In this document: in pieces, positions 1 to 64,000 of the stretch
How the letters are laid out: each line of letters starts with the position of its first letter
Numbering within the stretch: position 1 is the stretch's first letter
Assembly (NCBI GenBank): GCA_963580285.1
Contig: OY757017.1
Location: forward strand, 116,585,527 to 116,649,526
Direction of reading: 5' to 3'
Source of the DNA: Lucinisca nassula
Lineage: Eukaryota; Mollusca; Bivalvia; Lucinida; Lucinidae
Length of the DNA: 64,000 nucleotides
Notes under the pieces: model-generated
The model's input: only the letters and a program-made list of their open reading frames with translations
What the model was told of the DNA's origin: nothing
Database searches by the model: none
Translations under genes and position numbers: made by a program

Positions 1-487
1 AACAACTCTTGTTTACGGATCATTCGGATTTATCAACCGTTACCAAGCCACGAGAAAGGCGTTGTTATTATACATTTACAGGACCTTTTTTCAGTTCGTA
101 TTGTGCTTGTTCAAAGTTCTTCAGCTAGGCTCTTATAAAACATAACCGTATCGCCAGTTCTGAACAAAACTATGGAAAGCTTCGAACAACCCTGGCAAAC
201 TTCATTTTCTCTATATAAAAATTGGGTCCAAAGGGGCATTCATTACACGTATGTTTTACGTTATATTTTATTTGTTTTTCCCCTTGGTAACAATGGTAGC
301 TTTTGACCTGCGATTGCGGAACTTCCTACAACCTTAAATTGAACCAACGTTGATCGCCTAAGACTTTTAAATACATTTGTGTTACTTCACACGACAAGGG
401 TGTATTTTAATACAATTTGTTCATTGCATTCATCAATAGACGTTCTTTAAGCTACGAGGGAAAGTCAACACAAACAAGCCTAACCTA
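1..487. other. No gene recognised
   Basis: I see no gene here. The string CTACGAGGGAAAGTCAACAC at 451-470 resembles one terminal inverted repeat of a mariner element (CGAGGG next to a TA), which would fit the transposase remnant that follows. I could not find the partner repeat beyond 1660. Confidence 0.3.
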
Positions 488-1660
488 TTATTATTCTTTA
501 TCGATGCAAGTACCCTCTAGAATGATACATCTGTACCAACGCCGTTCCAGTGCCATCAGCCCGGAGCTGAAGAAGCCAGTGTCCTTGTCTCCAATCAACT
601 CCTCAACTTCCGTTGGACCGGAACGAATATCCTTTTTTTTCAAATTTGGGAACAGGAATTGGTCACAAGGAACTGGTGGGTAGCGGTATTGGCTCACTCA
701 TACCCATTCCGCTCAACAGTATCCATTGCCATTTTGCAAGAGTGGACTCTTGCATTGTCCTGTTGGAGCAGAATCCCTTCTGAGAGTTTACCTCGGCGTT
801 TTCCGCTGATCGTAGTTCTCAGTGGTTCGAGCAAATTTGCATAATACGCGCCTGTTGTACTTTTATTTGCTAGAAAATCCAACATGTTAACGCCTTGTGC
901 GTCCCAAAATACAGTTGCCATCACCTTGCCCTCAGAGGGTTGCGTTTTGAACTTATTTGGCCTCGGAAACCCCGGCCCGACCCATTGGCGACTTTGCGTT
1001 TTATTCTCTGGCTCATAATAATGGAAAGAGTTCTCATCTATAGTCACCAGACGTGAAAGAAAATCATTTTCATTTGACCATCTTCAACAATGCGCTGCAT
1101 ACTAATGCTCTGGTTGCCATTCGCAGGAGGGATTTTGGGACCCAAACGGCGGTTGGCTTGCGCATACGCAAGCGATCATTTAAAATTGGTGAAACGGTAC
1201 CATTTGAAATGTGTAATGCATTCGCAATTTCGTCCACCTTAATTCACCTAACAGATTTCTTACGATCCCGTACTTTGATTCACATTTCTTCAACGGTGGC
1301 ATCTGATTGACGTCCAGACCTTGTCTCGTCTTCTAAAGACGTTTTACCGCGTTTGAATTCCCCAACCAAGGACTAAACTTGTGCATACATTTGTGTAGAA
1401 GACCAAAACATATTGGTCAACTCGCAAATTGAATGCATTTCCTGACCTGTTTTTTTCCTTTCGAATACAAGTACCAAAGTGCAGCCCGGTACTCAAAGTG
1501 TGACGAAAAGCTTGCTTTTGAATTGCTCGCCATGTTTGATGTTCAATATCGTATGAGTGAATGACACAATAATGGTGCAATTTGTCAGCATTCCTAAAAC
1601 ATGTATTGAAACAAGGCATGCAAATTTTGGTTGTCTTGGTCAATTGGAAATGGGATAGGC
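488..1660 (-). pseudogene. Degenerate mariner (DD34D) transposase
   Basis: This is a dead cut-and-paste DNA transposase of the Tc1/mariner superfamily, read on the minus strand in several broken frames. The N-terminal helix-turn-helix half (about 1380-1060) contains EFKRGKTSLEDETRSGR followed by a helix like VDEIANALHISNGTV, and carries stops and frameshifts. The catalytic half has TIDEN..FHYYEPENK (first Asp near 1037), then LLQQDNARVH (second Asp near 758). After a frame change it has PCDQFLFPNLKK (third Asp near 663). The spacing of the last two Asp, about 32-34 codons, fits DD34D. The C-terminal block FFSSGLMALERRW is also a mariner hallmark. The stops and frameshifts mean it cannot make an active enzyme. 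Family identity is secure; the exact subfamily is not. Confidence 0.85.
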
Positions 1661-2141
1661 TGGTTACTAATTGACCTGCCCGCGTTCAATTTTAAGTATG
1701 CTTTCAGACACTCAGTTTGATGATTTATTGCCTGAATTAAATGCGATAACATTTTCTAAAGGATTGTTGTATTTCAGAATGTTTTCTGCCAGCTGTGATA
1801 AATGACTTGGATGAAAACTTAACTCTTTCTTCCCTGAATATCTGAAATGGGATCTTGTACCTGTCGATTTGGATACGCACAGTCTTGTAGACAGGGTTGT
1901 TTGGTTAACTTTAGAGTCAGGAATAAGACGATAAAAGTATTCTGATGAGATGGCTGGTGTGTCTCACGTTTAGTATGCATCTTTACCGGTCTCTATATTT
2001 GACAGCAGTCTGAAAATTATGTATCTCTCCTTCCTTGTATAATGGCCGCCTAATTCCTAACGGGTTTAGATTCACCCTACGTCGTACAGCTATTACTGCA
2101 TAATCCAGAAAACCAAACATAAACAGATGAGTTTTAAAATA
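1661..2141. other. No feature recognised
   Basis: AT-rich sequence with no coding similarity or obvious repeat that I can identify. Confidence 0.4.
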
Positions 2142-2348
2142 CAGTATCATTCCTATATTAAGACCACCTTAGGGACTGTTCAAAAGTGGTCTTAATGACC
2201 ACCTTTTGAACCGTCCCGAAGGTCGTCCCTGAGCAGAAGAGACTAAGGGCAGAAAACACAAAGACAGATTAAGTGCAGTCTTCAAAAAAAGCTTTTTAAA
2301 GCAGAATTAATCTTAATTTTAGATGGTCTGAATAATGGAATTTTACTG
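2142..2348. mobile_element. Tc1/mariner-type MITE, palindromic
   Basis: A short non-autonomous element. Its right end GGAATTTTACTG is the inverse of the degraded left end beginning CAGTATCATTCC, and a TA sits just outside the right end. Inside is an inverted repeat built on AAGACCACCTTAGGGACTG. The same element occurs in better shape at 56110-56351. TIRs of CAGTAAAATTCC with a TA target are typical of Tc1-like MITEs. Confidence 0.6.
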
Positions 2349-2659
2349 TACATATATTGGCCTTGCAAAGAGTGCCCGGCGAGGTAAGGTACGACGATAA
2401 GCAGAATGAGATAAGAACTTCTATGCTATGTACAAATGTCGGATATTCTTATCGTATATGCAAAACATGCCTTTAACCCATGCTCATTAAAGAGCTTTGG
2501 GTCGATTTTGTTTGTCAATCGCCTAAAGTTACAGAGCGCAGTAGCTTTTCCATGCAGAAGTCAGTGTGACTTTCAATGACTTGTCGGAAATCCAGGTTAT
2601 GTTTATTTATAGAAAATAGCAGCGTTATTCTTATCGCCGGGGGGTTAAAGTTTTGCATA

Positions 2660-3200
2660 CATAACGATACCACGCCTATACAAATAGATTGTAAATTTTA
2701 CCACCTAAAAATGAAAATTATCAGAAGAAACATTTCGATATTTTTTCTTATTTCTGCTCAATACATGTATTGTGGATACTCGTTAAAACCGCCTCGTTGA
2801 GGCGGTTCTAAAGAGTACCCACAATCTATGTTTTTGAGCAGAAATCAGAAAAAATACTGTATACCCCTGCCAACCCCAGTTTTACTATATATAATTAATT
2901 GATTAGCCGAAATTACACTAGGTCAACCAATATTCAAAAATCATAAATCATGTTTTTAATTGCGTCAATTAATAAAATTGTCATTAATCAAGTAATTTCG
3001 TATTGGCCCAGTTACGGATCCTCGGTCAGCTGTATTGGCCAGTTACAGGTCCGAGGTCTGCTGTATTGGCATGAGGCCGAAGGCCGAGGCCAATACACCT
3101 GACCGAGGATCTGTAACAGGGCCAATACGAAATTACTTGATTAATAACATTATAAAAGTGGGATTCAAGGGGGTCAAAATTATATAGGCGTGTTTTCGTG
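2660..3200. mobile_element. GAGGCGG foldback element (interrupted)
   Basis: Member of a family abundant between 41 and 58 kb. The core is a near-perfect hairpin at about 2778-2815 (CGTTAAAACCGCCTC / GAGGCGGTTCTAA). It is flanked by mirrored arms containing TTATTTCTGCTC and GAGCAGAAATCAG. The outer ends carry ACCACGCCTATA and TATAGGCGTG as inverted repeats. A second, unrelated palindrome (2983-3150) is inserted into the right arm. Confidence 0.6.
2983..3150. mobile_element. Palindromic MITE nested in foldback element
   Basis: Long inverted repeat: ATTAATCAAGTAATTTCGTA on the left is mirrored by TACGAAATTACTTGATTAAT on the right. Internal arms (CCTCGGTCAGCTGTATTGG) are also mirrored. It sits inside the right arm of the 2660-3200 element, so it inserted later. 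Confidence 0.7.
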
Positions 3201-5618
3201 GTTTAAGCAGGTCATCTATAGAATTTGGACTGAAATCATGTCTTTGGTTTGGCAAACAGTGTGAACCTAGTCCAGACGGCGCCTGACCAGGGTATACAGT
3301 TTTGCTTACAATACAGGAATTTAAGGTTCCTCAATACAGTTACTTGGCTATATTTGAGGTACTGAAAAAATCATATTTGCAAATAATTACCCAAAATGAT
3401 TTTTCATCAGAAGGTAGTCCATGTAAATGTAAGAATATGGAAGCCAAAGATTTTTATTCGAAAGTCACCATTTTAGTAATTTATTGCATTTTTCCTTGGT
3501 TTTGCAAAAAATTGATATCTCAATCCATAGAACCACAATGTGTAAAATACTATCATAGAAATGTGGCTCAATGTTGCCTTTAGGTACTACAACAGAAGAA
3601 TTTCAAGTAAAATACCTAAATAGTACTGAAAATTAATGATTCCCAAAAATTAAAAAAAATGTAATTATCTCACCTGGTACTATTTTAAATTCAGTGTATG
3701 GTAGCCAAAATGACCAGTTCTACCAATTTGGCAACAAGCTCATTGATTGGGTTGAGGTGTTGAAATCTCTTGCATTAAGATTTTAAAATGATTGCCCTTC
3801 TTTGGTGCTTTCAGTTATTTATTTTATATATTTCAGTCATGCAATTTATAACAATTCATGCAATCACTGCACCAAAGTTTCACTGTGTTGCTGATTGTGT
3901 TTACAGGATGGGTGATTTGATACTTGATAAATCAAAAACAAAAAAAATGAAATTAAGAGAAGCCAACAGTCTATCCCCATATTTGAACTGAAGGACTGAA
4001 AGCAGCCTGTTCAGCACCAGAAACTTTGTGCAACTGCCAATAACTGCAATGGTATAGAAATGATTTTTACCCATTGGTTTGTTACATTGGTTCACATGAG
4101 CCACCATACACAAATCAGTGATTTTTTTGACAGGTGAACTTCTCTACAACACAAAGGTTATATTTATCTAATCTATTAAATGATCTGTTGTGTCACCTAC
4201 TTACCAATGTGTAGGCTGGTTAAAACTCACAGAAGCCCAATGCATGTAATATGTTTTGATGAAAAAAAGCTTGAAAATTTTATTTTTTTTTCAATGTGCT
4301 TACTTGTACTGGACCGAACAACATAATCAGGACAATGTTACACATAAAAATAGTTCGGAAAATGAATGCATACTTTTCATAAAGTAACAAACAAATTGTG
4401 TTAGAAAGTACCTGAAATTAGTTGCAAGACAGTTTCAAATATGAATATTACGTTTTAAATTAAAAACAATGGTGTACCTTTGTTATTTTTGGGAAATTAG
4501 TTCCAAGGCGTATGAATACAATTTTAGTTGGCAAGATGGATTTGACAGCTACAATAATTTATGAGTGATGACAGGCTTCCAAGATAGGCGATGCCATAAT
4601 GCTGTATGCAGGGAGAAGGCTACATAGCTGAATTTTCAAGGTATATTCATTGATGATGGGCAAAATTAAATGTGGAAAAGCATAAACGATGAGCAGTCTG
4701 AGCATTCAGATTTACCGCAAAAAAAGAAGATCAGAGATTTTTTTCTGATTTTCAATTTAGGTAGGCTTTTTGATAGAAAGCTTGGTCCGAGTCGCTAGTA
4801 TTTGATGTGAACTATTGATCTGTAGCTGTTTTAGTAACTTGTAAAAATGCTAGAAAGCAGTTACATTTTTTTCCTGGTAAAAGTGAAAATACAGAATTGC
4901 ATTTATTTTCAAAGGAACAGAGATGTAGCTAATGCAAGAAAGTACTTGCTGTAATAACCGTTGATATCTCCAGACCTTTTTCTCCAAGGACAGGCACTTT
5001 AAAAGGAAATCAGGGTCATATTTTGGGAAAAATAACATGCAAATCTCACACCTATATTTTTTGTGCAAATGTATTGAGGAACCTTAAGGGTAAAACGAAA
5101 TAGGCTGTCCTCGTCCGAGATATTTTTTCATGCCAACACTCAGAGACAAACGAACGGTCCTGCCAGTGCATTGATTAATCTGTCACCTGGGTGTGCCAGT
5201 GTAATGTGAGAAGAAATGATCTGAATATTTTTTGTTGTCCCGTATACCAGTGTGTCCTTCTATTACCACAAAAATTATTCTGACCTCCGTTTCTTGAAAA
5301 AGTGCTTTCGCGTTTCCTACCTCTGAACTTAAGTTTTAGGACCAGGGTTGCAGAGCTACACCTCACTTAATGTCCACGTTTGGATTCGAGGGTTTCTTTC
5401 ATTTCGGACAGGCTTTTGATACTTTGGAAAATCTGCAAAATGCAGAAATACAGCGGTGTTTTTGTTTTTGATTTTGTTTTGTTTCACATATTAAAGTTAA
5501 TAACCTATGAAATATAGTTTATGTCGTCGCTACTGAGCAAATTAGATCACAGCTTACCTCTTAAACAAAATAGAAAAGAAGGCAATGAACAGCTTGAGTA
5601 TTCGCCATTAAAAAGACA
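3201..5618. other. No gene recognised; one short palindromic unit
   Basis: About 2.4 kb of AT-rich sequence with only short open frames and no family I recognise. A small inverted unit at 3253-3305 (GCAAACAGTGTGAACC ... GTATACAGTTTTGC) belongs to a short repeat seen again near 46740 and 63760. Confidence 0.4.
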
Positions 5619-6079
5619 ATAGAAGTAGACGCAATGATCAGGAATCGATACAATTTACCAGTAGCTCCCATCAGAGACACCAAAGGGACACCAAAAGAAA
5701 AACAAACATGAAGCAACAGACCCCAACGGAAACACCAACAGGACAGTTACTTTCCCACAAAATGGCCAAAAAGGCTATCCAAAATAAAATAATATCAGCG
5801 ACACAAACCATAACAAAAATAAACCGCGACAGAAGAACCGCCTGGGAACGGTCAGTGGATACGAATTCCACCGTGGGGGGGGGGGGGGGGGGGGAAGAGG
5901 GGGCCTTAAATCGTCGCCCTTACTTCCGTCACGATTAAGACAAATAATTTGTTCAGTGCAACATCTCCGCGAACACAAACATCAAACAACCACAGTGAGG
6001 ACTGGACAGCAAGAAACAACAGAAATGCTGGAGTAAAAGGAAACCAACCGACTCCGATGGGCCTGACCAGAGATAGAGG
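5619..6079 (-). mobile_element. Naiad copy D: 3' untranslated region (subfamily 2)
   Basis: Minus-strand 3' UTR of a Penelope-like element. Its terminus reads GATCATTGC on the element strand (subfamily 2), whereas subfamily 1 reads GATCTTTGTTTTACTTC. It contains a run of G at 5875-5895. The sequence continues upstream (on the element strand) into the SECIS-like hairpin and reverse transcriptase remnants. Confidence 0.8.
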
Positions 6080-6123
6080 ATCAGGTACCAACCAACATAA
6101 GTCTTTTACGTCGGAACCGTCAT
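6080..6123 (-). promoter_or_regulatory. SECIS-like hairpin, copy D (short-loop form)
   Basis: On the element strand: ATGA, stem GGTTCCGAC, an A-rich bulge, loop, stem GTTGGTACC, then TGAT. Third-pair T-A replaces the C-G of copy A, a compensatory change. It lacks the extra apical hairpin of subfamily 1. Confidence 0.65.
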
Positions 6124-7015
6124 AGAATCTAAGGCCTGACTAACCCGTGTGCAATTAAAGAGGGAAGCAAAGTTGTCAACCGTGATTGGGTTAGTTACCA
6201 TGCATGCAGTCTATCGTATAACATTTATCTTGTACCCAATCTTTTTATATCGAAGAATGATTTTACGAAATTGGGTGCTGAAGTCATTGCGGTTATAAAT
6301 TGTTCTAATTTATATACGAAGTCACCATAAAATTCGGGTTCCAATAGACCTTGTTGCGAAGAGATTTAAGTCCAGTATTGAATTTTGAAATTACAACAGA
6401 ATTACGTCTACCCAATTTTGAAAAGGCTTTGCGCAATTTACAGTTTCAATCTCAAAATCAAAATCATCGCGTTTATCATAAATTTTGCAAGAAACAAGCC
6501 CATCCACAATAAATAGATGTAAATCCAAAAACGGGGCCTCGGTATGCAATTAGTACCCATCGGAATACCCACAACTTGTCTAAATAACCTAGTACCAAAT
6601 CTTATGTAAATATTGTCAAGTAGAAAGGTGGGAGCTTCACACAAGTTTTTATGCTCTTCAGAAGTGAAAAACATATTTATTACATTACATGCAAGATAGA
6701 GGGAGTCTTCCCGATGAAATGTCCATTCAATTAAATCATTAAGTTTTTCTTCTATAAGATTATGAGGAAGTGTAGTGTAAAAGGTGGAAAAAAAACCAGA
6801 AGTAGACAGACTTGAAGCACGAAATCGCCTAGATTTCAATTGATTTAAAACTTCATTAGAATTTTATAGACCAAAACAGACTGCTACCCGATCTTTCGAA
6901 TACTTTGTCGCAATAATTTATCACATGTTTTTTGATGGCAGTAAAACATGAAGAGTTCAGTGGTGGTACAAGAGCTTGAATTTGCAATAAACTGTGCTTT
7001 ATATGGTCTTTTAAG
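6117..7015 (-). pseudogene. Naiad copy D: deleted reverse transcriptase
   Basis: Remnant of the reverse transcriptase C-terminal half, minus strand. Recognisable blocks are SRRFRASSLSTS, YTTLPHNLIEEKLNDLIEW, FLLDNIYIRFGT and GIPMGTNC (RT motif B). Compared with copy A, about 200 bases are missing between GIPMGTNC and the block that should read EAPFLDLHL, so the YLDD catalytic motif is gone. A second deletion removes the start of the C-terminal region. The 5' end is truncated near 7015, inside the segment matching copy A's LPKLHKKPYK. The element could not be active. Confidence 0.85.
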
Positions 7016-7904
7016 CCTATATTATATTCAGGGCCATATGAAAGTATATCGGGATATGGGTACCAGTGGATAAAAATAGATCAAACTTAAGACGAGGACT
7101 ATTGGACAATTGTTGTAATTCCCATCTGAATTCATTTTATTTTGTATTTTTTTTTTTTGTTATTATAGCACTAGTCCTCATCACTGCAACGGGTGTTAAG
7201 AGTCGTGCTGTGATGTCTATCTAATCATATTTGAGCTTATTGTTTTCGGAATCGTTATTTAAATGTGGACGTCTGCTCAAAATCTTTTAATTTTACGCGA
7301 GTCGAAAAGAATCTAAAAATTAACGAGCGTGATTACAAGGTATGCGCATACTGGTTTAAACAAGATTTGCTTTCAGATACACAGTCGTAGCTCTGGTTTG
7401 TTGATGCGAACATAGACTGAATTCACGCTAACAGCATGCGGTATCAGAGCAACAATGGCTATTGCGACTTGAGCTGCCCTTTTACCGTGGCTGTCGCAAC
7501 GTAATCATGTTTAATTATAAAAAAAAAAAAAACACCATTTGCATATAAATGACACCAAACTCAGCTAAACCTGTATGTAAATGACGGCGGCCTGTCACCA
7601 AGCTGATCATTGCCTTCACTATTATTTTCATCACCGACACAAAATTCTATGATCATGGCGAAAAAAGCATAAACTTTGCTCGGGCTCGTATTTACTTGCG
7701 AAAAGGTCATGAAAACCATTATTATATTACATACACATATTTGCTAATAGATGTTGTAAGCTAAAACCATTATCTGGTCGCTCTCTAGGTTATGTTTGGT
7801 TACAGTTTCAAGGAACGTTGAAAGAACACGTATGAACTTCGTGTGAACGTTGTTTATGAATTGCGTCAACTATACACACCAGTCCTATACTGATTCGGCA
7901 GTCA
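7016..7904. other. No feature recognised
   Basis: AT-rich sequence with homopolymer runs (T at 7147-7158, A at 7519-7532) and no coding signal. Confidence 0.4.
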
Positions 7905-10900
7905 AGGACTTTTTAGCGGGAGCTTATAGTGTAGCGGGTCGTCCGTTCGTCGTCCGGCGCTCATCGTCCGTCTGTCAACACACTTGACCAATTATATTTC
8001 TGCAACCTGCAAGCTGATCTCAATCATTTCTTATTTGTAGCATGCCTCTTGTAGGTCACTGTTGACATTAGCTTTTTATCGGAATCGAATGAACTCTTTT
8101 GTTGCTTTGGCAACCACAAGGTCCTGTAGACTACAATGGGAAAATCCTTGTCATCACCGTAGAACCTTCAGTTTTGATCGTATCTTTCTGTAACTTATAT
8201 GTAAGGTGGCAGGGGTTCAAACTCGGTTTAGTTCGTAAACCTGCCAAGTCGACTCATTTGATATAGAGTTACGTCCCTTTGATTGCTGAAAATGCCGATT
8301 TTTTACCTTTGTCATCACCGTAACCTCTTTTTATCGGATCTTTCTGAGACTTATATGTAAGGTGGCTGCGGATAACACCTCTGATGAGTTCGAACCCCGG
8401 CCAAGTCGGCCCATTTATTATATAGTTACGCCCCTTTGGTTGCTGAAAATACTGATTTTTGACATTGTTATCATCGTAGCCCCTTCAGTTTTTATCGGAT
8501 CTTTCTGAAACTTATTTGTTAGGCGGCTGGGGATTCAACCTCAATGGAGTTCGAAAACCGGCCAAGTCGGCCCCTTTATCATAGAGTAACGTTCCTTTGA
8601 TTGCATAATCGTAGCCCCTACATATATGATCGGATCTTTCAAGAACTTTTATATTAGGTGGCTGGGGATTAAACCTAGGATGAGTTCGAACACTGGCCAA
8701 GTTTGTCTATTTATCATAGAGTAACGTCACTTTGATTGCTGAAAATGCCGATCTTTGACATTGTCATCACGGTAGTCCCTTCAGTTTCGATAGGATCTTT
8801 CTGAAACTTATATGTAAGGTCCCTTTGATTTCTGAAAATGTTTTTGACCTAGTCAATACCGTAGCCCCTTCAGTTTTGATCAGCTCTTTCTGAAACTTAT
8901 ATGTAAGGTGGCCGAGGATGAAAACTCGATGCGTTCGAAAACCGGTCAATTCAGCCCATTTGCCATACGGTTACGCCCCTTTGATTGCTGAAAATGCCGA
9001 TTTTGTCATCACCGTAGCACCTTATGTTTTGATCGTATCTTTCTGAAACTTATATGTAAAGTGGGTAGGGATGAAACCTCGGAGGAATTCGAATACCGGC
9101 CAAGTCATCCAATTTATCATTCAGTAAAGTCCCTTTGATTGCTGAAAATGCCGATTTTGGACCTTGTCATCATCGTATCCCCTTCAGTTTTGATATGATC
9201 TTTCTGAAACTTATATGTAAGGTAGCTGGGGATAAAACCTCGGATTATTCGAAAACCGACCAAGTGTTACGTCCCTTTGATATCTAAAAATGTCAACTTT
9301 TGACATTGTCATCACCGTAGCCCCTTCAGTTTTTGATCGGCTCTTTCTGAAATTTATATGTAATGTGGCTGGGGATAAAACTCAGACAAGTTCGAAAATT
9401 GGCCAAGTCGGCCAATTTATCATGGTGTTGCATCCCTTTGATTGCTGAAAATGCCAATGATTGACCTTGACATCACCGTAGCTCCTTTAGTTTTGATCGG
9501 ATCTTTCTGAAACTTATATGTAAAGTGGCTCGGGATAAAACCTCGAAGGATTTCGAATACCGATCAAGTCATCTAATGTATCATTGAGTTATGCCCCTTT
9601 GATTGCTGAAAATGCCGACTTCGGACCTTGTCATCATCGTTTCCCCTTCAGTTTTGATTTGATCTCTCTGAAACGTATGTACATGTAATTCAGGGTTAAA
9701 AGCTCGGGTGAGTTCGAAAACTAGCGAAGTGGGTCGATTACTGACGGAGTTATATCCCATCATTTGCTGAAAATGCTTATTTTTGACCTTGTCATCACCG
9801 TAGCCCCTTCAGTTTTGATTGGATCTTCTTGAAACCTACAAACAAGTAAGTCAAGGATAAAAACTTGGATGAGTTAAAAACATTGACGAGGTTGGCTCAT
9901 TTATTGCAGAGTTACGTCCCTTTTACTGCCGAGAATGCCTCGTTTTGACCTTGTCATCACCATAGCCCCTTCAGTTTTCATCGGATATTTTTTGTAACTT
10001 AAAACCTTGGCTGAGTCCAAAAACTGGTGAAGTCGGCCTATATTTTGAAGAGTTTTGCCCCCCCCCCCCCACCCCCATCATAGAAAATGCCTATTTTTTA
10101 CCTTGTAATCACCGTAGCCCCTTCAGTTTTGATCGGATTTTCCTGAGACTTAAATACAAATAAGTTGGGGGGGGGGGGGTTAAAGCTTGGATTAGTTCGA
10201 AAATTAGCGATGTTGGTCGTTTACTCATTGGAATTATGTCCTCTATATTGCGGGAAATGCTTCGTTTTGACCTTGTCATCACCGTAGAGCTTCAGTTTCG
10301 ATTGGATCTGCTTGAAACATACAAACAAGTAAGTCAGGGATAAAAGCTCAGATGAGTTCAAAACTGACGAAGTTGGCGTTTCTAGCGTAGAATTGCGTCC
10401 ACATTACTGCTATAAATGCCTATTTTTGACCTTGCCATCACCAAAGGTTCAGTTTTCATAGGACCTTCTTGAAATTTACATTAAATTTTCAGCAATTAAG
10501 GGATGAAACCTCGGCTGAGTTCAAAACTTGGTGAGGTCAGCCTATATTACAGATAGTTGAGTCCCCATCGATTACAGAAAATGCCTAATTTTTAACCTTG
10601 TCATCGCCGTTTTTCCTTCAATTTTATTGGATCTTCTTGAAACTTACATGTTAGTTAGTCAGGGATACAATGGCTGAGTTCGTGAACATTTACTGATGAG
10701 TTCAGCCAATTTATCATAGGGTTACATCCTTTGAATTGCAGAAAATGCCTTTTGTGACCCTAACTCCTTCAGTTTTCATAGGATCTTCTTAAAATGTATA
10801 TGTTAGTAAGTTAGTTATAAACGCTCAGACAAGTTTGAAAACTAGCCATGACAGTCAATTAATCATAAAGCTATGTCCTCTGCCTGGCTGAAAATGCTTA

Positions 10901-10955
10901 CGTTCGACCTTGCCATCACTGCTGCCCATTCAGGTTTGATCGGATCTTCATGAAA
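7905..10955. repeat. Minisatellite array, ~160-bp unit, ~17-18 copies
   Basis: The head (about 7905-7980) carries CGTCCGTTCGTCGTCCGGCG, then diverged tandem units follow. The anchor GCTGAAAATGCC or a variant recurs near 8284, 8440, 8737, 8983, 9141, 9442, 9603, 9762, 9927, 10083, 10247, 10408, 10577, 10739 and 10893, mostly 155-165 bases apart. Each unit also has CATCACCGTAGCCCCTTCAG and TCTTTCTGAAACTTATATG. C and G homopolymers interrupt it near 10050 and 10165. Unit divergence is considerable, so the array is old. It ends where a Naiad fragment starts (10962). Confidence 0.85.
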
Positions 10956-10961
10956 CTTATC

Positions 10962-11177
10962 TATCCTGCTGCTGGTCATGTAATTACTGGCAATTTGCAA
11001 ATTATTCCTGATTATAGGATAAGGAATATAATTTCTAAAGGACCGAAATATCGGTTTCCTTCTAAAATTGATTTCAGTAAATGTAGTGATGAAATCGCTG
11101 CTGCCTTGAATGAATTCGGTAATCGATGGTGTAAGCGAGAGTATGTTGAGCATAAAGCCCTTAAGGACTGGAAACCG
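10962..11177 (+). pseudogene. Naiad internal fragment (linker/RT N-terminus)
   Basis: A 216-base piece almost identical to 12898-13115 of the neighbouring full copy. It encodes YPAAGHVITGNLQIIPD through EHKALKDWK, the region just after the CxC motif. It begins exactly where the 160-bp array ends and stops where copy A's leader begins, so it is an orphan internal segment in the same orientation. Confidence 0.9.
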
Positions 11178-11180
11178 TAA

Positions 11181-11564
11181 ACTTTGCATATCAGGGCTGT
11201 TTTGTTTGTGCCGTGTGGCGGCTGTAAAAGGTCTCCCCGTACATGCATTTAATGCTCTTATTTTTCCAATCCTCAGGGATTGCTTATACAATTGCTTTTC
11301 ACTGTTCCATCAATTGACATCCTTTAGATACCTGTTGAAGGTCATAATTAAACCGATGTTCGTTCCTCGTTGTATAACAACTGCTTGTTTGACATCCCTG
11401 TACTTTAAGTAGACTAGGATGTTTTGTGGGCTTTTGTTGTACCTTCCTTCTATTCGAAGGAATCTTCTTCAGTAATTTTATATGCTGTTTTATTTATTTA
11501 TTTATTTAATAACCGGTATGAACATCGCTTTAGTTTTGACGGTATCACAACCTTATTAACCAAA
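11181..11564 (+). other. Naiad copy A: probable 5' leader
   Basis: Non-coding stretch between the internal fragment and the first in-frame ATG. An in-frame TAG at 11415-11417 closes the reading frame upstream. T-rich with a short TTTA repeat at 11494-11508. I see no TATA-type promoter I would defend. The true 5' end of the element cannot be fixed without other copies. Confidence 0.45.
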
Positions 11565-14500
11565 ATGAGTATTACAAATACATTTAAAATATCAATATCA
11601 CCCCTTAGGTTACACTCTGCTTCTTCTGTACGGATTCCTCATTCTATTAAGAACTTTAATACTATGTTGCCTTCGGTATTGGTTAGACCCTTAAATTTGT
11701 CTTCTATAACTTCAGTTAATCTCAAAGGAGCAGGCAATACCAATGTTTTTGGGAGTAGTCTTCGTATAAGACTATCTCCTCTCAAATCGCCAATCCTTCG
11801 AAAATATACTAATCCGTGGAAAAGAAGTGGAATGTATCCTAGTATTTCTAAGTGCAATGCCAAGAGGTGCAGATGTTGTTCGCATTTAAGCACTGCGTCT
11901 ACCGTTACTTCATCTGTAAACGGTAGACGCTTCTCTGTAGTTTACATGTCTGATTTGACATGACAGTCTACAGATTTAATTTATCTAATTACTTGACGTG
12001 CTGCAAACTGTAATATGCAGTACGTCGGTCAAACTAACCGCATGCTTAAAACTAGATTTAATGAGCATTATCGTAGAATGAGTAAGCCTAAGAAAACTGA
12101 CACTTTCTTGTACCGTCACTTTCGACGTACAGGTCATTCTGTAAATAACATTGTTATACAACCAGTGAAAAAACTTTATTATGATGCAAATTCTACATCT
12201 AGATTCAAAATAATCAAAAGACATGAAGCTGAATTGAAATGGATTAAATTTTTACAGACCCCTTTTCCACTGGGTTTTAATGACAACATTTATCATGAGG
12301 GTAATATTTCCAGAATGCCGGACTTTGATATTTTCTCACTCCTGGAATGTCGAAAACGCAGAACTAGATCTCACGGCACCAGGAAAAATGGTAACTTTAA
12401 ACGTAAATCACGTGCGTTTAAACGAAACAATACTAGACTGAAGTGACTGTCAATTATATTATTAAATCATGGACGCCACTCTATGCTTTCATTTTTAAGT
12501 TCATTACCCGTTTCTGTTTTACGTCTTCTGGACACCGAGGCGAATAAATTCTACGATAGTTCTCATCAGTTATATGATGCTGCTCTCTTAACTAGAGGCT
12601 ATACTCAGCATACTCTCCGTCCTTACATTGATTCTGAAATTAATCATAAACGCCATTTCTTCAAAATATCCTTCATTAATAAGGGTATGGATTTTATAGA
12701 TTTGCCCAGTATCTTCCGTGAGAGATCGGTGCTTTCTTCCATTCCTGCTTATTTTCAAAATACTGAAACACCTATAATTTGCTATAAATATAACAAACCT
12801 GTTAGATCTATCATTTTTAATTTCAATAAACTTGTTTCAGATCTTGATATTGATACTAATACTCCTGATTCATGTGATTGTAAAAACTCAAAGTATTGCT
12901 ATCCTGCTGCTGGTCATGTAATTACTGGCAATTTGAAAATTATTCCTGATTCTAGGATAAGGAATATAATTTCTAAAGGACCGAAATATCGGTTTCCTTC
13001 TAAAATTGATTTCAGTAAATGTAGAGATGAAATCGCTGCTTCCTTGAATGAATTCGGTAATCGATGGTGTAAGCGAGAGTATGTTGAGCATAAAGCCCTT
13101 AAGGACTGGAAACTTAGCATTTTAAAACTAGTGAATAAACGCATTTCTTTCTATTCTCAAAATACTAACTTATTACCTCCTAAGCCCAAGACGTCTTTAC
13201 GTCATCTTAAACTAGGTATTCAAGAATTTCATAAGAAGTTTGTTTTGGCCCCTGCAGACAAGGCCGCTAACAACGTCGTCGTTGTGTGACGGCTCCACTA
13301 TGTTAACTCGCTTAAGCAGGAGCTTGGTGGTACTAAGGCCTATGAACTTCAGCCTTTAGCTGAAGAGAGAGCTATAGTAGATAAACATGTTTGTCTTTCA
13401 GCCACCAAGTTTGCTGTGTGTGTTAACGAAGGCCAAGACAAGCTTCCTACGCTATACTGGTTACCAAAACTTCATAAAAAACCTTACAAAGCACGGTTTA
13501 TTGCAAATTCTAGCTCTTGCACTACCACTGAACTTTCTAAATTATTAACTTCCTGTCTTACTGCTATTAAAACGCATGTTATTAAATATTGTGATAAAGT
13601 CTTTGAAAGATCAGGAAGAAATCTGTTTTGGTCTATAAAAAATTCGAATGAGGTTTTAAATAAATTGAAATCTAGACATTTTCGTGCTTCTAGTCTGTCT
13701 ACCTACGATTTTTCCACTCTTTACACTACACTTCCTCATAATCTTATAAAAGAAAAGCTTAATGATTTAATTGAATGGGCTTTTCACAGAGAAGATTCTC
13801 TCTATCTTGCATGTAATGTCAGAAATGCATTTTTCACTTCTAAAGAGCATAAGAATTATACACTTTGGTCATGTCAGAAAGTGTGTGATGCCCTCACCTT
13901 TCTACTTGACAATATTTATATTAGATTCGGTACTAAGTTATTTAGACAAATTGTGGGTATTCCGATGGGTACTAATTGCGCACCTCTTGTGGCTGATCTG
14001 TGCTTGTATTGTTATGAAAGAGACTTCATTTTGTCGCTTTCCATTGATAACCAATCTGAAATTATTGAAGCTTTTAGCTCTACTTCTAGATATTTAGATG
14101 ATTTATTAAATATTGATAATACCTATTTTGATGGTTTGATCAGTCAGATTTACCCCCTAGAACTTCAGTTAAATAAAGCAAATTCTTCTGATACCGAGGC
14201 CCCGTTTTTGGATTTACATCTATCTATTGTAGATGGATTTATTTCGTGCAAAATTTATGATAAACGCGATGACTTTGATTTTGAGATTGTAAATTTTCCT
14301 TTTTTGGATGGTGATGTTCCTCGTGCGCCATCCTATGGCGTTTATATTTCGCAATTAATTCGATTTGCTAGAGTGTGTAGTCATGTTACTGACTTCAACA
14401 CTCGTAATAAATTATTAACGGCTAAACTCCTTAATCAGGGTTATCGGTACCATAAACTACGCAAAGCCTTTTCAAAATTTTATAGACGCCATTCTGATTT

Positions 14501-14789
14501 AATTTCAAAATTCAATATTGGACTTAAATCTCTTCTGCAACAAGGTCTATCGGAACCCGAATTTTATGGTGACTTAGTATATAAATTCAGAAAAATACAT
14601 AACCGCAATGACTTCAGCACCCAATTTCGTAAAATCATTCTTCGATATAAAAAGATTGGGTACAACATGGATATTATACGACAGACTGCATGCATGGTAG
14701 TTAACCCAATCACGGTTGGCAACTTTGCTTCCCTCTTTAATTGCACGCCGGTGGGTCAGGCCTCAGATTCTATGACGGCTCCAACGTAA
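11565..14789 (+). CDS. Naiad-clade Penelope-like polyprotein (GIY-YIG + RT) with four in-frame UGA codons
   Basis: Retroelement protein of 1074 codons that would nick target DNA and reverse-transcribe the element RNA there. Residues 1-118 are a basic leader with a Cys cluster (97-105, KCNAKRCRCC in context). The GIY-YIG nuclease follows: LIYLI (138-142), YVGQT (153-157), Arg164 and NEH (166-168), then RHFRRTGH. The linker has the CxC motif CDC at 437-439. The reverse transcriptase has LPKLHKKPYKARF from 633, motif A YDFSTLY (Asp715), motif B GIPMGTNCAP (798) and motif C YLDD (843-846). Nuclease before RT marks the Naiad-type permuted order. The frame is continuous but for TGA at codons 133, 144, 294 and 575, read here as selenocysteine. 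The start is the first in-frame ATG, with A at -3. It ends in TAA inside a SECIS-like hairpin. The alternative is a pseudogene with four stops that are all TGA by chance, which I consider unlikely. Confidence 0.88.
11961..11963 (+). other. In-frame UGA, codon 133 (candidate Sec)
   Basis: Follows YMSDLT and is ten residues before the next UGA (U-x10-U). In GIY-YIG domains of Penelope-like elements a Cys commonly sits about ten residues ahead of the Cys following LIYLIT, so this TGA probably replaces a Cys codon. The Cys equivalence is from memory of the family, not an alignment. Confidence 0.7.
11994..11996 (+). other. In-frame UGA, codon 144 (candidate Sec)
   Basis: Directly follows LIYLIT in the endonuclease, where the Cys of the CCHH metal-binding set is expected. 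Cys149 lies five residues later. No other copy in this window reaches this far 5'. Confidence 0.72.
12444..12446 (+). other. In-frame UGA, codon 294 (candidate Sec)
   Basis: Context TRLK-UGA-LSIILLNHGRHS. The minus-strand copy C, 49 kb away, keeps the same TGA in the same context (about 61864) although it has acquired frameshifts elsewhere. Confidence 0.75.
13287..13289 (+). other. In-frame UGA, codon 575 (candidate Sec)
   Basis: Context NNVVVV-UGA-RLHYVN, at the N-terminal side of the RT fingers. All three copies that cover this site have TGA: here, copy B at 15529-15531, and copy C at 61020-61022 (minus). A Cys or Trp is the expected standard residue (recollection of related proteins). Confidence 0.8.
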
Positions 14790-14833
14790 AGGCTTATCGA
14801 AAATTATAAAGATAATGTTGGTTGGTGCCTGAT
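14772..14833 (+). promoter_or_regulatory. SECIS-like hairpin overlapping the stop codon, copy A
   Basis: Layout: ATGA (14772-14775); stem 5' arm GGCTCCAAC (14777-14785); AAA bulge (14788-14790); mini-stem TTATC/GATAA (14794-14798 with 14811-14815); stem 3' arm GTTGGTGCC (14821-14829); TGAT (14830-14833). UGAC facing UGAU gives the tandem G-A quartet of eukaryotic SECIS. The 12 bases from the quartet to the AAA are within the usual range, and the second mini-stem makes it form 2. The TAA stop (14787-14789) lies in the apical part, so the element is half coding. Eight of nine stem pairs form, with a central U-U mismatch that copies D and I keep. Confidence 0.8.
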
Positions 14834-15357
14834 GCTCTGTCTCTGGTCGGGCTCATCGGAGTCTAACTGTTGGTTTTCTTTTGCTCCAGCATTTCTGTGG
14901 TTTCTTGCTGTCGAGTCCTCACCGTTGTCTCACCTCCGTGGTTCTTTGATTTTTGTGTTCACGGAGATGTTGCACTGATGAGTTAGGAGGCCTTCATGCG
15001 GACTGAACAAATTATTTGTCTAAATCGCGACGGAAGTAAGGGCGAGGATTGTGGCCACGTAAAATCGATTTAAGCCCCCCAGTGGAAATCTTCCACTGAC
15101 CGTTCCAAGGCGGCTCTTCTGTGGCGATTTATTTATGTTGTTGTTTGTTACTTACTGTGTGTATCACTTGTGTCTTTTGGTTTTGGATGGCCATATGGCC
15201 ATTTTGTGGGAAAGTAACTGTCCTTATGGCCTTCCTTTGTTTAGGTTTCCATTATGGTCTGGTCGCTTAATGTTTGTATTTCTTTCCCTTTGGTGTCTTT
15301 TATGGGTGGAGTAAGTTAATTGTATCAATTCCTGATCTTTGTTTTACTTCTACTTTT
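14834..15357 (+). mobile_element. Naiad copy A: 3' untranslated region (subfamily 1)
   Basis: About 525 bases ending CTGATCTTTGTTTTACTTC. It includes conserved blocks GTTGCACTGATGAG, AACAAATTATTTGTC, AAGGGCGAGGATTGTGGCC and CATATGGCCATTTTGTGG. This 3' end is the most frequent sequence in the window, recurring about 20 times, mostly without coding sequence. It joins copy B directly, head to tail. Confidence 0.85.
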
Positions 15358-17003
15358 AACATTTTAAAACTAGGGAGTAAACGCATTTATTTCTATTCTC
15401 AAAATACTAACTTGTAACCTCCTAAGCCTAAGACGTATTTACGTCATCCTAAACTAGATATTCAAGAATTTCATAAGAAGTTTGTTTTGGCCCCTGGAGA
15501 CAAGGCCGCTAACAACGTCGTCGTCGTGTGACGGCTCCACAATGTTAACACGCTTAAGCAGGAGCTTGATGGTACTAAGGCCTATGAACTGCAGCCTTTA
15601 GCTGAAGAGAGAGCTATAGTAGATGAACATATTTGTCATTCAGCCACCAAATTTGCTGTGTGTGTTACAGAAGGCCAAGACAAGCTTCCCACGCTATACT
15701 GGTTACCAAAACTTCATAGAAGACCTTACAAAACACGGTTTATTGCAAGTTCTCGCTCTTGCACTACCACTGAACTTTCTAAATTATTAACATCCCGTCT
15801 TACTGCTATTAAAACGCATGTGATTAAATATTGTGATAAAGTCTTTGAAAGATCAGGAAGAAATCTGTTTTGGTCTATAAAAAATGAAATCCAGACGTTT
15901 TCGTGCTTCCAGTCTGTCTACTTATGATTTTTTCCACTCTTTACACTACACTACCTCATAATCTTATAAAAGAAAAGCTTAATGATTTAATTGAATGGGC
16001 TTTTCACAGAGAATATTCTCTCTATCTTGCATGTAATGTCAGAAATGCATTTTTCACTTCTTAAGAGCATAAGAATTATACACTTTGGTCATGTCAGAAA
16101 GTGTGTGATGCCCTCACCTTTCTACTTGACAATATTTATATTAGGTTCGGTACTAAGTTATTTAGACAAAGTGTGGGTATTCCGATGGGTACGAATTGCG
16201 AACCTCTTGTGGCTGATCTGTTCTTGTATTGTTATGAAAGAGACTTCATGTTGTTTCATTGATAACCAATCTGAAATTATTGAAGCTTTTAGTTCTACTT
16301 CTAGATATTTAGATGATTTATTAAATATTGACAATACTTACTTTGATGGTTTGATCAGTCAGATTTATTCCCTAGAACGTCAGTTAAACAAGGCAAATTC
16401 CTCTGATACCGAGGCCCCCTTTTTGGCTGTACATGTATCTATTGTAGATGGATTTGTTTCTTGTAAAATCTATGATAAACGTGATGATTTTGATTTCGAG
16501 ATTGTAAATTTTCCTTTTTTGCAGGGTGATGTTCCTCGTGCGACATCGGACGGGGTTTATATTTCGCAGTTAATTTGATTCGCTAGAGTGTCTAGTCATG
16601 TATCCGACTTCAACACTCGTAATAAATTATTAACCGCTAAACTTCTTAATCAGGGGTATCGGTATCATAAACTACGTAAAGCCTTTTCTAAGTTTTATAG
16701 ACGTCATTCTGATTTGGTTTCAAAATTCAATGTTGGACTTAAAACACTTCTGCAACAAGGCCTATCGGAACCCGCATTCTATGGTGACTTAGTATATAAA
16801 TTTAGAAAATACACGCCTGAAATGACTTAAGTACCCAATTTCGTAGAATCGTTCGTCGATATATAAAGATTGGGTTCAACATAAATGTTATAAAACAGAC
16901 TGCATGCATGGTGGTTAACCCAATCACGGTTGGCAACTTTGATTCCCTCTTTGATTGCACACCGGTGGATCGGGCTTAAGATTATATGACGGTTCCAGCG
17001 TAA
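15358..17003 (+). pseudogene. Naiad copy B: 5'-truncated reverse transcriptase
   Basis: Starts inside the RT N-terminal region (equivalent to about 13117 in copy A) and runs to the TAA at 17001-17003. It keeps NNVVVV-TGA-RLH (TGA 15529-15531), LPKLHRRPYK, the motif B region (16170-16200, decayed) and YLDDLLNIDN. Disabling lesions are a TAA near 15413, a deletion near 15890 that changes frame, a TAA where copy A has AAA (about 16061), and TGA for an Arg CGA at about 16576. Identity to copy A is high, so it inserted or was copied recently, then decayed. It lies directly after copy A's 3' end, a tandem arrangement common in Penelope-like elements. Confidence 0.9.
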
Positions 17004-17060
17004 AAACATAAATGGAATTTTAATTTATTTTAGTATTCTTTATGGTGGTTGGCGCCTGAT
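16986..17060 (+). promoter_or_regulatory. SECIS-like hairpin, copy B
   Basis: ATGA, stem GGTTCCAGC (16991-16999), A-rich bulge, a long apical hairpin closed by CATAA/TTATG, stem GTTGGCGCC (17048-17056), TGAT (17057-17060). The stem survives with G-U wobbles although the sequence differs from copy A. Confidence 0.65.
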
Positions 17061-17425
17061 CCTCCGTCTTTGGTCGGGCCCCTCGGAGTCTAACTGTTTG
17101 TTTTCTTTTGCTCCAGCAATTCTGTTGTTGTATGCTGTCGAGTCCTCAACCTTGTTTCATCTCTGTAGTTTTTTTTATTTGTGTGTTCTCGGAGATGATA
17201 CACTGATGAGTTAGGACGCCTTCATGCGGGCTAAACAAAATAAGTGTATACCGCGACAGAGGGAAGGGCGAGGATTATGGCCATGCAAAATCGATTTAAG
17301 CCCCCCAGTGGAATCCTTTCCACTGACCGTTCCAAGGCTGTTCTTCTGTGGCGGTTTATTTATGTTGTTGTTTGTTGCTTACTGTGTGTATCACTAGTGC
17401 CTTTTTATTTTGGATGGTCATTTGG
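17061..17425 (+). mobile_element. Naiad copy B: 3' UTR, 3'-truncated
   Basis: Matches copy A's 3' UTR up to TTTTGGATGGTCATTTGGC, then breaks off into a minus-strand Naiad fragment. The normal terminal ~120 bases are missing. Confidence 0.8.
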
Positions 17426-17520
17426 CAATATTTAATAAATTACTAAATAACTAGAAGTAGAGCTAAAAGCTTCAATAATTTCATTAATTTCAGATTGGAT
17501 ATCGATAGAAAGCGACAACA
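17426..17520 (-). pseudogene. Naiad RT fragment at inversion junction
   Basis: Minus-strand piece of RT motif C and upstream (equivalent to 14031-14120 of copy A, ending at the YLDD segment). It lies between the broken 3' UTR of copy B and the 3' end of copy E. Confidence 0.8.
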
Positions 17521-18059
17521 TGAAAAGTAGAAGTAAAACAAAGATCAGGAATGGATACAATTAACTTACTCCACCAATAAAAGACACCAAAGGGAAAGAA
17601 ATGCAAACATTAAGCGACCAGACCATAATGGAAACCTAAACAAAGGAAGGCCATAAGGACAGTTACTTTCCCACAAAATGGCCATATGGCCATCCAAAAT
17701 TAAAAGACACAAGTGATACACAAAGTAAGTAACAAACAACAACATAAATAAATCGCCACAGAAGAGCCGCCTTGGAACGGTCAGTGGAAGATTTCCACTG
17801 GGGGTGGGGGGGGGGGGGCTTAAATCGATTTTACGTGGCCACAATCCTCGGCCTTACTTCCGTCGCGATTTAGACAAATAATTTGTTCAGTCCGCATGAA
17901 GGCCTCCTAACTCATCAGTGCAACATCTCCGTGAACACAAAAATCAAAGAACCACAGAGGTGAGACAACGGTGAGGACTCGACAGCAAGAAACCACTGAA
18001 ATGCTTGAGCAAAAGAAAACCAACAGTTAGACTCCGATGGGCCCGACCAGAGACAGAGC
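17521..18059 (-). mobile_element. Naiad copy E: 3' UTR (subfamily 1)
   Basis: Complete subfamily 1 3' UTR in inverted orientation relative to copies A and B. Contains a G-run at 17802-17818. Confidence 0.85.
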
Positions 18060-18133
18060 ATCAGGCACCAACCAACATTACCTTGAATTAGATCTCTCTA
18101 ATTCTCAATAAGCCTTTACGTTGGAGCCGTCAT
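18060..18133 (-). promoter_or_regulatory. SECIS-like hairpin, copy E
   Basis: Same core as copy A (GGCTCCAAC / GTTGGTGCC, ATGA and TGAT). The apical insert is a different strong hairpin, GAATTAGA-gaga-TCTAATTC on the element strand. Confidence 0.75.
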
Positions 18134-18358
18134 AGAATCTGAGGCCTGACCCACCGGCGTGCAATTAAAGAGGGAAGCAAAGTTGCCAACCGTGATTGGG
18201 TTAACTACCATGCATGCAGTCTGTCGTATAATATCCATATATGAAGTCTCTTTCATAACAATACAAGAACAGATCAGCCACAAGAGGTGCGCAATTCGTA
18301 CCCATCGGAATACCCACAATTTGTCTAAATAACTTAGTACCGAATCTAATATAAATAA
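18117..18358 (-). pseudogene. Naiad copy E: RT with internal deletion
   Basis: C-terminal RT coding remnant, minus strand. The last 40 codons (MDIIRQTACMVVNPITVGNF in context) are fused to the motif B segment VFRWVRIAHLLW (frame-shifted reading of GIPMGTNCAPL). A deletion removed everything between, including YLDD. Truncated near 18358. Confidence 0.85.
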
Positions 18359-18477
18359 GGTCTACGTTTGTAGCAATTAATTTGCCCTTAAGAAGGTCTT
18401 CGCCTGATAGAGGTAAAATGTTCCTTTACAGGTCTATGTTCGCTGGTGAGAGTTTGCTCTGTAGTAGGTTTGTTTAT

Positions 18478-18680
18478 TTGTCTGTTTGTTTGGTTTGTTT
18501 TGAGAATTAATGTCCCCTTCAACACTATAAAAGACAATATGGAGATGTTGCTTCCAATTTCGTGGGACTTCTACCCAACAAAGAGATAAAATCACTACTC
18601 AAGCACTGCCGCCCTATGAAACCAATAGGGCTACGCATGGGCGGTTCGGCTCGCACCGCTTTGCAATGGCAGGCTTATTT
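18478..18680 (-). repeat. SINE-like repeat (GACGTTAAACCTC type), partial
   Basis: Minus-strand partial copy of a ~310-bp interspersed repeat whose 3' end reads GACGTTAAACCTCAAA followed by CAAA units. Recognisable blocks: GTTGCTTCCAATTTCGTGGG, CCCTATGAAACCAATAGG, GGTTCGGCTCGCACCGCTTT. Confidence 0.65.
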
Positions 18681-18684
18681 GAAA

Positions 18685-19025
18685 ATGAGGACTGCACAAA
18701 TTATTTGTCTAAATCGCGACAGAAGTAAGGGCGAGGATTGTGGCCACGTAAAATCGATTTAAGCCCCCAAGTGGAATTCGTTTACGCTGATGGTTCCAAG
18801 GCGGTTCTTCTGTCGAGGTTTATTTTTGTTATGGTTTGTGTCGCTTAAATTATTTTAATTTGGATAGCCATTTTGTGGGAAATTAACTGTCCTTTTTGGC
18901 TTTCCGCTGTTGATGTTTCCAATGGGGTCTATTGTTTCATGTTTGTGTTTCTTTCCAGTTGGTGCCTCTGATGGGAGCTGTGGGTTAATTATATCGATTC
19001 CTGATTATTGCCGCCACTTCTATTT
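18685..19025 (+). mobile_element. Solo Naiad 3' end (subfamily 2)
   Basis: Starts at GACTGCACAAATTATTTGTC and ends CCTGATTATTGCCGCCACTTC. No coding portion remains. Confidence 0.8.
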
Positions 19026-19044
19026 TTATTTGGAAATCTTTGAG

Positions 19045-19185
19045 GGTCACTGTTGAGGCCTTATTAGCCGAAACTAGCTTGTCTGGCCCAGAAAACATAT
19101 AAACTCCATATTTTCAAGTTTTGTTGTGTATTCCTTGCTTCCAAAGGATGATCCTTTCTAGAACATATTATATTCTCTAAGTGGT
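19045..19185 (-). repeat. Interspersed repeat (TCTGGGCCAGAC type)
   Basis: Contains GCCGAAACTAGCTTGTCTGG and, further on, GGATGATCCTTTC. The same segments in the opposite orientation occur at 41940-42080 and again, shortened, at 42230-42345. Nature unknown. Confidence 0.5.
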
Positions 19186-19194
19186 TTACTGTAC

Positions 19195-19590
19195 TCTTGT
19201 GCGGCCGGTTTCAGCTCTGTGTGGAAGCATCATGCAATGCAGCCAATCTACTTCTTCAAGCCCCGATGGGCGCCCCCGCCCATAGGGGCTTGAAGAAATA
19301 TATGGGCTGCACGATGCTTCCACACAGAGCTGAATCCGGCCCGCACACTAGTACTGGTAAACCGCTTAGAGGCTCTTAGAGGCTCTAAGCCTTTCCAGGA
19401 ACTGCGGTGCGTGGCGGACCGTCCATGCTAATAATCCCTATTTGTTTCATTGGGCGACAGGGCTTGAGATGTCATTTCATCTCAATGTCGGGTAAAAGTC
19501 CCACAAAATTGGAAGCAACGTCTCTAAAATGACCTTTACAGTGTTGACGGGGACGTTAAACCTCAAATCAAACAAACAAATCAAGCCCCG
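19195..19590 (+). repeat. SINE-like repeat, inverted head-to-head pair
   Basis: A nearly full plus-strand copy (about 19278-19590, ending in CAAATCAAACAAACAAA) faces an inverted head fragment (19200-19267). Together they make a palindrome with TCAGCTCTGTGTGGAAGCAT mirrored by ATGCTTCCACACAGAGCTGA. Confidence 0.75.
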
Positions 19591-19727
19591 ATGGGTGGAG
19601 GCAGTCTTTAGGAGATATTTTTTTTGTTGTTGTTGTTTTTTGTAGTTATCTTGTTCCTTATGATGTTTGCGTTTATTGAAGTGTATCAGTCCTTATGAGG
19701 CATATAGAGGATATTTGATTTTTTTCA

Positions 19728-19865
19728 GTGTAAGATCGAATTTTATTTCATCGAATGAACACCAAAACTGTTATTTTCACGAGTGGCGTAGCCACGAGTG
19801 AAAATAGCAGTATTGGTGTTCATGAGTGAAATAAAATTTGATCTTGCACTGAAAAAATCAAATTT
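19728..19865. mobile_element. Foldback MITE
   Basis: Inverted repeat with TGATTTTTTTCAGTGTAAGA mirrored by TCTTGCACTGAAAAAATCA, and an inner hairpin GAGTGGCGTAGCCACGAGTG. Related palindromic bits (CACTGTTTGAAACAGTG at about 20313) lie downstream to 20350. Confidence 0.7.
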
Positions 19866-20639
19866 TCTGTTTCGTACATGCTTCAAAAGGCAATATTTAG
19901 CGTCTTAAATGGTGTCGCTCACATTTGGAGAAAATTATCTTTGTTCCTGTTCGTTTCGCGTCAATTTAGTGGTGTCCATCGTGTTTAGTGGGTATACTAT
20001 TGGGTGTAAACTGACAGTTTGCACCTGAGAAATGGCCCGGGATGGTATTATTATGAATGATTAATGAAATAATTGAGAGAGTAGTTTTCCAAAGAAGTTG
20101 CTGGCAAGTCTAACGTCGCGCGACAAAAGACGTGACGCCAGTGTCATAAATGACGTCAGTAACGTCCCCGTTACACATGAACGGGCTATGCGTCAATGAG
20201 AACACATTTCAGTATTGTTCAGTTATCTGACAAAGATAAAATTGAAATTAGAGTTAGATTTGAAGAAAAAAGTAGTCCCAAACAGTGAAAAATAAAAAAT
20301 CGTTTTTTCACTGTTTGAAACAGTGAAAATATCGATTTATATTTCACTGATAAATCTCTATCATCCATTGAAAAGCATGTAAGAAACCCTTCTTGCTGAT
20401 AATTTGCTTCTTAGGAGATCTACGCTTGTTGGAGTGAATTTCCTCCATAGAAGTCGTTCACTTGTTAGAAAGAATTTGGTCCATTTGGATGCCTTGGCGT
20501 TGTAGTGGGTTTGCACTGACGGAAAAATAAGCCAAAAAAAATGATGGCAATACTCAGCTATCGACACAATAACCCCACACCCCCACCCAAGACATCGAAG
20601 GGGAATTCACAGGAACAGAAATTAACATTTCTATAATGA
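19866..20639. other. No gene recognised
   Basis: AT-rich, with a hairpin around 20277-20330 built on AAACAGTGAAAA. No coding similarity seen. Confidence 0.4.
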
Positions 20640-20990
20640 AAACAGCGCCGGCCGAAAGTCAAAAAGCAGTGTTTTTTTTCAACAAAATGATCAAACGGTT
20701 ATACAAAATATAAAGGTAATAGCAATACGCACAAGAAAAGACGAACTATAGCAATAATAACCGACAGAATAACCGCCTTGGAACGGTCAGTAAAACGTTT
20801 TTATTTTGTGCTTGTTTTTTTAACTGTAGGCTTAAATCGATTTGACGTGACCACAATTCTCGCCCTTGGTTCTGTCGCAGTTTAGACAAATAATTAAGTC
20901 AGTGTTCATCAGTGCAACATCTCTGCGAATATAAAAATCAAACGAATACAGAGATTAAACAGCGATTAGGACTCGACTGCATGAAACTAG
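20640..20990 (-). mobile_element. Naiad copy F: old 3' UTR, part 1
   Basis: Diverged minus-strand 3' UTR (ACCGCCTTGGAACGGTCAGT, AGGCTTAAATCGATTTGACG). It is interrupted at about 20990 by another element and resumes at 21777. Confidence 0.7.
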
Positions 20991-21681
20991 AGCTGTCAGT
21001 GAAACTGACTAGGGCCCCGGCAGCGCTATCAGAGGAGTAGGAAAATGTTGGTGTTAAAAAAGACGTTTTTTTTTCCTTTCACCTCTAAGTATGACCTTGA
21101 CCTTTGAGGTACGGACCTGGGTCTTGCGCGTGACACACTGTCACATTATGGTTAATATTTCTGCTAAGTAATATTTAAATCCATCCAGGTATAAGAAAGT
21201 TATAGATTGGACACAATAAAAAAGACGCTTTTTTGACCTTTTATCTCTAAGTATGACGTTGACCTTTGAGGTACGGCTGTGGGTCTTGCGTGTGACACTT
21301 CGTCACATTATGGTTAACATTTCTGCCAAGTAATATTTAAATCCATCCAGGAATAATAACAAAGTTATTAATTGGACACAGGAAAGACCCTTTTTTGACC
21401 TTTAACCTCTAAGTATGACCTTGACCTTTGAGGTGCGGACCTGAGTCTTGCGCGCAACACTCCATCACATTATGGTAAACATTTCTGCCAAGTAATATTT
21501 AAATCCATCCAGGAATAAGAAAGTTATGGAGGATAAAAAAAATTGTGGACGGACAGACGGACAGACAGACAGACAGACAGACGGACGGACAGAGTGATGC
21601 CAAGTAATATTTAAATCCATCCAGGAATAATAAAAAGTTATGGAGGATAAAAAAAAATGTGGACGGACGGACGGACAGACG

Positions 21682-21724
<43 letters not shown>

Positions 21725-21776
21725 GGACGGACAGAGTGATTACTAAAGAGCACCCACACTTTCAGTGCGGGGCCCT
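20991..21776. mobile_element. Minisatellite-bearing element inserted in Naiad copy F
   Basis: Contains four to five direct repeats of ~150 bp (blocks CTCTAAGTATGACCTTGACC, TCACATTATGGTTAA, AAATCCATCCAGGAATAA) followed by two GACA/GACG microsatellite tracts (21555-21590 and 21665-21735). The ends carry AGGGCCCCG and CGGGGCCCT as inverted motifs. It splits the Naiad 3' UTR, with a possible TA duplication at the borders. Confidence 0.7.
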
Positions 21777-22104
21777 AATAACTGAAATTCTGTAACAAAC
21801 TAACCGATAGACTCCGTTTGGCCTGACAAGAGACAAAGCATCATAACAAAAATAAGCGTATAAGTTAATCTTTAGGCTGGAGTCATCATAGAGTCAGAGG
21901 TCCGCTCCTCTTAATTAAAGAAAAAAGCAAAGATATAACCATGATTTGTTTGCATACCATGCATTCTGTCTGTCGTATAACATTAAGATTATATCCAATA
22001 TTTTCATATCGAACAAATTTGTATACGAAGTCAGAATGAAATTCAAGTTCCGATAGGCCTTGTTGCAAAAGAGATTTAAGTCCTGCATTGAATATTGATT
22101 TTGT
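21777..22104 (-). pseudogene. Naiad copy F: part 2, decayed RT C-terminus
   Basis: Minus strand. Includes a degenerate SECIS region and the remnant QQGLSELEFHSDFVYKF then IGYNLNVIRQTECMV, clearly the RT C-terminal tail but with frame breaks. The oldest recognisable Naiad here. Confidence 0.75.
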
Positions 22105-22405
22105 TTGTTTGATTTGAGATTAAATGTCCCCATCAGCACTGTAGAGATCTTTTTGGAGACGTTGCTTCCAATTTTATGGGACTTTTACCCGACCTTGAGA
22201 TGAAAAGACGTCTCAAGCTCTGTCGCCCAAATGAAACTAATAGGGTTTTTAAGCATGGACAGTCCGACTCGCACTGCTTTGCCTCTCCAGGCTTAGATCC
22301 TCTAAGCAGTTTTCCAGTACTCGTGTGCGGGTCGGATTTAGCTCTGCGTGGAAGCATCGTGCATCCCATATATTTCTTCAAGCCCCGATGGGCGGGGGCC
22401 GGCAT
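22105..22405 (-). repeat. SINE-like repeat (GACGTTAAACCTC type)
   Basis: Near full-length minus-strand copy. On the plus strand it begins with a TTTGATTTGAGATTAAATG tail and ends CTTCAAGCCCCGATGGGCGG. Confidence 0.75.
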
Positions 22406-22659
22406 TGAAGTTTGAAATTAAGTCCAAATGATGGCTTTAAAACTTAGAGAAGGCTTTGCCAAGCTTAAGATACATATCATGCTGACTATGAAGATTAGCA
22501 GTCATTAGTCAATGACGAGTCTTGACGTCAGTTGCATGACTGGACACAAACTGATTGGGATATATAAATACCATAGGATGTCACATCAGAAATCAGAAAG
22601 ATTACCATCCAAGAAAGAAAAGGAATACCAGAGATATCGATGTTGCACCATCACAAATA

Positions 22660-23230
22660 CCCGCTTTTTCTACATTTGAGCTTTGACCTCACCCCATGAC
22701 CCCAAGTTCATGCACATTTGCAGTCACTAAGCAATATAAGTACCAAGTTTGGTCATCGTAAGCCGAGAAATAAAGACGTAGTTGCATGCATAAGCAATTT
22801 CTTGAAATTTGACATTTGCTTTCACCCCATGACCTTCTTGGGTCAGATCAAAATTTGGATACCTCCGTGCACATCTGCAGTCCCTAAGCAGTATGTTTAC
22901 AAAGTTTGGTCAACCAAGGCCAATGAATAAAATGTATTCACAGGTTTTGTCTTGACAATTTGACATTTGACCTCAACCCTGTGACCCCTCTTGTGTCAGA
23001 TCGAACTTTGGATGACTTCATGCACATTTGTAGTCCCTCAGCAATATGTTTGGTCACAAATGGCCAAGTAATAAATATGTAGTTGCATTCTCATTAAAAT
23101 TTGACCTTTGACCCCAACCTTTAACCGCAGGGGTCAGATCAAAATTTTAATACCTTGATGCACAAACGCAATTAGTGTACCCTGTTTTGTCATCATAGGC
23201 TAAGAAATAAAAAAAGAAGTTGCAGGTGTG
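22660..23230. repeat. Minisatellite, ~145-bp unit, ~4 copies
   Basis: Repeated blocks: GACCTCACCCCATGACC, ATGCACATTTGCAGTC, TAAGCAATATAAGTACCAAG, AATAAAGACGTAGTTGCATG. Units are diverged. Confidence 0.75.
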
Positions 23231-23239
23231 TGAAGGGGG

Positions 23240-23408
23240 GAATCAGTGAATGTTTGAGTTTTACGTCTCAACAACAGCTAAGGTCATACGGAAAAGGGAA
23301 CTCGATTTAAGGACTCGTCCGAAAGTCTGGAAAAGCCGGGGATTGATCCTGCAACTCTTGGTTTACAAGGCGAGTAGCTTTACCACTGCAACACGGGAGG
23401 CTTCTAAC
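23240..23408 (-). repeat. tRNA-Thr-derived SINE
   Basis: On the minus strand the head reads like a tRNA-Thr(UGU). An A-box-like GTTGCAGTGGTAAAGC is followed by an anticodon arm CTTGTAAACCAAG and a B-box-like GCAGGATCAATCC. A body and the tail AAACTCAAACATTCACTGA follow. A second copy is split at 35242/35803. Transcription would be by RNA polymerase III and mobilisation by a LINE in trans (family knowledge). Confidence 0.7.
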
Positions 23409-23454
23409 GAAGGGCGGAAGTACGTCCGGATGTACGCCTGTGACGAAAATAATA

Positions 23455-23519
23455 TACCTGATTTTTTTTTGTATTTTTTTTTTTTTTTTTTTTTCGTTTT
23501 GTTTTTATTTTAAAAAATC
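23455..23519. repeat. Poly-T tract
   Basis: T-rich low-complexity run at the 3' border of the following Naiad fragment. Confidence 0.7.
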
Positions 23520-23928
23520 TTCAAATATTCAATATCAAAATCAAAATCAATATTTTTTTTTTACAAATTTTGCATGAAACGAATCCATCTAATATAGATA
23601 AATGAAAATTCAAAATCAGGGTTGGGGCATCATAAGACTTTACTTTATTTAATTGAAAGGGTAAATTTGACTGATAAAACCGTCGACGTAAGTATTGTCA
23701 ATATCTAATAAATCATCCAGATATCTAGACGGCCAGCTAAACACCCAAATATCTTCAAATAGCTTTCCAACAGAAAAGGACATCGTGAAGTCTCTTTCGT
23801 AACAGAACAGAAACAAATCAGCTACAAGGGGTGCACATTTCGTAGTCATCAGAATTCCCTTAATTTGTCTAAATATTCTAAATGTCTTAGTGCCGAATCT
23901 TACATAAATATTGTCAAGAAGAAAATTA
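23520..23928 (-). pseudogene. Naiad RT fragment (diverged subfamily)
   Basis: Minus-strand piece of the RT palm: FLLDNIYVRFG-like start, KCAPLVADLFLFCYERDF (motif B) and SRYLDDLLDIDNTYVDGF (motif C, intact YLDD). It is truncated at both ends. It differs from copies A-E at many positions, so it represents a separate subfamily. Its 5' end meets the GAGGAGGTAGT tandem array at about 23928. Confidence 0.85.
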
Positions 23929-25450
23929 GGAGGTAGTGAGGAGAAAAAGTGAGGAGGTAGTGAGGAGGTGGTGAGGAGGAAGTGAGGAGCTGATAAGGGT
24001 GCCTAGGAGGCAGTGAAGGTAACCGGCACAAGCCTGCTTAAACAATAGGCAAAAAGATAGTTATGACATCCGACTGGGGACTCGTATAAATAAGAAAACT
24101 GTGGTAATTTTCGGAACAGGCTGGAGTCGGTCAAGGTCAGCAGTAATAATCTTGGAGCTTCCAACAGCTATCAATCGCTATTAGAATGATGCAATACTGC
24201 GTGTTGTTGTGAAATCTAAACAAACCGAAACTCGTTAATCCAAGTTTGGCGAGAAGCGATAATTCAATTGAAGAGGCGATAAGTTGGTAATGAGGAGGCG
24301 ATGAGGAGGTAGTGATTTGGCGGTGAGGAAGTAGTGGGGGTAACCGGTAGGCAGTGAGGGTAACCAGCGCAAGCGTGTTGTGTGATTGTTGTAGATTTTT
24401 AAGGAGACGATAAGGGTAGCGCCGAATATGCCCAAACTCGCTTCCGATAGTGCCTTAGAAGCGATGAGGTAATGAGGCGGTATTGAGGAGGCGATGAGGA
24501 GGTATTGATAAGGCGGTAAAGAGGTAGTGAGGAGGCGGTGAGCATGTAGTGAGGGGTAACCTGTAGGCAGTGAAGGTAACCAGCGCAAGCATAATGTGTG
24601 AGTGTTGTAGATGTTTTAAGGTGACGATAAGGGAAACGCCGAATGTGCCCAAACTTGTGTCTGATAGTGCCCTAGAAGCGATGAGGCAATGGGGAGGTAT
24701 TGAGAAGGCATGAGAAGGCACTGAGGTGGCGTTGAGTAGGTAGTGAAGAGGCGATGAGGAGGTACTGAGGGGTAACCGGTAGGCAGTGAGGGTAACAAGC
24801 GCAAGCGTGTTGTGTGATTGTTTTAAATGTTTTTACGGTAACGATAAGGGCAACGCCGAATATGCCTAAACTCGTTTCGGTGAAGATTTTTGCCTCGAAT
24901 ATTGTGTGAATATTGTAGATGTTTAAAGGAGACGATGAGGGCAACGCCGAGCATGCCCAAACTCGTTTCCGATAGTGCCCTAGAAGCGATGAGGCAATGG
25001 GGAGCTAGTAAGGTGGCATTGAGGAGGCGGTGAGGAGGTAGTGAGGAGGTAGTCAAGGGTAACCCAGAGGCAGTAAGGGTAACTACAGCAAGCGTGTTGA
25101 AACAATGACAATGATAGGAGTTGATACAACATTGCTCTCGTAACCCGCTGTAAGCTCCCGAAAAAAATGGTCACCGCCCACCACCACTACCACACAAACA
25201 CAGCATCCGTAAGCCCAGACAAGGGACAGAATGAGAAGTGATTGAAGATGTACGAGGAAGGCGACGAGGGCAACATCGAACAAGACCAAACACGTTTTCG
25301 TAGCGTGCCCTAGGAGCGACGAGGTAGTGAGGAGGCGTCGAGGAGGTATTCAGGAGGAAGCGGAGAGGCACCTGCGCAAGCTTGTTGAAACAAAGGTAGC
25401 TATAGCATCCGACAGTAATAGGAGTTAATAGTACTCTCAAAGTAAGCACG
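23929..25450. repeat. Tandem array, ~215-bp unit with GAGGAGGTAGT core
   Basis: Units share GTGAGGAGGCGGTGAGGAGG, GGTAACCAGCGCAAGCGTG and GCAACGCCGAATATGCCC. The last block recurs near 24411, 24624, 24841, 24932 and 25262. Because GAGG-type motifs lack stops in some frames, long open minus-strand frames appear, but they are only the repeat being read. Confidence 0.8.
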
Positions 25451-25499
25451 AAAAAATGGCGTGGTTCTTTAAAGCCTAAAATTTGACGCGATAGAAGTG

Positions 25500-25625
25500 G
25501 CGCGTTATGACATCATCCAACATGACTGACCGGATGTTATTATATTCCAAGGTGGTCGACCGGATGTCATCCAAGATGGCAGACATAATGTGACGTCATC
25601 TGAGATGGCGGACTGGATATGATGG
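25500..25625. repeat. Short tandem repeat (GATGGCGGAC type)
   Basis: Three or four imperfect ~30-bp units around GTCATCCAAGATGGCAGAC and CCGGATGT. Confidence 0.55.
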
Positions 25626-25724
25626 CAGAGGGTAAAAAAACTCAGGCAGGTAATTGCTCCACCCCTTTTTTTTCTCCCTACTTCTTTCATAGTTTTTGTC
25701 GCTATATTTAATCACATGCTTTTG

Positions 25725-26010
25725 TTCGGCCCGATGAAGAAGTAGATGGGCTGCATGATGCTTCCACGCAGAGCTGAAACCGACCCGCATAAGAGTCCTG
25801 GTAAACCGCTTAGAGGATCTAAATCTGCTCAGGCAAAGCGATGCGGGTCGGGCCGTCTATGTAAATAAACCCTATTGGTTTCATTCGGCGACAGGGCTTG
25901 AGAAGCCATTTCATCTCAATGTCGGTTAAAGGTCCCACAAAATTGGAAGCAATGTCTCCAAAATGACATATACAGTGATCACGTGGACGTTAAACCTCAA
26001 AACAAACAAG
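25725..26010 (+). repeat. SINE-like repeat (GACGTTAAACCTC type)
   Basis: Plus-strand copy, from GGCCCGATGAAGAAGTAGAT to the tail GACGTTAAACCTCAAAACAA. Confidence 0.75.
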
Positions 26011-27249
26011 ACATGCTTTTTGTGGCTGTAAGGCACGAACTAAATAATATAAAAAATTGGATATGTGCTCTTATGGAAGTCTATTCGTGTTGACGTGAAT
26101 CGTGAATTTGCTCCTTACGATTCCTCCTAAGGAGGCCTGCGCTTGTTAAATGGAATTCGCTCCTTAAGAGATCTGTAGTTGTTTGAGGGATTTATCTTCT
26201 TAAACGGTCTACGTTTGTCGGAGTTTATTTTGCTGCTTATTAGAGCAGAGCTATTGGAGTAAATGTGCGTCTAATGAGGCCTGCACAGGTATGCGAGGAT
26301 TTGCTCCATCTAACTAAACGACGGAGGCCTTTAGTGGTATGGAACATACTATTTTAAAGAGTTGACGTCCATATAAAGGTATTAATTCGCATTTAATTGA
26401 AGGATATTGACTTGATAAGAAGCTTCCAGATGTGCTAATTACAGGTTTATTATCAGGCTCAGTACTGGCATGGAAAGGGATAGGTACATGTACCTCAGTA
26501 CGTTTACGTGTATAATTCTTTGTGTTGCTTTTCTTTTGCACGTATTCTGGGTCAAAAATGAATCACAACCACCTCCGAGAAAAAAGAACTCGCTAGTTAG
26601 CAACTGAGCTAAAAGACGGCTGCAAGCATGTTGATCGGACATTTAGCTACCAATTTCACCAGACAGAAAAGTCTTCCAAGGAAATGGTCAATGCGACTGC
26701 GTAGATAATTTCTTTATTTCTTTAATTTCCCTTGATAGAGATATATCACCCTTGGGGCTATTACCTAGTTTCTAGTGTGAAACAGAGGTGAAGGTAATGA
26801 TCAGGAATCATACCCATCAGCCGTTAGAATTATTGCTCCTTTGGCTGCTGATTCACAGAAATACTGACATGTACGTGTGTGTTTAATTGTTCTGCTAATT
26901 GGAAACATGATTGAGTTCAGACCCTTACCTTGGCATGTGATTGTATATTTTAATAGTGAAAATATAAAGAGGAATCAAACTTTTAAGAAACTTTAATTTT
27001 CTACTAGTATCTTTTATAAAATTGATTTTGCTGCCAAGCTTTGTTTTGTTTTTCAACATGACTGGTTTGCAAAGATGAGAAATTATGTTTCCATGATGTA
27101 CCCATTTTCTATGGGTAGTAATTTGGACCCCTTAATTAGTTAAAACCAGTCACGGCAAGCTTTTTAACTGCTATTTCAGTGAGTGATTATGAAATCTTAA
27201 TGTTAACCTGAGATTTTCTTCCCAGAACAGAAGAATATGGTTAGTTTCT
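26011..27249. other. No feature recognised
   Basis: About 1.2 kb without a gene or repeat that I can identify. A diffuse 30-40-bp periodicity (GATCTGCGCTTGTT-like phrases) around 26090-26300 suggests an ancient tandem repeat. Confidence 0.35.
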
Positions 27250-27600
27250 TTAACTAACTGTTGGTTTTCATTTGCTCCAGCATTTCAGTGGTTTCTTGCT
27301 GTCGAGTTCTCACCGTTGTTTCATCTCTCTGGTTGTTTGTTTTTTGTGTTCTTGGAGATGTTGCTCGGATAAGTTAGGAGACCTTCATGCGGACTGAACA
27401 AATTATTTGATTAAATCGCGACGAAAGTGAGGGCGAGGATTGCGGCCGCCTAAAGTCGATTTAAGCCCCCTGCTTCCTGCTTGTGACGTTTGAATTATAG
27501 TGTAGTTTTATAGGTTGGTTATTTTCTTTCCCTTTGACGTCTATGATTGGGTGTGTGAGGTTGTTTTATCGATTCCTGATCAATACATTCATTTTTACTT
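27250..27600 (+). mobile_element. Solo Naiad 3' end, diverged
   Basis: Contains CTAACTGTTGGTTTTCATTT, GCGGACTGAACAAATTATTT and a terminus near ATCGATTCCTGATCAATAC. There is an internal deletion after 27480. Confidence 0.75.
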
Positions 27601-27747
27601 TGGGTTCTTATTCGGTCAGTACCTGGCGCACCTTTACTCATTTAATTTACGCATTCTATTGTAGCATTACTAACTGATTGTCATCTTAGGATTTATACCA
27701 AGTGCAGTGGGAGGATTTTCCATTAGCAAAGTCAAATAAATCATTAA

Positions 27748-28038
27748 TTAGCAGACTAACAGAAAGGTTGTACTGAATGACAAGGAGTGTTGTTTATTAA
27801 GCGTCTGACTCATAGCATTATTTAAGGATGCATTGGCTTTGGTTTGCAAAAGTCTTGTGTCAGCAATATTGTAGAATGTTGCCGTTCTGCTGTCATGACG
27901 TACCGAATCAATTAAGCGGTTTCGTGGTACATCATTTGCAAATCGTCTAATTATATCTCTTGTGCTGAACATGTAGGAAAAGTTCATATGCGTTCCGTCT
28001 TCGTCTTTGCCACAAAACACAACTTCCTGAATGTGTAC
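27748..28038 (-). CDS. Candidate host exon, unknown protein
   Basis: A minus-strand open frame of about 96 codons with protein-like composition, unlike the repeats around it. It starts after a plausible 3' splice site (CACATTCAG then GAAGTTGTG, near 28035). It contains FCGKDEDGTHMNFSYMFSTR, RRFANDVPRNRL and TRLLQTKANASLNNAMSQ, and ends in TAA. I do not recognise a domain. It could be a terminal exon, a processed remnant or chance. No partner exon is visible next to it. Confidence 0.35.
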   Translation of the reverse strand, partial: VHIQEVVFCGKDEDGTHMNFSYMFSTRDIIRRFANDVPRNRLIDSVRHDSRTATFYNIADTRLLQTKANASLNNAMSQTLNKQHSLSFSTTFLLVC

Positions 28039-28058
28039 TTAAAGTGCTGCAATCACAG

Positions 28059-28255
28059 AACACAATACTGCCAATGGCAAGAAGCCTCAGAAACGGCACG
28101 AAGCCCAAAGAAAAAGACACAAGTGATACCCATAGTAAGTAACAAACAACAACATAAATAAACCGCCACAGAAGAATCGCATTGAAACGGTCAGTAGAAA
28201 GAATTCCACTGGGGGGGGGGGAGCTTAAATCGATTTTACATGGCCATAATCCTCC
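28059..28255 (-). mobile_element. Naiad 3' end, left arm of an inverted pair
   Basis: Minus-strand segment of the 3' UTR whose usual ATGGCCATTTTGTGGG block is replaced by a novel stretch (GCCAATGGCAAGAAGCC...). Exactly the same replacement is in the right arm. Confidence 0.8.
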
Positions 28256-28603
28256 TAAACAAAATTAGTGTATACCGCGACAGAGGTAAGGGCGAGGATT
28301 ATGGCCATGTAAAATCGATTTAAGCCTTCCACTGACCGTTCCAAGGCGGTTCTTCTGTGGCGGTTTATTTATGTTGTTGTTTGTTACTTACTATGGGTAT
28401 CACTTGTGTCTTTTTCTTTGGGCTTCGTGCCGTTCTGAGGCTTCTTGCCATTGGCAGTGTCCTTATGGCCTTCCTTTGTTTAGGTTTCCATTATGGTCTT
28501 GTCGCTTCATATTTGTGTTTCTTTCCCTTTGGTGTCTTGGATGGGTGGAGTAAGTTAATTGTATCGACTCCTGATCTTTGTTTTACTTCTACTTTGTTCA
28601 GTA
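28256..28603 (+). mobile_element. Naiad 3' end, right arm of an inverted pair (subfamily 1)
   Basis: Plus-strand 3' UTR ending GATCTTTGTTTTACTTC. Its first ~200 bases are the mirror image of 28059-28255, including the unusual GGCTTCTTGCCATTGGC segment. Confidence 0.8.
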
Positions 28604-28859
28604 GGTCTGCTTTATGTAACTAGTAATTCCCTGCTTTGAATTTAGAATAATGTTGAATGGCTGGAAAACTTAAGCTGAAATTCTTTCAAGGAAAGGTGAA
28701 AAGACAGAAAGTTCTTAAGGGGGATACAAGTATGTCAAGATATGACCGTATGCCTCTAATAATCCACTGCAAAATCGTCACGCATTGACTGCAATGACTG
28801 AAATTTAGAAGCCACCCTTTGGGAAAATATTGTCATGTAATGTCTTTTGTTAGTATGTT

Positions 28860-29045
28860 TTGATAATACTTTTTATTTTGGATACCCGCTTGGTATTTTG
28901 GGCGTACTGCTTCTTATGTTTTGATTATGATGCCCTTGTTTTATGTGTGTCTTTCTTTCTATTTGGATGTTTGGACAGAAGATCTAAGGTAACTGGTAAC
29001 TGTATCGATTCTTGGTCATTGCCTTCTTTTCTATTTTGGTTCGCC
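28860..29045 (+). mobile_element. Solo Naiad 3' end, strongly diverged
   Basis: Recognisable by ACTTTTTATTTTGGATACCC, TGTCTTTCTTTCTATTTGG and ACTGTATCGATTCTTGGTC. Confidence 0.55.
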
Positions 29046-29069
29046 CTGATTTCTCTATAGAACTTTGTT

Positions 29070-29815
29070 TTTTACAGATAAGTCAGCAGTTCTTCTTGTT
29101 CTTTCAGACAGCTCAGATGTCTTCCTGTATTTTTGAATAGAATACTAGTTCTTCCTGTAAAGTTGTACAATTCAGTAGCTATACATGTTCTTTCATATAG
29201 TTATGTAGTTCTTCATATACTCTCGGAGAACTCGGTAGGTCTTCCTGTTCTTTAAAATTGGCCAGTAGATATATTTGTTTTCATAGTTCACACAGCTCTA
29301 CGGTTCATTCTAGTAGACCGGCAGTTCTTTCAGATGGCTCTGTGGTTCTTCCTGTTCTCTCGGGTAGGTCAGTAGATCTTCGTGTTCTTAAAAAAAAACA
29401 GTTTCTTTCTCTTCTTTCAAATAGCTCATTAGATATGTTTGTTTTTATATTGAGGTCATTTTTCCTTTCGGTTAGCTCGGTAGTGACTTTCTTGGTTCCT
29501 GCCTGTTTGATATGGGTGTTTCTGATTCCAAAGTGATATTGTGGGGAGCTTTGGAATCTGACTTAACTGTGGGTTAATTGTATCGATTCCTGACCATTGC
29601 CTTCAATTCTATTTTAATCAGTTCCTGATCGTTTCTCTTTTCAATTTTCTGTTATTGTTGGATAGTTGAGTATTTATATTTGTTCGTTGCACTTGTTTTA
29701 CTTTTTCCTTGTTCTGGCTGTTGGTTTTCTCGTTCTGTCTCTTCTTTATTATATTTCAGCAGTTCCTGCTGTGTTTACGGGTAGCTCATTAGTGCCTTCT
29801 ACTTACGTTTAAAAA
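29070..29815. repeat. Imperfect ~33-bp tandem repeat (left part)
   Basis: Phrases like AGTTCTTCCTGTTCTTTCAG and AGCTCAGTAG recur roughly every 30-35 bases. Includes a small Naiad terminus fragment at about 29550-29615. The same kind of repeat resumes at 30450 after a Naiad insertion. Confidence 0.55.
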
Positions 29816-29819
29816 ATAG

Positions 29820-30449
29820 AAGTAAAACAAAGATCAGGAATCGATACAATTAACTTACTCCACCCACCAAAGACACCAAAGGGAAAGAAATACAAACATT
29901 AAGCGACCAGACCATAATGGAAACCTAAACAAAGGAAAGCCATAAGGACAGTTACTTTCCCACAAAATGGCCATATGGCCATCCAAAATTAAAAGACACA
30001 AGTGATACACACAGTAAGTAACAAACAACAACATAAATAAATCGCCACAGAAGAACCGCCTTGGAACGGTCAGTGGAAATCTAGTGGAAATCTCCTCGCC
30101 CTTACTCCCGTCGCGATTTAGACAAATAATTTGTTCAGTCCGCATGAAGGCCTCCTAACTCATCAGTGCAACATCTCCGTGAACACAAAAAAATCAAAGA
30201 ACCACAGAGGTGAGACAACGGTGAGGACTCGACAGCAAGAAACCACTGAAATGCTGGAGCAAAAGAAAACAAACAGTTAGACTCCGATGGGCCCGACCAG
30301 AGACAGAGCATCAGGCACGAACCAACATTACCAAGAATTATATCTCCCTAATTCTCAATAAGCCTTTACGTTGGAGCCGTCATAGAATCTGAGGCCTGAC
30401 CCACCGGCGTGCAATTAAAGAGGGAAGCAAAGTTGCCAACCGTGATTGT
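29820..30449 (-). mobile_element. 5'-truncated Naiad (subfamily 1) inside a tandem repeat
   Basis: Minus-strand 3' UTR plus the last ~23 codons (VGNFASLFNCTPVGQ and on to TAA), truncated near 30449. The same type of short-period repeat lies on both sides. Confidence 0.85.
30310..30383 (-). promoter_or_regulatory. SECIS-like hairpin, solo copy at 30 kb
   Basis: ATGA, GGCTCCAAC, AAA, apical hairpin (GAATTA / TAATTC), GTTCGTGCC and TGAT on the element strand. One stem base (G to C) has changed. Confidence 0.65.
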
Positions 30450-30690
30450 ATTTCAACCAGTCAGTATTCCTATGCTTTTTCCTGTTCTGTCGGTAAGTTA
30501 TTAATAATGATAGTAGTTCTATTTGTTCCTTAGTTTTGCTGCTTTTATGGATAGCTCAGCAGAGTCTCCATCTTCCGTGTTATTCAGTATCTCTATGTTT
30601 TTGATATTTAATAAATCCAAATGAATATTCGCATATTCTAGTATTTCTACCGGTATATTCAGGTAATCTATATCCCGTATTCCTTCCGGC
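30450..30690. repeat. Imperfect tandem repeat (right part)
   Basis: Continuation of the CTTCCTGTTCT-type repeat seen at 29070-29815. Confidence 0.45.
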
Positions 30691-30815
30691 ATGTGTCAAA
30701 CATCCTATAAAGCTATTGTATCGATTGAAATAGGTCTTATAAAGGATATTCTGGTGGATTTTTACACGAATAGCATTTAACAACTAACAATAGGAATATA
30801 TGAGTGCCAACGTAA

Positions 30816-31098
30816 GTTCTAAAATGTATAAGCAATAGATATCAGTGCCATATAATTATGTCTGAGGTCACAAAGATTCAAATTTCTCCACCAAGCCCCG
30901 TGAAATATTGTACCGCTGTGAAAAAGTGGAAAGACATTTTGTTCAAAGCTTGCAAACGACATACTCAGTTTGACCATTAGATCCATATCATTAAGATAAC
31001 ATTTCTTTTTAAATCTTCTGCTCTGGCGGGTATTGCCGACTAGTTTGGTGCTTAATTTGTATTGATTTCTCGGGCACACGCTCTGCAAAACCCTTCGA
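30816..31098 (-). pseudogene. Possible fibrinogen-related-domain exon relic
   Basis: Minus-strand frame preceded by a good 3' splice site (ATTAATTTTCAG then AACG, near 31098). It contains YKLSTKLVGNTRQS, MSFASFEQN and FHGAWWRNLNLCDLRHNYM, which resemble the C-terminal end of fibrinogen-related domains (FSTxDxDND, then GAWWxxxC..LNGxY). The Asp-rich calcium motif and one Cys are not preserved. Bivalves carry many such genes (family knowledge), so a broken exon is plausible. The match is by eye and weak. Confidence 0.3.
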
Positions 31099-31129
31099 CG
31101 TTCTGAAAATTAATCATCAAATTAACAAA

Positions 31130-31470
31130 TTAGAAGTGAAGGCAATGATCAGGAATCGATACAATTAGCCCAAAGCTCTCATCAGAGACACCAAAGGGAA
31201 AGAAACACAAACACGAAACAACAGACCCCAACGGAAACATCAACAGCGCAAAGCCAAAAGGACCGTTACTTTCCCACAAAATGGCCTATTGGGCATCCAA
31301 AACAAAATAATATAGGCGATACAAACACTCAAAGACAAACCATAACAAAAATAAACCGCGACTGAAGAACAACTTTTGAACGGTCAATGAAATGAATTCC
31401 AATAGGGGGGCTCAAATCGATTTTACGTGTCCACAATCATCGCCCTTACTTCCGTCGCGATTTAACCAGT
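31130..31470 (-). mobile_element. Solo Naiad 3' end (subfamily 2)
   Basis: Starts AGAAGTGAAGGCAATGATCA and runs to CTTCCGTCGCGATTTAA. Confidence 0.8.
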
Positions 31471-32029
31471 CCGTATTATGAATACACCTCAAAACCCATC
31501 TTTATATAGAGAAATCTGGGTAAACAGGGGTCTACATTATTTTTTCTGTCCAAGACGTATGTCTTTGTTTGGAGTATAAATCAAAATATCAAAATTTTAG
31601 CTTAGAAAAATCATCTTTTTGGAATTATGAACGAATGCACTAATTCATACGGATGTGTAATCATAATTACACCCTGATTGGCATTATGTGTGTATTACTT
31701 TGATGTTGGTGGCTTACGTATTGGTATGTGGTATTTGAGTGTGCCTTCATGTCATTAAATGTGTTTATGATTTCCTTGACTTGATATGACCATGTTATTT
31801 GATTGCGAATTTTGCTTACAAGTTTCTTTTTTATGTCTTTGAGTTATAATACAAAATTGAAATACATGTATCTGCCCTTCCGGGCATTGAACAGGTTCTA
31901 CAGAAACCATGTGTGCCATACCGCTTTTGTTTGTCTATAAAGCTTCCCGTCTTACACTATGTGCTAACGAAGAATGTCGTCGACGTTGCTTTTTGTTTGA
32001 ATGCACGTTTTACGTCCCAATCAACACTT
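31471..32029. other. No gene recognised
   Basis: The first ~170 bases look like one arm of a GAGGCGG foldback element (TATATAGAGAAATCTGGG, CCAAGACGTATG). The rest is unassigned. Confidence 0.4.
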
Positions 32030-32910
32030 TTTAGGGAAAGTAACTGTACTATTTTCGCTTTCCGCTATTGATGTTACCATTAGGGTTTAGTTGTTTCATG
32101 ATTGTGTTTCATTCCCTTCGGTATCTCCGACGGGAGCTGTGGGTTCATTTTATCGATTCCTGATCATTACCTTCACATCTATTTTTATAGAGGGTACGAG
32201 AGACTGGCCTTTCTCGGATTTTTGTCCATTTGTACTTTCATTCTTCTTTCTCGCCCCTAAAGACCAATTATTTTGTCAAATAGAAGTGAAGAGAAGTGTG
32301 CAGGAAGCATTAAATTACCTCACACCTCCCATCTAAGATACCAAAGGGAAAGAATATTTTTTTTTATAATAGAAATGGCACAAGAAAAAAGCCAAAACGA
32401 CGGTTACTTTCCCACAAATGTCAAAACGGCTGTCCAAAATAAAGCAGATATTAGCAATGACAAATTGTAAAGATAAGAAAATCCAACAGAAGAAACGCCT
32501 TTGTACGATCAGTAAAATCTTTTTTCTGGGGAGGTAGGGTGGGGGCTTAAAACGATTTTACGTTTCCACAATCCTCGTGTCTGGATCTTTCGTGATGTTT
32601 CGATAGTGATGTCCCCATTAGGGTCCAGATGTTTCATGTTTTTGTTTCTTTTATATGGAGCTGTGGGTAATTGTATCGATTCTGATCATTGCCTTCACTT
32701 CTATTAGACAAATTATTAGTACAGACTGCAAAAGGGATTTGTAACTCATGAGTGTAACATCTCCGAGAACATAAAAATCAAACGAAAACAGAGGTGTAAC
32801 ACTGATGAGTTAGAAGCCTTCATGCGGGCCGAACAAATTATATATCTAAACCACGACAGAACCAAGGGCAAGAATTGTGGCCAGGTAAAATGGTTTAATC
32901 CCCTCTCCCC
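32030..32910. mobile_element. Cluster of partial Naiad 3' ends in alternating orientation
   Basis: Four pieces of old subfamily 2 3' UTR: plus (about 32030-32185), minus (32278-32578), plus (32595-32705) and mixed pieces to 32910. The last includes CACTGATGAGTTAG and CGGGCCGAACAAATTATAT. Each keeps the ATCGATT terminus or the GGGCAAGAATTGTGGCC block. Confidence 0.65.
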
Positions 32911-32999
32911 ACTTTCCTCACACTGCGAAATACTGTTTTTCTGACCTCTTCTGTTAATTTTATATAGTTCGTTTTTGCATGCGGTTATTGCTTGAATCT

Positions 33000-33770
33000 T
33001 TATATCTCAACTTTAAAAAAGAAGGGTTATACTGGTTTAAATCTATCCTTCCGTCCGTACGTACGTACGTACGTACGTTGTCAGTCCTTTCGTGAGTGTA
33101 TAATATTTTGTGAAATATATCTCAAGAACTATAAATAGAAGTGGAGGCAATGATCAGGAATCGATACAATCAACCCACAACTCCCATCAGAGACACATAA
33201 ATCCTAGAAATCTCATACTTGGCATACTAAGCAATTATGATAAGAGGCAATGGACATTATCCGCTTATTTGTTCATCTATTGTTTTATTCTTCTTCCTGT
33301 CCATATAGGTCAATGTTAAATTTTTTGTCAAAGATATCTCATGGAATTCAAAAGCTAGAACCTTCAAAAAGTTAAGAAATACATGCTCAGACAAAGTCAC
33401 GATCAAACGCTGAATACTATGCAATGATGCTAACTTGAATTGTGTAAGAGACAATGGACTTTCTCGGCGTATTTGTATATCTGTTCTATCATTCTTCTTT
33501 CTCTCCATATAGGCAAATGTTAAATTTTCGTCAAAGGTTTCTCAGGAATTGTAAAAGCTAGAAGCCTTATACATGGTATGCAAATGGAATAATGATATCT
33601 TGTTTCGTGTAACAGGCAATGAGCTGTCTTGGCTTTTTTGTTCATCGGTTCTCTCATACTTCTTTCACACCATAAAGGCTAATGTTCAATTTTTCGTCAA
33701 CGATTTCTCAGGAACTATCATAGCGAGAAGCCTCAAACTTGGTATGCAATGCTAGTATGATGGCTTATAT
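33000..33770. repeat. Minisatellite element, ~150-bp unit with CCGTCCGTACGT head
   Basis: An ACGT run (33056-33079) leads into ~4 units sharing CTCAGGAACTATAAAAGCTA, AAACTTGGTATGCAA and CTTTCTCTCCATATAGGC. A short solo Naiad terminus (33134-33195, minus) sits inside the first unit. Confidence 0.7.
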
Positions 33771-34339
33771 TGTGAGTTGGACTTATTTAAACATTTGGTC
33801 TTCAGGCCAATATGCGGGAATGGGGGGAGGGGGTGCAAACTCACCCCCTTTTAGAAAATTATCTCAGATTCATTCCTTTTTCACCAGAAATCATGTTTTC
33901 ACCAACAGCCCTAACTTTGGGCTCCAAATCAAGATGTTCTTAAGACTCGCACCCCAACCCCCTCCTCTACAAAATACCCGAAACTTGCACCGCCTTTTTC
34001 AAAGTTTGCGTACTGGCCTCGCCTTTCTTTATTTATCTCCATATAGGCGGGGTGATTGGTTGAGGCTAAGGTGACGTGTATCTCGTATCATTGGTAAGGC
34101 TGAGAGGGAATCTTGTTTTTTCTTGTTTGTTTACTTCCATTCATTTTCCACTTTCTCGCCTGTCCCTCACATTTAACACCTCTACTATATCTCTTCTTTC
34201 TCTTTTCTCCCGTTCTCTTGGAGATGACACAAAATGACGCACATGAGTTGACGAGAAGTAAAGCCTAAAACAATCGATCAATCTCCATATAGTAACTATC
34301 TTGGTGGCTTTCGGCTTCTGCTGTTTTCATTATGATTAT
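33771..34339. other. No feature recognised
   Basis: No gene or known repeat seen. Confidence 0.35.
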
Positions 34340-34583
34340 CACATTCCGATAACAAACCCGTGCGACATAGTACATATTTCTTATCTCCAAAATGGCGACT
34401 TTTCTGATTAAAATCCCTGATATTTTGCTTATAAATGCTGCAAACATAGGTCGTGGGTGCTAGTTCTAACGAGTACTCTCAACCTATGTGTTGGAGTAAA
34501 AATTAGAAAAATTATGTATACCCCCGTAAACTCCCGTTTTCTCTATATAAAGTGGGTATAGTGGGCTCTTCATTTCACGGACT
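34340..34583. mobile_element. GAGGCGG-family foldback element, core deleted
   Basis: Arms CCCGTGCGACATAGTACA and TTTCACGGACTAG with CATAGGTCGTGGGTGC mirrored by CTCTCAACCTATG. The central GAGGCGG hairpin has been lost. Confidence 0.6.
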
Positions 34584-34594
34584 AGATGATGCTC

Positions 34595-34880
34595 CTGTGT
34601 CTTTCCCTTGGTGGCTGTGATGAGAGCTGTGGGGAAATTGTATCGATTTCTGATCATTGCCTTTACTTCTATTATAAAACAAAGATACGGACTCGACAGC
34701 ATAAAATAACTGAAATACCAGAGAAAAAGAAACCCGACAGTTGGAAGCCAATGGGAACGACCAAATACAAATCAAAAGACACTGAAAATATATGAATAAG
34801 CCTTAAGATAATTTTATAAAAGGTGGAGTAAGTTAATTGTATCGATTCCTGATCTTTGTTTTACTTCTACTTTAATCTTT
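34595..34880. mobile_element. Three short Naiad 3' UTR pieces
   Basis: Plus terminus of subfamily 2 (34595-34675), a minus internal piece (34676-34770), then a plus terminus of subfamily 1 (34822-34875, ending GATCTTTGTTTTACTTC). Confidence 0.65.
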
Positions 34881-34904
34881 AATTTTGTCCTTTCCTGGGT
34901 ATCT

Positions 34905-35240
34905 GTTTCTATATATTTTGGTATACAATGCAAAATCGATGTGGTTTATTATGTACGAGACAACAGGCTTTCTCAGCTTATTTATTCACCCTTCTGTCTC
35001 TCCATATATACCAAAGGTTTCTTAGGAACTACAAAATCTAGAAGCAAGAAATGAAACTGGTATACAACGCAATCAAGCTTTGTACTGTGTAAGACAATGG
35101 ACATTTTCATCTTATCTTTTAAATCTGTGCTTCCATTCATTTTTCTTTCTATATTTGTTCGGTAGTTCTTCCATCGTCGTTCTCTCAATAAAAAACAATG
35201 ATATATATTTTAATTACAGATTTCACAGTAACTGCAAAAG
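34905..35240. repeat. Two units of the 33-kb minisatellite
   Basis: CTTCTGTCTCTCCATATATA and TAGGAACTACAAAATCTAGA match the 33000-33770 unit. Confidence 0.5.
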
Positions 35241-35241
35241 C

Positions 35242-35382
35242 TGGAGTGAGTGAGTGAGTGTTTGAGTTTTACATCTCACCAACAGGTAAGATCATACGGA
35301 GACGGAACCTCGGTTTCAAGACTCGTCCGAAAGTCTGGAGAAGCCCGGGATCGATCGTTCGACCCCTGGTATACAGTAGTTT
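35242..35382 (-). repeat. tRNA-Thr-derived SINE, body and tail
   Basis: Same family as 23240-23408. The tail is (GAGT)n on the plus strand, and the B-box side ends at ACCCCTGGTATACAG. The missing head lies at 35803-35850. Confidence 0.65.
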
Positions 35383-35802
35383 GCAGTATAAATTTCTATT
35401 TTTTTCTAAAACTAAGACTAACTTGTCAGGTGGGACATGTATCTTAGCGGCTTTGGTTGCCACTTTTTGTAATATTATAAATTTTGCAAGCCTCCCTACT
35501 TTGGGCATCTCCTTCCTGATGCCCGGGACTTCCGTGGAGTGTGGGCCATGTTTGCTGATGTTGGCTCGGTTGGAGACGCCTATAAGTTCCCTGGTAGGCG
35601 TCTCTTGCCTGATGCCTCCAGTTGACCTGTCTCATGAGCTGCGTCGGTCGGTGTGTGCACGGAGGGGGGTGTGCTGTGTTTGCCGGGTGTTGTCCATCAT
35701 CCGTTTCGGTTTCAAAACCATTGGGTTTAGACACACTAATGAAGATTAAATATTAGAAAGGCCCCTGTGTCACTAAATTTGGTATAGTTAAGCAATAATT
35801 AC
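35383..35802. mobile_element. Unidentified ~420-bp insertion in the SINE
   Basis: GC-richer than its surroundings. Contains an inverted pair (GGAGACGCCTATAAG / GGTAGGCGTCTCTTG near 35573-35615). Open on both strands for >90 codons, but I recognise no domain. Its position between the two halves of one SINE shows it is an insertion. Confidence 0.45.
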
Positions 35803-35850
35803 AAGGCGAGCAGCATAACCACTACATCCTGGAGACTTCTATGTAAAAGC
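35803..35850 (-). repeat. tRNA-Thr-derived SINE, head
   Basis: On the minus strand: GTAGTGGTTATGCTGCTCGC (A-box region) then CTTGTAATT, completing the SINE at 35242-35382. Confidence 0.6.
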
Positions 35851-35867
35851 TGTAATATCAGTCTTCA

Positions 35868-36240
35868 TATACATAGAGGAACTTACATGAGTGTTCATGT
35901 ATTATTGAATTTATTAAACGAGTTGAGGAAAAGGGATAAAATGCGAGGCTGTGCCGAGCATTTTATCCCTTTTCCTCAACGAGTTTAATAAATTCAATAA
36001 TACATGAGCACGAATGCAAGATTCTATTTATCATATGACATTTTAAACGCATTTTATTCACGATTGTTTTCAAAAATGTCAATATTCCGCCGTTAGTAAA
36101 TGCGACGTCGTTAAGGACGTCGTACATGTAACGTTACGGGACAAATCTAGCTAATTTGCATATTTAATCCACTAGTGGATTATCGAAAATAATACATGAC
36201 GTTATTACACTCTCAGACGCGACGTCATATGATAAAATGT
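35868..36240. mobile_element. MITE-like element, copy 1 of 2
   Basis: Contains the hairpin GGGATAAAATGCGAGGC / GCCGAGCATTTTATCCC inside a larger palindrome (TTGAATTTATTAAACGAG / CTCGTTTAATAAATTCAA in mirrored form). An AACGTTACG block and the end GACGTCATATGATAAAAT follow. Nearly identical to 42957-43318. Confidence 0.75.
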
Positions 36241-36440
36241 ATTAATGCTAAGTTTACTGTGAAAGAAACAATGGACTTTCTCAACGATTGTAAATCAGCT
36301 CTTTCAATCTTATGTACCTCCAAATTGATCAGTCAAAAATTCTCAAGAACTTTAAAGCGGGAAGCGTTTACCACGGTGTACTTTGCAAAGATTATCACTT
36401 GAATCATGCAAGAGGCAGTGGGCATTCTCACTGGTGTTCA
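36241..36440. repeat. One further unit of the 33-kb minisatellite
   Basis: ATTCTCAAGAACTTTAAAGC and CATGCAAGAGGCAGTGGGCA fit the unit. Confidence 0.4.
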
Positions 36441-36689
36441 TGAGATTGTGTATTTCTGTAGAAATGCGCTAAAGTGGGGGTATAGTCCGGTCTTCTGTCA
36501 GTTCTAGTGTTACGCGGCGTCTGATCAGGATTTACAATCTTTGCTCAAAGTGCGGGCGTTTAAGCGTTAAACGACAATCAAAGACAGTGGAGATTATATG
36601 TGAATTACTGCCAATGTCGTGTTTTATATTTCTATGTGACTTCATGTCTTTATAGTCTCTTCTGTCATTGGCTTGAGATGGCTGTATTC

Positions 36690-37998
36690 TTTGTTCGTGC
36701 GTTTTTCCCCGACCGAATAGGTTCGGGGGATATAGCTATCAGCCTGGCGCCGTCCGTCCGTAGACTCAACCTTGTGATGGCCATAACCCTAATACCCTTT
36801 GAGATTCATTGGTGGTTCTTTGAACGATTGTTTACACGGCTGAGAAGGCGTGTCACGCGAAAGAACCACAGCACTTTGTGCCACAGTCTTTTGGTTATCT
36901 CCCCTTTTAATAAAATAGAATAAATACCTTGTGATAGTCATAACTACAATATGGTTTGAGACATATTGATTGCCATGGTATTTTAGTCATCTCCCCTTCC
37001 AATAAAATAGAGTGACTACCTTGTGATGACTATAACTCCGATACCCTTTGCTATATATTGATGGTACTTGACACAGTTGATCACAATGCTGGGACGGTGT
37101 GCCACGCATACGAACCACAACTCTGGGTGCCATGTTTTTTTAGTTATCCCCCTTTCAATAAAGTAGAATCACTACATTGTGACGTCCATATCTCCAATAC
37201 TATTTGATGGTACTTGGTACAGTTGTACACGAGGTTAAGCGGGCCTGTCTTGTGCAAGAAAAAAGACTCTAGGAGCCCTGGTTTTTTTAGTTATTCCCCC
37301 TCGCAATATAACGTTTGATTGCCATAACACAAATACCCTTTAAGATAAATTGATGGTACTTGGCACAATTGTATACAATGTTTAGTCAGCCTGTCATGCC
37401 TTAGAACAACAACTCTGGGTGCTGTGGTATTTGAGTCATCTCCCCTTCCAATTTTACAGTATGACCACCTTGTGATCACCATATCTCCAATACCCTTTAA
37501 GACATTGAATGAACTTAATACAGATATACACGAGGATGAGCAGGTATGTCATGCACAAGAATCACAGCCCTGGGTGCCCTAACTTTGAGCTAACTTCCCT
37601 GATAATATAACCTTGTGATGGCCATAACTCCAGTACCCTTTGAGATAAATTAAAGGAACTTGGCACGTTTGTATACAATGTATAGAAGGCATGTACTGCG
37701 CAAGATGATGTGGTATTTGAGTTTTTCCCCTTCCAATATAACAGTATGGCCACCTTGTGATCACCATATCTCCAACACCCTTTGAGACATAACAATGATA
37801 CTTGGTACAGATGCACATGAGGTAAAGCAGGGATGTAATGCTTAACAACCACACTTGAGTGCCAAGGTTTTTTAGTTATCTCCCATGACAGTATAATCTT
37901 GTGATGGCCATAACTCTAATACCTTTGAGATATATTGCTTGTACTCGCTACAGTTGTATGTACAAGGTTGGAAAGGCTTTAAAGTGCAAGAACCACAA
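36690..37998. repeat. Minisatellite element, ~150-bp unit, ~9 copies
   Basis: The head GGGGGATATAGCTATCAGCC with GCCGTCCGTCCGTAG leads into units anchored by CCTTGTGATGGCCATAACTC. The anchor occurs near 36773, 36927, 37019, 37177, 37311, 37470, 37612, 37753 and 37902. Units also share TTTGAGATATATTGATGGTA. Spacing varies from 92 to 159. The last unit runs directly into Naiad coding sequence at 37999. Confidence 0.8.
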
Positions 37999-38163
37999 TT
38001 TCGTAAAATCATTCTTCCAGCTAAACAGATTGGGTTCAACATGGATGTTATACGACAGACTGCATGCATGGTAGTTAACCCTATCACGGTTGGCAACCTT
38101 GTTTCCCTCTATAATTGCACGCCGGTGGGTCAGGCCTCAGATTCTGTGGCGGTTCCAACGTAA
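37999..38163 (+). pseudogene. Naiad copy G: last ~54 codons of RT
   Basis: 5'-truncated Naiad that begins mid-codon at the end of a minisatellite array (QFRKIILPAKQIGFNMDVIR). It continues through CMVVNPITVGNLVSLYNCTP to TAA. Open in frame but far too short to function. Confidence 0.85.
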
Positions 38164-38219
38164 AGGCTTATTGAGAATTAGAGAGATCTAATTCAAGGTA
38201 ATGTTGGTTGATGCCTGAT
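38156..38219 (+). promoter_or_regulatory. Decayed SECIS-like hairpin, copy G
   Basis: Stem GGTTCCAAC / GTTGATGCC and the apical hairpin GAATTAGA / TCTAATTC remain, but the invariant ATGA is GTGG, which would destroy the quartet. Confidence 0.6.
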
Positions 38220-38745
38220 ACTCTGTCTCTGGTCGGGCCCATCGGAGTCTAACTGTTGGTTTTCTTTTGCTCCAGCATTTCAGTGGTTTTTTGCTGTCAG
38301 GTCCTCACCGTTGTCTCACCTTTGTGATTCTTTGATTATTTGTGTTCACGGAGATGTTGCACTGCTGAGTTAGGAGGCCTTCATGTGGACTGAACAAATT
38401 ATTTGTCTAAATCGCGACGGAAGTAAGGGCGAGGATTGTGGCCACGTAAAATCGATTTAAGCCCCCAGTGGAATTCTTTCCACTGACCGTTCCAAGGCGG
38501 TTCTTCTGTGGCGGTTTATTTATGTTGTTGTTTGTTACTACTCCCTGTGTGTATCACTTGTGTCTTTTTATTTTGGATGGCCATTTGGCCATTTTGTGGG
38601 AAAGTAACTGTCCTTATGGCCATGCTTTGTTTAGGTTTTCATTATGGCCTGGTCGCTTCATGTTTGTGTTTCTTTCCCTTTGGTGTCTTTGATGGGTGGA
38701 GTAAGTTAATTGTATCGAGTCCTGATCTTTGTTTTACTTCTACTT
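38220..38745 (+). mobile_element. Naiad copy G: 3' UTR (subfamily 1)
   Basis: Full-length 3' UTR ending GATCTTTGTTTTACTTC, in good condition. Confidence 0.85.
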
Positions 38746-39174
38746 TCCGTATACAAGTATTTCATGCATTGGAAATCTTGGATCTTCATCATGTTGAGAA
38801 GCGATCCTTAGTATCTTTAGATGAAGAGAGCCTAATAAACATACATATACAAAATATACGTTTGGCTTACAAGTGTATTTTAATTCTGGTGCACTTTCTG
38901 TTCATGAACAATCTTCTGAAGGCCATATAGGCTTTTGGTCGGGGGGTCTGCTATCTCTTCTGATGGCTTTTTTATTTGTAGCATGTTCTTTCGTTTCAAT
39001 GACTCATGAACAATCTGACATCAGAGCAAAAAAGCCATCAATTATAACAGGGCAGACCTTCCTAAGTGCAAACAGTTCCGCTCTGTCGTATTAGACTGAT
39101 GCATTTAACAGAATGTTCAATGGATGATCAGTCAATAAGAAATGATTCGGAGTAACATGCGAGTCTATCCTTGA
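38746..39174. other. No feature recognised
   Basis: Unassigned sequence between two Naiad copies. A repeated GTTCATGAACAATCT / ACTCATGAACAATCT pair is the only structure noted. Confidence 0.35.
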
Positions 39175-39925
39175 GTCTGGAATCATTGAATCTTTTAAAT
39201 CGACTGCTAGATATTTGGAAGATTTATTAAATATTGACAATACCAACGTCGATTCTTTGATCAATCAAATTTACCCCCTCCCCATCCCTCAACCAGAACT
39301 TCAGTACAATAAAGCAATTTTTTCTGATACCGAAGCCCTGTTCTTTATTCACATTTATCTATTGTAGATGGATTTGTATCCTGGAAAATTTATGATAAAC
39401 GCGATGATTTTAATTTTGAGATTGTTAAATGTTCTTTCTGGGATGACGATATTCCTCGTACGGCATCCTTTGGAGTTAATAATTCGCAATTCATTCGATC
39501 TGTCAGAGTGTCTAGTCATGTAAAATATTTCAACACTCGTAATAAATTGTTAACGGCTAAATTTCTTAATCAGGTAATCGGAATGATAAACTATATAAAG
39601 CCTTTCCCAAGTAATAAACGCCAGTCCGATTTAGTTTCAAAATCCAATGTTGGGCTTAAATTTCTCCTGCAACAAGGCCTATTAGAACCCGAGTTGTAAG
39701 GTGACCTGCTACATAAATTCAGAAAAAGATATAATCTTTCAATGATTTTAGTACCCGATTTCGTAAAACTATTCTTCGATTTAAAAAGACTGGGTACAAC
39801 ATAACTGTTATACGACAGACTGCATCCATGGTAGTTAACCTAATCACGGTTGATTACTTTGCTTCCTACTTTAACTGCGCGCCGGCGTGTCAAGCCCCAG
39901 ACTCTATGACGGTCCCAGCCTAAAT
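39175..39925 (+). pseudogene. Naiad copy H: decayed RT C-terminal third
   Basis: Begins near the YLDD region (ARYLEDLLNIDNTNV, so the motif is YLED here) and runs through IVDGFVSWKIYDKRDDFNFE, NTRNKLLTAKFLNQ and QGLLEPEL. It reaches the end near ATGACGGTCCCAGCCTAAA. Several frame changes, and a TAA after PEL. Diverged from copies A-C. Confidence 0.85.
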
Positions 39926-40475
39926 GCTTACTTAAATTTAATTTTATGTAATTTAAATTCTGGTCGGGCCAGTCGGAGCCTAACAGTTGGTTGTCGTTTG
40001 CTCCAGGATTTCAACTATTTCATGCTATCGAGTCCTCATCGTTGTTTCATCACTATCATTGTTTGATATTTTATGTTCTCGGAGATGTTGCATTGATGAG
40101 TTAGAAAGCCTTCTTGTGGATTTAACAAATTATTTGTCGAAACCACGACCTAAGTAAGGGCGAGGATTGCGGCCGCGTAAAATCGATTTAAGTTTTCAGT
40201 GACCGTTCCAAGGCGGTTCTTCTGCCTCATTCCATTTTTTTTTTTTTTTTTTTTTTTTTTTGTTTTTGGCTTCGTTTTTGAATGTGTGTATCGCCTATAT
40301 CTTTTTGTACATGTAGGTAATCGGCCAATTTGTGGTAAAATACTATCTTTTGGCTTTCTGCTTTTGATGTTTCCATTAGGGTCTAGTTATTTCATGTTTG
40401 TGTTTCTTTCCCTTTAGTTTCTCTGATGGGAAGTGTGAGTTAATTGTATCGATTCCTGATCATTGCCTTCATTAG
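39926..40475 (+). mobile_element. Naiad copy H: 3' UTR (subfamily 2), SECIS 3' half deleted
   Basis: The 5' half of the hairpin (ATGACGGTCCCAGC at 39907) is present. The expected GTTGG...CCTGAT is missing because the sequence jumps to TCTGGTCGGGCC. A T-run at 40229-40261 interrupts the UTR, which ends ATCGATTCCTGATCATTGCC. Confidence 0.75.
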
Positions 40476-41044
40476 TCTGTTTTCTATCCGTTTAAACGTG
40501 CAGTCCGGTACAAATTGTTGTTGTCAGGTAAAATAAGATAAAAACAAAAACATGTTATTTCTTTCAAACAGAAAAGATAAGCTTCATAAGAAGCTTTCAA
40601 TCAACGACACATTAGCTAACAATGAATCCAATTACTTCAAGGTTAATGCTCTAAAAGCTGCGTTTAGGCCAGCCGCACTAAGATGACACAAACCTCGCGA
40701 AGAAAAAGTGCGATTCAGAGTAGTGCCCAGAGTGAAGTTTCAGGTCAGTCTGTATGAAAGCTTTAATAGAATTCAACATTTAATGTACATATCATGAACC
40801 TTCGATTCAATGTGTTTCCATATATTGCACAGCAAAGACTCCTAGCAGGCTGCAAAGAGGGTATGTGCCGCCTGTTCGGAGTCTCGGGGTGAGCAGGGTT
40901 TAGAAGAGCCTTTTTTGCTTGGCACCACCCAGTCATTAAAACATTTCAATGATGAGGATTAAGCTCCTTATATTGTATGATTGAACATGCCTGCTAGTTA
41001 ATATCAAAGCTTACGTAGGAACACACTTTATTCCGACTTTTATC
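40476..41044. other. No feature recognised
   Basis: No gene or repeat identified. Confidence 0.35.
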
Positions 41045-41300
41045 ACAAACATAACGAAAACACGCTTATATAAATTAAACCCCTTGAACCCCTGTTTTGC
41101 AGGGGTAAACCTTATTGTTTCTTATTTCTGCTGTAAAAGACACTTATGGGAACTAGTTAGAATCGCCTTGATCAGGCGGTTTTAACGTGTACCCAGAATC
41201 TATATTTTGAGTAAAAATAAGAAAGCATTTTTATCTTAAATTTCATTTTTGTCGGCGGTAAAATACAATGTATTTGTATAGGCATGTTCTCATAATGTTT
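41045..41300. mobile_element. GAGGCGG foldback element
   Basis: TTAGAATCGCCTTGATCAGGCGGTTTTAA at the centre (about 41158-41187, quoted in two parts: TTAGAATCGCC, GGCGGTTTTAA). Arms carry AACCCCTGTTTTGCAGGGG and ends AACACGCTTATA / TATAGGCATG. Confidence 0.6.
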
Positions 41301-41398
41301 TAATCATAAATGACATTAAATTCTAATAATGTTATTATCTATCGAGTTACATTAAATTATCACGGTGGGCCCCGTCAAGCGATTTTGGTACTTATCGC

Positions 41399-41472
41399 CT
41401 ATGCGAGCAGCGAAGGTTCAGGCGAGCCTGCGCATCCGCGCAGTTTCGCCAGAACCTTCGCTGCTCGCTCAT
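41399..41472. repeat. GC-rich palindrome
   Basis: GCGAGCAGCGAAGGTTC is mirrored by GAACCTTCGCTGCTCGC around GCGCATCCGCGC. Confidence 0.7.
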
Positions 41473-41934
41473 ACAAGCAGTGAATCAAGAGGAACCTTCA
41501 GACAGAAAGCCATATCCCTGGCCCCTCTGAATGGCTGGGCATGCGCAGTTAAAATTTGCCATGACGGAATGCTCGAAGACACAAATTCGCTTGGCGGGGC
41601 TCATATGGTCTGTAATTGTTGCTTCATGCTTCCTTCCTTTCGTATGAGATTACTTGTAATGCGTGATTTGTTGAATTAAACTCTGAAACCGTATCTGTAA
41701 ATTCCGTTGTCGTTTGTAACACAATTCATATGATAATCTCTCTTCGGGACTTGCGAACAGGTAGAAAACAATGTTTTCAGATGTATGCTTGGAAATACTT
41801 AGAAAACAAAAAGAAAATGTATCTGAATCAGGGCGTTAAAAGAGCCAAATATATGTTACATGATGAGATACGCTCTTATGTGTTTTACATGTAATGGGGG
41901 TTGAAATATGTCATTTTTCACAATTTACAATATG

Positions 41935-42345
41935 TTCTATAAAAGGGTTATCCTTTGGAAACAAGGAATACACCAAAGAACTGCAAAATATGGAGTGAAC
42001 ATCTTTTCTGGGCCAGACTAGCTAGTTTCGGCCAATTAGGCCTCATCAGTGACCCTCAGATATTTTCAAAATTCCACAATGGAATCAATGATCCCAAAGG
42101 ACAAGAAAATATAATCTACACTATTCACAAAATTTACAAAATTCAGTTCCGGGCAATAATCAGTCAAAGATGTCCCTTATTCAGGAAAACCTAGGTCTGC
42201 AGTTACCAAACCTAACATAAAAAGATCAATATGTTCTATGAAGGGATTATCCTTTAGAAGCAAAGTTTACACCATAGAACTGAAAGTATAGAGAACACGT
42301 TTTTCTGGGCCAGACTTATCAGTGACCCGCAAATATTTTCAAAAT
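41935..42345 (+). repeat. Interspersed repeat (TCTGGGCCAGAC type), two copies
   Basis: First copy about 41935-42080, with GGGTTATCCTTTGGAAACAA and TCTGGGCCAGACTAGC. Second, shorter copy about 42230-42345. Inverse relative of 19045-19185. A short Naiad terminus follows (42340-42390, minus) with most of its UTR deleted. Confidence 0.5.
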
Positions 42346-42399
42346 AGAAGTGAAGGCAATGATCTTCGCCCTTACTCCCGTCGCGATTTAAACCATTAT

Positions 42400-42915
42400 G
42401 ATAATGATAACAAGTACGTGAAATTAACATCCCTCTAAACCCCAGTTTAAACAGAGAAAACTCGGGTTAATACGGATATACATTATTCTGCTTATTACTG
42501 CTCCAAGACATAGGTTGCTGTACCTGTTAAAACCGCGTTGTTAAATAAAGAGCTCCCTAAACTGCACTTTATATAGAGAAAACTGGGGTTTACGGGGGAA
42601 AACATTATTTTCCTTATTTCTGCTCCAAGACATAGGTTGTGGGTATTCGTTAGAACCGCCTCAATGAGGCGGTTCTAACGAGCACCCAAAACCTATGTTT
42701 GGAGTATAAGTAAGAAAAATATCACAAATTTTCATCAGAAAAAATACCTTTTTTGAAAAAACTGCACTGTATCACACAGATGTGTGTTCGTAATGGTACC
42801 CGTTTAAACCGCGTTGTTGTACCCGTTAAAACCGCCTCAAAGCGGTATAAAAATATCACGGATTTTCAAAATTTGCACTATGTCACACGGGTCTGTTATC
42901 GTAATGACTGACTTG
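42400..42915. mobile_element. GAGGCGG foldback elements, duplicated/rearranged
   Basis: Best hairpin at about 42647-42692: CGTTAGAACCGCCTC facing GAGGCGGTTCTAACG. Two extra left arms (near 42430 and 42550) and an additional AAAACCGCCTCAAAGCGGT piece near 42825 show local duplication. Confidence 0.65.
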
Positions 42916-42956
42916 AAAAAGATGCGTGCTTCACTGTCAGACAGCTGGTACAAATG

Positions 42957-43318
42957 ACAAATAGAGGATCTTACATGAGTTCCCATGTATTATTGAATTT
43001 ATTAAACGAGTTGAGGAAAAGGGATAAAATGCGAGGCTTTGCCGAGCATTTTATCTCTTTTCTTCAACGAGTTTGATAAATTCAATAATACATGAGCACG
43101 AATGCAAGATTCTATTTATCATATGACATTTAAAACGCATTTTATTCACGATTGTTTACAAAAATGTCAATATTACGCCGTTAGTAAACGCGACGTCGTA
43201 CATGTAACGTTACGTATTTAGCTAATCTGCATATTTAGTCCACTAGTGGATTATCGAAAATATTACAGGGCGTTATTACACTCTCAGACGCGACGTCATA
43301 TGATAAAATTAGATTTAG
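42957..43318. mobile_element. MITE-like element, copy 2 of 2
   Basis: Close match to 35868-36240 along its whole length, with a 17-18 base deletion near 43196 and a few substitutions. Confidence 0.75.
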
Positions 43319-43329
43319 CATTCTGAAGA

Positions 43330-43612
43330 AAATTCTTAAAGTTACGAAGATAAGTGCTTGTTGGAACCCCCTTTCATTAAGATACCACGTCCGTGCGACA
43401 TAGTACATTTTTTCACATAACCAGCATGGCTACTTTTCTGATTGAACTCAACGTATATAGGTGTTCGTTTCATTAAGGAGGATCTAAAGAATACCCTCAA
43501 GCTATGTCTTGGAGCAGAAATAAGAAGAAATAATCTATAACCCTGTGTACCAAGATTTCTCTATATAAAGTTGGATTTAGGAGGTGATAATTTCACGGAT
43601 TTGTTCACGAGA
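43330..43612. mobile_element. GAGGCGG-family foldback element, core deleted
   Basis: CCGTGCGACATAGTACATTT and TTTCACGGATTTGTTC ends, with TTGGAGCAGAAATAAG inside. The central hairpin is lost. Confidence 0.55.
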
Positions 43613-43747
43613 TGGCTCACTGATGCGCAGAAATGTACGAAGGTACAAACTGCACAGTATATGTTTCGTAACTGGCGATGAGACATGCGTCCATTTTTAT
43701 AAAACTGAGCAAAAGGTCCATTACGATAGCACATTCTTGTGACAATA

Positions 43748-43898
43748 TAAGAATCTTATATGGGTGTAAAGGGTGAATGGAAAAATCCGTCCCGAGGGTC
43801 ACTGTCCGGCATCACGAGGCTTGCAGACCGATGCCGGACAGTGATCCCGAGGTACGGATTTTTCTATCCACCCCTCACACCCATATAGGATTCTGTTT
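43748..43898. mobile_element. Foldback MITE
   Basis: Arms: AGAATCTTATATGGGTGT mirrored by ACACCCATATAGGATTCT. Inner arms GTCACTGTCCGGCATC / GATGCCGGACAGTGAT. Confidence 0.75.
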
Positions 43899-44164
43899 CT
43901 TGCATACCTTCTATTTCTTAGCGCGGATTTTTACTGCTGCTGTCACTTGACCTAACGTGCTGTGACGTCAGTCTTAACGAGGGCGCATACGAGGTCGTAT
44001 TCAAGCAGTGCGTTTTATCAAATACGCGAGAATAACACCAGGGTTAGAACAGAAATTCTATCCCAAGCAAAAACTATGGATTTTCTTATCTGCTGTGCAA
44101 GAAAGTGTATTCTTTCATATCCTTAAAACGGTTCTTTTTATGATGAAGTTTGTCATATTTCGCT

Positions 44165-44340
44165 TATTTATAAACTAAACGTAGGTTGTGGGTACTCGTT
44201 AGAGGCGGTTCTAACGAGTAATGAGTACCCTCAACTTATATCTTGGAGCAGAAATAAGCGGACAAATGTTAACCCATTTTTCCCTGTATGAAGTGGGGCT
44301 TAGAGGGGTGTTCTTTACTAGGACTTGTTATCTTGATTGA
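44165..44340. mobile_element. GAGGCGG-family foldback element (partial)
   Basis: AGGTTGTGGGTACTCGTTAG then AGGCGGTTCTAACGAGTA. One half of the stem (ACCGCCTC) is deleted. Confidence 0.6.
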
Positions 44341-44589
44341 TAACATGATAAAGACTCTATTGCCCTACGAACTCTGACAGCAAAGAAGGTATACGCCATT
44401 TTCAGCAGAAATTCTAGGCCACGACATTCAAATTGCAGTTCCAAAAGGAAGGCGTATGTCTGTTAGTAGTGTAAGAATGTGGTTCTGAAACAGCATGTAT
44501 ATGTGTAAGATGACAATGTTTCAGTCTACAAAACCTCAGTTGTAGCTCAGGTTCTGAGATCCAAGCATGTCAATGTCTCATGTCGACAA

Positions 44590-44830
44590 CACTTTCGTGC
44601 GACATTAGGCATTTTTCAGTTTTCCAAAATGGCTACTTTTCTGATGAAAACTGTGATATTTTTCTGATTTGTACTGCAAACATATGTTGTGGATGAGGCG
44701 GTTCTAACGAACACACATAATCTAAGTCTTGAAGCAGAAATAAGAAAAAAATAATAATAACCCCCATGAACCCCATTCTTATCTATAATAAGTGGGGTGT
44801 AGGGGATGTTCATTTCACGGACTTGTTCAT
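44590..44830. mobile_element. GAGGCGG-family foldback element (partial)
   Basis: ATATGTTGTGGATGAGGCGG and TCTTGAAGCAGAAATAAG, ending TTTCACGGACTTGTTC. Confidence 0.6.
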
Positions 44831-45119
44831 TTGATGTTATCGCCCCATCCCTAACTCCAAGACCAGGTCCCGTGCGATTTTTTTGCCATTTTCCGAAATT
44901 GAAAACACACTTATCTGGTAGAAGATATAAGTCGATAGGTGCATTTGGGGTATGCAGTGCGACAGGTTCTTAGTTGAGTATAAAAATGTTTCCGAAAACT
45001 GATTAAAAGAATGAAACTATGTTTTCTGCCTAAACGGGAATAGTTCGAAGGTACCAATACAATAATTAGCAAATTTTAATTAATGTTTTGTAGACAACAT
45101 GTGCAAAGGTTTTGATATA

Positions 45120-45620
45120 AAAGACGCGAACAAAAACATGTTGATAACACATCCTGACATAGTATACCATTTCATACATAAAAACGGTCAATTTCCTGAT
45201 GAAAAATTGTGATAGTATTCTTATTTATTCTCAAAACATAGGTTGAAGGTGTTTGTTAGAACCGCCTCGTTGAGACGGTTTTAACGAGTACCACAACCTA
45301 TATCTCAGAATATGAATAAGGACAATAATGGATAACTCCGTAAACCTTTATTTTCTCTATTTATTTATTATTATTATTTTTTGTTTTTGGTTTTGGGTTT
45401 ACGGCCCTTTAAAGATTATTTCACTCATATCGAGCCGATCGTTAATCAGAGGTGGGCGAAAACCGGAGTACCCGGAGAAAAACCACCTGACCTTCCGTTG
45501 CAGCACTTGGCGTCTCACATGTGACCCGAGCTAGGCTCGAGCCACAGCGGTGAGAGACCTTTCTCTATTTATAGTGGGATTTACGGGGTTGTTAATTTCA
45601 CGAACTTGTTAACGTGATGA
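45120..45620. mobile_element. GAGGCGG foldback element, interrupted by a SINE
   Basis: Core GTTAGAACCGCCTCG / GAGACGGTTTTAAC at about 45255-45285. The right arm is split at TTTCTCTATTTAT by the SINE at 45365-45559 and resumes with ATAGTGGGATTTACGGGG. Confidence 0.7.
45365..45559 (-). mobile_element. SINE-like retroposon with 13-bp target duplication
   Basis: Minus-strand insertion ending in an A-rich/AAT tail (TTA repeats on the plus strand, 45365-45383). It contains the block GGTACTCCGGTTTTCGCCC on its own strand, common in mollusc interspersed repeats (recollection). The exact direct repeat TTTCTCTATTTAT flanks it at 45352-45364 and 45560-45572, marking LINE-mediated retroposition. Confidence 0.8.
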
Positions 45621-45784
45621 GATGCTGATCAGCTACTTTGTTTTTCGAAAAAAAAAAAAAAACAGGTTTCCCCTTGACGCGCCTCATATTAACTCACACA
45701 AGTCTAGAGGCACATAAACGGGACATTGGCAAACACTGCTATACATCTTGTTAGCAGTCCATGTAATGAACACCCCTCTTAACA

Positions 45785-46030
45785 GAAGTGAGGACAATGA
45801 TTAGGAATCGATACAAGTAACCCACACCTCCCAACGGAAAGAAACACAAACAAGAAATCGCTGAACCCAAACGGAAACATCACTTTCTGAAAGCAAAAGG
45901 ACAGTTACTTTCTCATAAAATGGCCAAGTGGTTATCCAAAACAAAACTATATAAGCGATAGACACATTCAAAGACAAACTATAACAAAAATAATCCGCGC
46001 CAAAGAACCGCCTTGGAACGGCCAGTGAAA
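45785..46030 (-). mobile_element. Solo Naiad 3' end (subfamily 2)
   Basis: Runs from AGAAGTGAGGACAATGATTA to CCGCCTTGGAACGGCCAGTG. Confidence 0.8.
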
Positions 46031-46039
46031 TATACATTA

Positions 46040-46240
46040 TACAGTGAAATCTGGGTTTTACGGGGGTCTATATTATTAGTCATTGTTTCTTACCCAAGAC
46101 ATAGGTTTTTGGCACTTCTTAGAACCGCCTCAATGAGGCGGTTTTAATGAGTACGTCCAGTCTATGTTTAGGGTATCTAATGAAAATATGACAAATGTTC
46201 ACCAAACACAATAACAGTTTTGTAGGCATGCAAGAATGCT
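46040..46240. mobile_element. GAGGCGG foldback element
   Basis: Core TTAGAACCGCCTCAATGAGG / CGGTTTTAATGAG at about 46118-46152. Confidence 0.65.
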
Positions 46241-46399
46241 CGCTGATATACACTGTTTGGCATTCAGTTAGAGAAATTGTAGGAATAATCACATAAAAAA
46301 TTCTGATTGGATCGAAGTCAGAAATGAATGTGGCTAAGTTAATTATTCAGCGGTATTGATAACACTGGTGGGTCGAATGTCTCCGAGTTTACATCACGT

Positions 46400-46665
46400 G
46401 AACAAGTCCGTGAAATAAAGACCCCCCTAAACCCCACTTTATATAGCGAAAACTGGGGTTTACGGGGGTAAACATTATTTTCCTTATTTCTGCTCCAAGA
46501 CATAGGTTGTGGGTACTCGTTAGAACCGCCTCTACGAGTACCAAAAACCTATGTTCGGAGCAAAAATAAGGAAAATATCACAAATTTTCATCAGAAAAAA
46601 ATATACCTTTTTGAGGTTTGAAAAATGCACTATATCATAAGGGTGTGTTATCGTAATGTAGGCTT
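46400..46665. mobile_element. GAGGCGG foldback element, well-preserved arms
   Basis: Left end ACAAGTCCGTGAAATAAAGA, then AACCCCACTTTATATAG, AAACTGGGGTTTACGGGG and CTCCAAGACATAGGTTG. The right half of the core hairpin has a small deletion. Confidence 0.65.
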
Positions 46666-46736
46666 GGGAAATGGTCCTGAACGTGGATTTAGACTGTTTC
46701 GTGTAACCCTTATGTTCCTGTACTTTATAAAAACGC

Positions 46737-46810
46737 TGTATACCCTGATCATACGCCGGGTCGACGGCGTCTGATCTGGGTCTACACTACTTGCCTAACC
46801 CAATATTTGT
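46737..46810. repeat. Short palindromic unit (GATCTGGGTCTACACT type)
   Basis: CCTGATCATACGCCGGGTCG facing CGGCGTCTGATCTGGGTC. Related units lie at 3253-3305, 51165-51225 and 63755-63935. Confidence 0.5.
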
Positions 46811-46959
46811 GTCTTGTTTTGCTTCTTCACACAACCCTTTGACTTCACAAGGAAAAGAATAGCGCAGCTATAAATAACCGCTACCTTCATTGCTAGTCAC
46901 GTGGACAGCAGCCAAGCAAATCTACTGCGCTAAGTAGCATTATTTGCGGATAATATGGG

Positions 46960-47340
46960 GATATGTTTGTCCTTATTTCTCGATCAAAATACATGTTCAG
47001 TGTACTAGTAGAATTGCTTCATAGATACAATTCTACTAAGTACCCGCAGCATCACGGAAACACGCCTATATAATTTTGACCCCCTTAACCCCACTTTTAA
47101 ATAGAAAAACTAGGGTTTACAGGGGTAAACCTTATTTTGGTTTTATTGCTGCTCCACAATAAAGATTGTGGGTCGGTGAGGCGCTTCTAACGTAGAGTGT
47201 GGCTACTCGTCTGCCGTGTACCCATAATTTATATTTTGAGCAGCAATAAGAAAAAAAATCACAATTTTTCATCTTAAAAATTTAGGTTTACGGTGGTAAA
47301 AAATTACAATGTATGTGTAAAGGGGTGTTTTTGTAATGTC
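46960..47340. mobile_element. GAGGCGG-family foldback elements, split by a minisatellite element
   Basis: Arms with AACACGCCTATATAATTTTG, TCAACGT-type cores and ATTTATATTTTGAGCAGCA. The right-hand part is interrupted at about 47341 and similar arm sequence (CCACAATCTATATTTTGAGC) reappears at 49243. Confidence 0.5.
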
Positions 47341-49185
47341 ATTGTTTAGCTCACCTGAGCCGAAGGCTCCCGGGGAGCTATTGTGATCGGTCATTCGTCC
47401 GTCGTCGTCGTCGTCCGTCCGGATGTCCGTCCACAATTCCTTTAAACGACATCTCCTCCTAAACCACTGAACAGATTTTGACCAAACTTGGCAGAAATGA
47501 TGTTTGGGTGGTCCTCTCTCAATGATGTTCAAAAAATTCCATTCCATGCAGAACTCTGTTTGCCATGGCAACAAAGGGGGAAAATAAGAAAAAAAAAACT
47601 TCTTGTCTGAAACCAGAAGGCCCAGGTCATTGATATTTAATATGCAGCTTCATCTAGTGGATCTCTGCCAAAACTGTTCAAATTACCGCCCTGGGGCCAA
47701 AAATGGCCCGGCCCCGGGGCGTACTGGTTTTTCATAGGCTTATATAGGGAAAACCTTTAAAAATCTTCTTGTCTGAAAATAGAAGGCCCAGATCTTTGTT
47801 ATTTGGTATGAAGCTTCATCTAGTGGACCTCTACCAAGACTGTTTAAATTATAGCCCTGGGGCCAAAAATGTCCACGCGCCAGGGCCCACTGGTTTTACA
47901 TAGACTTATATAGGGAAAACTTTTTTAAAACCTTCTTGTCTGAAACCAGAAGGCCCAGGTCTTTCATATTTGGTATGAAGCTTCATCTAGTGGACCACTA
48001 CCAAGCTTGTTCATATTATTGCCCTGAGGGCAAAAATGGTCCCCACCCGGGGGCCCACTGGTTTCACATAGGCTTATATAGGGAAAATCTTTAAACAAAT
48101 CGTCTTCTCTGAAACTGCAAGGCCCAGGTATTTGATATTTGGTTTGAAGCTTTATCTTGTGGACCTCTACCAAAATTGTTCAAATTATAGCCCTGGGGCC
48201 AAAAATGCCGCCGCGCCTGGGCCCACTGGCTTTACATAGGCTTATATAGTGAAATCCTTTGAAAATCTTCTTGTCTGAAACAATGAGGCCCAGATTTTTG
48301 ATATTTTGTATGAAGCTTCATCTGGAAGACCTCTACGAAGATTGTTCAAATTATAGCCCTGGTGCCAAAAATGGCCCCACACGGGGGCCCACTGGTTTTA
48401 CATAGGCTTATATACGTTAAACCTTTAAAAAACTTCTTATCTGAAACCAGAAGGTCTAGGTCTTTGATATTTGGTATGAAGCTTCATCTAGAGGACCTCT
48501 ACCAAGGTTGTTCAAATTATAGTCCTGGGGCCAAAAATGTCTCGCACCGGTGCGCACTGATTTTATGCAGGCTTATGATAGGGAAAACCTTTAAAATCTT
48601 CTTGTCTGAAACCAGAAGGCCCAGGCCTTTGATATTTGGTATGAAGCTTCATCTAGTGGACCCCTACCAAGACTATTCAAATTATAGCCCTGGGGCCAAA
48701 AATGCCCCAGCTCCGGGACCAACTGGTTTTACATAGGCTTATATAGGGAAATCCTTTAAAAATCTTCTTGTCAGAAACCAGAAAGGCCCAGGTCTTTGAT
48801 ATTTGATATGAAGCTTCACCTAGTTGACCTCTATAAAGATTGTTCAAATTATAGCCCTGGGGCCAAAAATACCCCCATGCCGGGGCCCACTGGTTTTATG
48901 CAGGCTTATGATAGGGAAAGCTTTAAAAATCTTTTTGTCTGAAACCAGAAGACACAGGTCTTTGATATTTAGTATGAAGCTTCATCTAGTTGACCTATAC
49001 CAAGATTGTTCAAATTATGGCCCTGGGACCAAAAATGGCCCCGCGCCAGGGCACCCTCGCTTTACATAGACATAGTAGGGGAAAACCTTTAAAGTCTTGT
49101 CTCAAACAGGACACTGGGGCACGTGCAAAACTCTTAGCTCAGGTGAGCGATATAGGACCATCATGGTCCTCTTGTTGTAAGAAAT
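47341..49185. mobile_element. Minisatellite-bearing element, ~175-bp unit, ~9 copies
   Basis: Bounded by inverted ends AGCTCACCTGAG (47349) and CTCAGGTGAGCG (49138). After the head with CGTCGTCGTCCGTCCGG, tandem units share TCTTCTTGTCTGAAACCAGA, TATGAAGCTTCATCTAGTGG and GCCCTGGGGCCAAAAATG. Long open frames read through neighbouring units, giving repeated peptides (KIFLSETRR, LIFGMKLHLVD); I treat these as non-coding. Architecture matches the 'pearl'/Helentron-associated elements described from bivalves. Confidence 0.8.
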
Positions 49186-49601
49186 AAGGGAAATGTTTCC
49201 CGTCCCTCCTCCATACCTGGAGCTTTTTTCTTGTAAAGTGTACCCACAATCTATATTTTGAGCAGCAGTAAGATAAATAACACAATTGTTCATCTTAAAG
49301 ATTTAGGTTTATGTGGCCTTAATCACCGTTAGTGTCATCTTTTGGGGTGCAGAGTTAGTTGACACAAAGTATTTTCTAACTCAACGACCGAAATTCGTTA
49401 GCAACACACATGCATGTAACGAGGTTTATTTTTTAAAAGGCGCCATTTTTCTATTTAATCCATATTTATAGATATCCATAATTCGAATTAGTGATATCCA
49501 TAAATCAGCCGAATTATGGACGATATGTATGAAGTGTAATGAACAGGGGTGGTCATTACAATGACCTGTTTAAAATGATGGGCTTAAAACAACACTGCAT
49601 C

Positions 49602-49660
49602 ATGGAAGAAGAAGAAGAAGAAGAAGAAGTAGAAGAAGAAGAAGAAGAAGAAGAAGAACA
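49602..49660. repeat. GAA microsatellite
   Basis: (GAA)n tract, about 19 units with two GTA interruptions. Confidence 0.9.
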
Positions 49661-49714
49661 AGGCGTCGCAAATATATCCGTATTCATAATAAACACACCT
49701 CTTATTACGCATGT

Positions 49715-50020
49715 TCTCCCCCGCCCATCGGGGTTTGAAGAAGTAGATGGGCTGCATGATGCTTTCATGCAGAGCGAACACCGACCGCACACCAGTACTG
49801 GTAAAGCGCTTAGAGTGTATGAGCCTGCGCAGGCAAACCGGTGCGAGTCCGACCGTCCGTATTTACAAACCCTATTGGTTTCATTGGGCGACAGGGCTTC
49901 GGATGTCATTTCATCTCAATATCTGGTAAAAGTCCCACAAAATTGGAAGCAACGTCTCCAAAACGACCTATACAGTGTTGATGGGAACGTTAACCTCAAA
50001 TCAAATAAATAAATAAACAA
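49715..50020 (+). repeat. SINE-like repeat (GACGTTAAACCTC type)
   Basis: Full plus-strand copy from CCCGCCCATCGGGGTTTGAA to a CAAATCAAATAAATAAATAA tail. Confidence 0.75.
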
Positions 50021-50639
50021 CGCATATTACGCATGAACACGGAGATTACCTAGTCATCAAACTGATCACTCTTAAAGAAAATAGTTTTCTCCCGTTAGTG
50101 AGCAAATTCTTCCCAGTGGGAGAGGTCCCCATTTTCAGGCAACGCTATGGGTATATCGATATTTCTACCGATGTCTCTCTTGGAGTGCCTGTACTGAACA
50201 TGTACTGTCTCTTTGATACGCCACTGAACCAGCTGCACTCCCAATTTCCCACATCAACCTCCCCCCCCCCCCCCACCACCACCACCACCATATAATATGC
50301 TTGGGAGTGAACAAAAGCCTTTAAGCGTAATGGATACATCACTCATATTTGATGACATTTCACCAGTGAGACGGCTTTTGATACTCCTCCTTTACTCACT
50401 TACACATAAACCCTCAGAGGAAAGAGTCCACTCTTAAAGACAAGAATTTTTTATTGAGGTGAAAATTTGTCCTTTGAATGTGGACTTCGGTGCGCGTTAC
50501 CTCACTCTGAATGTGCACATATTCTTATAAATAGGACCCCACTATGCCATTTGTTTGTTAGGTGCAAATTTATTTCTTTACATGTGATTCTGTTGATAAG
50601 GAAACAAATTAATTTTTGGAGAGACTTACCTCACTCTGT
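50021..50639. other. No gene recognised
   Basis: Contains a C-run and CCA repeat at 50261-50290. No coding similarity. Confidence 0.4.
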
Positions 50640-50950
50640 CGCCTCCGCCCATCGGGGCTTGGAGAAATAGACTGGGCTGGATGCTGTTTCCGCGCAATGC
50701 TGAAACCGACCGAACTTGAGTACTGGTAAGCCGCTTGGGAGGTCTGGGCCTGCTCAGGAAAAAAATGTGCGAGTCTAATCGCTCCTCAAACCCTAGCAGT
50801 TCCTTTGGGCGATAGGACTTGTGAAGTCATTTCATCTCAATTTCGGGTAAAATTCCCACAGAATCGGAAGCAACGTCTCCAAAATGACCTAAAAAGTGTT
50901 TACGGGGACGTAAAACCTCGACAAAAACAAAAAGAACAAACAAAAGCTCC
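50640..50950 (+). repeat. SINE-like repeat (GACGTTAAACCTC type), diverged
   Basis: CCGCCCATCGGGGCTTGGAG to GGACGTAAAACCTCGACAAA. Confidence 0.7.
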
Positions 50951-51329
50951 CTCTGAAGGTGGACATATTCTTATAAATAGAAGGCTTTTCGGTCGCAAGG
51001 TACAGGAGTCATAAAATTACTTCTAAAGTCGGAAACACGTCGATGTCACCATACCATTTACCATTTAATGGTCAATAGAATCCTCCACCTTATAGCTTTA
51101 AACTGGTTTTGTTGCAATTGTAGCGGTGTCAGGTTTTAACACCGTTATCTACACTTTAAGCAGGCAGAGAGGACCCTGACCAGACGTTGCATTCTGTGGC
51201 ATCTGCTCGGGTTCTTCAGTGCTTGCCAGTGCCCCATTTTGGGTCGTTAGGCGTATTTGGGTTAAGGGGTATTGATACACCTTCGGGGGAGGCAACTTCT
51301 CCGTAAGTAACTTTGTTACCCATGCCAAT
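50951..51329. other. No gene recognised
   Basis: Unassigned, apart from a short GATC-type palindromic unit near 51165-51225. Confidence 0.35.
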
Positions 51330-51396
51330 AGTGGTCAACTCTTAAAGGAAAGAATTGGCTCCAAAGGAGCGAATTCTTTCCTTAAAGAGTTGACCC
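51330..51396. repeat. Palindrome
   Basis: GTCAACTCTTAAAGGAAAGA mirrored by TCTTTCCTTAAAGAGTTGAC. Confidence 0.75.
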
Positions 51397-51699
51397 CTTT
51401 TTCCGTGGGACAGACCTTATAACGAAGCGAACAGGAAGTTCCGAAAGTTGTCCCCGTTTGAAAAATGGCAGAATTTCTGCCAGGTGTTCCCATCCCCCTT
51501 AATTCCAATCTGTAAAATACTTACCCGGCAGTAAATTTGTTCGTCAATACATCAACCGCATCGTAGACGTCTGCAGTAACCACTCCTAATTGCATTTGCA
51601 AAGCCGAATGAGAAAGCAAAAGTCTGCAAAACGAATAATCGAAACAAGAAACAACCCATTAGGAAAACATGGCCGTGTGAAATAATGGCGTCCAACATG

Positions 51700-51940
51700 G
51701 TGTCAGAAGTTACATATATTAGATAAAAATGATAACATCTTTCTAATTTCTGCTTTCGGCATAGATTGTGGGTGCTCGTTAGAACCGCCTCAATGAGGCG
51801 GTTCTAACGAGTACCCACAATCTATGGTTTAGAGCAAAAATAAGGCAGATAATGTTTACCCCCTTACACCCCACTTTTCCCTATATAAAATGGGGTTTAG
51901 AGGGGTCTTCGTTTCACGGACTTGTTATCGTAATGAATCA
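51700..51940. mobile_element. GAGGCGG foldback element, perfect core
   Basis: The cleanest core in the window: from about 51762 to 51826, CATAGATTGTGGGTGCTCGT then TAGAACCGCCTCAATGAGG are mirrored almost perfectly, and AGAGCAAAAATAAG follows. The right end is TTTCACGGACTTGTTATCG. Confidence 0.75.
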
Positions 51941-52204
51941 TTCAAAATGAAACCAAGGATGCCGACATTAGGTCTCTGAAAGTTATGGTCATGAGTTTGG
52001 ACTGAATTGAAAGAAAATATCGCTTGCACAGTCCATATACTGTCGGCTAAGATCAACAAATGCATTGGGAATTCTCAGTCCGTCTGATCTGTGTTTACTA
52101 AACAGAACTCAGAGGAAGATTGACCCTCTAAAATGCAAAAGAAGCTACGAGATGCGACAAACATAGGACAATGTTAACCCGCTTATGTATAAGTCTGCCA
52201 TAAG

Positions 52205-52288
52205 TAAACTGACCGGCTCAAAAATGACCTAAAATAGTGTTGGCTGGGTCGTTAAACACCAAAACAAACAAACAAACAAACAAACAAC
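52205..52288 (+). repeat. SINE-like repeat, 3' tail only
   Basis: AAAATGACCTAAAATAGTGT ... GTCGTTAAACACCAAAACAA with six CAAA units. Confidence 0.7.
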
Positions 52289-53225
52289 CTATGTTTGGTG
52301 TATAAATATGAAAAAGTATGAAAAAAAGTTTATCTGAAAAATAATCGTTATGGGTTTGTCAAACGGATGTATCGTCGAATTGCTAGTTTGATATCTAGAT
52401 GCTTGTATGATCTCTTCTTGATAAACTTACAAGCTGGAAATTAGACGGAAATCTAATATACATTTTTATAGAAATGATTGTTAGAATTGCGTTTCATTTG
52501 CGGATATCTTAACGAAATTTTTATTGCATAACATTTTGCCTCAAGATAAAATACAGACATCAGGGCTGATCAGGTAATCTCTGTTGAGATATACGATCGC
52601 ATTAAGTCACGTTAATCCGCCATTTTATTGAGTTTTGTCGTACGTCAAATAATAAAGGAAATGATACTAGAGAAATTTATGACATACTTCTATAGCCCTG
52701 ACATCAGCCTGGACATAAATACACTAGATGTTGTGCATTAATTGGAACCGCATCACAAAGGTCTTTTTGGCGAACACCCAGCAACAATAAATAATAAAAA
52801 TGTCAAAAGTTGTTTACTAAAAACACCAACGAGCCACTTATCGATATCGAGGGCCCAGTGAAAAGTATTCTAGTTGATGCGGCTTGTTAAATGTGTACCT
52901 GGTCAAAATAACTAGTGGAGTCCCTCAAAACATTCTCCCTTGACATGTACACAATTTTTCCAATCTTTTTGTCCGCTCAGAAAATATTTTTTTTTTTTGA
53001 AGTCATGTTGGGTTAGACTGTAACGCACTATCCGAGGGATGACGACTTTCAAATTCAAAACGACGCCCACGCAGACATATTTTAATACGGTAGAAATTTG
53101 ATGGCTCGAACACCGATGGCTCGTTTACCCTGGATGAGTCGAACCCATTCTTGAGCCCCTAGCGAAATCCTCTACATAAGAAATAGTGGGGGATAATTAA
53201 GGAGATTTTCGTCTTTTATCTTGCA
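52289..53225. other. No feature recognised
   Basis: Unassigned AT-rich sequence. Confidence 0.35.
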
Positions 53226-53296
53226 AGTGTATGCTGTGTGTACGCATTAGAATCGCCTCGATGAGGCGATTCTAATGAGTACACACAGCATACATA
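53226..53296. repeat. Perfect palindrome (GAGGCG core variant)
   Basis: GTATGCTGTGTGTACGCATT then AGAATCGCCTC, mirrored by GAGGCGATTCT and AATGAGTACACACAGCATAC. Same GAGGCG-type heart as the foldback family, but different arms. Confidence 0.75.
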
Positions 53297-53509
53297 TTCA
53301 TCATAGACCACCAAAAAGATGTCTAAAAGCATTTCGTTATGCCTCCTGTCAGTAACCTCAGTGGCTCGAACTACCCCTGTCTCGAACAGATTTTCGTGGT
53401 CCCAAAAGTGTTCGAGCCATTGAAGTTTGACTGTATATGAGATGAGCCAGAAATCACAGGAAGAAAGGTCTGGACAGTATGGGAGATGTGGTCAAGTTTT
53501 AATATTCAA

Positions 53510-53878
53510 AGTAGAAGTAAAAAAAAAGATCAGGAATTGATACAATTAACTTACTCCATCCATAAAAGACACCGAAGGGAAAGAAATACAAACATTAAGC
53601 GACCAGACCATAATGGAAACCTAAACAAAGGAAGGCCATATGGACAGTTACTTTCCCACAAAATGGCCATATGGCCATCCAAAATTAAAAGACACAAGTG
53701 ATACACACAGTAAGTAACAAACAACAACATAAATAAATCGCCACAGAAGAGCCGCCTTGGAACGGTCAGTGGAAGATTTCCACTGGGGGGCTTTAATCGA
53801 TTTTACGTGGCCACAATCCTCGCCCTTACTTCCGTCGCGATTTAGACAAATAATTTGTTCAGTCCGCATGAAGGCCTC
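53510..53878 (-). mobile_element. Solo Naiad 3' end (subfamily 1)
   Basis: From AGAAGTAAAAAAAAAGATCAGG to TCCGCATGAAGGCCTCCT (first string shortened: AGAAGTAAAAA). Its 5' truncation point abuts a mariner transposase remnant. Confidence 0.8.
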
Positions 53879-53879
53879 C

Positions 53880-54245
53880 TTCTCAAGTTCTTCAAATATT
53901 CGATCACCACGGCTGATCTGTGTGCAGGAGCATTGTCAGGAAGACTATGAAGATCACGCAACCCTGCAAGTGGGCGCTTTGCACCATAGTGATACAGCAG
54001 AAAGACTTTGTTCCTTATTAAATAATCACACTCTTGTACTCGGGTACTGGTTGGTACTCGGGACACAATTCCATCGCTATCAAAAGCAAAGCGTACATGA
54101 CACGTCTCTGCGGGATTTGAGCCATGTTTCATCTCCAGCTACCATTTCTCCGAGTCTTCTAGCGCATCCCAATATTATGCTAGAAGGTCTGAGGCTTTTT
54201 CTACACTTTTCCCTTTTGTCCAGGTCTGAAAAGATGAGGAATTCA
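53880..54245 (-). pseudogene. Degenerate mariner-family transposase fragment
   Basis: Minus strand, two frames: VAGDETWLKS (first catalytic Asp region), DSDGIVSRVP, then LPDNAPAHRSAVVIEYLKNL (second Asp, the DNAPAHR signature). The third catalytic block is absent because the Naiad 3' end truncates it. A different mariner lineage from the one at 488-1660 (GDETW versus IDENS). Confidence 0.7.
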
Positions 54246-54719
54246 CCTATGGGTCTATGTATTGTGTGTTTAAGGAATTGGTATTCTGCAAAATTTGTTA
54301 GAAACAAAACAGACCTGACTCCCTTGTAAATGGAAATGGACCCGTCCTAAGTTCAAAACTGGACATTTTACTGTCATATTTTGGTTCAAGCATAATCCCA
54401 CAGAAGCATGTTGCTTGAACTACGGTATTAAATTGCCTGAAATTCATTTTTGTGAACTAAGTTGTGTAGACCCAGTGCTTTTTTTTTTTCCCTTTGTTTT
54501 TTTTTTCTTTGGATCTACATTGTATGTTTAAGGAGTCACTGTGGTATTCTGTATAACTTGTTAGAAACTACACAAACCTACTCCCTTATAAATAGAAATG
54601 GACCCGTCCTAAGTTCAAAGCTTGATATTTTATTGTCATATTTTGGTTTAAGCATACTACCATAGAGGCAATTTCCTAGCACTTTTGTTGGATAACATAC
54701 ATGATGACAACCCAAAATA
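54246..54719. repeat. Duplicated ~240-bp segment
   Basis: AATGGACCCGTCCTAAGTTCAAA occurs at about 54337 and 54598 (shared core GACCCGTCCTAAGTTCAA), with similar flanks (ATTGTATGTTTAAGGA / GTATTGTGTGTTTAAGGA). This indicates a diverged direct duplication; nature unknown. Confidence 0.5.
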
Positions 54720-54954
54720 ATAAACTTAAGGAATGGTGTCTCAGGAATCGATACTATTTCCCCATTCTTCCATCAGAGACACCAAAGGGAAAGAAACACG
54801 AACATGAAATAACTAAACCCTAATGAAAACAGCACAAGCGGAATACCAAATGACGGTTACTTTCCAACAAAATGGCTGAACGGCTGTCCAAACTAAAAAA
54901 TATATAAGCAATTAGCAATACACTCATGCAAAGACGAACTATTCACCATATTTG
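54720..54954 (-). mobile_element. Naiad 3' UTR (subfamily 2), part 1
   Basis: AGGAATCGATACTATTTCCC to GCAAAGACGAACTATTCACC. Interrupted by a palindrome and continued at 55085. Confidence 0.7.
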
Positions 54955-55084
54955 CTGGCTCCCAGCTTACACTTTATCAATATTGGAAAAACAGGTAACC
55001 AGACCCCTGACCTTGAAAGGTCAGGCGGGTCTGGTTACCTGTTTTCCCAACACTGATAATCCTTAGACTAGGAACCAGCAAATA
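54955..55084. mobile_element. Foldback MITE inserted in Naiad 3' UTR
   Basis: TGCTGGCTCCCAGC ... AACAGGTAACCAGACCC mirrored by GGGTCTGGTTACCTGTT ... GGAACCAGCA. It splits a Naiad 3' end. Confidence 0.75.
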
Positions 55085-55255
55085 ATGCAAATAAGGTCAA
55101 TAACAACACAAAACCACGACAGAACGGAACGGTCAGTAAAACGTATTTCACTGAGGATTGGGGGGCTTAAACCGATTTTACGTGGCCACAATCCTGCAAT
55201 TCTCGACCTTGGTTCTGTCGTGGTTTAGACAAACAATGACTTCAGTCCGCAATAA
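55085..55255 (-). mobile_element. Naiad 3' UTR (subfamily 2), part 2
   Basis: CACAAAACCACGACAGAAC through GACTTCAGTCCGCAATAAGG, then meets a plus-strand Naiad 3' end head to head. Confidence 0.7.
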
Positions 55256-55625
55256 GGTTTTGCGGACTGAACAAATTATTTGTCTAAATCGCGACGGAAG
55301 TAAGGGTGAGGATTGTGGCCACGTAAAATCGATTTAAGCCCCCCAGTGGAAATCTTTCCACTGACCGTTCCAAGGCGGCTCTTCTGAGGCGATTTATTTA
55401 TGTTGTTGTTTGTTACTTACTGTGTGTATCACTTGTGTCTTTTTGCTTTGGATGGCCATATGGCCATTTTGTGGGAAAGTAACTGTCCTTATGGCCTTCC
55501 CTTGTTTAGGTTTCCATTATGGTCCGGTCGCTTAATGTTTGTGTTTCTTTCCCTTTGGTGTCTTTGATGGGTGGAGTAAGTTAATTTGTATCGATTCCTG
55601 ATCTTTGTTTTACTTCTACTTTTTA
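55256..55625 (+). mobile_element. Solo Naiad 3' end (subfamily 1)
   Basis: GCGGACTGAACAAATTATTT to GATCTTTGTTTTACTTC. Both this and the inverted neighbour start at the GCGGACTGAA position. Confidence 0.8.
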
Positions 55626-56109
55626 TAATAATTATTCATCATTGCTACATTTCCGAAAACATAAGTATCAAACGACTACAGAGATATGAAACAACCAAGA
55701 GGGATCTATAGCCTTTCACATGTACAAAATCTTGAATGACAAGCCAATTTGTCGCTTTTCCCTCAAAAAGGTGGCATTTAGATATCCATTCTTAACAGAA
55801 ATTATGTATCTCTTACACGTTTATTGTTACAGGAGATATCACTCATAAAGAAGTGTGTACAGAAAGGAGGCCATAATATTGGCCAATGACCAGTCTGGCC
55901 AATGACCTACCTTCCTGTGTATGTTGTATCAACTACGAAACCTTGTTAGACTTTAATCGTATGGATATCTTCCCAAGATAAAACACGTTGCTATCAGAGA
56001 GGGAAAAAGAAATTAAAAAATTATAGAAGAATATTATTTATTAACTTTAAAATAAAATATACGATTAGTAGTAGTCTAGTAAACACGGAACTTTATATTA
56101 TAATAAATG
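55626..56109. other. No feature recognised
   Basis: Unassigned AT-rich sequence. Confidence 0.35.
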
Positions 56110-56351
56110 TACAGTAAAATTCCGCCATTAAGACCAACAAAAATTGAGACTAATTCAGCTTTAAAAAGCTTATTTAGAAAGTTTCAACTGTTTTTTTTTT
56201 CTCTCTGTCTGCATACTTTGTCCTCTGGTCAGAGACCACCTTTGGGACTGTTCAAAAGTGGTCTTTAAGACCACTTTTAAACAACCCCAATGGTGATCTG
56301 ACCACTTTTGAACAATCCCAAAGGTGGTCTAAATAAAGGAATTTTACTATA
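56110..56351. mobile_element. Tc1/mariner-type MITE
   Basis: TIRs CAGTAAAATTCC / GGAATTTTACT with TA at the borders. Inside, the palindrome ACCACCTTTGGGACTG / CAATCCCAAAGGTGGT. Same family as 2142-2348. Confidence 0.75.
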
Positions 56352-56479
56352 TATCAATAAATAGATCTTTTCTTCACAGTCGAAGTATCCATAAACTTCT
56401 CTTTTTTCAGAAATATCGAACACCACGTGAATAAGTGCGTGAAATGAAAACCCCACTTAACCCCACTTTACATTGAGAA

Positions 56480-56599
56480 AATATTAAACGACAGCATGCA
56501 TGCATGGTAGTTAACCCAATCACGGTTGACAATTTTGCTTCCTTCTTTAATTGCACTCCGGTGGGTCAGGCCTCAGATTCTATGACGGTTCCAGCGTAA
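56480..56599 (+). pseudogene. Naiad copy I: last ~40 codons of RT
   Basis: 5'-truncated remnant of the RT tail. VVNPITVDNFASFFNCTPVG is readable through to the TAA at 56597-56599. Belongs to subfamily 2. Confidence 0.8.
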
Positions 56600-56624
56600 A
56601 GGCTTATGTTGGTTGGTACCTGAT
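56582..56624 (+). promoter_or_regulatory. SECIS-like hairpin, copy I (short-loop form)
   Basis: ATGA (56582-56585), GGTTCCAGC, AAA, 11-base loop, GTTGGTACC (56612-56620), TGAT (56621-56624). Compared with copy A the third pair changes from C-G to T-A, keeping the stem. Confidence 0.75.
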
Positions 56625-57110
56625 GCTCTGTCCCTGGTCGGGCCCATCGGAGTCTAACTGTTGGTTTTCCTTTGCTCCAGCATCTCAGTGGTTTCTTGCT
56701 GTCGAGTCCTCGCCGTTGTTTCACCTCTGTGGTTGTCCCGGAGATGTTGCACTGATGAGTTAGGAGGCCTTCATGCGGACTGAACAAATTATTTGTCTTA
56801 ATCGCGACGGAAGTAAGGGCGAGGATTGTGACCACGTAAAATCGATTGAAGCCCCCACCCCCAGTGGAATTCGTTTCCACTGACCGTTCCAAAGCGGGTT
56901 ATTTTTGTTATGGTTTGTCTTTGGGTGTTTGTGTCGCTTATAGTATTTTATTTTGGACAGCCTATTGGCCATTTTGTTGGAAAGTAACTGTCCTGTTGGC
57001 GTTTCCGTTGGAGTATGCTGCTTCATGTTTGTGTTTCATTCCCTTTGGTGTCTCTGTTGGGAGCTGTGGGTTAATTATATCGATTCCTGGTCATTGCCTC
57101 TATTTCTAAT
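56625..57110 (+). mobile_element. Naiad copy I: 3' UTR (subfamily 2)
   Basis: Complete 3' UTR ending ATCGATTCCTGGTCATTGCC. Confidence 0.8.
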
Positions 57111-57289
57111 CTGCTTGTTTTGGAGGGGATATGATTTTCGAACGAAGCGTGAATGAAAGATTTTATCAAATCAAAGCTCTTGTGGACAGACTGAGCGTCT
57201 GAGTGACCATTAAGGTATTTATCTCTTGGACATTTTAGGGCTGAATGTGCTGAAGATTGTTTAGCTAAGTTTACCTCTTTGGTTAGAGC

Positions 57290-57455
57290 CTTTTGGCCAT
57301 TTTGTGAGAAAGTAACTGTCCTTTTGGCTTTCCGCTATTATGTTGCCATAAGGGACTGTTTTTTATGTTTGTGTTTCTTTCCCTTTGGTGTCTCTGATGG
57401 GAGCTGTGGGTAAATTGTATGAATTCCTGATCATTGCCTCCGCTTCTGTTTATTA
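57290..57455 (+). mobile_element. Solo Naiad 3' end (subfamily 2), short
   Basis: GGCCATTTTGTGAGAAAGTA to GAATTCCTGATCATTGCCTC. Confidence 0.75.
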
Positions 57456-57469
57456 GGAAATACATTTTT

Positions 57470-57660
57470 GTTCGTGTTTCTGCTCCAATACATAGGTGGT
57501 AGGTTCCCGTCAGAATCGCCTCAATAATGTGGTTTTATCGAGTACCCACAACCTATGTAAGTAAAATATTACGAATATTCATCCGAAAAGGAGCCATTTT
57601 GGAGATGTGAAAAAATGCACTATTTCGCACGGGTATGTTATCTTAATGATTGCAAAAATG
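57470..57660. mobile_element. GAGGCGG-family foldback element
   Basis: CATAGGTGGTAGGTTCCCGT, a degraded AGAATCGCCTC core, ACCCACAACCTATG. Confidence 0.6.
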
Positions 57661-57954
57661 TAATCAAGGCTACCGGGACACATGTAATATTTATATAGTA
57701 AAATTAGATTAGAGAAATTGTGCCGGCTAAAAGAGATGGTCATTGATTGAATGCATTTTTCAGACTTTTCAGCACGAAATATGCCTAATTCACACGGAAC
57801 AGCTTGTTGAAGAGATAAAAGAGTTTGACACGTAGTTCACCTGCCCTAACAGCCACCGTACATCATCCTCGGAAGTTAACTACGATTGAAGGCTAACTTA
57901 TTGATGTCGTTTTGTATCAATCACACTATATAACTGTATGCTGTGGTGACACAT

Positions 57955-58185
57955 CACTTAGACAAGTCCGTGATATGAAGACCCCCTATACTCTACTTTA
58001 TATAGAGAAAACTGGGGTTTACGGAGGTATACATTATTTTTCTTATTTTTGCTCCAAGACATAGGTTGGGGGTACACGTTAGAACCGCCTCAATGAGGCG
58101 GTTCTAAGGAGCACCCACAACCTATGTTTGCAGTATTTATAAGAAAAATATCACGGATTTTCATAACCAAATGGCCATTGTAGAG
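57955..58185. mobile_element. GAGGCGG foldback element
   Basis: ACAAGTCCGTGATATGAAGA end, CTCCAAGACATAGGTTG, and the core AGAACCGCCTCAATGAGGCG mirrored about 58083-58112. Confidence 0.7.
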
Positions 58186-58189
58186 GTGT

Positions 58190-58490
58190 TTTGTTTGTTT
58201 AATTTGAGGTTTAACGTCCACGTCAACACTGTAAAAGTCATTTTGGAGACGTTGCTTCCAATTTTGTGGGACTTTTATCCGACATTGAGATGAAAGGACA
58301 TCTCAAGCCCTGTCGCCCAATGAAACCAATAGGGTTTATTAGCATTGACGCTCCGCCTCGCACCGCGGTTCCTGGACAGGCTTAGATCCTCTAAGCGGTT
58401 TACCAGTACTAGTGTGCGGGCTGGATTCAGCTCTGCGTGGAAGCATCATGCAGCCAAGATATTTCTTCAAGCCCCTATGGGCGGGGATTG
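58190..58490 (-). repeat. SINE-like repeat (GACGTTAAACCTC type)
   Basis: Near full-length minus-strand copy (tail TTTGAGGTTTAACGTCC at left, CAAGCCCCTATGGGCGGGG at right). Confidence 0.75.
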
Positions 58491-58649
58491 TAGAAGTGTT
58501 AAAAAAGACTATATCGCACGGGTGTAGTATCGAAATGATTTTTGCTTCCTATCTGTATAAGTGATGAATCGATGTTGGGAGAGATGAATCACCATTTCCT
58601 TTGTGTTTTACAATAGTTGTTGTCAGAATACCTGCTTCTAATAGGCACC

Positions 58650-58940
58650 GTGTATTCTATGGAGTGGAGTCTTGGAGTGGAGTCTTGGAGTGGAGTTTGG
58701 AGCGAAATTTTGGAGCCAAGTTTTGGAGTCACATTCATTTGGCACGTCCTTGCTCTTGTTAGCTCAGCAGAGCAAAAGGTGCTAATGATGAGCAATTATG
58801 GTCGGACATGTCAGTCTGGCATTCGCTGTCGGACGTTGTCATCATTTGAGGTGTCTATGGAATGGAGTGATGGAATGGAGTGTTTGAGTGGTGTTTGGAG
58901 TGGAGTCTTTGGTCATATTTTGGAGCTTCATTTGTTTTGA
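58650..58940. repeat. GGAGTGGAGTCTT short tandem repeats
   Basis: Two clusters (58660-58725 and 58855-58925) of 10-14-base units around TGGAGTGGAGT. Confidence 0.7.
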
Positions 58941-58944
58941 AAAT

Positions 58945-59466
58945 TAGAAGTAAAACAAAGATCAGGAATCGATACAATTAACTTACTCCACCCATCAAAG
59001 ACACCAAAGGGAAGGAAACACAAACATTAAGCGACCAGACCATAATGGAAACCTAAACAAAGGAAGGCCATAAGGACAGTTACTTTCCCACAAAATGGCC
59101 ATATGGCCATCCAAGATAAAAAGACACAAGTGATACACACAGTAAGTAACAAACAACAACATAAATAAACCGCCACAGAAGAACCGCCTTGGAACGATCA
59201 GTGGAAAGATTTCCACTGGGAGGCTTAAATCGATTTTACGTGGCCACAATCCTCGCCCTTACTTCTGTCGCAATTTAGACAAATAATTTGTTCAGTCCGC
59301 ATGAAGGCCTCCTAACTCATCAGTGCAATATCTCCGTGAACACAAAAAATCAAAGAACCACAGAGGTGAGACAACGGTGAGGACTCGACAGCAAGAAACC
59401 ACTGAAATGCTGGAGACAAAAGAAAACCAACAGTTAGACTCCGATGGGCCCGACCAGAGACAGAGC
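58945..59466 (-). mobile_element. Naiad copy C: 3' UTR (subfamily 1)
   Basis: Complete subfamily 1 3' UTR, minus strand. Confidence 0.85.
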
Positions 59467-59540
59467 ATCAGGCACCAACCAACATTACCTTGAATTTGAT
59501 CTCTCTAATTCTCAATAAGCCTTTACGTTGGAGCCGTCAT
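59467..59540 (-). promoter_or_regulatory. SECIS-like hairpin, copy C
   Basis: Intact ATGA, GGCTCCAAC, AAA, an apical hairpin weakened by one change (GAATTAGA / TCAAATTC), GTTGGTGCC, TGAT on the element strand. Confidence 0.75.
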
Positions 59541-61885
59541 AGAATCTGAGGCCTGACACACCGGCGTGCAATTAAAGAGGAAAGCAAAGTTGCCAACCGT
59601 GATTGGGTTAACTACCATGCACGCAGTCTGTCGTATTACATCCATGTTGTACCCAATCTTTTTATATCGAAGAATGATTTTACGAAATTGGGTGCTGAAG
59701 TCATTGCGGTTATATATTTTTCTGAATTTATATACTAAGTCACCATAAAAGTCGGGTTCTGATAGACCTTGTTGCAAAGAGATTTAAGTCCAATATTTAA
59801 TTTTGAAATTAAATCAGAATGGCGTCTATAAAATTTTGAAAAGTCTTTGCGTAGTTTATGGTACCGATAACCCTGATTAAGGAGTTTAGCCGTTAATAAT
59901 TTATTACGAGTGTTGAAGTCAGTTACATGACTACACACTCTCGCAAATCGAATTAATTGCGAAATATAAACGCCATAGGATGGCGCACGAGGAACATCAC
60001 CATCCAAAAAAGGAAAATTTACAATCTCAAAATCAAAGTCATCGCGTTTATCATAAAAAATTGCACGAAACAAACCCATCTTCAATAGAAAGATGTAAAT
60101 CTAAAAACGGGGCCTCGGTATCAGAAGAATTTGCTTTATTTAACTGAAGATCTGGGGGTAAATCTGACTTATCAAACCATCGAAATAGGTAATATCAAAA
60201 TTTAATATATCATCTAAATATCTAGATGTGGAGCTAAAAGCTTCAATAATTTCAAATTGGTTATCAATGGAAAGCGACAACATGAAGTCTCTTTCATAAC
60301 AATACAAGAACAGATCCGCCACAAGAGGTGCGCAATTCGTACCCATCGGAATACCCACAATTTGCCTAAATAACTTCGTACCGAATCTAATATAAATATT
60401 GTCAAGTAGAAAGTGAGGGCATCACACACTTTCTGACATGACCAGAGTGTATAATTCTTATGCTCTTTAGAAGTGAAAAATGCATTTCTGACATTACATG
60501 CAAGATAGAGAGAATCTTCTCTGTGAAAAGCCCATTCAATTAAATCTTTAAGCTTTTCTTTTTTAAGATTATGAGGAAGTGTAGTGTAAAGAGTGGAAAA
60601 ATCGTAAGCAGTAAGACTTGAAGCACGAAAATGTCTGGATTTCAATTTATTTAAAACCTCATTCGATTTTTTATAGACCAAAACAGATTTCTTCCTGATC
60701 TTTCAAAGACTTTATCACAATATTTAATCACATACGTTTTAATAGCAGTAAGACAGGAAGTTAATAATTTAGAAAGTTCAGTGGTAGTGCAAGAGCTAGA
60801 ATTTGCAATAAACCGTGCTTTGTAAGGTCTTTTATGAAGTTTTGGTAACCAGTATAGCGTAGGAAGCTTGTCTTGGCCTTCAGTAACACACACAGCAAAC
60901 TTGGTGGCTGAATGACAAACATGTTTATCTACTATAGCTCTCTCTTCGGCTAAAGGCTGAAGTTCATAGGCCTTAGAACCACCAAGCTCCTGCTTAAGCG
61001 TGTTAACATAGTGGAGCCGTCACACAACGACGACGTTGTTAGCGGCCTTGTCTGCATCACCCAAAACAAACTTCTTATGAAATTCTTGAATACCTAGTTT
61101 AAGATGACGTAAAGACGTCTCGGGCTTAGGAGGTAATAAGTTAGTATTTTGAGAATAGAAAGAAATGCGTTTATTCACTAGTTTTAAAATGCTAAGTCTC
61201 AAGTCCTTAAGGGCTTTATGCTCAACATACTCTCGCTTAAACCATCGATTACAGAATTCATTCAAGGAAGCAGCGATTTCATCTCTACATTTACGGAAAT
61301 CAATTTTAGAAGGAAACCGATATTTCGGTCCTTTAGAAATTATATTCCTTATCCTAGAATCAGGAATAATTTTCAAATTGCCAGTAATTACATGACACGC
61401 AGCAAGATAGCAATACACTGAGTTTTTACAATCACATGAATCAGGAGTATTAGTATCAATATCAAGATCTGAAACAAGTTTATTGAAATTAAAAATGATA
61501 GATCTAACAGGTTTGTTATATTTATAGCAAATTATAGGTGTTTCAGTATTTTGAAAATAACCAGGAATGGAAGAAAGCACCGATCTCTCAGGAAGATACT
61601 GGGCAAATCTATAAAATCCATACCCTTATTAATAAAGGATATTTTGAAGACATGGCGTTTATGATTAATTTCAGAATCAATGTAAGGACAGATAGTATGC
61701 TGAGTATAGCCTCTAGTTAAGAGAGCCGCATCATATAACTGATGAGAACTATCGTAGAATTTCTTCGCCTCGGTGTCCAGAAGACGTAAAACAGAAACGG
61801 GCAATGAACTTAAAAATGAAAGCATAGAGTGGCGTCCATGATTTAATAATATAATTGGCAGTCACTTCAGTCTAGTATTGTTTGA
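59523..61885 (-). pseudogene. Naiad copy C: 5'-truncated polyprotein with frameshifts
   Basis: Second-longest copy, minus strand. It starts near 61885, just upstream of the NNTRLK-TGA site, so the endonuclease is lost. It has the linker (SCDCKNS CxC motif) and the whole RT. Relative to copy A it has one-base deletions near 61590 (CTTCCGTGAG to CTTCCTGAG), 60670 and 60415, plus frame changes near 60150 and 59775. Both TGA sites it covers are preserved: after TRLK (about 61864) and after NNVVVV (61020-61022). Motif C reads SRYLDDILNFD. The frameshifts make it inactive, but close identity to copy A implies a recent common source. Confidence 0.9.
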
Positions 61886-62739
61886 AAGCCTCATAGTTTT
61901 AAACCATAGTGAAACTATATAGATGAAATGCTGTCGTCATGAAACATATATAAACTATATTGCTTATTTTCATTTAGCTTACAGTACATCAATAAGCACG
62001 GGTACACAACAACAGATAGCTAACTAAACCGATTTTCATCACATAAAAGGGATTCACTCTAATGAAACCGATGGTTGCCAGAGCTAAATATAGAAAAAAA
62101 TCTTTAACCCATAAGATGCCAATCACGAGACTTGTCGTCTGCTTTGTTGTCTAATGGTTATTGTTGTAAACAGTGTGGCCCCAGATAAAAATCTCCTACA
62201 GACTGCTCCGCACTTTTTCCTGTATACAGAATTAAATAAGAAGTTAAGAAAAATAAGTAGCAGACACCATAAGGAGACATGTTTAGTTGAGTATTTTCTT
62301 GGCATCTTAAGAGTTTAATGACAAATCAGCCTACACCATTTGGCATTGGAAATGGAAGGAGATGATAATGTAGAAAAATAAACACTAAGAAAAAGGCCCT
62401 TCACATCCCGTACCTGCTGCACGCAATGCAAGCCCTTACCCCACTGTAGCCCAAACAGTGAATTGTCACGGTACTGAACTTCGAACCGTGACTCACAGAC
62501 CGCACTAACTTTTGGTGTGTCCTAATTTAGAACATGGCTCTGAAAAATGTATCACTGATTTATTACATAAACATATGTTTGAAATCAGATACAAATTAAG
62601 AGCAATGCCACAGATATAGGACAAGAAATTGAGTATCATTACGAAATGTGCTGTATGCCATGCACAAACCAGCACCAGAACCGGACAACGAAAATCATTA
62701 TCCCAAGCCAACCTTTACGATACTTTTCATTTTTATCCC
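61886..62739. other. No feature recognised
   Basis: Unassigned AT-rich sequence upstream of the last array. Confidence 0.35.
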
Positions 62740-63570
62740 CGCGCTTTTAAAAAGTGTAAGGAGATATTGTGGACACCTTCATCCATCCGTCCGTCCGTCC
62801 ATCATGCTATCACCTCCTTAACCAATGCCGAAATGCAACCAAATTTGGTACATAGCTTCCTTACAAGATGAGGGCATGCGAGAGCAGTGTCAAATATGGG
62901 TGCGCCCCGGGCCTTGGCCCACCCCTCCACTTTTGAAAAAGCCTATATCTGAGAAACTGTTAAGATCCCCACCCCTAAAGGGGCCTTGGCCCACCCCTCC
63001 ACTTCATAAAAGTACATATATTTCAGAAACCATTCGGATCCCCACCCCCGAACTATATATACTCTTGTTCCTTATGATAAGACGCTTTCATTGACCACAA
63101 CCTTTAGGTCCCCTGTGGTGGGGCGAGGCCTTGCCCCACCCCTCCATTTCATTAAAGGCCTCATATCTCAGAAACCGTTAAGATCCCCACTCCTAAACCA
63201 TATAAATTTTTTGTTCCTTATGATTAGACGCATTTAGAGGCGGTAACTATGGTTTTCCCTGGGTGGCGCTGGGGCCAAGCCCCACCCCTCCACTTCATAA
63301 AAGACATATATTTCAGAAACCATTCAGATCCCCACCCCTAAAACAGATATACTTATGTTCCTCATGATAAGACGCTTTCAGTGACACCAACCTGGAGGTC
63401 CCCGGGGTGCGCTGGGGCCATACCACACACCCTCCATTTCATTAAAGGCCTTATACCTCTGAAACCATTCAGATCCCTACACCTTAACCGTATATATTCT
63501 TGTTCCATTTGGTTAGATGCATTTAATGACACCAACCAGGGCGTGCGAGATCAGCGTTATACTTGGCTCT
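62740..63570. repeat. Minisatellite element, ~120-150-bp unit with CCGTCCGTCC head
   Basis: The head AGGAGATATTGTGGACACC with CATCCGTCCGTCCGTCC leads into 4-5 units. They share CCCACCCCTCCACTTCATAA, TTTCAGAAACCATTCGGATC and TTGTTCCTTATGATAAGACG. Confidence 0.75.
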
Positions 63571-63754
63571 GTCAGAAGCATGGGGATTAGTGAATGCTTG
63601 CCATCAACTTTACTTTTTGGCTTCATTGTTCAGTTACAGGATGATCCTCAATTAAGCTGGGCTTGCACTATCCTGGAGATAGTTATCATCATTAGCGATG
63701 CTGGTTTTTGTCCTTGCTGTGTAAGGTGGATTAATTGTAAGACATGGACCGGGC

Positions 63755-63935
63755 AATAGAAAGCAGTGTAAACCTAGATCTGATGATGTGCGGCATCTGA
63801 TTTCAGTCTACACTGTTTGCTTAACGTGCAGTATTGTGTAAAGCGGATTATCTGTTAAATATGAGCATGATTTGTGTGTTGCGGCAATGGCAGAAGGTGT
63901 AGACCCAGATCAGAAGCAGAGCTACGCTGCATCGT
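63755..63935. repeat. Short palindromic units (GATCTGGGTCTACACT type)
   Basis: GCAGTGTAAACCTAGATCTG and CAGTCTACACTGTTTGC at 63761-63823 form an inverted unit. A second one starts at 63895 (GGTGTAGACCCAGATCAGA). Confidence 0.55.
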
Positions 63936-64000
63936 ATGAAGGAATACACTGTAAAAAATACAGACGAAACATTACAAGACCTTGTTCAGAACCATTCAAT

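Follow-up and report, generated by a model that had tools for sequence, protein, structure and literature searches.

A Naiad-type Penelope-like retrotransposon of Lucinisca nassula that probably encodes a selenoprotein

Introduction

Selenoprotein Naiads, which contain multiple selenocysteine (Sec) residues, were reportedly found in clams and spiders by Craig, Yushenova, Rodriguez and Arkhipova in 2021. These elements reportedly combine the order N-terminal GIY-YIG, CxC and reverse transcriptase (RT) with multiple Sec; the element described here shares this order and, putatively, the multiple Sec. The Naiad endonuclease carries a CCHH motif, and Naiads show an insertion-in-fingers domain, a pseudo-LTR and tandem or inverted copies. 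To our knowledge, Naiads contain no canonical hammerhead ribozyme. Canonical Penelope and Poseidon elements resemble the present element in encoding a GIY-YIG endonuclease and a telomerase-like RT in one open reading frame (ORF). In the passages of PMC11167929 that deal with them the endonuclease is C-terminal, whereas in the present element it is N-terminal.

Here we describe an element from a window of the bivalve Lucinisca nassula, the window being the whole 64-kb stretch of DNA that was analysed. We consider it, with a probability of about 0.9, to be a Naiad-type Penelope-like retrotransposon encoding a selenoprotein. The enzyme of this element can apparently be made only if the internal stop codons are read as Sec.

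Results

A long frame interrupted only by TGA

The initial annotation of this DNA had described one frame of 1074 codons that is broken by four TGA codons and by no TAA, TAG or frameshift, with a final TAA, and this was confirmed. The sole breaks in the plus-strand frame 11565-14789 are the TGA codons 133, 144, 294 and 575, and the final TAA begins at 14787. The frame opens at 11565 with the first in-frame ATG past an upstream stop, and its start residue is also the projected start in 77 of the 120 listed N-terminal relatives. The features of the element and of its neighbours are collected in Table 1.

The initial annotation had also considered four random stops, all of them TGA, to be unlikely. 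Given the codons that make up the frame, 0.29 of random nonsense mutations would produce TGA, so that four of four TGA has p ~0.007; if the codons one step away from TGA are considered, the chance that at least three of the four fall on Cys codons is p ~0.03. As bare statistics these two observations are weak and their weight is modest. What takes the TGA pattern beyond chance is its recurrence: in the predicted proteins of relatives these codons appear as ends or as Trp, and in sibling copies of the window they are TGA.

Table 1 Positions of the element, its coding and RNA features and related copies within the window.
Feature	Position	Strand	Remarks
Inserted element	11176..15355	+	4180 nt: 389 nt 5' leader, ORF, 566 nt 3' UTR
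Single ORF	11565..14789	+	1074 codons, of which four are TGA, followed by TAA
TGA codon 133	11961..11963	+	putative Sec; Cys column upstream of GIY
GIY-YIG endonuclease	11976..12266	+	residues ~138-234 (LIY ... YVG)
TGA codon 144	11994..11996	+	putative Sec; the first of two Cys-type positions between GIY and YIG
TGA codon 294	12444..12446	+	between endonuclease and CxC/RT; non-Cys column
Telomerase-like reverse transcriptase	12789..14561	+	residues ~409-999; YLDD at 14091-14102
CxC motif C437-D-C439	12873..12881	+	of 105 lettered rows, 94 have Cys at the first position and 98 at the second
TGA codon 575	13287..13289	+	putative Sec; Cys column directly before helix after PADK..VVVV in RT
SECIS (predicted)	14762..14841	+	quartet UGAC 14773-14776 / UGAU 14830-14833
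SECIS helix	14777-14785 with 14821-14829	+	nine pairs including one U-U
TAA stop codon	14787..14789	+	inside SECIS
SECIS AAA motif	14788-14790	+	in loop; AA of the TAA stop begins AAA
Older copy, left part	10961..11175	+	98% to 12899-13113
Older copy, right part	15356..17432	+	decayed, with indels, additional TGA and TAA at three codons; keeps TGA 575 and SECIS-like end
5'-truncated sibling	58940..61883	-	96% identical, frameshifts; keeps TGA 294, TGA 575 and SECIS
SECIS of sibling 58940..61883	59459-59550	-	Rfam SECIS_1
SECIS of other copy	56572..56632	+	third helix pair U-A
SECIS of other copy	6070..6131	-	third helix pair U-A
SECIS of other copy	18052..18143	-	long apical stem

Domain order of the protein

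The ORF protein itself gave no Pfam match at E up to 1, and the order GIY-YIG, CxC, RT, named in the initial annotation, was confirmed indirectly through relatives and a folded model. Pfam places GIY-YIG (PF01541) before RVT_1 in five of the seven relatives scanned (P0022, P0028, P0031, P0077 and P0078); three of these five RVT_1 matches score below the curated cut-off. No family was found in P0010 and P0001. Four of the PF01541 domains were mapped by alignment, and that of P0022 falls on residues 138-234 of the ORF protein. The folded model matches telomerase RT. The VIA-align rows barely cover the residues before 409, so that the evidence for the endonuclease fold comes from the Pfam matches of the relatives. 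A PDB sequence search with the ORF protein, and a profile compared with PDB sequences, returned nothing useful; insulin matches in the sequence search (E 0.24-0.64) were taken as chance. Judged from its relatives and its fold, the protein has the plan of Naiad Penelope-like elements, that is an N-terminal GIY-YIG, CxC and a telomerase-like RT.

Between LIY and YVG there are two Cys-type positions, 144 (TGA) and 149. No pseudo-LTR was seen on the element (11176..15355), the 5' leader of which has no match to its own 3' end, and no hammerhead was among the 31 Rfam matches obtained at E up to 10 in the 64-kb window.

The first Cys of the CxC motif, residue 437, is Cys in this copy and Trp, probably from TGA, in all four close kin that cover it among the 24 relatives of at least 65% identity (P0001, P0003, P0004 and P0008). 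A Trp at 437 in P0014 was discounted, the true match of this protein beginning at residue 560. Sec sites thus seem, from these predicted proteins, to move between lineages.

Residues of relatives at the TGA positions

Relatives were known as protein records, in which the type of a stop is invisible, and codons were read within the 64-kb window. The main alignment holds 120 listed relatives, which for pairwise comparison were divided into 96 of less than 65% identity and 24 of at least 65%. In the multiple alignment Cys stands at site 133 in 61 of 64 lettered rows, at site 144 in 66 of 68, and at site 575 in 107 of 118, the remainder at 575 being Trp (8) and others (3). Pairwise, the 96 listed relatives below 65% identity have Cys at 144 in 47/47 rows and at 575 in 93/95, with a weaker result at 133 (45 of 60 lettered). 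None of the 24 closer relatives covers site 133 or site 144; at 575 ten have Cys, five have Trp and nine do not cover the position. The expectation of the initial annotation that the TGA columns are Cys in non-Sec relatives was therefore borne out at 133, 144 and 575 and failed at 294, which is mostly Asp in close kin.

Eighteen columns of the 120-relative alignment are mostly Cys, and Trp occurs at three of these, 133 (one row), 437 (five) and 575 (eight). In two relatives (P0001 and P0003) Trp stands at 437 and 575, and all their other Trp residues lie in columns that are commonly Trp; six (P0004, P0008, P0012, P0016, P0020 and P0032) carry further Trp elsewhere as well.

Two further searches used pieces of the protein as queries. 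Because the protein searches are confined to lengths of 0.55-1.75 times that of the query, uninterrupted Cys forms of the close family could not appear in these two. With residues 1-132 (best 120 of 535 proteins), the projected end is at residue 132 in 102 of the 120 listed N-terminal relatives and at 143 in three. Eleven rows are aligned through 133 and carry Trp (6), Cys (2), Gly (1, P0248), Leu (1, P0308) or Ile (1, P0360), the last three being exceptions that show neither Cys, Trp nor an end. All six rows with Trp at 133 have Trp at 144 too. The two rows with Cys at 133, P0245 and P0327, come to an end at 143, as does the Gly form. With residues 145-293 (best 120 of 685 proteins), the first Met after 144 is the start in 86 of the 120 listed relatives. 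Upstream letters were present in six rows of this search; those of P0182, P0192 and P0230 are unrelated, whereas in the other three the letters match, and Trp stands at 133 as well as at 144.

When both piece searches are pooled, Trp is found at 144 in 9/9 and at 133 in 9/14 lettered rows. Elsewhere it is frequent at the conserved W226 (116 of 119 rows), and any other well-covered column has it in at most six of ~120 rows. The nine Trp rows are alike around the sites (P0256 and P0257 are one residue apart) and so represent few independent cases. On the simple reading, the ends and the Trp residues would come from gene callers that either stop at TGA or print Trp via translation table 4. Reading Trp as table-4 TGA follows from its concentration at the Sec columns; in protein records alone it could be TGG. 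The initial annotation had counted TGG or other sense codons unrelated to Cys at these sites as adverse; a form of this does occur, as Trp at the sites in predicted proteins of relatives, which we read as table-4 TGA. Relatives were absent from IMG/VR, searched with the last 499 residues, and from prokaryote contigs, searched with P0001.

A predicted SECIS that straddles the stop codon

The Rfam model SECIS_1 matches 14762-14841 with 25.1 bits (gathering threshold 35) and E 0.019 for the 761 nt searched, and this is the one SECIS found in 14600-15360 (Rfam, E up to 1). Its free energy is unexceptional (z -0.88). Across the 64-kb window, with E up to 10, SECIS_1 has five matches, each of which lies at the 3' end of an element copy. 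A strict SECIS pattern had seven matches, six of them element copies, compared with an average of 0.72 and at most 3 in 100 random windows; as the six are homologous, they count as about one independent event. A strict-pattern match at 12676 on the minus strand was taken as chance. Ten copies span the SECIS region, of which six fit the strict pattern and four do not, while Rfam finds five and misses five.

Eight of the ten copies were aligned; c39 (39173-40465) and c22 (22621-21797) were left out, their 3' strand being deleted or diverged. RNAalifold on the eight copies predicts just the SECIS helix, in which 62 of 64 cells (96.9%) are paired, compared with 22-50% in slid controls. In two of the eight copies the third helix pair is changed on both sides, from C-G to U-A. 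One pair alone changes in this way, and the covariation score was reached by 105 of 500 shuffles. Since the covariation test is weak, the slid controls and the Rfam matches carry the claim of a SECIS. The core is mutated in c38 (ATGA to GTGG), c30 and c38 break one helix pair each, and the apical part differs in length between copies. The letters TAA at the stop are kept in all nine sibling copies aligned there.

Nested insertion and sibling copies

Put together, the flanks 10961-11175 and 15356-15700 give a gapless match to 12899-13458 (95% over 560 nt), from which it follows that 11176-15355 is an insertion that cleanly splits an older copy. The gapless join leaves no visible target duplication at this nested self-insertion. 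Together with the clean frame, the nested insertion supports a recent event, in agreement with the initial annotation, which had called the copy a recent member. Judged by its sequence, the copy looks intact and is most likely a recently mobile Naiad that encodes a selenoprotein.

Many further fragments of the family lie in the window on both strands, mostly 3' parts. TGA 575 is present in both window siblings that cover it, and TGA 294 also in the copy 61883-58940, the sole other window copy covering that site. The dN/dS to four siblings, by a simple count, is 0.42, 0.30, 0.41 and 0.23 over 781, 540, 239 and 292 codons, which lie almost wholly downstream of codon 294. These values probably understate the constraint that acted during mobility, since the siblings are in decay. 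The initial annotation had looked to other copies for the same TGAs and a low Ka/Ks; within the window this stood, with TGA 575 in 2/2, TGA 294 in 1/1 and dN/dS of 0.23-0.42. It had also regarded random stop types in siblings as adverse; such stops (TAA, TAG and other TGA) do occur in the decayed siblings, as is expected of dead copies.

Other repeats were observed in the window. Diverged repeats of ~161 nt occupy 8146-10989, directly upstream of the element region, and suggest a bivalve satellite of the BIV160 kind. The relevant passages of PMC5139131 give no consensus for comparison with the ~161-nt repeats. A long hairpin at 19690-19891 has sub-threshold Rfam matches to plant miRNAs and is perhaps a MITE-like palindrome, and a 166-nt unit is present in nine tandem copies at 47593-49093.

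Codon 294 and other readings of the TGA codons

In the multiple alignment of 120 listed relatives, the residues at site 294 include Asp, Asn and His, and the column is non-Cys in the distant ones. Close-kin rows come from the search with residues 145-293 (best 120 of 685); the 51 that are lettered at 294 have D (43), E (3), N (2), and one each of C (P0147), G and A. Five relatives (P0121, P0122, P0163, P0133 and P0138), of 98.5 to 70% identity, end exactly at 293. P0179 and P0161 were rejected as ends at 294, their stop lying close by and off the site, and eight more relatives projecting to 292-293 (e.g. P0136 and P0174) are frameshifted before site 294. In the predicted model residue 294 opens a confident helix (292-302) just after a loose linker (261-280, pLDDT ~50). 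As read from these sequences, codon 294 is an end common to a sublineage, at a position that is mostly non-Cys in the wider family.

The three other Sec sites could be real and TGA 294 a true stop, which either kills the fusion protein of this subfamily or sets an endonuclease of 293 residues apart from the RT. Such a stop would suit the Asp of 43 of the 51 lettered close-kin rows, the non-Cys residues of distant relatives and a position between two enzyme domains, after a linker of low confidence in the model. We nevertheless regard it as rather unlikely: TGA stands there in both copies seen as DNA, five relatives (70-98% identity) end exactly there while P0147 has Cys, dN/dS is 0.23-0.42 downstream of 294, and a working SECIS would have the codon read through.

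The UGA codons would be read as something other than Sec if leaky readthrough inserted Trp, Arg or Cys or if the genetic code had changed. C follows TGA at all four sites, and UGAC is the leakiest readthrough context. Such a reading is very improbable in our view, as the Cys columns at three sites and the 3' SECIS core fit Sec better, and nuclear reassignments of UGA are not known from animals.

A dead copy with four chance nonsense mutations, all TGA, has almost no chance of being correct. In its favour, most other window copies are fragments, and indels, TAA, TAG or additional TGA are present in the four siblings that were examined. Against it, the frame runs for 1074 codons free of TAA, TAG or indel, TGA 575 and 294 are common to siblings, 102 of 120 listed relatives project to an end at 133, and three of four TGA fall on Cys columns.

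Discussion

A multi-Sec Naiad, which the initial annotation had proposed as probable, is supported by the Naiad plan of the protein, by the three of four TGA on Cys columns, by the end shared at 133 and by the 3' SECIS core. An exchange between Cys and UGA is supported by P0245 and P0327, with Cys at 133 and an end at 143, and by the Trp at 437 in close kin.

For such a selenoprotein, the host Sec machinery (SBP2, eEFSec and tRNA-Sec) would bind the lone 3' SECIS and insert Sec at the UGA codons, yielding an endonuclease-RT of 1074 residues. Sec144 would then stand in for one Cys of the presumed CCHH zinc site of the endonuclease, and Sec575 for a Cys of the RT. The protein would nick DNA and prime reverse transcription, as has been proposed for other Penelope-like elements. 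With a SECIS present, UGA would no longer be lethal and UAA and UAG still would be, so that Cys and UGA could exchange, and this tolerance may allow even a non-Cys codon such as 294 to turn into UGA. A more speculative and doubtful proposal is that UGAs have spread beyond Cys and that 294, which is Asp in sister lineages, acts as a switch, governed by the Sec supply, that yields either a free endonuclease of 293 residues or the complete endonuclease-RT, with the stop-straddling SECIS being melted by finishing ribosomes, which would limit output.

If the element does encode a selenoprotein, the mobility of an abundant animal retrotransposon would be tied to selenium and to the Sec machinery. 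Its enzyme would also be hidden from standard gene annotation, the predicted proteins of relatives ending at 133 or showing Trp. The many copies of different age offer a natural experiment on the gain and loss of UGA once a SECIS is present, and they bear on how one SECIS overlapping the stop codon can serve four UGAs.

The class of selenoprotein Naiads was reportedly described in 2021, and the present copy would be a new and unusually complete member of it, in which the SECIS straddles the stop codon and one UGA lies outside the Cys columns. Multi-Sec proteins of the selenoprotein P type have several UGA in one mRNA and two SECIS in the 3' UTR; the present element is likewise of the multi-UGA type, but with one SECIS found in place of two. 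In the passages of PMC6769590 that concern Fowlpox virus GPX4, a SECIS overlapping the coding sequence is reported as functional in mammalian cells. Compared by description, the SECIS of the fowlpox gene lies inside the ORF, whereas that of the present element straddles the stop codon.
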